This document shows, piece after piece, positions 1-39,155 of a stretch of DNA of 39,155 nucleotides. The DNA lies in assembly GCA_021802585.1 (NCBI GenBank), contig JAJZRQ010000017.1, positions 1 to 39,155 on the forward strand, given 5' to 3'. Source of the stretch: Chloroflexota bacterium. GTDB lineage: Bacteria; Chloroflexota; Limnocylindria; Limnocylindrales; CSP1-4. A model generated the notes under the pieces. That model had not been told where the DNA came from. It saw only the letters and a program-made list of their open reading frames with translations, and made no database searches. The stretch's first letter is position 1; every line of letters starts with the position of its first letter. The position numbers and the translations under genes are program-made.

Positions 1-221
1 CCGCCCCCGGCGGTGCGCCGCCAGGCGACAGACCGCTGCAGACGCCGCGGGCGCGCGACTGGCGCCACCGGGGCAGCCGACTGGTACGAACGGACGATTC
101 CGACCCCCCGCGTCACGCCGCACCGTGAGCATGCACACGGGAGCGTCCCGCGCGCCCGTCGCCGCGCGGTCCGTCCCCGCCGCCGCGCGGCCCATCGATG
201 CCACCGGAGGCCCGCCTGCCC

Positions 222-359
222 GTGAACCAGCGCCGCCGCGTCGATCCGCGGGTCGTCGCGGCCCTCGCGATCGCCATCGCGATCGCCGCGATCACGCTCG
301 AGGTCGTCTACGTCGTCGGCCACTTCGCGATGGACACGTTCGAGAAGATCCCGGCCTGA
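222..359 (+). CDS. small single-pass membrane protein, 45 aa
   Basis: Short frame beginning GTG-AAC-CAG and ending TGA, preceded by GGAGG at 206-210. It encodes a basic N-terminus (NQRRRVDP), one hydrophobic Ala/Ile/Val-rich segment at about residues 10-32 and a short polar tail ending EKIPA. An in-frame ATG at 198 would add eight residues, but the GGAGG motif lies inside that extension, so the GTG is preferred. The product should be a small inner-membrane protein with its N-terminus inside. I recognise no family. A perfect GC palindrome follows the stop at once, which supports a real transcription unit ending there. The function is unknown. Confidence 0.55.
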   Translation: MNQRRRVDPRVVAALAIAIAIAAITLEVVYVVGHFAMDTFEKIPA

Positions 360-383
360 GCCTCCCGGCCGCGGCCGGGAGGC
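360..383 (+). terminator. perfect GC palindrome after small membrane gene
   Basis: A 24-base perfect inverted repeat begins one base after the stop codon of the small membrane protein. It can form a very stable hairpin but has no T-run after it. It probably terminates or attenuates transcription before the tRNA gene. Confidence 0.45.
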
Positions 384-392
384 CCGAAGCCG

Positions 393-401
393 TGGTAGAT
401 T
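393..401 (+). promoter_or_regulatory. extended -10 element for tRNA-Thr
   Basis: TG-G-TAGATT matches an extended -10 box (TGn followed by TAnnnT). It lies 9 bases before the mature tRNA 5' end, so the transcript would start almost at the tRNA. There is no good -35 box, because that region is the GC palindrome. Confidence 0.35.
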
Positions 402-410
402 CCAGCACGC

Positions 411-485
411 GCCGACATAGCTCAGCGGTAGAGCAGCTGTTTCGTAAACAGCAGGTCCTCGGTTCAAATCCGAGTGTCGGCTCCA
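411..485 (+). tRNA. trnT: tRNA-Thr (anticodon CGU), CCA encoded
   Basis: A full cloverleaf can be read by eye. The 7-bp acceptor stem GCCGACA pairs with TGTCGGC, and a D-arm is present. The anticodon stem GCTGT/ACAGC encloses the loop TTCGTAA, with CGT at positions 34-36. The T-arm is CTCGG-TTCAAAT-CCGAG, the discriminator is T, and CCA is encoded at 483-485. Anticodon CGU reads the threonine codon ACG, which is common in such a GC-rich genome. All stems are perfectly paired. Confidence 0.97.
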
Positions 486-496
486 GCGATCGCAAC

Positions 497-537
497 GTGA
501 GGCCGCCGTCTCGAGCAGGCTCGAGCGGCGGTCTCAC
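497..537 (+). terminator. hairpin terminator after tRNA-Thr
   Basis: Near-perfect inverted repeat 11 bases after the tRNA CCA. The left arm runs GTGAG-GCCGCCG-TCTCGAG and the right arm CTCGAG-CGGCGGTCTCAC, with a four-base loop and one bulge. A short CGTTT follows. It is a good intrinsic-terminator candidate for the tRNA transcript. Confidence 0.6.
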
Positions 538-539
538 CG

Positions 540-881
540 TTTCCCGGAAATGGCGACCCAGGGATCACGGGTCCGCTACCCGGCGACCGCCACGAGGATC
601 ACCGCGGCGAGCGAGCCGGTAGCGCTACGCGCCGCGGAGGTAGCTGCCGACCGGCAGGGGCGTCCCCAGGCGAACCCCGCCCGAGCGCACGCGCATCGTC
701 GCCGCCGAGCCGTGTTGGTCGCCTCTGCGGCGATGTTCGTCCCGACAAGGAACGAGACGATCGCCGTCGCCCGGGAATGGACCAGCCAGGCGGCGCCGAA
801 CGCCGCCGCCGGAGGGTTGTCGTGGTCGGGCCGCCGCCTGGAGGGTTGTCGTGGTCGGACGGCGCTCCCCGCGGCGGCCGA
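540..881. other. gene-poor stretch, no supported CDS
   Basis: About 340 bases between the tRNA terminator and the 3' end of the SRPBCC gene. No frame here has a credible start, Shine-Dalgarno and protein-like composition; open frames are Arg/Gly/Pro-rich shadows. The only structure I see is the 28/29-bp tandem repeat at 803-859. Confidence 0.5.
803..859. repeat. two-copy tandem repeat, 28/29 bp
   Basis: The 19-base core GGAGGGTTGTCGTGGTCGG occurs identically at 811-829 and 840-858. Each copy is preceded by CCGCCGCC (the second has one extra T) and followed by one variable base. The repeat lies just beyond the 3' end of the SRPBCC gene. Confidence 0.75.
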
Positions 882-1325
882 TCAGCGGCCGGGCAGGCTC
901 TCCAGCACCCGCCCGAGCTCCACGGCCATTCGCTCCCAGCCCTGCTTCGCGCCCTCGAAGGCGGCGGCGGCGCCGGGCAGGAAGCCGGACTGCTCGAGCG
1001 TCAGCCGCGTGCCGCCCGCGGGCGTCGCCGTGAGCGTCCACGTCACGACGGTGTCGACGCCGTTCGGCCCGCTGCCGCTCCGCCACGTGTAGCGGAGGCG
1101 ACGATCCGGCTCCGCCTCCAGCACCTCGCCGCGCACGATCCCGTCCCACCACGGGGTCGGCTCCTGGCGGAACGTGAACGGCTCCCCCACCGCCGGCCGC
1201 AGGTCCGTGGCCATGAGCCACCGCGCGAGGAGCTCCGGCTCCGTCAGCGCGCGCCAGACCCTCGCCGGCGGGTGCGGGAGGTCCCACGAGAAGGCGATCG
1301 ACAGGGTTTCGCCCGGTCCGGTCAT
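882..1325 (-). CDS. SRPBCC / AHSA1-like ligand-binding protein
   Basis: 147-aa single-domain protein of the START/Bet v1-like SRPBCC superfamily, AHSA1 (Aha1 C-terminal-like) branch. Visible hallmarks are the N-terminal FSWDLPHPPARVWRALT, then LLARWL, the strand region FTFRQEPTPWWDGIVRGEV, and the C-terminal helix GWERMAVELGRVLESL, which closes the hydrophobic cavity. Length is typical. It overlaps the upstream ArsR gene by ATGA (1322-1325), so the two are translationally coupled. ArsR-AHSA1 pairs of this kind are common in Actinobacteria, Bacillota and Chloroflexota. The ligand is unknown, and the SRPBCC partner may sense or sequester it. It is probably co-regulated with the ArsR gene from the promoter at 1648-1676. 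Confidence 0.85.
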   Translation of the reverse strand: MTGPGETLSIAFSWDLPHPPARVWRALTEPELLARWLMATDLRPAVGEPFTFRQEPTPWWDGIVRGEVLEAEPDRRLRYTWRSGSGPNGVDTVVTWTLTATPAGGTRLTLEQSGFLPGAAAAFEGAKQGWERMAVELGRVLESLPGR

Positions 1326-1639
1326 GCGCCCATCCCCCTCAGGACGTCCTCGAGACGCTCGACGCGCCCCGGCCAGAACGCCCGGTAGTGGGCGAGCCAG
1401 TCGATGATCGGCCGCAGGCCGTCGGGCTCGACCCGGTAGTAGACGAGGCGGCCTTCGCGCCGCTCGGTGACGAGGCCGGCGCCGCGGAGCTTCGCCAGGT
1501 GCTGCGAGACCGCGGGTTGCGAGATCCCGAACCCGGCGACGAGGTCCTTCACCGGCGCCTCCCCGGCGGCGATCCGCGCGTAGATCGCCCGCCGGCTCGG
1601 GTCTGCGAGGGCCCGGAAGACGGCCTGCTCGTGGTTCAT
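1322..1639 (-). CDS. ArsR-family winged-helix regulator (SdpR-like)
   Basis: 105-aa one-domain repressor. VFRALADPSRRAIYARI is the classic ArsR/SdpR opening. The recognition helix region is ISQPAVSQHLAKLRGAGLV, followed by the wing ERREGRLVYYRVEP. There are no Cys or His clusters typical of metal sensors, so it is more likely an SdpR/YceK-type regulator that acts with the downstream SRPBCC protein. The ATG at 1639 lies only 8 bases after a strong -10 box, so the mRNA is leaderless or nearly so. A dyad inside the promoter spacer is the likely autoregulatory operator. Confidence 0.88.
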   Translation of the reverse strand: MNHEQAVFRALADPSRRAIYARIAAGEAPVKDLVAGFGISQPAVSQHLAKLRGAGLVTERREGRLVYYRVEPDGLRPIIDWLAHYRAFWPGRVERLEDVLRGMGA

Positions 1640-1647
1640 GCGGCCGA

Positions 1648-1676
1648 ATGATAAGCATCAGCTTATGCGTTGTCAA
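1648..1676 (-). promoter_or_regulatory. sigma70-type promoter with embedded ArsR operator
   Basis: Read on the minus strand: TTGACA (1676-1671), a 17-base spacer, then TATCAT (1653-1648). This is close to consensus, and unusually AT-rich for the window. The inverted repeat ATAAGC-ATCA-GCTTAT (1651-1666) covers the spacer and the -10 box. Bound repressor would therefore block polymerase directly. The start codon is 8 bases downstream of the -10 box, which implies a leaderless transcript. Confidence 0.8.
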
Positions 1677-1762
1677 GGACCGGAGCGACGGTGTCGAGGG
1701 CGCCGGCCGCCCCAGTCGGGGCGCGGGCGCGGGTCGTCGCGCAGGACCGTCGGCCCCCGGGG

Positions 1763-2239
1763 TCACGCCTCCTTCGGGAGGCGGCCGAAGAGACCGAGGA
1801 TCACCCGCATGAATCGGTGCCCGCCGTCCGAGGTGGGGCCGTACATGAGCGGGCAGCCGCCGGCGATCGAGGCGATGCCGCTCGCCCGGCACAGCTCGTG
1901 GGCCTCCTTCGAGACACTGCCGGCGCCGAACGCCTGGTGCATCCAGACGCGGGTGATCCCGAGCTCGCGGCACTCGCGGACGACCGATTCCGCCGCGCTC
2001 GCCGGGGTCGCGATGACGACGGCGTCCACGCCCCCGGGGATCGACCGCAGGTCGCGGTAGCACGGGTCGCCCTCGACGGTGTCCGCCGCCGGGTTGACGG
2101 CGAAGACCTCGTAGCCGCGCGCCCGAAGGCGCTGGTAGACGACGTTGCCGCCGTGACCCTGGGGCGTCCGCGAGACGCCCGCGACGGCGATCCGCCGCTG
2201 GGCGAGGAAGTCGTCGATGGCGTGATCCACGGCGCCCAC
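1763..2239 (-). CDS. CoA-binding domain protein (YccU type)
   Basis: 158-aa single Rossmann-like CoA_binding domain. The nucleotide-binding opening is IAVAGVSRTPQGHGGNVVYQRLRARGYEVFAVNP, followed by GVDAVVIATPASAAESVVREC and ITRVWMHQAFGAGS. In this family the last motif corresponds to the WxQxG region. Length matches the YccU/YneT family, which is related to the CoA-binding half of succinyl-CoA synthetase alpha. The GTG start is supported by GGAGG five bases upstream. It appears monocistronic. Its cellular role in any organism is poorly defined, and its neighbours give no hint. Confidence 0.85.
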   Translation of the reverse strand: MGAVDHAIDDFLAQRRIAVAGVSRTPQGHGGNVVYQRLRARGYEVFAVNPAADTVEGDPCYRDLRSIPGGVDAVVIATPASAAESVVRECRELGITRVWMHQAFGAGSVSKEAHELCRASGIASIAGGCPLMYGPTSDGGHRFMRVILGLFGRLPKEA

Positions 2240-2437
2240 GCTGCCCTCCGACCCGCGCGAGGTCGCACGGCGGGCGCGCCGGACGACGATCGGGCGGCCC
2301 GCGGGCGGGTCCGGGCCGCCGGCCGCTGCCGGAGAGGCTAGGTGGCCGGCACCGCTCGAGAAGTGCCGTTCCGCCCGAAGCCGGGCCCCGGGCGGCGACG
2401 GCTCCGGGCGGCGCCGCCGCCCGAGTGTCCGAGGGCC

Positions 2438-2758
2438 TCAGGCGCCGGGAGCGCGGTAGCGCGGCGTGAGCTTCGCGGCGGCGTCGATCTCCTCGGGGGT
2501 GAGGAGGACGACGGTCCGCGCGCGAATCGCGCCGGACGCCGCGGCGGTGAGGGAGCCGGCGGCCATCTGGGCGTGCCCCGGGAGGTCGACGATGAGGTAG
2601 AAGTCGTCGCCGCCGAAGCCGAAGTAGTACGCCTCGACGGTGCCGCCGAGCGAGGCGACCAGCTGCTCCGTCGCGGCCCGGCGGCCTGTCCCACCTTCGG
2701 CGAGGAGCCCGCGGGCACCCTCCGCGGTGTAGCTGCCGATGACGAGGTACTTGCTCAT
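2438..2758 (-). CDS. GYD domain protein
   Basis: 106-aa protein of the GYD family (a ferredoxin-like, dimeric alpha/beta-barrel-type fold). Seen in sequence: YLVIGSYTAEGARGLL, then the signature region GGTVEAYYFGFGGDDFYLIVDLPGH, and a C-terminal TVVLLTPEEIDAA. Length is typical for the family, which is common in Actinobacteria, Chloroflexota and Rhizobiales and has no established function. The ATG is preceded by a G-rich AGGGGG motif about nine bases upstream. A promoter-like TTGACA-16-TACCCT lies upstream. It appears to be a single-gene unit. Confidence 0.82.
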   Translation of the reverse strand: MSKYLVIGSYTAEGARGLLAEGGTGRRAATEQLVASLGGTVEAYYFGFGGDDFYLIVDLPGHAQMAAGSLTAAASGAIRARTVVLLTPEEIDAAAKLTPRYRAPGA

Positions 2759-2816
2759 GGCGAAGACCCCCTGCTGTCGCGAGGCGTCGATCGACGCGCG
2801 GCGCCGCGGCCGCCAG

Positions 2817-2844
2817 AGGGTAGTCCTGTCGCCGGCGGTGTCAA
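2817..2844 (-). promoter_or_regulatory. promoter candidate for the GYD gene
   Basis: Minus strand: a perfect TTGACA (2844-2839), a 16-base spacer, then TACCCT (2822-2817), which fits the TAnnnT -10 pattern of high-GC genomes. It lies about 60 bases before the GYD start codon. Confidence 0.5.
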
Positions 2845-2871
2845 GGCGCCGGCGCAGCCGGCGCCCCTCCG

Positions 2872-3147
2872 CTACCGCCCTCGGCGGGACCCCGCGATCC
2901 CGAGCTCGTCGAGGAGGGCGACGGCCTGCCGGACGAGGTCGGCGACGAGCCCGGGCTCGACCTGGTCGAGCGATGCGAGGTCGAGCGTTCCCATCGTCGT
3001 CGAGCCCGGGCGGAGGGTGCCCGGCGGGGCGGTGAGGCGGACGCCGCAGAGGAAGCGGAGGCTGACCACCTTCCGGCTCGCGTCGATCGCGCAGACCCAG
3101 TGGCGCCACGCCCCGTCGCGGGCATACATGAGCATCCGGTACTTCAC
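2872..3147 (-). CDS. short DUF1801-like protein
   Basis: 91 residues from a GTG (VKYRMLMYARDG). The middle and C-terminal part (VSLRFLCGVRL, GTLRPGSTTMGTLDLASLDQVEPGLVADLVRQAV) resembles the C-terminal half of DUF1801 proteins, which in full length are about 120-140 aa. The N-terminal helix and the usual SYGMPAY-like segment are absent. The region upstream is the promoter side of the divergent PEBP gene and does not supply them. It could be an N-terminally reduced family member or a decaying copy. Family assignment is tentative because it rests on the C-terminal pattern only. Confidence 0.5.
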   Translation of the reverse strand: MKYRMLMYARDGAWRHWVCAIDASRKVVSLRFLCGVRLTAPPGTLRPGSTTMGTLDLASLDQVEPGLVADLVRQAVALLDELGIAGSRRGR

Positions 3148-3241
3148 CGCCGACTCTCTCGGCGACCGCGCCCTCCGGGTCCCGCCGAGCGGGCGGGCAG
3201 CGGTTGCGGTGCCGCAGTGCGGGGTGCATGCTCGGAGCCAC

Positions 3242-3916
3242 ATGCGTGAGGCGGGAGCGCCGCGGGACCTGGGGCGGGCGGTGGTCGTCGCGGCCGTCGT
3301 CGCGATCCAGGCGGCCGTCCTCGCCTCGTGCGCGCCGTCGGCCGGCTCGGCCACGCCAGACCCGGCAGCGGCGTCCCCGTCGGTCGCCGCGCCGTCCGCG
3401 TCGCCCGCCGGCGCAGGCCCTCCTTCCAGCCCGGAGATCGGAGCCATGGCCACGCCCACCCCGCAGCCCACCGCGCTCACCCTCACCTCGCCGGCCTTCG
3501 CCGACGGGAGCCCGATCCCGACCGAGTTCACCTGCAGGGGTCGGGACGTGTCGCCCGCGCTCGCCTGGCGCGGCGTCCCGCCGGAGGCGGCCGCCCTCGT
3601 CCTCCTCGTCGACGACCCGGACGGGCGCGACTGGGTCCACTGGACGGTCCTCGACCTGCCTGCCACCGACGGCGAGCTGCCGAGGGCCGTCGCGCCGACC
3701 GCCGACCCGCCGCAGCAGGGACGGAACGACTTCGGGCGGATCGGGTACGGAGGGCCGTGCCCGCCCTCGGGGACCCATCGCTACCGGTTCACGCTCTACG
3801 CCCTCGCCGCACCGCTCGCCCTCCCCGGCCACCCCGCCGGGGGCGCGGTCCGCGCCGCGCTCCGCGGGGCGACGATCCGCGCGACCGTGACCCTGACGGG
3901 GACGTTCCGCGCGTAG
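3242..3916 (+). CDS. YbhB/YbcL-type PEBP lipoprotein
   Basis: 224-aa exported protein. A signal peptide (hydrophobic AVVVAAVVAIQAAVLA) ends in the lipobox LASC with C30, followed by an Ala/Pro/Ser-rich linker to about residue 70. The rest is a phosphatidylethanolamine-binding-protein domain of the bacterial YbhB type. Its hallmarks are VSPALAWRGVPPEAAALVLLVDDPD, DWVHWTVLDLP and GYGGPCPPSGTHRYRFTLYAL. These are the conserved ligand-pocket motifs. It should be anchored to the outer face of the cytoplasmic membrane. Its ligand is unknown, and other bacterial homologues also lack a clear role. The gene is divergent from the DUF1801-like gene. Confidence 0.88.
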   Translation: MREAGAPRDLGRAVVVAAVVAIQAAVLASCAPSAGSATPDPAAASPSVAAPSASPAGAGPPSSPEIGAMATPTPQPTALTLTSPAFADGSPIPTEFTCRGRDVSPALAWRGVPPEAAALVLLVDDPDGRDWVHWTVLDLPATDGELPRAVAPTADPPQQGRNDFGRIGYGGPCPPSGTHRYRFTLYALAAPLALPGHPAGGAVRAALRGATIRATVTLTGTFRA

Positions 3917-4066
3917 GACGAACGGCGCGCGCGCCGGCCACCCATCCGTCGCGCGGCTCGTCCGGCGGCGGCCCGAACGGCGCGTCGATTCCATCGTTAC
4001 CAGACACGTCAGGACTGTCGGCGGCCGCCCGGTCGCCGGGCGATTCGCACCCTGGGGGTGGAACCC

Positions 4067-4723
4067 ATGAGACGAACCTTCGGCATCGTTGCCGTCCTCG
4101 CGCTCCTCCTCGTCCTCGTGCCATCGAGCGCGATGGCCGCCCCGAACGGCGGCGGCCGCAGCGCCGCCCAGGCGGGCAAGATCACCGTCTGCCACAGCCC
4201 GAACGGCGTGAACCCGCGCGCGATCACGATCAGCAGGTCGGCGTGGAAGGCCCACGAGGCGCACGGCGACTTCATCGTCACGAAGGACAAGCCGTGCGTG
4301 CCGAAGAAGGCCGCGAAGGTCCCGGTCTGCACGTTCGCCGCGACGACGTCCCAGTACTTCTCGGCACCGCTGCCGCCGGCCACGGTCGGCGCGCTCTTCG
4401 CCACCGGCCCGATCACGATCCGCTGGAACCCCGCGACGAAGGCGGTGCTCGGCGGGGCGTGGGACGAGTACACCGTCGCCGACCCGGCGACGAAGCTCCA
4501 CAACGCCGTGACCGCCGGGACGGTCGACGGGACGGCGGTGAACCTCACGTTCACCCGCACGATCGTGCCGCCGCCCGACTACGTCTTCACGTTCAGCGGG
4601 TCGCTGAGCTCGGCGACCCCGGGCCCGGCGACCCTCAGCGGCACGATGGCCGGCCCCAGCTATGCCTTCACCGCCACCGGCCTGGTGTCCTGCCGCGCCG
4701 GGAAGGCAGCGCCCGGGAGCTGA
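4067..4723 (+). CDS. secreted protein with CH...HxxHGD motif
   Basis: 218-aa secreted protein. The ATG is preceded by a GGGGGTGG motif, which makes it better than the GTG at 4058. The signal peptide MRRTFGIVAVLALLLVLVPSSAMA has an AMA-type cleavage site. Right after it comes ITVCHSPNGVNPRAITISRSAW followed by HEAHGDF and a later Cys. This is a small motif (VCH...sAxxAHxxHGD) that I recognise from many uncharacterised secreted proteins of Bacteroidota and Actinomycetota. Its spaced Cys and His residues suggest metal or disulfide chemistry. The C-terminal part (residues about 85-210) is Thr/Ala/Pro-rich, probably beta-sandwich, and contains another Cys pair. The function is unknown. A strong hairpin follows. 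Confidence 0.75.
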   Translation: MRRTFGIVAVLALLLVLVPSSAMAAPNGGGRSAAQAGKITVCHSPNGVNPRAITISRSAWKAHEAHGDFIVTKDKPCVPKKAAKVPVCTFAATTSQYFSAPLPPATVGALFATGPITIRWNPATKAVLGGAWDEYTVADPATKLHNAVTAGTVDGTAVNLTFTRTIVPPPDYVFTFSGSLSSATPGPATLSGTMAGPSYAFTATGLVSCRAGKAAPGS

Positions 4724-4759
4724 CGCCGCCCTCGACGACCCGCGTCGTCGCTCACGGTT

Positions 4760-4789
4760 GATGGAGGGGCGCCACGGCGCCCCTCCATC
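4760..4789 (+). terminator. 14-bp-stem hairpin after secreted protein gene
   Basis: GATGGAGGGGCGCC and GGCGCCCCTCCATC form a perfect 14-bp inverted repeat around two bases. It is 36 bases after the stop codon. There is no T-run, so it is a GC-type terminator candidate. Confidence 0.6.
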
Positions 4790-4919
4790 GCGTCCGGGGG
4801 CCGGAGGCCGCCCGCGCGGGCGGCGCGCCGTCGCGGGATTCGGCGAGGGGCGGTAGGCTCACCGCGGGAGGTCGGCCCGTCAGCGGCTCGGCCGTCGGGC
4901 CAGCACCAGGAGGCACGCC

Positions 4920-5768
4920 ATGGGTCACTCGGCGGAGATCGGCGTCTTCGGCGGCTCGGGCTTCTACTCGCTCCTGGACGAGGTCCGGGAGGTCAAGGTC
5001 GACACGCCGTACGGCGCCCCGTCGGACAGCATCTTCCTCGCCGAGGTGGACGGGCGGCGCGTCGCGTTCCTGCCGCGCCACGGTCGGCGCCACACGATCC
5101 CGCCTCACCGGATCAACTACCGGGCGAACGTGTGGGCGATGCGCGCCCTCGGCGTGAAGGCCGTGATCAGCCCCTGCGCCGCGGGGTCACTCCGGCGCGA
5201 CGTCGCGCCCGGCGACTTCGTCGTCTGCGACCAGTTCGTGGACCGGACGAGCGGCCGGGCCGACACGTTCTTCGACGGCCCGATCGTCAGCCACCTCAGC
5301 TCCGCCGAGACGTACGACCCGGTGCTCCGGCAGGTCGCGATCGACGTCATCCGCGAGCACGGGATCCCCGTCCACGAGCGGGGCACGGTCGTCGTCATCC
5401 AGGGGCCGCGGTTCTCGACGAAGGCCGAGTCGCGATGGTTCTCCGACGCCGGGTGGGAAGTCATCAACATGACGCAGTACCCGGAGGCGTTCCTCTGCCG
5501 CGAGCTCGGGATGGCCGTCGTCAACATCAGCCTCATCACCGACTACGATGCCGGCGTCCTCGAGGGGACGGAGGCGGTCGACGCCCTCAGCGTCCTCGAG
5601 GTCTTCGAGCGGAACGCGGCCCGGATCCAGCAGGTCGTGCTCGACATGGTCCGCCGCTTCCCGGCGGACCTCGACGCGCTCGGCGCCCGCGAGGCGCTCG
5701 CCGTCACGCGCGGCGACGGGCACGTCATCTCGCCGCTCGACGTCCGGCTCTTCGAGACCGGCCTGTAG
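4920..5768 (+). CDS. mtnP: S-methyl-5'-thioadenosine phosphorylase
   Basis: 282-aa enzyme of the PNP/MTAP family (type II, trimeric). It cleaves methylthioadenosine with phosphate to adenine and 5-methylthioribose-1-phosphate in methionine and polyamine salvage. Seen: [10 protein letters not shown] (residues 7-15) for phosphate binding, [71 protein letters not shown] and LITDYDAG. The Asp in TDYDAG and the NMT motif favour 6-aminopurine (MTA) over guanosine/inosine substrates. A strong AGGAGG lies before the ATG. The adenine it yields could feed the purine-oxidising genes further along the window. Confidence 0.93.
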
Positions 5769-5801
5769 GGCGGAGCCGGTCGGCCGGCCGCCGGGCCGGC
5801 G

Positions 5802-6473
5802 TCAGGGCGCCGCGAAGTGGAGGCTCGCGACGATCGGGGCGGCGTCGGCCTGGAGCTGGTCCCAGAGCGCCCCGTCGAAGGCGTCCACGTCGACGACGAC
5901 CGTCCCCCCGCCGGGGACGTCGAGGAGGTCGAGGCGGAGGCGCTCGCTGCCGGCGGCCACCCAGCGAAGCTGGCCGTCGGCGCCGACGAAGAGCGGGACT
6001 GTCGGCAGCCCATTCGCGAACGGGCACGACGCCGTCCAGTCCTTCGCGATCGAGACCTCGAGCCGGACGCCCTGGAGGCCGCCGACGGTCACGAGGAGCG
6101 GGCCCCCCACGCTCAGCCCGGGCAGTCCGCGGATCCACGTCGCGAGCGCGACCGAGGTGGCTCCGACGTTCGGCTCCGCGGTCGTCGGGCAGGACGGGTC
6201 CTGCGACGCGGGCTGCGGGTCGCGGAAGAGGTGGATCCCGGCGAGGTCCGAGGCGACCGGCTGGAGGGCGAGATACGTCGCGGAGTCCGCCGGGTTCCAC
6301 CACCCCGCGGGCAGGGTGAACGTCACGGCCGGCTGGAACGACCGCGAGCTGTACGTGCCCGGCGCGAGCGCGGTCGGGCCGCTCGGGGCGGGCGTAGCCG
6401 CGGCGCCGCACCCGGCGACGACGAGCGCGGCGACGACGACGAGCGCGGCGGCGCGCACGATCGGCGTCGTCAT
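5802..6473 (-). CDS. secreted lipoprotein of unknown function
   Basis: 223-aa lipoprotein with an N-terminal stretch [13 protein letters not shown] and lipobox VAGC (C22). A Thr/Pro/Ala-rich linker follows, then a beta-rich domain ([60 protein letters not shown]). The pattern of PAGW, '[10 protein letters not shown]' and a final amphipathic helix is common in extracytoplasmic proteins of Actinobacteria and Chloroflexota annotated only as hypothetical. Two Cys (in DPSCP and ASCPF) may form a disulfide. The gene is convergent with mtnP, with only 33 bases between the stops. Confidence 0.8.
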
Positions 6474-6687
6474 CCGGGCCGGCCGCGAGGCTGGCAGCAC
6501 CGGCGTCCTCCTCGTTCGCGGACGGGGGGGCTCTGGCGGGGCCCGGCGCGCGTCGCGGCACGACGGGCGGGCGCAAGGCGCCCGTGGCGCAAGTCTAGCG
6601 GCGACCCGTCCCGGCAGCTCTCCGGACGGCCCGACGTCCGGTGTACGCTTCCGAACGGGTGGCACGGGAGCAGCGGAGGTCCCGGGA

Positions 6688-7806
6688 ATGAACGAGACGA
6701 GCCGGCGCGGAGGCCTCGACCTGCCCACGATCCGCGCCGCCCCGAAGGTCCTCCTCCACGACCACCTCGACGGCGGCCTCCGCCCCCGGACGGTCATCGA
6801 GCTCGCCCGCGACACGGGCTACGGCGGCCTCCCGACGACCGACCCGGACGAGCTCGGGGCGTGGTTCCGGCGGGGCGCCGACCGGAAGAGCCTCGTCCTC
6901 TACCTCGAGGGCTTCGCCCACACCGTCGCCGTCATGCAGACGCCCGAGGCGCTCGAGCGCGTCGCCGCGGAGTGCGCCGCGGACCTCGCCGACGACGGCA
7001 TCGTGTACGCGGAGGTCCGCTTCGCGCCGGAGCTCCACCTCGAGCGGGGCATGGAGCTCGACGAGGTCGTGCGCGCGGTCCTCGCCGGCTTCCGCCGCGG
7101 CAGCGAGGGTCGCCCGATCACCGTGCGCACCCTCGTCACGGCGATGCGGACGGCGGCGCGCTCGCTCGAGATCGCGGAGCTCGCCGTCCGGTTCCGCGAC
7201 GAGGGCGTCGTCGGGTTCGACATCGCCGGCGCCGAGAAGGGCTACCCGCCGACGCGCCACCTCGACGCCTTCCACCTCATCGCCCGCGAGAACTTCCACT
7301 TCACGATCCACGCCGGCGAGGCCTTCGGCCTGCCGTCGATCTGGGAGGCGCTCCAGTGGTGCGGCGCCGAGCGCCTCGGCCACGGCGTCCGGATCGTCGA
7401 CGACATCGAGGTCGCGCCCGACGGCCGGGTCGCCCTCGGGCGCCTCGCCGCGTACGTCCGCGACCGGCGGATTCCCCTCGAGATGTGCCCCACGTCGAAC
7501 GTCCACAGCGGCGCGGTCGCCTCGCTCGAGGAGCACCCCATCGACCTCCTCCGGCGCCTCCGGTTCCGGGTCACGGTGAACACCGACAATCGCCTCATGA
7601 GCGGGGTGACGCTCTCGTCCGAGTTCGAGGCGCTCGCCCGGGTGTTCGGGCTCGACCTCGCCGAGATGCAGTGGCTCAGCCTCAACGCGATGAAGAGCGC
7701 GTTCTGCTCGTTCGACCAGCGGCTGCGGGTCATCAACGAGCAGATCAAGCCGGGGTACGCGCGGCTCGTGGCGCTCGCCTCCCAGGCGGACATGCTCGTC
7801 GGGTAG
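6688..7806 (+). CDS. add: adenosine deaminase
   Basis: 372-aa TIM-barrel amidohydrolase that hydrolyses adenosine or deoxyadenosine to inosine and ammonia. Metal and catalytic motifs seen: [12 protein letters not shown] (HxH at about residues 24-26), TIHAGEAFG (metal His and catalytic Glu), [20 protein letters not shown] and [12 protein letters not shown]. The last holds the metal Asp; the usual second Asp (NTDDP) is Asn here, as I recall for an actinobacterial-type ADA subgroup. The ATG is preceded by GGAGGT with seven bases of spacing. Cytoplasmic purine salvage or catabolism is expected. With mtnP it forms an adenine/adenosine-handling pair close to the purine oxidation genes. Confidence 0.93.
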
Positions 7807-7878
7807 GTCGCCGGCGGATCGCCGCCGTCGCGTCCAGTACTTCCGGGTGGGGGGTGGCCCGCGACCGGTTCGGCTTCA

Positions 7879-9516
7879 ATGGTCGGCGGCATGGAACCGC
7901 AGCCGGGCCGCCACAGGCCCCCCGCCGTCGCGGTCGATGCGATCGACGCAGCCGGCGTCACCCTCGACGTCCGGCGGTCGCTCGCGCACGGGTTCGGCAC
8001 GATCGGGGCGGTCGCCGTCGCCGTCCTCGGGTCCGGCGTCCTGCTCGGGGGCGCGGCGCTGCCCGTCGCCCTCGCGCTCGTCGCCGGCGTGGCGGCGCTC
8101 GTCGCCCGGCGGACGACCCGCCGCGTCGTCGCGAGCGTGGTGACCCTCGAGGGCGACCTCGACGCGGCGCGGCGGGCGTACGACGAGGCGCGGCTCGACG
8201 CGCGGATGGACACGCTCACGGGCCTCGGGAACCACCGGGCGTTCCAGGAGGAGCTCGCCCGCCAGGTCGGCGCCGCGTCCCGCGAGGGGCGACCGCTCTC
8301 GCTCGCGATCATCGACGTCGACGACCTGAAGAAGCTGAACGACACGGACGGGCACGCCGCCGGCGACCAGCTCCTCGCGAGCGTCGGCCGGCTCATCCGG
8401 GCGACGCTCCGGACGGCGGACCGCTCGTTCCGGGTCGGGGGCGACGAGTTCGCGCTCCTCCTTCCCGAGACGAGCGCCGAGGCCGCCTTCGGCATCGTCC
8501 GGCGGCTCCTCGCGAGCGCGACCGGCGGCCATCCCGTCCTTCGCGACCTACCCCGCTTCTCGTTCTCGGCGGGCATCTCGACCTGCCCGGTCCTCAGCCC
8601 GGACGGCACCCGGCTCGTGCGCCACGCGGACGCCGCGCTCTACTGGGCGAAGCGCCACGGGCGGACGGACATCCAGGTCTTCGACCCGGCGCGCCACGGG
8701 TCGGAGGGGGACGAGCGCTCCGCGGAGGCGCTCGCCGCGGCCGTGGCCCGGGTGGCGTCGCGGCGGGCCCTCCGACCCGTCTACCAGCCGATCGTCTCGC
8801 TCGTGAGCGGGTACCCGGTCGGGTTCGAGGGCCTGGTCCGCCCGATCCCCGACTCGGGGTTCGCGAATGCCACGGCGCTCTTCACGGCGGCCGAGGTGGC
8901 GGACCGGATCGTCGAGCTCGACATGGCGGCGCTCGAGACGATCGTGTCCCACGCCGGCCGACTTCCCGCGGACCAGTACCTGAGCCTCAACATGTCCCCG
9001 CGGACGCTCGAGACCGAGCAGTTCCACGTCGGCGAGCTCGTCGGCATCCTGCGGCGGTCGGGCATCGAACCGGGGCAGGTCGTCGTGGAGCTCACCGAGC
9101 GCGAGGCGATCGAGGACTTGGCGCGGCTGAAGGCGAACCTGGCGCGCGTCCGCGCCGCCGGCTTCCGGCTCGCCGCGGACGACGTCGGGGCCGGCAACGC
9201 CGGGCTCCGGCTCCTGAGCGAGATCCGGTTCGACGTCGTGAAGATCGACCTCTCCCTCGTCCAGCGCGGCGTGCTCGAGGAGTCGTCGCTGGCGGTCGTC
9301 CGCGGTCTCCGCGAGATGGCCAGCCGGTCGGGCGCGGTCGTCGTCGCCGAGGGCGTGGAGACCCCGGAGCAGCTCGTCGCGCTCCGGCGGCTCGGCATCG
9401 GCGCCGCCCAGGGGTACCTGCTCGGCCGCACAGGCGACCGGCCGGTCGCGTCCCCGGTCGACCTCGAGCTCCTGGAGTCGATGTCGGACCTCGACGAGGC
9501 CGTCCTCGCGTCCTGA
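7879..9516 (+). CDS. membrane GGDEF-EAL c-di-GMP enzyme
   Basis: 545-aa protein. A hydrophobic hairpin (two membrane segments, about residues 40-80) and a short helical linker lead into a GGDEF domain (MDTLTGLGNHRAF, RVGGDEFALLLPE at about residue 187). An EAL domain follows. The GGDEF active-site loop is intact. An inhibitory RxxD site (RTAD) lies five residues before it, so product inhibition is likely. The EAL motif is a variant EGL (GFEGLVRP), but the other catalytic residues are present: LNMSP, VELTERE, DDVGAGNAG, VVKIDLSLV and EGVETPEQ. Both diguanylate cyclase and phosphodiesterase activity are therefore possible. There is no recognisable periplasmic sensor, so input may come through the membrane hairpin. 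Confidence 0.93.
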   Translation: MVGGMEPQPGRHRPPAVAVDAIDAAGVTLDVRRSLAHGFGTIGAVAVAVLGSGVLLGGAALPVALALVAGVAALVARRTTRRVVASVVTLEGDLDAARRAYDEARLDARMDTLTGLGNHRAFQEELARQVGAASREGRPLSLAIIDVDDLKKLNDTDGHAAGDQLLASVGRLIRATLRTADRSFRVGGDEFALLLPETSAEAAFGIVRRLLASATGGHPVLRDLPRFSFSAGISTCPVLSPDGTRLVRHADAALYWAKRHGRTDIQVFDPARHGSEGDERSAEALAAAVARVASRRALRPVYQPIVSLVSGYPVGFEGLVRPIPDSGFANATALFTAAEVADRIVELDMAALETIVSHAGRLPADQYLSLNMSPRTLETEQFHVGELVGILRRSGIEPGQVVVELTEREAIEDLARLKANLARVRAAGFRLAADDVGAGNAGLRLLSEIRFDVVKIDLSLVQRGVLEESSLAVVRGLREMASRSGAVVVAEGVETPEQLVALRRLGIGAAQGYLLGRTGDRPVASPVDLELLESMSDLDEAVLAS

Positions 9517-9578
9517 CGAACCCGGCGCGGTATCGTTCGGGCCCCGGGCCCGACCGCGGACCGGACCGCGCCCTCGAG

Positions 9579-10118
9579 GTGGCTCCGCTGGCCGTCACGA
9601 TCTACTCCGTGCCGTTCTCGCTCCCGGGCCTCGTGCTCGCAGCGCTCGTCGGCCTCCTCGCGAGCCGGCCGCTCGGACGTGCGCTGGGGGCCCACCCGAT
9701 CGTCGCCTGGGCGATCGTCGCGAGCGTCGGGCTCATCCTCGCGGCGACCCTCACCCCGGTCCCCGGCGCCGACGACCCCGCGCGCGGGGGACTGGCCTGC
9801 GACCTCTCGCGGATCGGGCTCGCGCCGTGGCGCCGGCTCACGTCCGTCAACGAGGTGAGCCTCAACATCCTCCTCCTCGTGCCCCTCGGGCTGGCGCTCG
9901 GGCTCCTGCCGCGCTCGCGGCCGAAGGTCGGCCTCGTCGCCGCCGCAGCGGCCCTCCCGCTCGCGATCGAGGTGGCCCAGGCCGTCGCCACGCCGCTCCA
10001 CCGCGCGTGCCAGAGCGCCGACGTCTTCGACAACCTCACCGGGCTCGCGCTCGGGCTCCTCGCCGGCGGGGCCGCCGGCGCGCTCGACGCGCGGCGGGCG
10101 CCGGCCGCCCGGGGCTGA
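9579..10118 (+). CDS. VanZ-like membrane protein
   Basis: About 179 aa from a GTG in frame; the exact start is uncertain. Four to five membrane segments surround the VanZ-family signature SVNEVSLNILLLVPLGLALGLL and the closing motif EVAQ...RACQSADVFDNLTGLALG. VanZ-like proteins are small membrane proteins; the founding member gives low-level teicoplanin resistance, and most homologues have no known role. An upstream TATCGT (9531-9536) could be its -10 box. Its stop lies 35 bases before the methyltransferase start. An inverted repeat of CCCGGG type surrounds the stop codon. Confidence 0.8.
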   Translation: MAPLAVTIYSVPFSLPGLVLAALVGLLASRPLGRALGAHPIVAWAIVASVGLILAATLTPVPGADDPARGGLACDLSRIGLAPWRRLTSVNEVSLNILLLVPLGLALGLLPRSRPKVGLVAAAAALPLAIEVAQAVATPLHRACQSADVFDNLTGLALGLLAGGAAGALDARRAPAARG

Positions 10119-10141
10119 GCCCGGGCCGCTCCGCCGCGGCG

Positions 10142-10147
10142 TAGAGT
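10142..10147 (+). promoter_or_regulatory. -10 element giving a leaderless transcript
   Basis: TAGAGT ends six bases before the GTG at 10154, which is the spacing expected if transcription starts on the start codon itself. There is no Shine-Dalgarno motif before that GTG. No clear -35 box is visible. Confidence 0.4.
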
Positions 10148-10153
10148 CGGGCG

Positions 10154-10819
10154 GTGCCCGCCTCGTCCCGCGCCTTCGTCCTGCGCCATACGCGGCTCCG
10201 TCCCGTGCCGGGCCTCGAGGAGGTCCGCCTCCACCTCGCCGACGAGGTCCTGGCCCTCTGGCGCGCCGCCCAGGTCGAGACGGGGGATCCCGACGCGCCG
10301 CTCCCGTACTGGGCCTTCGCGTGGGGCGGCGGGCTCGCGATCGGGCGGTGGCTCCGCGAGCACGCAGAGGCCGTCGGCGGCCGGCGGGTCCTCGACCTCG
10401 GGTCCGGTTCCGGCCTCTGCGCGATCGCGGCCGCCCGAGCCGGAGCCGCCGGGGTGACCGCCGTCGACATCGACCCCTTCGCGGTCGCCGCGATCGCCCT
10501 CAACGCGCGCGCGAACGCCTGCCGGGTGGCGGTCATCGGCCGCGACCTCCTCGACGAGGAGCCGCCGGACGTCGACGTCGTCCTCGCCGGCGACTGCTGG
10601 TACGACGCCAGGCTCGCCGGGCGCGTCCTGCCGTGGCTCCGGCGGGCCCGGGCGCGCGGCAGCGAGGTCCTCGTCGGCGACCCCGGCCGGCGGCACCTGC
10701 CGACCGGCGGACTCGTCGAGCTCGCCGCGTACGCCGTCCGCACGACGACCGAGCTCGAGGACCTCGACCTGAAGACCGGCCGCGTCTTCGCCCTCCGCGA
10801 CGCGCTCAGCGCATCGTGA
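10154..10819 (+). CDS. METTL20/PrmA-like protein methyltransferase
   Basis: 221-aa class I SAM methyltransferase. The distinctive LPYWAFAWGGGLAIGRWL is followed by SAM motif I VLDLGSGSGLCAIAAARAGA, an acidic loop VTAVDIDP and motif II DVDVVLAGDCWYD. The C-terminal part has VLVGDPGRRHLP. The YWAFAW and GDPGRRHLP motifs match the METTL20 / nicotinamide N-methyltransferase-like group, whose studied member methylates lysines of the electron-transfer flavoprotein beta subunit. In this organism the substrate is unknown. The GTG lacks a Shine-Dalgarno motif and follows a -10 box closely. The 3' end overlaps the convergent YgeW-like gene by 14 bases. Confidence 0.82.
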   Translation: MPASSRAFVLRHTRLRPVPGLEEVRLHLADEVLALWRAAQVETGDPDAPLPYWAFAWGGGLAIGRWLREHAEAVGGRRVLDLGSGSGLCAIAAARAGAAGVTAVDIDPFAVAAIALNARANACRVAVIGRDLLDEEPPDVDVVLAGDCWYDARLAGRVLPWLRRARARGSEVLVGDPGRRHLPTGGLVELAAYAVRTTTELEDLDLKTGRVFALRDALSAS

Positions 10820-11783
10820 GGGCCATGACCGCCTTCTGCGCGTGGAGCCGGTTCTCCGCCTCGTCGTAGACGACCGAGTGCGGGCCGTCGATGACGGCGT
10901 CCGCGACCTCGATCCCCCGGTCGGCGGGAAGCGGGTGCATGTAGATCGCGTCGGCCGCGGCGAGGCCGATCCGTCGCTCGTCGGCGATCCAGTCGGTGTA
11001 CTTCCTGGCGATCTCGGCGCCCTCGGTCTCGTCCTTCGCCGTCAGGAGCGCGCCCCAGCTCTTCGCGTAGACCACGTCGGCCCCGGCCATCCCGGCGTCG
11101 AAGTCGTCCCGGAGCTCGAAGCTGCCGCCCGAGCGGCGCGCATTCTCGGCGGCCTGGTCGACGATCTCGCCGGGGAGCCGGAACTCCGGCGGGTGGACGA
11201 GCCGGACGTTCATCCCGTAGCGCGTCGCGAGGAGCGAGAGGTCGACGGGGACGCTGATCGGCTTCTGGTAGCTCGCCGCGTACGCCCAGCTGATCGCGAT
11301 CGTCCGCCCGCGCGGGTCGCCCTTCTTCTCGAAGATCGTGAGGAGGTCAGCGAGCGACTGGTGGGGGTGGAAGAGGTCGCACTGCATGTTGAGGACCGGC
11401 ACCCGGCTCGCCGCCGCGACGTCCCGGATGTAGCGGTTCCCGACGCCCCAGTCGACGTTGCGGATGGCGATCCCGTCGTTGTACCGGCCGAGGATCTCGC
11501 CGATCTCCTTCGCGGTGTCGCCGTGGGCGATCTGGGTCGTCCGGCTCTCGATGAACTGGGCGTGGCCGCCGAGCTGGGCCATCCCGGCCTCGAACGAGGC
11601 GCGGGTCCGGGTCGAGGAGAAGAAGAAGAGCATCGCCAGGACCCGGTCCCGGAGGAGCGGGTGGGGGATCCCGAGCGCGCGCTCGCGCTTGAGCTGGGCG
11701 GCGACCTCGAGGACGGAGTCGATCTCCTCCTTCGTCCACTCCTGGAGGCTGATGAGGTCGCGGCCCCGCAGGCCCGTCTGCAT
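10806..11783 (-). CDS. ygeW: YgeW-like (knotted) carbamoyltransferase
   Basis: 325-aa transcarbamylase, last gene of the four-gene minus operon. It has the carbamoyl-phosphate loop FFFSSTRTRASFEAG (STRTR at residues 57-61), then IAHGDTAKEIGEIL, VLNMQCDLFHPHQSLADLLTIF and the YgeW-like ISWAYAASYQKPISVP (E. coli has MTWAYSPSYGKPLSVP), and YAKSWGALL. The C-terminus (MHPLPADRGIEV at about 282, then DGPHSVVYDEAENRLHAQKAVMAL) looks more like N-acetylornithine or ornithine carbamoyltransferases, but the usual HCLP cysteine is Pro (HPLP). It is about 70 residues shorter than E. coli YgeW. Context suggests transfer of a carbamoyl group between phosphate and a purine-derived amine rather than arginine synthesis. 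The substrate is unproven. Confidence 0.8.
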   Translation of the reverse strand: MQTGLRGRDLISLQEWTKEEIDSVLEVAAQLKRERALGIPHPLLRDRVLAMLFFFSSTRTRASFEAGMAQLGGHAQFIESRTTQIAHGDTAKEIGEILGRYNDGIAIRNVDWGVGNRYIRDVAAASRVPVLNMQCDLFHPHQSLADLLTIFEKKGDPRGRTIAISWAYAASYQKPISVPVDLSLLATRYGMNVRLVHPPEFRLPGEIVDQAAENARRSGGSFELRDDFDAGMAGADVVYAKSWGALLTAKDETEGAEIARKYTDWIADERRIGLAAADAIYMHPLPADRGIEVADAVIDGPHSVVYDEAENRLHAQKAVMALTMR

Positions 11784-11792
11784 CGCCGCCCC

Positions 11793-12746
11793 CTACTCGG
11801 TCGCGCCGAGGATGAGCGCGAGGAGGGACATCTTGAGGGCGACGCCGTTGAACGCCTCGGCCCAGTAGCGCTGGTGGCGGGTGGCGTCGACGTCGGGCAG
11901 GAGCTCATCCATCCGGGGCAGGGAGTGGAGGATGATCGAGCTGCGCTTCGCCTTGTCGCGGAGGAGCTCGCGGGTGACGCAGTACTCCGGCGGCGTGAGG
12001 CCGACCTTGTCGCCGCGCTCGACGCGCGACGCGGTGTAGTCCGCCTGGACGACCGGCTCCATGTAGATGACGTCGGCCGCGCCGATGACGTCGCGGACGT
12101 CGGCGGCCTCCTCGTAGTCGACGTTGAGCGCGTCGATCTCGGCCTTGAACTCCGGGAGGAGGCTCATCTCCGGCGGCCCGACGACGAACGCCTTGGCGTC
12201 GAACTGGCTCAGCGCGTAGAGGATCGAGTGCATCGTCCGCATCCGCATGTCGCCGACGAGGACGTACGTCAGGCCGTCGAGGGTGCCCTTCTCGAGGAGG
12301 ATCGTGTAGAGGTCGGTGAGGACCTGCGTCGGGTGCTCGCCCCAGCCGTCGCCGCAGTTGATGATCGGCACGGACGACCACCGCGCCGCCTCGTGCGGCG
12401 CGCCCTGCTGGAAGTGGCGGATCGCGATGACGTCCGCGTAGTACTCCAGCATGTGGAACGTGTCCTTGATCGACTCCTGGTAGAAGTCGCCGGCCCGCGT
12501 CATCTTCGAGTCGGAGAAGCCCAGCACGTGCCCGCCCAGGCGGTGCATCGCGGCCTCGTGGGAGAGCCGGGTTCGCGTGCTCGGCTGGTAGAACGCGGTC
12601 AGGAGCGTCTTGTCCTTCAGGAGGTCCGTGTTCCGCCGGTCGCGCGCGAACGGCCGCAGGTCGTCGGCGACCTGGAAGACCCGGAAGAACTCGTCCCGGC
12701 TGAAGTCCTTGAGGGACAGGATGTCCCTGCCCAGGAAGCTCCGCAT
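11793..12746 (-). CDS. aspartate-carbamoyltransferase-like protein
   Basis: 317-aa transcarbamylase fold. The carbamoyl-phosphate residues are all there: FYQPSTRTRLSHEAAMHRLGG (STRTR 56-60), K81 in GFSDSKM, IAIRHFQQGA (R110) and GEHPTQVLTDLYTI (H138-Q141). The C-terminus RMDELLPDVDATRHQRYWAEAFNG is also ATCase-like. The aspartate side differs: the TRVQ-type segment reads YMEPVVQ (residues 228-234), so the position of E. coli Arg229 is Pro, and HPLP is HSLP. The second substrate may not be aspartate. The strong GGAGGT before the ATG and the TGATG overlap with the upstream PLP gene show an operon. No other pyrimidine gene is nearby. Confidence 0.8.
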   Translation of the reverse strand: MRSFLGRDILSLKDFSRDEFFRVFQVADDLRPFARDRRNTDLLKDKTLLTAFYQPSTRTRLSHEAAMHRLGGHVLGFSDSKMTRAGDFYQESIKDTFHMLEYYADVIAIRHFQQGAPHEAARWSSVPIINCGDGWGEHPTQVLTDLYTILLEKGTLDGLTYVLVGDMRMRTMHSILYALSQFDAKAFVVGPPEMSLLPEFKAEIDALNVDYEEAADVRDVIGAADVIYMEPVVQADYTASRVERGDKVGLTPPEYCVTRELLRDKAKRSSIILHSLPRMDELLPDVDATRHQRYWAEAFNGVALKMSLLALILGATE

Positions 12747-14215
12747 CAGTGACCTCCGCTGTCGGCGAACGGGGAGTGCGGGCGCGGGTGCGCCGCACGC
12801 TGGACGAGGTGATCGCCGGGCGCCGGCGTCGGCGGGCGCCGGACGGCGCCGGTGAAGAGGAGGGCGATGGTCTCGTCGGGCCGGACCGCACGGGCGCGGA
12901 CGAGGTCGAGGAGGCCGGCGAGGCCCGAGCTCCCGGTCGGGTCGACGTCGATCCCGGTCGTCGAGCGGGCGAGGGCGTTCGCCTCCCCGAGGGTCGCCTC
13001 CGCGACGACGAGGGGGCCGCCGCCGGACGCGAGGAGCGCCTCGAGGCAGGCCCGCCAGTCGTACGTCTCGTCGTCGATGATCCCGTGGGCGACGCTGTGG
13101 GGCTCCGCCTCCCACGGCCACATGTACGCCGAGCGGTGCCGCGCCGCGTCCGCGAGGGCGTCGGCGAGCGGCTCCCCGGCGGCCACGCGCGCCCGGACGC
13201 GCTCGAAGGCGCGGGCGAGCGGGTGGACGGACGCCGGCTGGACGGCGTGGATCCGCGGAAGCGGGGTGCCCGGGGCGGCTCCGTCGCCACCGGCGCCCTC
13301 CGCGAGCCCCGCCGCCACCGAGGAGAGGAGCGCGCCGCCCCCGACCTGGACGACGACGCGGTCGAGGCGCGCCGGCCCGCCGGGGGCGCCGATCGCCGCC
13401 GCGAGCTCCCAGCCGAGCGTCGCCCCGCCCTCGATCGCGAGCCCGTTGAGGTTCCCCTGGCACGTGAAGGGGATCGCGCCGCCGCGGATCGCCCGGAGGA
13501 GCGCGTGGTACGTCGGGTCGCCGGCGACGCCCGGCTCGCGCTCGCAGACGGCGAGGTTCGCGCCGAGGGCCTGGAGCCGGTCCACGACGACCGGATCGGC
13601 GTCCGTCGGGATGAAGACATCGAGGCGCCGCTCCGCCGCCCGCGCCACGACGGCCGCGGCGAGAGCGGCGTTCCCGCACGACGCGATCGCAAGGGCCGGC
13701 CGCCCGCGCCCGCCGCGCCGGCCCGTCCGGGCCTCCTCGACCTCGATCTCGAGGAGGGTCCCCGCGAGATGGCGCGCCTTGTGGGAGCCCGAGACGTTGC
13801 CGGTCTCGTCCTTCACCCAGACCCCGCCCGCGGCCGTGAAGCCGAGCGCGTCGGAGAGCGCGTCGGCCCGCCGGAACGGGGTGACGCGGAACGGGCGGTC
13901 GCCGACGCGGACGAGCCGGGCGTCGAGGCGGTCGACGAGGCGGAGGTAGCGGGCGTCGCTCCATCCGAGCGCGCGGGCGCGATGGTAGGCGTGGAAGCGG
14001 TGCCGCCAGCGGGCGAACGGGTTCGCGGCGGCGGGGTCCGGCGGGCGCCGCGCGACCGCAGGGTCGAGGAGCCGGACGAGCACGTGGTCGACGTCGTCGC
14101 CCGGCCGGGCGGCCGGGCAGGCGAACGCCAGCGGGGCGTCGTCGGGGACGCGGTGCCCGCAGCCGGCGCAGGCGAGGCCGGTCGCGGGCGCGGCCGCGGA
14201 GCCGGTGCCGGTCAA
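12746..14215 (-). CDS. threonine-synthase-like PLP enzyme with Cys motif
   Basis: 489-aa fold-type II PLP enzyme. The N-terminus carries CAGC and a later Cys (C16, C19, C33), a zinc-ribbon-like start also seen on some threonine synthases. The PLP lysine is K146 in [17 protein letters not shown]; threonine synthases have [24 protein letters not shown] and the phosphate-binding [16 protein letters not shown] follow. The TTG start overlaps the upstream stop (TTGA), and its own stop overlaps the next ATG (TGATG). Beta-elimination or ammonia-lyase chemistry is likely. In this context it is a candidate stand-in for YgeX (diaminopropionate ammonia-lyase), but sequence similarity to YgeX is weak. Plain threonine synthase is the alternative. 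Confidence 0.75.
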
Positions 14216-15705
14216 GCGCCGACCCTCACGCCGGCGCGCGCGTTCATCTCCGCGATCGCCGCGTCCCATGCCGGCACGCGCTCCCGGAGGCCGCGCCAGA
14301 ACCCCTGCTCGCGCCGGGCGACGAAGTCCTCGATCGAGACGCCCTGCTGCTCGACCCACGTGTAGTAGCCGAGGTTGAAGATCCGCTCTCGCTCGCCCGG
14401 GGTGAGCTCGAGGAGGTCGTCGGTGCCCGCGCCGAGGAGGAAGCGCCCGAACGTCTCGGCCGCCTCGCGGGCCCCGAACCCGCCGGGGAAGTCGCGGGCG
14501 AGGATCTTGTCGACCTCGGTGCGGTACATCGCGGCGCCGTCGGTGGCGACGGTGACGATCGCGTCCGCCGGTCCGAGCCGGAGCTGCTTCGCCGTCTTGA
14601 CCGCGGCGACGACGTTGCCGATCGAGGAGATCCCGAACGAGGCGAACGCCGCCACGACGTCGTCCGGCACCCCGCGCGCCGCGAGGTGCGCCCGGCCGGC
14701 GTCCGTGTTGAGGAGGACGAGGAGCCGGTCCGTGGCCCGGTCGGAGACGTCGACGACGAGGTCGGTGTTCATCACGTTGTGGATGAGCGGGATGTGCTTG
14801 TCGCCGATCCCCTGGATGTTGTGCTCGCCGAACCCGTTGCGGAGCATCGTCGGGCACTCCAGCGCCTCGACCGCGACGACCTTCGTGCCATGGCGGTCCT
14901 TCAGCCAGTCGCCCGCGCCGATCGTCCCGGCGGAGCCGGTCGCGGACACGAACGCCGCCGCCCGGAGCCCGGGCGATGCCGCGGCGAGCGCCTCCACGAC
15001 GCGCTCGAGGGCGGGGCCGGTGACCGCCCAGTGGACGAGGTGGTTCCCGTACTCGGAGAACTGGTTGAGGATGACGTTCGCCGGGTCGCGGGCGAGGACC
15101 GCGCAGGCGTCGTAGATCTCCTTGACGTTGCTCTCCGTGCCCGGCGTCCGGATGACGTCCTCCGGCTCGACGACCCAGCGCTCGAGCCACGCGAAGCGCT
15201 CCCGGCTCATCCCCTCGGGGAGGACGGCGACGCCGCGGCAGCCGAGGATCCGCGAGATCGCGACCCCGCCCCGGCAGTAGTTCCCGGTCGAGGGCCAGAC
15301 GGCGCGCTGGGTCGTCGGGTCGAGCTCCCCGGTGACGAGGCGCGGGACGAGGCAGGCGTACGCGGCGAGGACCTTGTGGGCGGCGATCATCGGGAAGCGG
15401 TCGCCGAGGGCGACGACGATCGGCGCCTCGACGCCCGTGAAGGCCGGCGGCAGGACGACGTGGCCCGGCACCCCCACCGTCCCTCGCCGATCGGCGGCCC
15501 CGTGCCAGTGGACGCGGAAGAGGTTCCGGGGGTCCGGCGCGTCGGGGTCGACGCCGGCGAGCGCGGCCCGCGTCGCGTCCGGGATCGTCGACGGGTCGGC
15601 GAGCTGGGCGAACGTCGGCAGGACGACGCCGACCTCGCGGAACCGGCGGACCGTCCGCTCGTACGCCGTCCGGTCGGCGGGCTCGACGCCCGGAGATGCC
15701 GTCAT
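14212..15705 (-). CDS. fold-type II PLP enzyme, cysteine-synthase-like
   Basis: 497-aa first gene of the minus operon, with GGAG before the ATG. The PLP lysine is probably K111 in [16 protein letters not shown]. Then come [31 protein letters not shown] (the substrate-loop STGN of the cysteine synthase/CBS group), [27 protein letters not shown], and [18 protein letters not shown]. It is about 150 residues longer than cysteine synthase, with extra N- and C-terminal helices ([14 protein letters not shown] near the end). I recognise the long family only as 'pyridoxal-phosphate-dependent enzyme'. Its operon suggests elimination or replacement on a diamino or ureido acid made during purine breakdown. 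That is inference. Confidence 0.72.
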
Positions 15706-15743
15706 GCCGTGGCTCCTCCAGCCTGGGCCGCCCGGGCCCGGGC

Positions 15744-15760
15744 GATGCGCGCATCATGAT
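15744..15760. promoter_or_regulatory. overlapping palindromes in divergent purine promoter
   Basis: GATGCGCGCATC (15744-15755) is a perfect 12-base palindrome, and ATCATGAT (15753-15760) is a second perfect palindrome overlapping it. Both lie in the 182-base gap between the divergent operons. CATGAT/ATCATG could also serve as a -10 box for the minus operon. The site is a candidate operator for joint control, possibly by the GntR/FCD regulator at 24631. Confidence 0.4.
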
Positions 15761-15887
15761 CCGGCCCGGGCGCTGAGTTCGGGCCGGACGGCACGCCCCT
15801 CGGCGGGGCTGCGCCGCCAAGATTCGGGCACGCGATGGCGCGTCGGAAGGGCCAGTTGGTCCCCGACCACGGGTCCGGGGTCGCACG

Positions 15888-18668
15888 ATGGACTTCATCC
15901 TGAACGGCGGGCGGGTCTCGATCGAGGTCGAGCCCGGGACGACCCTCCTGGAGGTCCTCCGGGAGGCGTTCGGCCTGCGCTCGATGAAGGACGGCTGCGC
16001 CCCGGAGGGGACCTGCGGGGCCTGCACCGTCCTCGTCGACGGGCGCCCGGTCGTCTCGTGCGCGCGCGACGCGGACCGCTGCGCCGGGCGCGAGGTCACG
16101 ACGCTCGAGGGCCTCCCGGCCGACGTCCGGTCGGCCTGGGCCGACGCGTTCGCCGCGCGCGGGGCGAGCCAGTGCGGGTTCTGCTCGCCGGGCATCGTCA
16201 TGAAGGCCGAGGGGCTCCTCCGCCGCGAGGCCTCCCCCACCCGCGAGGAGATCGCCCACGCGCTCGCCGGGAACCTCTGCCGCTGCACGGGCTACGTGAA
16301 GGTCCTCGACGCGATCGAGGAGGTCGCGGCGGCCCGGCGGGTGGAGTCGCCCGCGGTCGCGCGCGGGGGCGCGATCGCGGCGCCGCCCGCGGGGCCCCGG
16401 ACGGGCGGCGTCGGGGCGCGGGCCGACCGGATCGGGGCCCGCCCGATGGCCCTCGGCGAGCAGCCGTTCGTCGCCGACCTCATCGTGCCCGGGATGCTCC
16501 ACGGCGCGCTGCGCTTCAGCGACCACCCGCGGGCCGTCGTTCGCCGCGTCGACGCGACACGCGCCCTCGCCGCGCCGGGCGTCGTGGCCGTCGTGACCGC
16601 CGCGGAGGTCCCCGGGGACCGGATCGTCGGCCTCATCACGCGCGACTGGCCGGTGCTCGTCGCCGCGGGCGAGACGACCCGCTTCGTCGGCGACGTCCTC
16701 GCCGCCGTCGCCGCGACGACCCGGCGGCAGGCCCGGGCGGCGGCGGCGCTCGTCGACGTCGAGTACGAGGTCCTCGAGCCGGTCGCGGACCCGTTCGCCG
16801 CCCTCGAGCCGGGCGCGCCGGCGATCCACGAGGGCGGCAACCTCCTCTCGACCTCCGTCGTCCGGCGGGGCGACGCGGCGGCCGCCCTCGCCGCGGCTGC
16901 CCACGTCGTCCGCGAGCGGTTCACGACGAGTGCCGTCGAGCACGCCTTCCTGGAGCCTGAGGCGTGCCTTGCAGTGCCGGGGGGCGCGACGGCGGCGCCC
17001 GATCCGGCGGGGCACGCGGCGGTGGAGCCCGCCGTCCACCTGTTCTCGCAGGGTCAGGGTGCCTGGGACGACCGCCGCCAGGTGGCGGACGTCCTCGGCC
17101 TCCCGGAGGCAGCCGTGCGCGTGACCCAGGTCGCGACCGGGGGGGCCTTCGGCGGCAAGGAGGACCTCTCCGTCCAGGCCCAGGCCGCCCTCCTCGCCCA
17201 CGCCGCCGGGCGGCCGGTCCTCCTCGCCCTCTCGCGCGGCGAGAGCCTCCGCCTCCACCCGAAGCGCCACGCGATGACCCTCGACTACGAGGTCGGCGCC
17301 GATGCGGACGGGCACCTCGTCGCGGTCCGGGCCCGGATCGTCGGCGACACGGGCGCGTACGCGAGCGTCGGGGCGAAGGTCCTCGAGCGCGCCGCCGGCC
17401 ATGCGTGCGGCGCGTACCGTGTCCCCAACGTCGACGTCGAGGCCCGCGCGGTCTACACGAACAACCCGCCGGCCGGCGCGTTCCGCGGCTTCGGCGTCCC
17501 GCAGGCGACGTTCGCGATCGACGGCTGCCTCGACCGCCTCGCCGCGCGGGTCGGGCTCGACGGCTGGGAGATCCGCTGGCGGAACGCCCTCCGAACCGGC
17601 GACCGGTTCGGCACCGGCCAGCTCCTCGGGCCGGGCGTCGGCCTGGAGCGGACGCTCCTCGCCGTCCGCGAGGCGCACCGCGGAGCCCGCTTCGCGGGGA
17701 TCGCCTGCGGCGCGAAGAACGTGGGGATCGGGAACGGGATGATGGAGCGCGGCCGGGCGGTCCTCCGGCCCGAGGCGGACGGCACGCTCACGCTGTGGCA
17801 CTCGTGGACGGAGATGGGCCAGGGCGTCCACACGGTCTTCGCCCAGATCGTCGCCGAGGAGGTCGGCGTCGACCCCTCCGCCGTCCGCGTCCTCGTCGAC
17901 ACGGAGCGGGAGCTCGACACCGGGGAGACGACGGCCTCGCGCGCGACGACGCTCGGCGGCCGGGCCGTGGCCGAGGCGGCGCGGCGGCTGCGGGCCGCGC
18001 TCGACGCGCTCCGCCCCGGCGGGCTCCCCCAGGACCTCGCCGGCCGGGAGTTCACGGGCGAGCACGTCGTGGACTGGACGACGCCGATCGGCGAGGCGAT
18101 CGCCGACCCGGTGACCCACCTCGCGTACGGCTGGGCGACGCAGGTCGTGATCCTCGACGAATCGGGGCGGGTGGCCCGGGTCGTCGCCGCCCAGGACGTC
18201 GGGCGGGCGATGAACCCGACGCTCCTCGAGGGCCAGGTCGAGGGCGGCGTCCACATGGGTCTCGGGCTCGCGCTCACCGAGGCGTTCGTGACGGATCGCG
18301 GCGAGCCCCGCACCGGGACCCTGAAGTCGCTCGGGATCCTCCCGGCGGCGGCGATGCCGCCCGTCGACGTCATCCTCGTCGAGGAGCAACAGCCGGAGGG
18401 GCCGTACGGCGCGAAGGGCGCCGGCGAGGCGGTCCTCGTCCCGACCCCGGCCGCGGTCGCGGGCGCCCTCCACGCGTTCGACGGTCGCTGGCGGAAGGCG
18501 CTCCCGATGCGCGACTCCGCGGCGGCGCGGGCGGCCGTCCCGCGGGTGGACCTCCTGCCACGGGCGGGCGACGCAGCCGCGTCCGCCGCGTGGGTGGAGG
18601 CTGTCCGGGCAGGCAGCGGCGAGGGGGCCGGCCCCTCGGCCGCCGGCCTGACGGAAGGGAAGTCGTGA
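15888..18668 (+). CDS. fused [2Fe-2S]/molybdopterin xanthine dehydrogenase
   Basis: 926-aa molybdenum hydroxylase. Residues 1-160 form two [2Fe-2S] modules: GCAPEGTCGACTV (C37, C43, C46) plus SCARD, then QCGFCSPG and NLCRCTGY. From about 185 comes the xanthine-oxidase Mo subunit (RFVGDVLAAVAATT, TGGAFGGKEDLSVQ, GAFRGFGVPQATFAID, EMGQGVHTVFAQI). Near the end is the catalytic-Glu motif GAKGAGEAVLVPTP. The FAD domain is absent, which matches the selenium-dependent XDH type found beside ssnA and ygfK. It hydroxylates purines such as hypoxanthine and xanthine, passing electrons to a partner, plausibly YgfK. The stop overlaps the ssnA ATG as TGATG. The conserved Se/Mo ligand sphere cannot be read from sequence. 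Confidence 0.9.
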   Translation: MDFILNGGRVSIEVEPGTTLLEVLREAFGLRSMKDGCAPEGTCGACTVLVDGRPVVSCARDADRCAGREVTTLEGLPADVRSAWADAFAARGASQCGFCSPGIVMKAEGLLRREASPTREEIAHALAGNLCRCTGYVKVLDAIEEVAAARRVESPAVARGGAIAAPPAGPRTGGVGARADRIGARPMALGEQPFVADLIVPGMLHGALRFSDHPRAVVRRVDATRALAAPGVVAVVTAAEVPGDRIVGLITRDWPVLVAAGETTRFVGDVLAAVAATTRRQARAAAALVDVEYEVLEPVADPFAALEPGAPAIHEGGNLLSTSVVRRGDAAAALAAAAHVVRERFTTSAVEHAFLEPEACLAVPGGATAAPDPAGHAAVEPAVHLFSQGQGAWDDRRQVADVLGLPEAAVRVTQVATGGAFGGKEDLSVQAQAALLAHAAGRPVLLALSRGESLRLHPKRHAMTLDYEVGADADGHLVAVRARIVGDTGAYASVGAKVLERAAGHACGAYRVPNVDVEARAVYTNNPPAGAFRGFGVPQATFAIDGCLDRLAARVGLDGWEIRWRNALRTGDRFGTGQLLGPGVGLERTLLAVREAHRGARFAGIACGAKNVGIGNGMMERGRAVLRPEADGTLTLWHSWTEMGQGVHTVFAQIVAEEVGVDPSAVRVLVDTERELDTGETTASRATTLGGRAVAEAARRLRAALDALRPGGLPQDLAGREFTGEHVVDWTTPIGEAIADPVTHLAYGWATQVVILDESGRVARVVAAQDVGRAMNPTLLEGQVEGGVHMGLGLALTEAFVTDRGEPRTGTLKSLGILPAAAMPPVDVILVEEQQPEGPYGAKGAGEAVLVPTPAAVAGALHAFDGRWRKALPMRDSAAARAAVPRVDLLPRAGDAAASAAWVEAVRAGSGEGAGPSAAGLTEGKS

Positions 18669-19690
18669 TGTCGGCGGTCACCCCGGGCCTCGTGTGCGCC
18701 CACCACCACCTCTACTCGGCGCTCGCCCGGGGGATGCCGGCGCCGCCGAAGGTCGCCACGAGCTTCCAGGAGATCCTCGAGCAGGTCTGGTGGCGTCTCG
18801 ACGCCGCCCTCGACCTCGAGATGATCCGCTGGTCGGCGATGCTCGGCGCCCTCGAGGCGCTCGAGAGCGGGACGACGGCGATCGTCGACCACCACGAGTC
18901 GCCCAACGCGATCGAGGGGAGCCTCGACGTCATCGCCGCTGCCTGCGCCGAGGTCGGCGTCCGCTCGCTCCTCGCCTACGGGATCACCGACCGCCACGGG
19001 CCCGACGGCGCCCGGCGCGGTCTCGCCGAGAACGAGCGCTTCATCCGCGCCGGGGGCCGCGGCCTCGTCGGCATCCACGCGGCGTTCACCTGCTCGGACG
19101 CGTCGCTCGAGGCGGCGGCCGGCCTGGCGGCCGACCTCGGGGTCGGCGTCCACGTCCACGTCGCGGAGGGCCCCGGCGACGTCGACGCCCCGCGCCGCCT
19201 GGCCGGCCTGGCCCGCGACGACTGGCTCCTCGCCCACGGCGTCCACCTCCCGACGGACCACGCCCTGCGGGGGACGATCCTCCACAACCCGATGTCGAAC
19301 CTCAACAACGCCGTCGGCTACGCGAACCCGGCCCGCTTCGCGAACCCCGTCGCCCTCGGCACCGACGGGATCGGCGGCAACGTCCTCGAGGCGTTCCGCC
19401 TCGCGTACGTCCTCCAGCGCTCCGTCGACGTCACGTGCGGCCCCGACACGGCGTGGCGCTGGCTCGCGACCGGCCGGGACCTCGTCCCGGAGACGCGCGA
19501 CGACGAGGTCACATGGTCGTACGAGCCGATGGACCCCTGGCACGTCGCCTTCACGCCCGGCATCCGCCCGCTCCGCGTCGCCGTCGGCGGGGAGGTCGTC
19601 CTCGACGACGGCCGGCCGACCCGGGTCGACGCCGCCGAGGTGAGGGCGAAAGCGCGCGAGCAGGCCGCCCGCCTGCACGCCCGGCTGTGA
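18668..19690 (+). CDS. ssnA: SsnA-type aminohydrolase, N-terminally reduced
   Basis: 340-aa amidohydrolase of the guanine-deaminase/TrzN superfamily, closest by eye to SsnA. PGLVCAHHHLYSALARGM matches E. coli PGIVCSHNHFYSGLSRG; then VWWRLDAALD, SGTTAIVDHHESPNAIEGSLD, IHAAFTCSD, HVHVAEGPGDVD, LLAHGVHL, HNPMSNLNNAVGY and LGTDGIGGN. All metal ligands (HxH, H, H, D) are present. The protein begins at the first metal motif, so the N-terminal half of the usual beta-sandwich (about 55 residues) is missing, and the total is about 100 residues short of E. coli SsnA. The C-terminal strands remain. It is translationally coupled to the XDH gene. Deamination of guanine or a related purine is likely. Confidence 0.87.
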   Translation: MSAVTPGLVCAHHHLYSALARGMPAPPKVATSFQEILEQVWWRLDAALDLEMIRWSAMLGALEALESGTTAIVDHHESPNAIEGSLDVIAAACAEVGVRSLLAYGITDRHGPDGARRGLAENERFIRAGGRGLVGIHAAFTCSDASLEAAAGLAADLGVGVHVHVAEGPGDVDAPRRLAGLARDDWLLAHGVHLPTDHALRGTILHNPMSNLNNAVGYANPARFANPVALGTDGIGGNVLEAFRLAYVLQRSVDVTCGPDTAWRWLATGRDLVPETRDDEVTWSYEPMDPWHVAFTPGIRPLRVAVGGEVVLDDGRPTRVDAAEVRAKAREQAARLHARL

Positions 19691-19722
19691 GCGGCGCTCG
19701 AGCGAGACGAGGACCCCGTCCC

Positions 19723-22700
19723 ATGTCCGACCACTTCCGCCCCCTCGCGTTCGAGCAGCTCGTCGACTGGGCGGCGACCGAGCTCGAGATGCGCGGCTCG
19801 CTCTTCGGCATCCCGCGGGCGGCCTTCTTCGCCCCTCGCCCGGACCACCGCCAGCGGCTCCGCCAGCACGGGGTCGAGCTGGAGACCCCGTTCGGGGTCG
19901 CCGCCGGGCCGCACACGCAGATGGCCCAGAACATCGTCGCGGCGTGGCTCGCCGGCGCCCGGGTCATCGAGCTGAAGACCGTCCAGACGCTCGACGAGCT
20001 CGAGGTCCACAAGCCCTGCATCGACGCGCAGGACGAGGGCTACAACGTCGAGTGGAGCCAGGAGCTCCGGGTCCACGAGTCGTTCGACGAGTACCTCCGC
20101 GCCTGGGTCCTCATCCACGCCCTCCACCGACGGCTCGGCTTCCCCGGGGAGCGGCCGGGCGTCCTCTTCACGATGAGCATCGGGTACAACCTCGAGGGGA
20201 TCCTCCGCCCGAACGTCCAGTGGTACCTCGACGCGATGACCGACGCGGCGGCCTTCCTGCCGGCCTGGGTGGACGTCGTGGCCCGGCGGTTTCCCGCGGT
20301 CCGGGACGTCGCGATCCCGGCCCGGATCTCCGACACCGTCACGCTCTCGACGATGCACGGCTGCCCGCCCGACGAGATCGAGCGGATCTCGCTCTACCTC
20401 CTCGAGGAGCGCGGGCTCCACACGTCGGTGAAGTGCAACCCGACCCTCCTCGGCGCCGATCGGGTGCGGGGGATCGTGAACGGCGACCTCGGCTTCGCCG
20501 ACGTGCGGATCCCCGACGCGGCCTTCGGGCACGACCTCCGCTGGGAGGACGCGGTGCCGATGTTCGGGCGGCTGCGGGCGGCGGCCGCCGCCCGGGGGGT
20601 CGGCTTCGGCCTGAAGCTCTCGAACACGCTCGAGGTCGAGAACCGGCGCGGCGTGTTCGATCGCGACGCGACGATGTACCTGTCCGGCCGGGCGCTCCAC
20701 CCAGTCACGGTGAACCTCGCCGACGCGCTCGCCGACGCGCTCGCCGACGAGGTCCCGATCTCGTTCGCCGGCGGGGCCGACTGCTTCAACGTCGCCGACC
20801 TCCTCGCCGGCGGCCTGCGGACGGTCACGGTCTGCTCCGACCTCCTGAAGACCGGCGGCTACCTCCGGCTCCTCCAGTACCCGGAGCAGGTCGACGCCGC
20901 CTTCGACGCGGTCGGCGCGGCCTCCATCGACGACTTCGTCCGGCGGACCGCCGCGGCCGGCGGGCTCGCCGGCGCCGCCGGCCTCGGCTCCGCGGGCGGC
21001 GCGTCGGGTGCGGGCAACGCCTCGGTCGCGGACTGCGCGAGGTTCAACCTCCGCCGCTACGCCGACCGCGTCCGCCACGACCGGCGGTACCGGAAGGACG
21101 CGTTCCGCACCGACCGCTCGAAGACGACCCGGCGCCTCGACCTGTTCGACTGCGTCGAGGCCCCGTGCGTCGACGAGTGCCCGGTCGACCAGCAGGTCCC
21201 GGCCTACCTGCGCGCGGTGCGCGACGGCGACCTCGACGAGGCCGTCCGCATCACCCGCCTCGACAACCCGCTGCCGGCGATCCTCGGCCGCGTCTGCGAC
21301 CACCTCTGCGAGGGGACGTGCGTCCGCACGCACCTCGACGAGCCGCTCGCGATCCGGCAGATGAAGCGTTTCGTCATGGAGCACGAGCAGACGGGCGCGA
21401 CGGGTGCGGTGCCGCGCGCGACCGACGCCCGAGTGGCGATCGTCGGCGCCGGGCCGGCCGGCCTCGCCGCCGCGGAGTGGCTCGCCCGGGCCGGCGTCGC
21501 GGTCACCGTCTTCGAGGAGCGCCCCCATGCGGGCGGCATGGTCGGCGGGGCGATCCCGGCGTATCGCCTTCCACGGGCACAGGTCGACGCCGACCTGGCG
21601 GTGCTCGCGCGCCTCGGCGTCGAGATCCGGTACGGCCAGCGGGTCGGTGTCGACCTCACGCTCGACGGCCTGCGGGCCGCCGGGTACGGCCCCGTCTTCG
21701 TCGCCGTCGGGGCGCAGCAGGCGAAGCGGCTCGGCCTGCCCGGCGAGGACGCCGCCGGCGTGATCGACGGCGTGACGTTCCTCCACCGGGAGCGGGAGGG
21801 CCGCCCGGTCGGGATCGGGCCGCGGGTGGCGGTCGTCGGGGCCGGCGACACGGCGATGGACTGCGCGCGCACCGCGCGCCGCTCGGGGGCGTCGTCCGTC
21901 GCGCTCCTCTACCGGCGCACGGTGGACCAGATGCCAGCCGATCCCGAGGAGGTCCATGCGGTCCGCGCGGAGGGCATCGAGATCGTCGAGCTGGCCCGGC
22001 CCGTCGGGCTGCGCGTGGAGGGGGGCCGGCTGGCGGGTGTGACGTGCCGGCGGACCGCGTACCGCGACGACCGCGACGCGGCCGGCCGGAAGGTGCCCCA
22101 CGACGTCCCGGGCACGGAGTTCGAGATCGGCGTCGACACGCTCGTCGTGGCCGTCAGCCAGCACCCGGTGCTCGACCTGTTCGGCGCGGTGCTGCCGGAG
22201 CTGACGCCGGCCGGGTACCTCGCCGTGGACCCGGTGACCTGCGAGACTTCGATCCGCGGGGTGTACGCGGGCGGGGACGTCGCCGCCGACGGCCCGGCGT
22301 CGATCGTCCGCGCCGCCGCCGACGGCAAGCGGGCGGCGGCCGCCATCGCGGCGGCGCTCGGGGTCGGCCGGGGAGCGACGGTCGGCGGGCCGGCGGCGCG
22401 ACCGCCCGCGATCCCGATCCCGCCCGACCTCCAGGCGCTCGTCGTCCGTCGCGCCCGGCGCGCGTACCGCGTGCCGATCCGCGTCACCGGCCTCGAGCGG
22501 CGCGACGGCTTCGAGGAGACGGTCCTCGGGTACAGCGCTGAGGAGGCGGCGCGCGAGGCGGCCCGCTGCCTCGACTGCGACCGGTTGTGCAGTCTCTGCG
22601 TCGGCGTCTGCCCGAACATCGCGCTCCAGACGTACGAGGCGGCTCCCGTCCGCGCCGAGCTGCCGGCGCTCGTCGTCCGCGGCGGCATCGTCGTCGAGGA

Positions 22701-23181
22701 CGGCTCGACCCCCTTCGCCGTCGTCCAGGGCCCCCAGGTCGCCGTCCTCGCCGACCTCTGCAACGAGTGCGGCAACTGCGTCACCGCGTGCCCGACCGCC
22801 GGGCGTCCATATCGCGACAAGCCGCGGCTCTACGTTGACCGGGCCGACTTCGAGGCCCAGGAGTCGAACGCGTTCCTCCTCGCCGGCGACGGGGTGATCG
22901 AGGGCCGGTTCGACGGCGCGACCCACCGGCTCGCGAGCGCGGGCACGGACGGGGCGGGCCGCGAGCGCGTCGCCTACGCCGCGCCGGGCTTCCGGGCCGT
23001 CCTCGACGGCGAGACGCTCGCCCTCGTCGAGGCCGTGGCCGCGGGGGCCGCCGAGGGCGAGGCGCTGTCGCTCAAGCCGGCCGCCGTCCTGGCCACGCTC
23101 CTCGCGGGGATCGCGGGGTCCCTGCCCCACCTCCCGGCCGCGGGGGTCGGGGGGACGCGGATCGCGCCACCGCTCGGCTGA
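19723..23181 (+). CDS. ygfK: YgfK-type multidomain Fe-S flavoprotein
   Basis: 1152-aa oxidoreductase of the YgfK family ('putative selenate reductase'). Residues 1-430 are a dihydropyrimidine/dihydroorotate-dehydrogenase-like barrel (TPFGVAAGPHTQMAQNIV, ELKTVQTLDEL, STMHGCPPDEIERI, VKCNPTLLG). A GltB-small-subunit-like part follows: CVEAPCVDECPVDQQVPAYL near 478, FAD motif VAIVGAGPAGLAAAEWLA near 572 and NAD(P) motif VAVVGAGDTAMDCAR near 703. Two [4Fe-4S] groups close it (CLDCDRLCSLCVGVCP near 949, CNECGNCVTACP near 1013). It probably shuttles electrons between NAD(P)H, a ring substrate and XDH. Placed right after xdh and ssnA, it is the anchor for naming this locus. Confidence 0.92.
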   Translation: MSDHFRPLAFEQLVDWAATELEMRGSLFGIPRAAFFAPRPDHRQRLRQHGVELETPFGVAAGPHTQMAQNIVAAWLAGARVIELKTVQTLDELEVHKPCIDAQDEGYNVEWSQELRVHESFDEYLRAWVLIHALHRRLGFPGERPGVLFTMSIGYNLEGILRPNVQWYLDAMTDAAAFLPAWVDVVARRFPAVRDVAIPARISDTVTLSTMHGCPPDEIERISLYLLEERGLHTSVKCNPTLLGADRVRGIVNGDLGFADVRIPDAAFGHDLRWEDAVPMFGRLRAAAAARGVGFGLKLSNTLEVENRRGVFDRDATMYLSGRALHPVTVNLADALADALADEVPISFAGGADCFNVADLLAGGLRTVTVCSDLLKTGGYLRLLQYPEQVDAAFDAVGAASIDDFVRRTAAAGGLAGAAGLGSAGGASGAGNASVADCARFNLRRYADRVRHDRRYRKDAFRTDRSKTTRRLDLFDCVEAPCVDECPVDQQVPAYLRAVRDGDLDEAVRITRLDNPLPAILGRVCDHLCEGTCVRTHLDEPLAIRQMKRFVMEHEQTGATGAVPRATDARVAIVGAGPAGLAAAEWLARAGVAVTVFEERPHAGGMVGGAIPAYRLPRAQVDADLAVLARLGVEIRYGQRVGVDLTLDGLRAAGYGPVFVAVGAQQAKRLGLPGEDAAGVIDGVTFLHREREGRPVGIGPRVAVVGAGDTAMDCARTARRSGASSVALLYRRTVDQMPADPEEVHAVRAEGIEIVELARPVGLRVEGGRLAGVTCRRTAYRDDRDAAGRKVPHDVPGTEFEIGVDTLVVAVSQHPVLDLFGAVLPELTPAGYLAVDPVTCETSIRGVYAGGDVAADGPASIVRAAADGKRAAAAIAAALGVGRGATVGGPAARPPAIPIPPDLQALVVRRARRAYRVPIRVTGLERRDGFEETVLGYSAEEAAREAARCLDCDRLCSLCVGVCPNIALQTYEAAPVRAELPALVVRGGIVVEDGSTPFAVVQGPQVAVLADLCNECGNCVTACPTAGRPYRDKPRLYVDRADFEAQESNAFLLAGDGVIEGRFDGATHRLASAGTDGAGRERVAYAAPGFRAVLDGETLALVEAVAAGAAEGEALSLKPAAVLATLLAGIAGSLPHLPAAGVGGTRIAPPLG

Positions 23182-23254
23182 TCCGCGGACCGGCCGGGAG
23201 CGCGGCGAGGTGCGCGTCGACGGTGGACGGACCGGCCCTGGCGTTCCTCCTGAC

Positions 23255-23282
23255 CGGTTGGCTCGATCGGTCGAGTCTACCG
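23255..23282. terminator. weak bidirectional hairpin between ygfK and CDF gene
   Basis: CTCGA-TCGG-TCGAG forms the inner stem and CGGT/ACCG the outer stem, with a 3x3 internal loop. It lies between two convergent genes, where a shared terminator is expected. It has no T-run. Confidence 0.3.
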
Positions 23283-23373
23283 ATCCAGGTGGTCGACGAC
23301 GAGCGGGCCCTCGCGCCGATACCCCTCGCCAAGCACCGCGCCTGAGTCGCGCCCCGCGGCTCGGGCACCGCCA

Positions 23374-24483
23374 TCATCGCACCGCGCGCTCGCCGACGAG
23401 ATCGCGGGGCGGGGCGCCTGGGTCCGACGCATGGTGCCGGGCCACGGCGTGGTGGTCGCGGCCATCGTGCCCGCACGGGTCGACGTGGACGAGCACGTCG
23501 TCGAGGCCGCGGACTTCGTGGAGCAGGTCGTGCCGCACGGCCTCGGCGATCTCGTGGCCCGCGGCGACGGTGGCGTCGCAGTCGACCACCGCGTGAAGGC
23601 TCGCCTCCAGGCGGTGTCCGACCCAGCGGATTCGCACGCCGGAGACATCCTGGACGCCGGCGACATGGCGGGCCTGGTGCTCGACCCGATCCACGAGCTC
23701 CGGATCCACCGCGTCCATGAGCCGCCCGGCAACCTGCGACGCCGCGTTCTTGAGCACCCAGAGGATGACGATGGTGATGAGCAGCCCGATCAGCGGATCT
23801 GCCTGCGGGAACCCGGCGGCGACGCCGATCGCCCCCAGCACGACCGCGAGCGACGTGAACCCATCGGTCCGCGCGTGGTATCCGTCCGCGACGAGGGCCG
23901 CCGAGCCGATCTCATTCCCGACGCGGATCCGGTAGAGCGCCACCAGCTCGTTTCCGAGGAATCCCACCACGCCCGCCACCATGACGAGGCCGACGTTCTG
24001 GAGCGCCTGCGGATGGATGAGCCGGTTCACCGACTCCCAGCCGGCGAGGACGGCTGAGAACGCGATCATGCCGACGATGAAGAGGCCGGCGAGATCCTCG
24101 GCTCTCCGGTAGCCGTACGTGTACCGGCGATTCGCCGCGCGACGACCGAGGATGAACGCGATCCACAGGGGAACCGAGGTGAGCGCGTCGGAGAAGTTGT
24201 GGATCGTGTCGGCGAGGAGCGCCACGGAGCCGGTGACGACGACGATGGCCACCTGGGCGAAAGCCGTCAACGCGAGGGCCGCGAGCGAGATCTTCACGGC
24301 CCGGATCCCCTTGGCGCTCGACTCGAGGGCGGAGTCGACCGCGTCGGCAGCGTCGTGACTGTGGGGCGCGAGCACCGCCCTGAGCCGGCCCAGGGGACCG
24401 AGAGGACCGTCGTGAACCTCGCCGTGGCCGCAGCCGTGGTCGTGGTCAGCGTGGGCGGTGTCGTGGGGATGAGTGCCGGTCAC
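23374..24483 (-). CDS. CDF-family metal cation exporter, His-rich ends
   Basis: 369-aa cation diffusion facilitator (Zn/Co/Cd/Ni proton antiporter). The GTG at 24483 has AAGGAG nine bases upstream and is preferred to the TTG at 24522. A His-rich N-terminus (HPHDTAHADHDHGCGHGEVHD) precedes six membrane segments. Metal sites are HNFSD in SVALLADTIHNFSDAL and HARTD in VADGYHARTDGF. The cytoplasmic ferredoxin-like domain follows (VSGVRIRWVGHRLEASLHAVVD). The C-terminus is again His-rich (CGHDGRDHHAVARHH). Codon use looks less GC-saturated than its neighbours, possibly a recent arrival. It is expressed from the regulated promoter at 24582-24610. Which metal it carries cannot be told. Confidence 0.92.
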   Translation of the reverse strand: MTGTHPHDTAHADHDHGCGHGEVHDGPLGPLGRLRAVLAPHSHDAADAVDSALESSAKGIRAVKISLAALALTAFAQVAIVVVTGSVALLADTIHNFSDALTSVPLWIAFILGRRAANRRYTYGYRRAEDLAGLFIVGMIAFSAVLAGWESVNRLIHPQALQNVGLVMVAGVVGFLGNELVALYRIRVGNEIGSAALVADGYHARTDGFTSLAVVLGAIGVAAGFPQADPLIGLLITIVILWVLKNAASQVAGRLMDAVDPELVDRVEHQARHVAGVQDVSGVRIRWVGHRLEASLHAVVDCDATVAAGHEIAEAVRHDLLHEVRGLDDVLVHVDPCGHDGRDHHAVARHHASDPGAPPRDLVGERAVR

Positions 24484-24581
24484 CTTGGGCGGCTCCTTGT
24501 CACACGCCGCTGGGCCGTGCAAGATCCCATCAGCTGGATTCGCAGTGCTGGTTCGCTCAGTGGATGTCAGATGTGCGAATG

Positions 24582-24610
24582 AGCATATGATAGATATATC
24601 AGCGGGTCAA
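24582..24610 (-). promoter_or_regulatory. promoter with operator dyad for CDF exporter
   Basis: Minus strand: TTGACC (24610-24605), a 17-base spacer, then TATGCT (24587-24582). The spacer holds the dyad TGATA-TATC-TATCA (24601-24588). On the plus strand, TATGAT at 24586-24591 could be the -10 box of the GntR gene, so the divergent promoters would overlap. This is the most AT-rich spot in the window. Confidence 0.65.
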
Positions 24611-24630
24611 GGCAAGCCCTGGAGAATCGG

Positions 24631-25383
24631 GTGAGTACACCGGCCACCCAGCTCGGCACCGTTCGCGCCTCCGGCGACAGCGCGTCGGCGCGCGCGTACG
24701 ACGTCCTGAAGGAGCAGATCCTCGCGTGCCAGCTGTCGCCGGGTGCCAGCCTCAACGAGGGCCGCCTCGCCGAACGGCTGGCGATGAGCAAGACACCCAT
24801 CCGCGAGGCACTCCGGCTGCTTGCGCACGAGGGCTTCGTCGAGATCCTGCCCCGCCAGGGATACCGGGTGACTGAGCTGACGCTCGCGGACGTGCAGGAG
24901 ATCTTCCACCTGCGGCTGCTCCTCGAGCCGGCCGCAGCCGCCCTCGCGGCAGAACGGGCGACGGCTGATCAGCTGCAGGCGTTGCGGGTGCTCGCCGAGC
25001 GCGACGGCGAGGGGATCGAGGCGGGCGACGCCGACGCGTTCGCGGGCCTCATCACCCGGAACCGCGAGTTCCACGTCCTGCTCGCCGAAGCTTCCGGCAA
25101 CACGCGACTGGCCGCCACCCTCCGCCACCTTCTCGAGGAGATCCAGCGGCTCTTCCTCGCCGGGCTGGACCTCCGCGAGAGCGTCGAGGAGCAGCGCGGC
25201 GAGCACCGCGACCTGGTGGCGGCGCTGCTCAAGGGCAATCACCACCTCGCCCATGACATCGCCGTCCGCCAGATCGAGTCGAGCCGGGAGCGGGTGATGG
25301 AGGCGCTCCTCGCGGCGATGTCCTCGCCGACCGCGGCGGCCGTGAAGCTGAACATCGAGCCGCGGCCGTGGCCGCGACGGTGA
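24631..25383 (+). CDS. GntR/FCD (FadR-type) transcriptional regulator
   Basis: 250-aa regulator with a GTG start and GGAGAA upstream. The winged helix lies at about residues 20-88 (ARAYDVLKEQILACQLSPGASLNEGRLAERLAMSKTPIREALRLLAHEGFVEILPRQGYRV). A C-terminal FCD all-helical sensor domain follows (IFHLRLLLEPAAAALAAERAT, NREFHVLLAEASGNTRL, EHRDLVAALLKGNHHLA), which in this family binds a carboxylic acid, often with a metal held by Asp and His residues. It is divergent from the CDF gene and convergent with the second xanthine dehydrogenase, with one base between the stops. FCD regulators beside catabolic genes usually sense a pathway intermediate, so it may control the purine genes on either side. 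Confidence 0.9.
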   Translation: MSTPATQLGTVRASGDSASARAYDVLKEQILACQLSPGASLNEGRLAERLAMSKTPIREALRLLAHEGFVEILPRQGYRVTELTLADVQEIFHLRLLLEPAAAALAAERATADQLQALRVLAERDGEGIEAGDADAFAGLITRNREFHVLLAEASGNTRLAATLRHLLEEIQRLFLAGLDLRESVEEQRGEHRDLVAALLKGNHHLAHDIAVRQIESSRERVMEALLAAMSSPTAAAVKLNIEPRPWPRR

Positions 25384-25384
25384 G

Positions 25385-26881
25385 CTACCAGCCCCCGGCG
25401 TCGCGGACGACCCGGTGGAGGATCCGCCCGGCGACCACGCGGCGGTACTCGGCGGTGGAGCGGACGTCGTCGATCGGGGCGATCTCCGCGGCGAGCGTCG
25501 CGGCGGCGACGGCGGCGACCTCGGCGGTCGGCGGCGCGCCCTCGAGGGCGGCCTCCGTGGCGCGGGCGCGGATCGGCGTCGGGGCGACGGACCCGAGCGC
25601 GACGCGGACGTCCCGCCACGTGCCCCGCGCCGCGTCGGCGCCCCATCGCCACGCGACGGCGAGCACGACGACGCTGATCGCCTGAGCGCGCCGCGTCCCG
25701 ACTTTCCGGAAGGCGACCGTCCGGCCGGGCGCGAGAGGGACGCGCACCCGGAGGATCAGCTCGTCGGGCGCGAGCGCGGTGCGGCGGTACGAGGGGAAGA
25801 ACGCGGCCGCCGGGATCGCCCGCTCGCCGCGCGCCGACCCGACGACGATCTCGGCGTCGAGGGCGAGAAGGACCGGCAGGCTGTCGCCCGCCGGCGACGC
25901 GGTCGCGAGGTTCCCGCCGAGGGTCCCGCGGCCCTGGATCTGCGCGGCCCCGACCTGCGCCGCCATCTCCGCGAGGACCGGCGCGTGCACCGCGACGAGC
26001 GGCTCGCGGCGGAGCGCCGCGTACGTCGTCGCGGCGCCGAGGACGAGGGCTCCGTCCTCGAGGCGGACGGCGCGGAGCTCCGCGAGCGCTGCGAGGTCGA
26101 GGTAGCCGCGCGGGTCGGGGATCCCGGCCGCCCGCTCGACGAGCGCGTCGGTGCCGCCGGCGAGGGGCCGCCAGCCGCCGCCGGCGAGGAACGCGTACGC
26201 CTCCCCGAGCGTGCGGGGCGTGATCGCCGGCGGGTCGTCGAGGTCGAGGAGGCCGGCGCGCCCCACGGGCACCGCGGACCCGTCGGGCGCGCCCGGCGCC
26301 GCCGTCGGGAGGTCCGCGCCGGCCGGGGCCGCGGCGGCGACCGCGGCGTGGACGGATTCCGCGCCGCCGTCCGCCGCGCCTTCCGCTGCCAGCCGGATCG
26401 CCTCGACGATTCGCCCGTAGCCCGTGCAGCGGCAGAGGTTCCCCGAGATCGCCTCGCGGATCGCCGCGTCCGTTGGCGCGGCACCCGGAGCGAGCGTGTC
26501 GACGAATGCGCGCCCGGCCATGAGCATCCCTGGCGTGCAGATCCCGCACTGGACGCCGCCCGTCGCCAGGAACGCGGCCTGGAGCGGATCGAGCCGGTCG
26601 TCCGTCGCGAGGCCCTCGACGGTGCGGACCTCGCGGCCCTCGACCTGGCAGACCGGGACGAGGCAGGCGTCGACGACGGCACCGTCGATGAGGACGGAGC
26701 ACGCCCCGCACTCCCCCTCGCCGCAGCCCTCCTTCGCGCCCGTGAGGCCGAGGTCGAGGCGGAGGACGTCGAGGAGCCGCCGGCCGCCGGGGGCGGCGAC
26801 CTCCACCGGCCGGCCGTTGACGGTGAAGCGGTGGGCCGGCGCCGTCGGCACCGCGGGCGAGCGCGTGGCGGGGGCAGTCAC
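25385..26881 (-). CDS. xanthine dehydrogenase small subunit, [2Fe-2S]-FAD fusion
   Basis: 498-aa protein joining two modules. Residues about 15-165 are the [2Fe-2S] part (GCGEGECGACSVLIDG, QCGICTPGM, NLCRCTGYGRIVEA). An Ala/Pro-rich linker follows, then an FAD domain of the CoxM/XdhB type (WRPLAGGTDALVE, QIQGRGTLGGNLATASPAGDSLPVLLALDAEIVV, FFPSYRRTALAPDELILRV, FRKVGTRRAQAISVVVLA). This is the domain order of the XdhA subunit in two-subunit bacterial enzymes. Its GTG start overlaps the stop of the Mo-subunit gene (GTGA), so the two are coupled. Electrons from the Mo centre would pass through both clusters to FAD and NAD+. No maturation factor (XdhC type) lies nearby. Confidence 0.92.
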   Translation of the reverse strand: MTAPATRSPAVPTAPAHRFTVNGRPVEVAAPGGRRLLDVLRLDLGLTGAKEGCGEGECGACSVLIDGAVVDACLVPVCQVEGREVRTVEGLATDDRLDPLQAAFLATGGVQCGICTPGMLMAGRAFVDTLAPGAAPTDAAIREAISGNLCRCTGYGRIVEAIRLAAEGAADGGAESVHAAVAAAAPAGADLPTAAPGAPDGSAVPVGRAGLLDLDDPPAITPRTLGEAYAFLAGGGWRPLAGGTDALVERAAGIPDPRGYLDLAALAELRAVRLEDGALVLGAATTYAALRREPLVAVHAPVLAEMAAQVGAAQIQGRGTLGGNLATASPAGDSLPVLLALDAEIVVGSARGERAIPAAAFFPSYRRTALAPDELILRVRVPLAPGRTVAFRKVGTRRAQAISVVVLAVAWRWGADAARGTWRDVRVALGSVAPTPIRARATEAALEGAPPTAEVAAVAAATLAAEIAPIDDVRSTAEYRRVVAGRILHRVVRDAGGW

Positions 26882-29145
26882 GGGACGCCCTCGTCGACCG
26901 GCTCGCCATGCCGGTCCTCCTCGAGGGCCCGGATCGCCGCGAGGACCCGGGCCGGGGTTGCCGGCAGCTCGGTCACCCAGGCCCCCGTCGCGTCGTGGAT
27001 CGCGTCGATGACCGCAGGCGCGCCGACGTCCATCGGCAGCTCGCCGAGGCCCTTCGCCCCGTGGGGCGCGTCGGGGAACGGCACCTCGAGGAGGTGCGCC
27101 TCGATCGCCGGCGCGTCGAGCGCGGTCGGGACGAGGTACGTCGCGAGCCGGTCGTTCCGGTACCGGCCGTCGACGACCCCCATCTCCTCGATCGTCGCGT
27201 AGCCGACCGCCTGGAGCGTGCCGCCCTCGACCTGCCCGGCGGCGAGGAGCGGGTTCACGACCCGCCCGACCTCGTCCACGGCGACGACGCGCTGCACCGC
27301 CACCTGCCCGCTGTCGAGGTCGACGTCGACGAAGGCGACGGCCGCGGCCCAGCTGTACGCCGGGTAGGCGTCGCCGCGGTAGTGCTCCTGGTCCCATTCG
27401 ATCCCCGGATACCCCTCGAAGCGGGCGTCGACGCGGGTCGGCCCATGGGTCAGCGCATCCTGACGGTAATTGTCGACGAACGGTCCGCCCGCTCTGGCCT
27501 CGACCTGCGCGCGCAGGTCGCGCGCGGCGTCGGCCACGAGCCCCCCGACGACCATCGTCGTCCGCGAGGCGACCGTGGGGCCGCTGTTCGGGATGAGCGC
27601 CGTGTCGAGCGGCGCCGGTTCGACGGACTCGGCCGGCACGCCGAGGACGTCCGCCGCGATCTGGGGCAGGACGGTCGCCGCTCCCTGGCCGATCTCCGTC
27701 TGGGCGGTGAGGACCCGGATCCGCCCGTCGCCGGCGAGCTCGATCGCGGCCCGGCTGGCGAGGGCCTTCTCGCCGCTCCCCGTGAAGCCCGCGCCGTGCC
27801 AGCCGAGGGCGAGCCCGACGCCGGACGCGATCCGCTCCGCGCCGGGGTGGAGGCCCCGCGACCCCGTGCCGGCGCGCGCCGCGTCGAGGAGCCGCGACTC
27901 CCGCGCCCGCGCCGTCCGCGCCCGCTCCGCCACGAAGTCCGAGGCCTCTTCGGCGCGCTCGAGGACGTCGATCGCCGCGACGCTGTGGCGGAGGACCTGC
28001 CCCGTGGCGGTGACGTCGCCCTCGCGATAGGCGAGGCGACGCCGGAGCTCCGCGGCAGGCACCTCGAGGGCCTCGGCGATCCGGGCGAGGTGGACCTCGG
28101 CCGCGAGCTCCGTCTGCGGGGCTCCGAAGCCGCGGAACGCGCCGTTCGGTGGCGTGTTCGTCCGCACCGCCCGGGCCCGGACGCGGACGTTCGGGCAGCG
28201 GTACGGCCCGGTGGCATGGAGGGCGCCGCGCGAAAGGACGACCGGCGAGAGCGTCGCGTACGCCCCGGCGTCCATGATGACCTCGATGTCCTGGGCCACG
28301 AGCCGGCCGTCCGACGTCACGCCGGTCCGGTGGCGGACCACCGCCGGGTGCCGCTTCGTCGTCGCCGCGATGTCCTCGTGGCGGTCGTACGTCATCCGGA
28401 CCGGCCGCCCGGCCGCGCGCGCGAGGAGCGCCGCGTGGCAGGCCAGCATCGAGGGGTACTCCTCCTTGCCGCCAAACCCGCCCCCGGTCTCGGCCTGGAC
28501 GACGCGCACCCGGGCGGGGTCGAGCGCGAGCGCGCGGGCGAGGGCCGCGTGGACGTAGTACGGGCACTGGAGGGAGCCGGTCACGGTGATCCCGCCGTCG
28601 GCCTCCGGCACGGCGACCATCGCCTGCGGCTCGATGTAGACGTGCTCCTGGTGCCCGACGCGATACGCGCCCTCGACGATGAGATCGGCTTCGGCGAACC
28701 CGGCGCCGAGGTCCCCCTTCGCGATCTCGTAGCGGGCGAACGCCGCTTCCGCGGCGAGGAGGTCGAGGACCGGCGCGAGCGGCTCGGTGCGGAGGCGGAT
28801 CGCCGCCCGGGCCGCGCGGGCCGTCGCCGGATCGGGGGCGGCGACGAGGACGACCGCCTCGGCGTGGTGGCGGATCTCGTCGGCGACGAGCGCCGGCTGG
28901 TCGTCCTCGATGAGGTGGACGACGTTCTCGCCGGGGATGTCCGCGGCGGTCACGACGACGGCACGCGACCAGTCGAAGGCGGGGTCGCGGTCGATCCCGA
29001 GGAGCCGCGCCCGCGCCTCCGTCGAACGAACGGTCAGCCCGAACCAGGCGCCCTCGACGACGAGGTCCTCGGCATAGCGCGCGGCGCCGGTCACCTTCGC
29101 CAGGGCGTCGCGGCGGGGCACGGACGTCCCGATGAGGCCGCTCAT
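26878..29145 (-). CDS. xanthine dehydrogenase-family molybdopterin subunit
   Basis: 755-aa large subunit. It opens IGTSVPRRDALAKVTGAARYAEDL, the usual start of the family. Cofactor motifs are QAETGGGFGGKEEYPSMLACHAALLA, NGAFRGFGAPQTELAAEVHLARIA, TAQTEIGQGAATVLPQIAADVLG and the active-site Glu in PHGAKGLGELPMDVGAPAVIDAI. The substrate is not certain: purine, nicotinate-like ring or aldehyde are all possible in this family. I prefer purine because of the neighbouring purine genes. It is the first gene of a two-gene operon with the [2Fe-2S]-FAD subunit. The Shine-Dalgarno before the chosen ATG is weak, and a GTG twelve bases upstream is possible. Confidence 0.9.
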   Translation of the reverse strand: MSGLIGTSVPRRDALAKVTGAARYAEDLVVEGAWFGLTVRSTEARARLLGIDRDPAFDWSRAVVVTAADIPGENVVHLIEDDQPALVADEIRHHAEAVVLVAAPDPATARAARAAIRLRTEPLAPVLDLLAAEAAFARYEIAKGDLGAGFAEADLIVEGAYRVGHQEHVYIEPQAMVAVPEADGGITVTGSLQCPYYVHAALARALALDPARVRVVQAETGGGFGGKEEYPSMLACHAALLARAAGRPVRMTYDRHEDIAATTKRHPAVVRHRTGVTSDGRLVAQDIEVIMDAGAYATLSPVVLSRGALHATGPYRCPNVRVRARAVRTNTPPNGAFRGFGAPQTELAAEVHLARIAEALEVPAAELRRRLAYREGDVTATGQVLRHSVAAIDVLERAEEASDFVAERARTARARESRLLDAARAGTGSRGLHPGAERIASGVGLALGWHGAGFTGSGEKALASRAAIELAGDGRIRVLTAQTEIGQGAATVLPQIAADVLGVPAESVEPAPLDTALIPNSGPTVASRTTMVVGGLVADAARDLRAQVEARAGGPFVDNYRQDALTHGPTRVDARFEGYPGIEWDQEHYRGDAYPAYSWAAAVAFVDVDLDSGQVAVQRVVAVDEVGRVVNPLLAAGQVEGGTLQAVGYATIEEMGVVDGRYRNDRLATYLVPTALDAPAIEAHLLEVPFPDAPHGAKGLGELPMDVGAPAVIDAIHDATGAWVTELPATPARVLAAIRALEEDRHGEPVDEGVP

Positions 29146-29201
29146 CCCGCGACGATGCACGCCGCGCGGGACCCGCGTCAAGGGACACTCCGCCCGCGCC
29201 G

Positions 29202-29228
29202 GGGGCCGCTCCGGCCCGGAGAGGCCCC
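29202..29228 (-). terminator. hairpin terminator of arsR-permease-thioredoxin operon
   Basis: GGGGCC (29202-29207) pairs with GGCCCC (29223-29228), and inside lies CTCC-GGCCC-GGAG. It sits 24 bases past the thioredoxin stop in the direction of transcription, and before the Mo-subunit gene. Confidence 0.5.
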
Positions 29229-29251
29229 TGGGGGCAACGCGCGCGGGCAGG

Positions 29252-29488
29252 CTACTCGGCGAGCCAGGAGGCGACGTCGCCGACCGACGGGATCCGTCCA
29301 TAGCTCCGGATCTGCCCATCGATGATGAGCCCGGGGGTGCTGAGGATGCCGTGGGCGACGATCTCGCGGGGGTCGGTGACGTGGACGATCTCTGCCTCGA
29401 CCCCGGCCGTCCGGGCGGCCTCGCGGGCCACGGCCTCGAGCCGCTGGCAGTTCGGGCAGCCGGGCCCCAGGACCTCGATCTTCTTCAT
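29252..29488 (-). CDS. small thioredoxin-fold protein (CPNC)
   Basis: 78-aa minimal thioredoxin-fold protein. KKIEVLGPGCPNCQRLEAVAREA holds a CxxC redox pair (C11, C14), and ILSTPGLIIDG holds the cis-Pro. Such 'redox-active disulfide protein 2' (thioredoxin_3) proteins usually sit beside DUF318 permeases, as here, where the permease ends 13 bases upstream. It may deliver or reduce a thiol-bound metalloid for export. AAGGAG lies before the ATG. It is the last gene of the ArsR operon. Confidence 0.9.
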   Translation of the reverse strand: MKKIEVLGPGCPNCQRLEAVAREAARTAGVEAEIVHVTDPREIVAHGILSTPGLIIDGQIRSYGRIPSVGDVASWLAE

Positions 29489-29501
29489 GGCGGGCTCCTT
29501 C

Positions 29502-30548
29502 TCAGATGCCGAGCGCGTTGAACAGGAAACCGACGGCGAGGATGCCGGCGACGACGACGGCGGCGAAGAGGGCGATGAGGCGGACCCGGATGACCCGCCG
29601 GAGGATGACGAACTCGGGGAGGCTGATCGCGACGATCGCCATCATGAAGGCGAGGGTCGTGCCGAGCGGCATGCCCTTCCCAAGGAGCGCCTCGACGATC
29701 GGGATCGTCCCCGCCGCGTTGCTGTAGAGGGGGATCGCGATCGCGACGACGAGCGGGACGGCGAGCGGGTTGTCGCGGCCACCGATCGACGCGACGAGCT
29801 CCGTCGGGACGAAGCCGTGGATGAACGCGCCGATCCCGATCCCGAGGAGGACGTACGGCAGGACCTTCCACACGAGGTCCTTCGTGTACGCCCAGCCGTC
29901 GCGGAGGCGCTGCTCCACGGACAGCCGTACGTCGAGCGATGTCGCCCCGCCGCCGGCGCGGACGGCGAGGACCCACGGCTCCACCCAGCGCTCGACGCCG
30001 AGGTGGCCGAGGACGAGCCCGCCGACGATCGCGACGGTGAGGCCGGCGCCCATGTAGAGGAGGGCGACCCCGGGGCCGAAGAGGCCCCAGAGGAGGACCA
30101 GCGCGACCTCGTTCACCATCGGGCTGCTGATGAGGAACGCGAACGTCACCCCCATCGGGATCCCGGCCTCGACGAAGCCGATGAAGAGGGGCACCGCCGA
30201 GCACGAGCAGAAGGGGGTGATGATCCCGAACCCCGCGGCGGCGACCGTTCCCGCGAGCGTGCCCCGGCCGGCGAGGGCCGCCCGCACGCGCTCCGGGGGG
30301 AACCAGCTGCGGACGAACGTGACGAGGGTCACGATCCCGAGGAGGAGGAGCAGGACCTTCGGGACGTCGTAGAGGAAGAACGCGACGGCATCACCGAGAT
30401 GCGAGCCCCGCTCGAACCTCAGGAGATCGTACGCGGCCCAGTTCGCGAGCGGAAGGTTCACGAACCAGGCGGCGAGCCAGGCAACGGCGGCGATGCCCGC
30501 GGCGAGCCAGAACGGGACGCGGGCCCGGGACACGACGACGGTCGTCAC
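29502..30548 (-). CDS. DUF318/ArsP-type permease
   Basis: 348-aa membrane protein with about eight to ten membrane segments. Its hallmark TPFCSCSAVPLFIGFVEAGIPMGVTFAFLISSPMVNE carries two Cys in a membrane helix. The second conserved loop is IPLYSNAAGTIPIVEALL. This family includes ArsP, an exporter of trivalent organoarsenicals, and related permeases for other metalloids. GTG starts inside the ArsR stop (GTGA), so it is coupled to ArsR. Export of an arsenical or other thiol-binding metalloid is likely; the exact substrate is not shown. Confidence 0.88.
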   Translation of the reverse strand: MTTVVVSRARVPFWLAAGIAAVAWLAAWFVNLPLANWAAYDLLRFERGSHLGDAVAFFLYDVPKVLLLLLGIVTLVTFVRSWFPPERVRAALAGRGTLAGTVAAAGFGIITPFCSCSAVPLFIGFVEAGIPMGVTFAFLISSPMVNEVALVLLWGLFGPGVALLYMGAGLTVAIVGGLVLGHLGVERWVEPWVLAVRAGGGATSLDVRLSVEQRLRDGWAYTKDLVWKVLPYVLLGIGIGAFIHGFVPTELVASIGGRDNPLAVPLVVAIAIPLYSNAAGTIPIVEALLGKGMPLGTTLAFMMAIVAISLPEFVILRRVIRVRLIALFAAVVVAGILAVGFLFNALGI

Positions 30549-30871
30549 CCGAGCACCTCGCCGAGCGCGGCGAGCGTGCGGCGGCAGGCCTCGTCGTCGC
30601 GCTCGTAGTAGCGCCGCCGGGTGTCGGCCCCGAAGCGGCTCGCCCGCACGAGGCCCGCGTCGCGGAGGCGCGCGAGGTGGTTGCTGACGTTGTTCTCGCG
30701 GGCGCCGAGCGCGGCGGCCATCTCGCAGACGCAGACCGGGCCGTCACGGAGCAATCGGAGGATCGCGGCGCGGATCGGGTCGGCGAGGAGCGCGGCGACG
30801 GCGGACGCCGCCTCCACGTCCGGCGCCGGCAGACTCATCCGCAGGTCGAGGACAGGCAGCTCACGCAGCAT
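30545..30871 (-). CDS. ArsR-family metalloid-responsive repressor
   Basis: 108-aa winged-helix repressor heading the permease operon. The ATG at 30871 has GGAGG six bases upstream and is better than an earlier ATG at 30898. LADPIRAAILRLLRDGPVCVCEMAAALGARENNVSNHLARLRDAGLV contains CVC in the position of the ELCVCDL metalloid site of classic ArsR. The wing is RRYYERDDEACRRT with a third Cys. It likely releases DNA on binding As(III), Sb(III) or an organoarsenical. Upstream are two direct TGTGA copies (minus strand, about 30905-30926), which may be part of its operator. Confidence 0.88.
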   Translation of the reverse strand: MLRELPVLDLRMSLPAPDVEAASAVAALLADPIRAAILRLLRDGPVCVCEMAAALGARENNVSNHLARLRDAGLVRASRFGADTRRRYYERDDEACRRTLAALGEVLG

Positions 30872-31002
30872 GGCAGGCCTCCATGGGAATGGGAGCATCG
30901 TTCATCACAGCCGGTAATGTCACATCAAGCCGTGGGTTCTCCACAGGGCCGTCGGTCACGAGTCTGGCGGGCCTGACGGCGAGGAAGGGGCGAGCCCCGT
31001 GG

Positions 31003-31042
31003 CCGCGCGCCCGCCGCCGCGCGCCCGCCGCCGCGCGCCGCC
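31003..31042. repeat. 14-bp GC tandem repeat, about 2.7 copies
   Basis: The unit CCGCGCGCCCGCCG occurs at 31003-31016 and 31017-31030, with a diverged third partial copy. It lies in the 287-base gap between the ArsR gene and the zinc-ribbon gene. The rest of that gap holds the ArsR upstream region and a TACGCT -10-like box at 31079-31084. Confidence 0.6.
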
Positions 31043-31158
31043 AGCCGGCGGGCACTATCCGTCCGCCGCGCGGCGCGCTACGCTCACCGGCGCGCGGCGT
31101 GCCGGCGAGCTGACGGGACCAGGCGGGGGGCCGGCCGGCGCGGCAGTTGGGGCGCCAC

Positions 31159-31650
31159 GTGGACGCGAACGCGATCGTCTGCCCCGGATGCGGGGCGGAG
31201 AACCCGGCCGGGAAGCGGTTCTGCGGCGACTGCGGCGCGCAGCTCGACGCCGCCCCGGCGGCGGGCACCGGCGCGAGCGCGGCTCCCACCCCCGCGCGCC
31301 CCGGTGTCCCGACGACGCGGGCAGCGCGCCTCCGCCGCATCGGGGACGTGGGCCGCGAGGATCGAGGGGCCCTCCTCGCGCTCCTCGGGCTCGAGGGCGA
31401 CATCCCGGCCGACCAGCTCTTCGCGGCCTGGCGGACCTCCTTCGAGCGGCTCGCGGTGAGCGGCACGGTGGTCCTCGTGCTCGAGGACTTCCACTTCGCC
31501 GACTCCGGGCTCCTCGGCTTCGTCGACCACCTCCTCGAGTGGAGCCGGGGCGCGCAGCTCGACGCCGCGCTCGCAGGCGGCGTGCCCGCCCCGGCGCCGG
31601 CCGGCGCAGCGGCCCGGCCGGCGCCGGGCGGGGCCGTGCCGTCGCGATGA
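31159..31650 (+). pseudogene. zinc-ribbon / AAA-ATPase relic
   Basis: 163-residue frame from a GTG. The first 30 residues are a zinc ribbon (VCPGCGAENPAGKRFCGDCGAQL), exactly the N-terminus of many large adenylate-cyclase/AAA-ATPase regulators. After an Ala/Pro linker comes LLALLGLEGDIPADQLFAAWRTSFERLA and VVLVLEDFHFADSGLLGFVDHLLEWSR, which matches the Walker B region (normally LEDLHWAD) of the same proteins. The cyclase domain, the Walker A loop and the long C-terminal repeat region are all missing. It thus looks like an internally deleted remnant kept in frame, or a new small adaptor made from it. It overlaps the next gene by ATGA. Confidence 0.65.
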
Positions 31651-31892
31651 GCGCGCCGCGGCGTCCCGGCAGTCCCGGCCGCCCGCTCCGCTCCCGCGCC
31701 GCCGGGTTCGCCCGCGCCATCGTCGCGGGCACGCTGCTCCTCGGCAGCGTCGGCTCGTGCGAGCTGCCGAAGCCGAAGATCCCCTCGATCGGCGACGTCT
31801 GCGCCGCGCCGGCGGAGGCGGATGGGCCCGGCCCGCGGCGTGCCCTCCCGGCGGCGTCCGCGACCTGCGCCGCGCCCGCCCGGCAGGCTTGA
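31647..31892 (+). CDS. small putative lipoprotein, 81 aa
   Basis: Begins ATG overlapping the preceding stop (ATGA). An Arg-rich start, hydrophobic GFARAIVAGTLLLGSVGSC and a near-lipobox VGSC suggest export and lipid attachment. The remainder, ELPKPKIPSIGDVCAAPAEADG and so on, is short with two more Cys and is Ala/Pro-rich. No family is recognised. It is followed after ten bases by the methyltransferase gene. It may be real, or part of the decayed neighbourhood of the zinc-ribbon relic. Confidence 0.45.
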   Translation: MSAPRRPGSPGRPLRSRAAGFARAIVAGTLLLGSVGSCELPKPKIPSIGDVCAAPAEADGPGPRRALPAASATCAAPARQA

Positions 31893-31901
31893 GCCCACGG
31901 C

Positions 31902-32615
31902 GTGTCCCGCGCGTTCGACACCGCGTACGCCGACGGCGGGGTCCCCACCTGGGACCTCGGGCGGCCGCAGCCGGCCGTCGCCCGCCTCGTCGCGGAGGGG
32001 GCATTCGGCGCGCCGGGGACGTCCGTCCTCGACGCCGGATGCGGCACGGGGGAGCACGCCCTCCTCCTCGCGAGCCGCGGGCACCGCGTCGTCGGCGTCG
32101 ATCTCGCCGGGGAGGCGATCCGGCGGGCCCGGGCGAAGGCGGCCGGGCCGGCCGGGGGATCCGCACCACCTGCGGCGGGCCCTTCCTCCGCAGGGCGGGG
32201 TGCCGGGGAGGGCAGCCCCCCGGAGGGCGGCCCCCCGGCGGTGCGCGGCACGCCGGTGCCTCGTCCCGCCCCGACGTTCCTCGTGCGCGACGCTCTCGAC
32301 CTCGCGGGGCTCGGCCCGTTCGACGCGGCTCTCGACGTCGGCCTCTTCCACGTCCTCGACGACGCGGAGCGGCCCCGCTACGCGGCAAGCCTGGCGGCCG
32401 TCGTCCGGCCGGGCGGCCGCGCGTTCGTCCTCTGCTGGAGCGACCGCAACCCGTTCGGGCGGGGGCCGCGGCGGGTCACGCGGCGCGAGCTCCGGCGGAC
32501 GTTCGGCGCCGCGGCCGGATGGCGGGTCGACCGGATCGACGCGGAGGAGCTGGTGTCACGGCTCCCCGGCGGGCGGGTCGACGCGTGGCTCGCCCGGCTG
32601 ACGCGCCGCCCCTGA
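31902..32615 (+). CDS. class I SAM-dependent methyltransferase
   Basis: 237 aa from a GTG. It has FDTAYADGGVPTWDLGRPQPAVARL, motif I VLDAGCGTGEHALLLASRGHRVVGVDLAGEAIRRARAKA, FDAALDVGLFHVLDD and AVVRPGGRAFVLCWSD. This is the small-molecule methyltransferase type, often seen next to thiopurine- or tellurite-type enzymes. An insertion of about 40 Gly/Pro/Ala residues (AGPAGGSAPPAAGPSSAG onward) interrupts the fold between beta-strands 2 and 3. The last 60 bases overlap the 3' end of the SulP gene on the opposite strand. The substrate is unknown. Confidence 0.82.
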   Translation: MSRAFDTAYADGGVPTWDLGRPQPAVARLVAEGAFGAPGTSVLDAGCGTGEHALLLASRGHRVVGVDLAGEAIRRARAKAAGPAGGSAPPAAGPSSAGRGAGEGSPPEGGPPAVRGTPVPRPAPTFLVRDALDLAGLGPFDAALDVGLFHVLDDAERPRYAASLAAVVRPGGRAFVLCWSDRNPFGRGPRRVTRRELRRTFGAAAGWRVDRIDAEELVSRLPGGRVDAWLARLTRRP

Positions 32616-34436
32616 CCAGCGGACACCGTCGGCCGGCGTCGAGGGCGGCGAGCCAGGCGGCGGGGCGAGCTCGTCTTCCCAGTCGCGCCACGCCACGTCG
32701 GGATGCGCCGCGAGGTACGCCTTCACGACGCTCCCGATCGTCGGGTGGAAGTGGTCCGGGCCGAGCCGGGCGTGGATCCCGTACGTCACGAGGCGATCCT
32801 TCACGTGGCCCTTCAGCTCGGCGAAGTGGAGCTCCACCCCGCGGCGGGCGAGCGCCGTGACGAGGTCGTCGAGCATCTCGGCGGCGGTCGTGTCGACGTC
32901 CGTGATCGGCTCGGATGCGATCGCCAGCCAGCGGGTCCCCGGCGGCGCATGGTCGACGAGGTCGATGACGCAGTCGCGGAAGGCCTCGGCATTGGCGAAG
33001 AAGAGGGGCGCGTCCCAGCGGTAGAGGACGAGGCCCGGCACGAGGCGTGCCTCCGGATGGCGCCCGATGTCGTGGTAGCCCTTGTAGTGGGCCACCCGGC
33101 CGAGGATCGCGTCGTGGGGGCGCCACGCCCGGCGGATGAAGGCGAGGAGCGAGAGGCCGACGGCGACGCCGAGCCCGGGCAGGGCGCCGAAGAGGGCGAC
33201 CGCGAGGAACGCGACGAGGGCGAGCCCGAGCTCCGAGCGCCGGAGGCGCCAGAGGCGGCGGAGGCCCTCGAGGTCGAAGAGGCCGAGGATCGCGGCGATG
33301 ACGACGGCGGCGAGGGCGGCCGTCGGCACCGGCGCCAGGAGGTCGGGCAGGACGACGAGGAGGAGGAGGATCGCCGCCGCGCCCGTGAGGCTCGCGACCT
33401 GCGTCCGCGCGCCGGCGGCCTCGGCGACCGGCGTCCGCGTGGCGCTCCCGCTCGCCGCGAAGCCGCCGACGAGCCCGGCGCCGACGTTCACGATGCCCAG
33501 CGCGGCCAGCTCGTGGTCGGCGTCCACGCGCTCGCCCCGGCGCGCCGCGAACGCGTGGGAGAAGACGCTCGTGTCGGCGAAGGAGATGAGGGCGATCCCG
33601 AGCGCCGTCGGGAAGAGGGCGACGAGGTCGGACCACGACACCTGCGGAATCCCGACGGCGGGGAGCCCCCGCGGCACCTCGCCCACGACCCGCACCTCCG
33701 ACCCGAGCCCGAGGAGGTGGACGGCCAGCCCGGCGAGGACGACGGCCACGAGGACGCCGGGGATCCTCCGGGAGACCCGGCGGAGGCCGAGGATGAGGGC
33801 CAGGCTCGCCCCGCCCACGACGATCGCCGCGGGCACGGCGCTCCCGGCGACGAGGCCGCGCCCGAGGTCGACGACCCCTCCGGCGACGTCGTTCGCCTCG
33901 ACCGAGAAGCCGAGGAGCTTCGGCAGCTGGCCGACGAGGATCGTGAGGGCGATCCCGTTCATGTAGCCGACCCGGATCGGCCGCGACAGGAGGTCCGTGA
34001 CGAAGCCGAGGCGGGCGGCGGCGGCGGCGACGCAGAGCACCCCGGCGAGGATCGCGAGGGCCGCGGCGAGGGCGATCGCCCGCCCGGGGTCGCCGCCGGC
34101 GAAGGGCACGACCGCCGCCGCGACGAGGGGGAGGAGCGCCGAGTCGGGCCCGAAGACGAGGATCCGCGACGGCCCGACGAGGAAGTACGCGACGAGGGCG
34201 CCGACCGTCGCGTAGAGACCGGCGATGGCCGGCAGCCCGGCAGCTTCCGCGTAGCCCATGCCGACCGGCACGAGGACCGCGGTGAGGGCGAGGCCGGCGA
34301 CGAGGTCGTCGCGGAACCAGCCGACCGAGTACGCCCCCAGCCGCCCGATCGTCGGGAAGATCACGGGGACGGCCGCCGCGAGCCGCCGCGGCCACCCGGC
34401 GTCGGCCGGCGCGACCCCGGGGCCAGGATGGGCCAC
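32556..34436 (-). CDS. SulP-family anion transporter with STAS domain
   Basis: 626-aa transporter. The GTG at 34436 is chosen because GGAGGGAGAG lies just upstream; a GTG at 34475 would add 13 residues. About ten to twelve membrane segments include the family signature LVAGLALTAVLVPVGMGYAEAAGLPAIAGLYATV and ISFADTSVFSHAFAARRGERVDADHELAALGIVN. A cytoplasmic STAS domain lies at about residues 440-570 (YRWDAPLFFANAEAFRDCVIDL, DVDTTAAEMLDDLVTALARRGVELHFAELKG). SulP proteins move sulfate, bicarbonate, molybdate or other anions; the substrate is not clear. The C-terminal 20 codons overlap the convergent methyltransferase gene. Confidence 0.92.
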   Translation of the reverse strand: MAHPGPGVAPADAGWPRRLAAAVPVIFPTIGRLGAYSVGWFRDDLVAGLALTAVLVPVGMGYAEAAGLPAIAGLYATVGALVAYFLVGPSRILVFGPDSALLPLVAAAVVPFAGGDPGRAIALAAALAILAGVLCVAAAAARLGFVTDLLSRPIRVGYMNGIALTILVGQLPKLLGFSVEANDVAGGVVDLGRGLVAGSAVPAAIVVGGASLALILGLRRVSRRIPGVLVAVVLAGLAVHLLGLGSEVRVVGEVPRGLPAVGIPQVSWSDLVALFPTALGIALISFADTSVFSHAFAARRGERVDADHELAALGIVNVGAGLVGGFAASGSATRTPVAEAAGARTQVASLTGAAAILLLLVVLPDLLAPVPTAALAAVVIAAILGLFDLEGLRRLWRLRRSELGLALVAFLAVALFGALPGLGVAVGLSLLAFIRRAWRPHDAILGRVAHYKGYHDIGRHPEARLVPGLVLYRWDAPLFFANAEAFRDCVIDLVDHAPPGTRWLAIASEPITDVDTTAAEMLDDLVTALARRGVELHFAELKGHVKDRLVTYGIHARLGPDHFHPTIGSVVKAYLAAHPDVAWRDWEDELAPPPGSPPSTPADGVRWSGAARQPGEPRVDPPAGEP

Positions 34437-34529
34437 GCCCTCTCCCTCCGCTCCGCGGCGGCGTCCGGTCGCCACGGTTCGCCGCCATCATGCCGCAGCC
34501 CCAGGGCGCGCGCACCTCGTCGCCGGCGG

Positions 34530-34558
34530 CTGACGCTCCACCGGGGAGGGGGCACAAT
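34530..34558 (+). promoter_or_regulatory. promoter candidate for NUDIX gene
   Basis: CTGACG (34530-34535), a 17-base spacer, then CACAAT (34553-34558). Each box matches consensus at four of six positions. The start codon is 30 bases downstream and has AGGAGG between. Confidence 0.4.
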
Positions 34559-34587
34559 CGCAGGACACGAGAGAGGAGGCGCGGTCG

Positions 34588-35097
34588 ATGGCCGAACGCG
34601 AACGCGACGCTCGTCCGGGCGCCGCTGCCCCCCTGGTGGAGCGCGTCTCCGCCGGCCTCATCCTCTTCCGGCGGTCGCCGGGCGGGCTCGAGGTGCTCCT
34701 CGGCCACCCCGGCGGGCCGTACTTCGCGCGGAAGGACCTCGGCGACTGGTCGATCCCGAAGGGCGAGGCCGGGCCCGGCGAGGAGCTCGAGGACGTGGCG
34801 CGCCGCGAGTTCGAGGAGGAGGTCGGCCACCCCGCGCCCCGGGGCCCGCTCCTCCCGCTCGGGACGATCCGGCAGAAGGGCGGCAAGCTCGTCCACGCGT
34901 GGGCCGCGGAGGGCGACCTCGACCCCGCCACCGCGGTCAGCAACACGTTCACGATGCCGTGGCCGCCCGGGAGCGCCACGCTCGTCGCGTTCCCCGAGGT
35001 CGACCGCGTGGCGTGGTTCGGCCTCGACGAGGCGCGGCGGCGGATCAAGGAGGCGCAGGCGCCGTTCGTCGACCGCCTCGTGGAGCGGCTCGCCTGA
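34588..35097 (+). CDS. NUDIX hydrolase
   Basis: 169-aa NUDIX protein with GAGGAGG upstream of the ATG. SAGLILFRRSPGGLEVLLGHPGGP leads into WSIPKGEAGPGEELEDVARREFEEEVGHPAP, a full NUDIX box (G-x5-E-x7-REFEEEVG pattern) with the metal-binding Glu residues. The C-terminus (VDRVAWFGLDEARRRIKEAQAPFVDRL) is typical of the IPKGE subgroup of about 150-170 aa. It would cleave a nucleoside diphosphate linked to another group; the exact substrate is unknown. It is divergent from SulP and convergent with the esterase gene. Confidence 0.92.
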   Translation: MAERERDARPGAAAPLVERVSAGLILFRRSPGGLEVLLGHPGGPYFARKDLGDWSIPKGEAGPGEELEDVARREFEEEVGHPAPRGPLLPLGTIRQKGGKLVHAWAAEGDLDPATAVSNTFTMPWPPGSATLVAFPEVDRVAWFGLDEARRRIKEAQAPFVDRLVERLA

Positions 35098-35124
35098 TCC
35101 GCGCGCCCGGCGCGCGTCGGGAGG

Positions 35125-36864
35125 TCAGGCCGGGCCGAAGACCCCGAGCGTGACCATCCGCCCGGCGACGAGCTCGAGCATCGTCGGCAGGATCTGGCGC
35201 CCGGCGTCCCACGAGTGGCCGAGCGTCGACGGCAGGAGCGCCTGGGCGATCCCCGCCGCATCGAGCACCGCGGCGAAGTCCCGCATCTGGACGCCGTAGA
35301 GCCCGTTCGTCGGGTCGGCCGTCATGACGAAGAAGAGCCCGGGGCGGGCCTGCGGCGGGATGCGCGGCACCACGGTGATCGGCGAGACGGCGTCGATGAT
35401 CGCGGGGTCGGCGTTGAACGGCCGCCACGCGTTCGGCGTCGTCCCCGACCGCAGCCCGGCGGTGAAGTAGCCGCTGAGGATGATCGCCGACCCGAAGACG
35501 TCGGGGTGATGGGCCGTGAGCGCGGCGGCGCAGTACCCACCCTGCGAGAAGCCGAGCGTCGCCCGGGACGCCGCCGTGGCGATCGTCCGGAGGTGCTGGT
35601 CCACCCACGACACCACGTCCGTGGAGACGAAGCGGTCGAACCACTCGCGCCCGTCGTACGAGTCGGCGCATTCGCTGTCCGGGTAGGGCCCGCCGTACGC
35701 GCTCACGAAGACGACGATCTCGGGCGGGAGGGCGCCGCTCGTGATGAGCGTGTCGAGGACGCCCGGGAGCGCCATCCCGTTCCCCCACGTGCCCGCAGCG
35801 TACGGCGCCTCGTAGAGCACCGGGTAGCGCGCCGTGCCGCCGTCGTACCCGGGCGGGAGGTAGACGTCGACGCCCGCCGTCGTGCTGCTCCCGCCGGTCC
35901 ACGGGGCGGGCAGCATCGTGGAGACGATCCGGCCGCGGCCCGCGGGCGCCGACGACGCCCAGGGCCGGCTCGTCGCCACCGCCCCCGGCGTGACGAGCGA
36001 TCCGGCGACCGGGCCGGCGACGAGCCCCGCAGGGTAGCCGGCGACGTCCGCCGGCACGGCCGACCCGAAGGTCGCGCCGGGCGTCCCGGGCCTGCCCCGC
36101 CGACCCGCGCCCGGGGCGCCCGTCGTCGCGCCGGACCCGGCGGCGCCGGTCGTGCCGCCCGCGCCGAACGCCCCTGCCCCGGCGCCACCCGTCCCGACGG
36201 CGGCGTCCCGGCGCATGTGGACGTCCGGGTCGAAGTTCAGCATGTCACCGAACGTCGGGAGCAGGAGGGCGACGACGGTGATCGCGGCGAGCACGGCCGC
36301 GGCGGACGCCGCGCCACCGCGCAGGCGCACGCGGAGATCGCCCGGCGCCCTCGCCGCGACGCCCAGGGCGACCACCGCGCGGACGGCCGCCCGCCGCACT
36401 TCGCGGGCGAGGACGGCGGCGGCCCAGGCCGCGACCGCGGCGACGACGACGAGCGTCGCCATCGAGACGACCCATCCGAAGGGGTCGAAGACGCCCTGGG
36501 TGCCGTTCGCCGCGAGGGCGGCCCGCGTCTCGGCGAGGGCGGTCCGCCCGAACCCTGCCACCGCCGCGACGAGCCCGACCGCGACCGCGAGGGCCGTCGG
36601 GCCGTCGGCGAGGGCGACGATCGCGGCCGCCATCCCCGTCGCCACGAGCGCCGTGAGGAGCCGGGCACGGTCGGGATCGAAGCCCATGACCTGGAGCGCG
36701 TCGTTCGCGGCCGCCTCGAACCCCCCGAGGTGGAAGGCGAGGACGACGCCGGCGGCGGCGAGGATCCCCGCGAGGGCGCGGCCGGTCGTCGCCGCCCGAA
36801 GGATGCCCGCCGGGCCGCCCGGGCCAGCCGGGCTCCGCTCGCCCGGCGCGTCGCTCCCGCTCAT
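35125..36864 (-). CDS. membrane-anchored esterase (Ag85/esterase-D-like)
   Basis: 579 aa. The first 220 residues hold about five membrane segments (AGILAAAGVVLAFHLGG, LLTALVATGMAAAIVALAD, LVVVAAVAAWAAAVLA, AAAVLAAITVVALLLP). A Gly/Ala-rich linker (GTGGAGAGAFGAGGTTGAAG onward) follows. The rest is an alpha/beta hydrolase of the esterase-D/antigen-85 group: VDVYLPPGYDGGTARYPVLYE, nucleophile elbow LGFSQGGYCAA (S440), an acid residue in the TADPTNG region and a His in LGHSWDAGRQILP. The catalytic domain should face outside. It overlaps the upstream DUF2156 gene by ATGA and probably works on envelope lipids or glycolipids with it. Confidence 0.85.
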   Translation of the reverse strand: MSGSDAPGERSPAGPGGPAGILRAATTGRALAGILAAAGVVLAFHLGGFEAAANDALQVMGFDPDRARLLTALVATGMAAAIVALADGPTALAVAVGLVAAVAGFGRTALAETRAALAANGTQGVFDPFGWVVSMATLVVVAAVAAWAAAVLAREVRRAAVRAVVALGVAARAPGDLRVRLRGGAASAAAVLAAITVVALLLPTFGDMLNFDPDVHMRRDAAVGTGGAGAGAFGAGGTTGAAGSGATTGAPGAGRRGRPGTPGATFGSAVPADVAGYPAGLVAGPVAGSLVTPGAVATSRPWASSAPAGRGRIVSTMLPAPWTGGSSTTAGVDVYLPPGYDGGTARYPVLYEAPYAAGTWGNGMALPGVLDTLITSGALPPEIVVFVSAYGGPYPDSECADSYDGREWFDRFVSTDVVSWVDQHLRTIATAASRATLGFSQGGYCAAALTAHHPDVFGSAIILSGYFTAGLRSGTTPNAWRPFNADPAIIDAVSPITVVPRIPPQARPGLFFVMTADPTNGLYGVQMRDFAAVLDAAGIAQALLPSTLGHSWDAGRQILPTMLELVAGRMVTLGVFGPA

Positions 36865-38612
36865 CGCGGCGACCCCGAAGCAGCCGCGGCTCGGGGGCAA
36901 CGGGTTGCGGGGCGCGCTGGCGCGGGCACGAGCGCGCGGGCCGCGTGGCGGAAACCGCCGAGGTGGAGCCCGAGGAGCGCGAGGACGAAGCCGGGGAGCT
37001 CGGCGCGGGCCCCGACGGCAGCGTAGCGCGGCTCCCACCGCGGATCGAACTTGCCCTTGAAGAAGGCCAGGCCGCGGACGTCGTACCAGCGCCGGACGAG
37101 GGCGGCGGCCCGCGCCAGGGCCCGCTCCTCCGGAGACGCCGACGCGTCGTCGAGGCCGGCGAGCGGCGCGAGGCCGAGGGACAGCGCCGAGGCCCCCGCC
37201 GCGCGGAGCCCGGCGGCCGCCGCGGCGATGCAGCCCTCGAGCGCGCCGGGGGTCCCGCCGGCCCGGCGCCGCATGAGGTCGAGCACCCAGCCGCCGTCCG
37301 CGCCGGTCGGGCGGAACGTCGTGAACGCGATCGGGGCCCCGTCGGCGTCGAGGGCGACCGCGATCGCCGTCCGGTCGACGGCGTCGAGATCGAACGCCCC
37401 GACCGTGAACCCCATCGCCGGGCCAGCCGCTTCCGCCCACGCGCGGTCGATCGCGGCAAGGCCGGGGAGGAGCCGCTCCCGCTCGGCCGCCGGGATCCCG
37501 CCCGGGTGGAAGCGGAACGAGACACCGCCCTTCCGGGCGCGGGTGACGGTGTGGCGGAGGTTCGCCCGCCGCGAGCCGGCGAGGTCGAACGTCGCGAGGT
37601 CGATGATCGCCTCCTGGCCGACGCGGAACGGCCGGAAGCCGGCCGTGAGGAGGGCCGCCCGCTGGTCGCCCGACGCCTGGTAGACGGCCGGGACGAGGTC
37701 GCCGGCGCGGCAGGCGCTGGCGAACGCCTCCCACGCCCCGGCGATCGCGGCGGCCGGGCCGGCCGGGTTCCCGAGCGCCACGGCCGTCCGGCCGTACCGT
37801 CCGTACGCGACGACGGCGCCGTCGGGCGTCACGAGGCGCGTCTTGTCCGGCTCGAGCTGGAAGGGGAGGAGGGCGCCGTGGCCGTCCCGGCGGAGGATCG
37901 CCCCGGCCGCCGCGGCCGCTTCCGCGTCCGGCGGGGCGGGCGCCGGCCGGAGGGCGGCGATCGCGAAGAGGGCGAGCGGCATGCGGACCGCGAGGGTCGC
38001 GACCGCGAGGATGCCACCGTGGCCGGTGAGCCAGGCGAGGGCCGGGACGGAGCCGAAGGAGGCGATGCCGGCGAGCGCGCCGGCCGCGGTCCGCAGCCCG
38101 ATCGCCGGGTCGAGGCGCGCGGCCGGGACGGCGAGGGCGAGGACGGCGTCCGTCGCCGCCGCGACGATCCCCAGCGTGGCGAGGGCGAGGAGCCGTCGAC
38201 CCGGTCGTTCGGCGGGCACGACGTACCGCCGCCAGCCGAGGAGGAGGACGCCGAGGAGGACGCCGGCGATCGTCGCCCCGACCGGATGGCGGAGGGCGAG
38301 GGCCTGCGAGAGCGTCGCCGAGCCGAGGAGGAGGACGCCGAGCTCCCACGAGCGGCGCTTCCCGCGCCGGAGGCCGAGCGCGATGGCGACGAGGGTCACC
38401 GCCCCGAGCGCGGCCGCGAGGTCCCCCGGGCCGAGCGCGTCCAGCGGCAGGTCCGCGGCGAGGAGCCGCCCGAGGCGGCTGCCGGGGTTGAGGACGTCGG
38501 AGGCGGCGAGGGCGGCCGTCGCTCCGCCGAACGCGAGCGCGAGCGCCGGGGCAAGGGCGCCGATCCGCGCGATCGGGCCACCAGGCCTGGCGGGTACGGC
38601 GGTCGCGGCCAC
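36861..38612 (-). CDS. DUF2156 / MprF-type aminoacyl-lipid synthase-like
   Basis: 583-aa protein. The N-terminal part (to about residue 225) has six to seven membrane segments. The C-terminal part is a DUF2156 double-GNAT domain as in lysyl-phosphatidylglycerol synthase MprF/LysX: GALLPFQLEPDKTRLVTPDGAVVAYGRYGRTAVALGNP, RPFRVGQEAIIDLATFDLAGSRRANLRHTVTRARKGGVSFRF, WVLDLMRRR and LAFFKGKFDPRWEPRYAAV. The last is the conserved KxKF.P.W.PRY motif. It likely transfers an amino acid from aminoacyl-tRNA to a lipid. The GTG start has AAGGAG upstream. It is coupled to the esterase gene by ATGA. Confidence 0.87.
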   Translation of the reverse strand: MAATAVPARPGGPIARIGALAPALALAFGGATAALAASDVLNPGSRLGRLLAADLPLDALGPGDLAAALGAVTLVAIALGLRRGKRRSWELGVLLLGSATLSQALALRHPVGATIAGVLLGVLLLGWRRYVVPAERPGRRLLALATLGIVAAATDAVLALAVPAARLDPAIGLRTAAGALAGIASFGSVPALAWLTGHGGILAVATLAVRMPLALFAIAALRPAPAPPDAEAAAAAGAILRRDGHGALLPFQLEPDKTRLVTPDGAVVAYGRYGRTAVALGNPAGPAAAIAGAWEAFASACRAGDLVPAVYQASGDQRAALLTAGFRPFRVGQEAIIDLATFDLAGSRRANLRHTVTRARKGGVSFRFHPGGIPAAERERLLPGLAAIDRAWAEAAGPAMGFTVGAFDLDAVDRTAIAVALDADGAPIAFTTFRPTGADGGWVLDLMRRRAGGTPGALEGCIAAAAAGLRAAGASALSLGLAPLAGLDDASASPEERALARAAALVRRWYDVRGLAFFKGKFDPRWEPRYAAVGARAELPGFVLALLGLHLGGFRHAARALVPAPARPATRCPRAAAASGSPR

Positions 38613-38702
38613 GGTGCTGGGCTCCTTCGGGCGGGCCCGGAATCCCGGGCTCCGGCGCGAATGACAGCACGGCGGCTCGCTGCCTTCAACATCCTTTCAG
38701 TG

Positions 38703-38712
38703 ACGTCGACGT
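38703..38712. promoter_or_regulatory. short palindrome upstream of DUF2156 gene
   Basis: ACGTCGACGT is a perfect 10-base palindrome in the 110-base gap between the two minus-strand membrane genes, in a locally less GC-rich stretch. It may be an operator; no matching promoter boxes are convincing. Confidence 0.25.
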
Positions 38713-38722
38713 TGAGATGCGT

Positions 38723-39155
38723 TCATCGCGCCGCGGGCGCCGCCGCCGAGCGCCCGTCGGCGGCCGGCCCGAAGCCCGCCACGGCCCCCGGCAGGCGCCG
38801 CTCCCGCGTCCTCGCGAAGCGGACCCGGCCCGGCCGGAGGGCGACCGCCGCGAGCCCCGCCGGGGCCGCGACGAGCCAGTGGAGGAGGTACGCGCCCTCC
38901 GCGAGGGCGAGGAGCGGCGGGCCGACCCGCCCCCCCGGGCGCGGCCGGGAGGCGTCCCGCAGGGCCATCCCGCTGAGGAGCGCCGCGCTGGCGCCGCAGC
39001 TCGCGACGAGGGCGGCCGCGGCCCCGGGCCGGCGACGGGCGACACCCGCCACGACCGCCGCGAGGACGGCGACCGGCGCCACGAGGACCCCCGGGGCGAG
39101 GAGGAGGTCCGCGCGGGCGGCCGGCCGGAGCCCCGCGGCGCGGACCACCGCCGGC
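38723..39155 (-). CDS. membrane protein, C-terminal end (probable glycosyltransferase)
   Basis: Partial gene; the frame stays open to the window edge, so at least 144 C-terminal residues are seen. Three or four hydrophobic segments (LLAPGVLVAPVAVLAAVVAG, AALVASCGASAALLSG, LLALAEGAYLLHWLVAAPAGLAAVAL) are followed by RPGRVRFARTRERRLPGA. The final basic motif resembles the RFxRTPKR tail of membrane family 2 glycosyltransferases of the cellulose-synthase-like type. The catalytic part would lie beyond the window. A tentative call, as only the tail is visible. Confidence 0.5.
   Translation of the reverse strand, partial: PAVVRAAGLRPAARADLLLAPGVLVAPVAVLAAVVAGVARRRPGAAAALVASCGASAALLSGMALRDASRPRPGGRVGPPLLALAEGAYLLHWLVAAPAGLAAVALRPGRVRFARTRERRLPGAVAGFGPAADGRSAAAPAAR

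Follow-up and report, generated by a model that had tools for sequence, protein, structure and literature searches.

Large proteins of about 1200 residues, in which two zinc ribbons are combined with a guanylate/adenylate cyclase domain and an AAA_16 ATPase domain, form a family often represented by several genes per genome in relatives of the environmental bacterium studied here. All three full-length relatives that we scanned carried zinc ribbons, Guanylate_cyc and AAA_16. For the type represented by the same-family proteins L107, L108 and L109, the nearest NCBIfam model is TIGR03903 TOMM_kin_cyc, which scores far below its cut-off (210 versus 705.75 bits). A single four-cysteine ribbon is found in stand-alone zinc-ribbon proteins (Zn_Ribbon_1 / DUF7577), which contain no ATPase fragment. 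Bacterial gene relics, or pseudogenes, that arise via large internal deletions are truncated and lineage-specific and carry indels relative to intact relatives.

The short open frame analyzed in this work (31159–31650, forward strand, 163 residues) has features of each of these groups. With the double zinc ribbon–class III cyclase–AAA_16 proteins L107, L108 and L109 it shares the zinc ribbon and the segment running from TTRA to LLEWSR, and it is 73% identical to L107 over residues 71–134. However, it lacks their second ribbon, cyclase domain, Walker A motif and long C-terminus, its WIEP motif is scrambled and its tail repeats the end of its own zinc ribbon. It contains one four-cysteine ribbon as in the stand-alone proteins, but here the ribbon is fused to a piece of ATPase. 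The bacterial deletion pseudogenes are matched in truncation, lineage specificity and indels; in contrast to many a relic, the short frame shows neither a stop codon nor a net frameshift, which says little at its GC content of 79%. Most likely, we deal with a rather ordinary gene relic and not with a new protein, so far seen in one species. A full-text literature search returned no paper.

The window, i.e., the whole stretch of 39,155 nucleotides under analysis, comprises bases 1–39155 of a 44,045-base contig (C26) from a 2.65-Mb genome (G000) that is assembled in 141 contigs and 95.9% complete. For the short frame a GTG start was assumed; a TTG at 31147 is also possible and would give 167 residues. 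Its zinc ribbon, CPGC...CGDC (residues 8–30, 31180–31248), has kept all four cysteines and aligns with one of the two ribbons of full-length relatives. Zinc-ribbon models match residues 6–30 above the Pfam cut-offs (DUF7577, E 1.1e-7; Zn_Ribbon_1, E 3.9e-6). An Ala/Pro-rich linker follows (31249–31311); where it ends, the alignment shows the short frame to lack the cyclase domain as well as Walker A and the initial part of AAA_16. The frame then continues with an AAA_16 remnant (31312–31554) that extends from TTRA to LLEWSRGA of the full-length relatives and includes the aligned Walker B motif VVLVLED (31468–31488). The best match, to a 1217-residue full-length relative, covers residues 62–134 with 67% identity (E 6.1e-27), and positions 80–156 of the 167 in the Pfam AAA_16 model match residues 62–126 weakly and below cut-off (E 0.024). 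A pattern search found no Walker A (GxxxxGK[ST]) in the short frame, and Guanylate_cyc gave no Pfam match at E≤1. Compared with full-length regulators, the short frame thus has a zinc ribbon but neither the cyclase domain nor a complete AAA_16 with Walker A. Four aligned full-length relatives contain in addition a second zinc ribbon, the N-terminal half of AAA_16 and the whole sequence beyond LLEWSR. By homology, the short frame joins a zinc ribbon to the Walker-B segment of AAA_16, both from cyclase/ATPase proteins of about 1200 residues. An earlier note on this DNA had proposed this junction, with loss of the cyclase domain and Walker A, and the Pfam matches, the match to the relative and the alignments bear it out.

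If translated, the product would consist of a lone zinc ribbon plus a piece of ATPase unable to bind ATP through a P-loop. Although Walker B is present, the product is not expected to hydrolyze ATP by itself since the P-loop is missing. AlphaFold2 models were of low confidence, with a mean pLDDT of 46.8 from the single sequence and 52.6 from a five-sequence alignment. In the latter, blocks within residues 1–30 reached 74–86, the AAA part 48–65 and the tail 34–35, so that the zinc ribbon is the only part of the predicted protein that is modeled with fair confidence.

Within the AAA_16 remnant we found a compensated pair of frameshifts, +1 and then −1, at 31358–31369. The site is crossed by 30 distinct blastn alignments. 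In 29 of them the window is one base short at 31368–31373. Ten alignments start ahead of 31358, and seven of these give the window an additional base at 31358 as well; a single alignment lacks both indels and shows a three-base difference instead. The ten bases between the two indels are read in another frame, which converts the WIEP motif into E-D-R-G. In 15 full-length frames this motif reads WIEP 12 times and WIAP, WIQP and WVEP once each. The pair restores the frame, and the short frame contains no internal stop codon.

The tail (31549–31647, stop codon 31648–31650) duplicates the end of the zinc ribbon together with the linker. Its first 20 bases (31549–31568) are identical to 31234–31253, at the end of the ribbon in the same frame. 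None of 1000 dinucleotide shuffles reached a repeat of even 17 bp; an exact repeat of at least 20 bases is held by six of 387 tiles of the window, and these derive from the short-frame locus and from a 22-bp exact direct repeat at 38234–38343 (copies at 38234 and 38321) only. So long a repeat hence occurs elsewhere in the window too, a point against the relic reading described below. After LLEWSRGA the short frame reads QLDAALAGG..., whereas the relatives continue with P-I-Y/F-V. That the tail repeats the end of the ribbon calls for a second break. At this position the relative L118 has SRGA, and the short shared GGGGCGC could be a crossover point at this second junction.

The earlier note had regarded 163 codons in frame as unusual for simple decay, and this is not sustained by our data. 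In 900 of 2000 dinucleotide shuffles the frame stayed open, and among 1548 stretches of 163 codons sampled from the window, true genes included, 668 were open. Given these shuffles and the high GC content, one expects a frame of such length to be open, and the AAA piece itself carries the +1/−1 pair. The alternatives posed in the note, remnant or new adaptor, thus fared differently: homology and the missing domains speak for a remnant, while the one argument for an adaptor, the open frame, amounts to chance at this base composition. The note had also missed the tail repeat and the frameshift pair. In general, an open frame with two recognizable domains is weak evidence for a gene at 75–80% GC, and relics of this kind can end up in annotations as novel short proteins.

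The arrangement of zinc ribbon and ATPase piece occurred in one of six genus genomes and one of 107 family genomes, in many of which only 34 first-look candidates were scored. Among the matches listed for the 107 family genomes, all others lie in open frames of at least 454 residues. Matches at E≤0.001 were present in 34 of 61 genomes, in some with more than 10 each, where one gene may give two matches, by its ribbon and by its ATPase. Tandem copies also occur: contig G023:C17 contains four matches on the same strand, spaced by about 3.6 kb, and G020:C102 and G030:C85 contain two each. Among 47 distinct ATPase-core hits, 13 have both frame ends inside the locus and measure 1200–1495 residues; no closed frame shorter than 400 residues occurs among the 47. 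A close-relative scan of the species-genome collection, which may omit near genomes, yielded no relatives of the short frame. In its own genome the short protein as query had, besides itself, six matches at E≤10, all within residues 3–54 (ribbon and linker), and no full-length paralogue was among them. An AAA_16 match is present in a 1099-residue frame of the same genome (G000:C24), which is absent among the matches of the short protein at E≤10. The genus mates G002, G004 and G005 each contain several large zinc-ribbon/cyclase/AAA genes, whereas in G000 the query found only the short frame, which suggests that this gene family was lost from the species.

We assign a probability of roughly 70% to the reading that the short frame is a relic of one or more large zinc-ribbon/cyclase/ATPase signaling genes, left after big deletions. 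The source would have been one or two genes of this cytoplasmic signaling family, encoding two zinc ribbons, a class III nucleotidyl cyclase, an AAA_16 ATPase and a long, repeat-like C-terminus. One deletion would have fused the linker behind the zinc ribbon to the central part of the ATPase domain, with loss of the cyclase domain and Walker A. At a second break, located inside LLEWSRGA or directly behind it, the ATPase segment would have been connected to the terminal part of a different zinc ribbon. If two tandem copies collapsed, this order of ribbon, ATPase piece and end of a ribbon could result, and the relic thus perhaps originates from a tandem array. The small indels, including the compensated pair, probably came afterwards, although this sequence of events, like the presumed lack of function, is our reconstruction. 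Two observations are typical for pseudogenes: relatives possess a longer intact homolog, and large deletions occur together with a frameshift pair, albeit a compensated one. On the other side, the AAA core shows no clear decay, four cysteines are kept, no stop codon is present and the frame is restored. The checks proposed earlier hence gave a mixed picture. Full-length homologs were found and the deletion was mapped, and comparison with relatives revealed frameshifts, yet these compensate each other, and the AAA core proved as well kept as in full-length genes, which speaks against plain decay.

For the core (31369–31548, 60 codons), GC3 is 1.00 versus 0.92 ± 0.05 in relatives. It has one change at 22 near-invariant columns, at which 26 relatives have none, nine have one, two have two and one has five. 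Its profile score lies above those of 10 of the 38 relatives, a comparison set that may include different cuts of one gene. Against its eight nearest relatives, dN is 0.14–0.18 and dS 0.52–0.85, and by the ratio of first-and-second to third position differences the core takes place 29 of 39, near the middle of the set. A Ka/Ks analysis on 60 codons against distant relatives merges changes before and after the deletion, and with so few codons and possibly only a short time since then it has little power to reveal relaxed constraint. The absence of clear substitutional decay would thus point to no more than a recent deletion or some remaining constraint, because most of the core's substitution history predates the deletion. 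A codon score trained on six neighboring genes was high in the ribbon (31159–31254; 1.19 bits per codon) and the AAA core (2.01) and low in the linker (31255–31317; −0.05), the junction (0.26) and the tail (0.39), a pattern that fits two inherited blocks whose surroundings are newly formed.

The main rival, which we consider unlikely, is an assembly chimera, in which short reads of a multi-copy, GC-rich gene family were misjoined and the arrangement is absent in the cell. The fragmented assembly, the metagenome-type assemblies of the genus mates, the many gene copies in relatives, the 79% GC of the frame and the 20-bp direct repeat inside the piece are all in line with a misjoin, and so is the location. 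To the left of the short frame lies an arsR–arsP–thioredoxin block that is also found in G005, G004 and G002 (there cut at arsR), and to the right a block of methyltransferase, SulP, NUDIX and esterase genes that is also found in G004. In the genus mates G004 and G005 the two blocks are on different contigs and non-adjacent in the stretches read, and the short frame hence sits at either a rearrangement point or an assembly join. However, two single-base indels, an insertion and a deletion spaced by 10 bp, with the missing piece upstream, are hard to obtain by joining two contigs, and a search of the own genome with this query revealed no further AAA piece that could supply such a join. A full-length version at the same place, which the earlier note had named as a sign of an assembly deletion, was not among the flanks searched in the genus contigs, which are short and give incomplete coverage. 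The methyltransferase contig of G002 carries a 1108-residue cyclase/AAA-like frame on the same strand, with one more frame in between; we rejected it as a same-place counterpart, as it belongs to a different branch and the zinc ribbon (residues 8–34) is the sole match.

Quite improbable, in our estimate, is a young functional mini-protein, in which the zinc ribbon and the Walker-B helix–strand piece would bind partners of the cyclase/AAA regulators and so serve as an adaptor or decoy. In its favor are the four kept cysteines, an AAA core conserved as in functional genes, the frameshift pair that restores the frame and the stop codon that overlaps the ATG of the next frame in an ATGA. Yet the open frame is expected by chance, the close-relative scan and the genus and family genomes offer no second short form, and with this query the own genome gave no full-length member to adapt to. 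Moreover, a scan for the sigma-70 consensus found no promoter-like or terminator-like site in 30800–32000, and modeling with fair confidence is confined to the ribbon; a working adaptor is without positive support. Least probable is a very young mini-gene from the collapse of a cyclase array, kept in frame by the compensating indel and translated as a zinc-ribbon adaptor or decoy that outlived the loss of its full-length relatives from this genome. If the short form were expressed, it would present a case of a new protein from the collapse of a tandem signaling-gene array.

The frame that starts at the ATGA overlap (31647–31892, forward strand) encodes 81 residues and contains, as read by eye, a lipobox-like stretch, LLLGSVGSC. 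An old conserved zinc-ribbon operon of this frame and the short frame was rejected, as the best match beyond its own locus in 61 genomes had an E of 5.3e-4 at 38% identity. The methyltransferase further downstream (31902–32615, forward strand) has about 40 extra GC-rich residues (83–124) compared with its genus mates, whose alignments split into residues 5–82 and 125–235. Its frame end overlaps that of the SulP transporter on the reverse strand by 60 bases (32556–32615), and in G004 the methyltransferase and SulP are separated by two frames that resemble cys genes, cysE and cysK as judged by eye.
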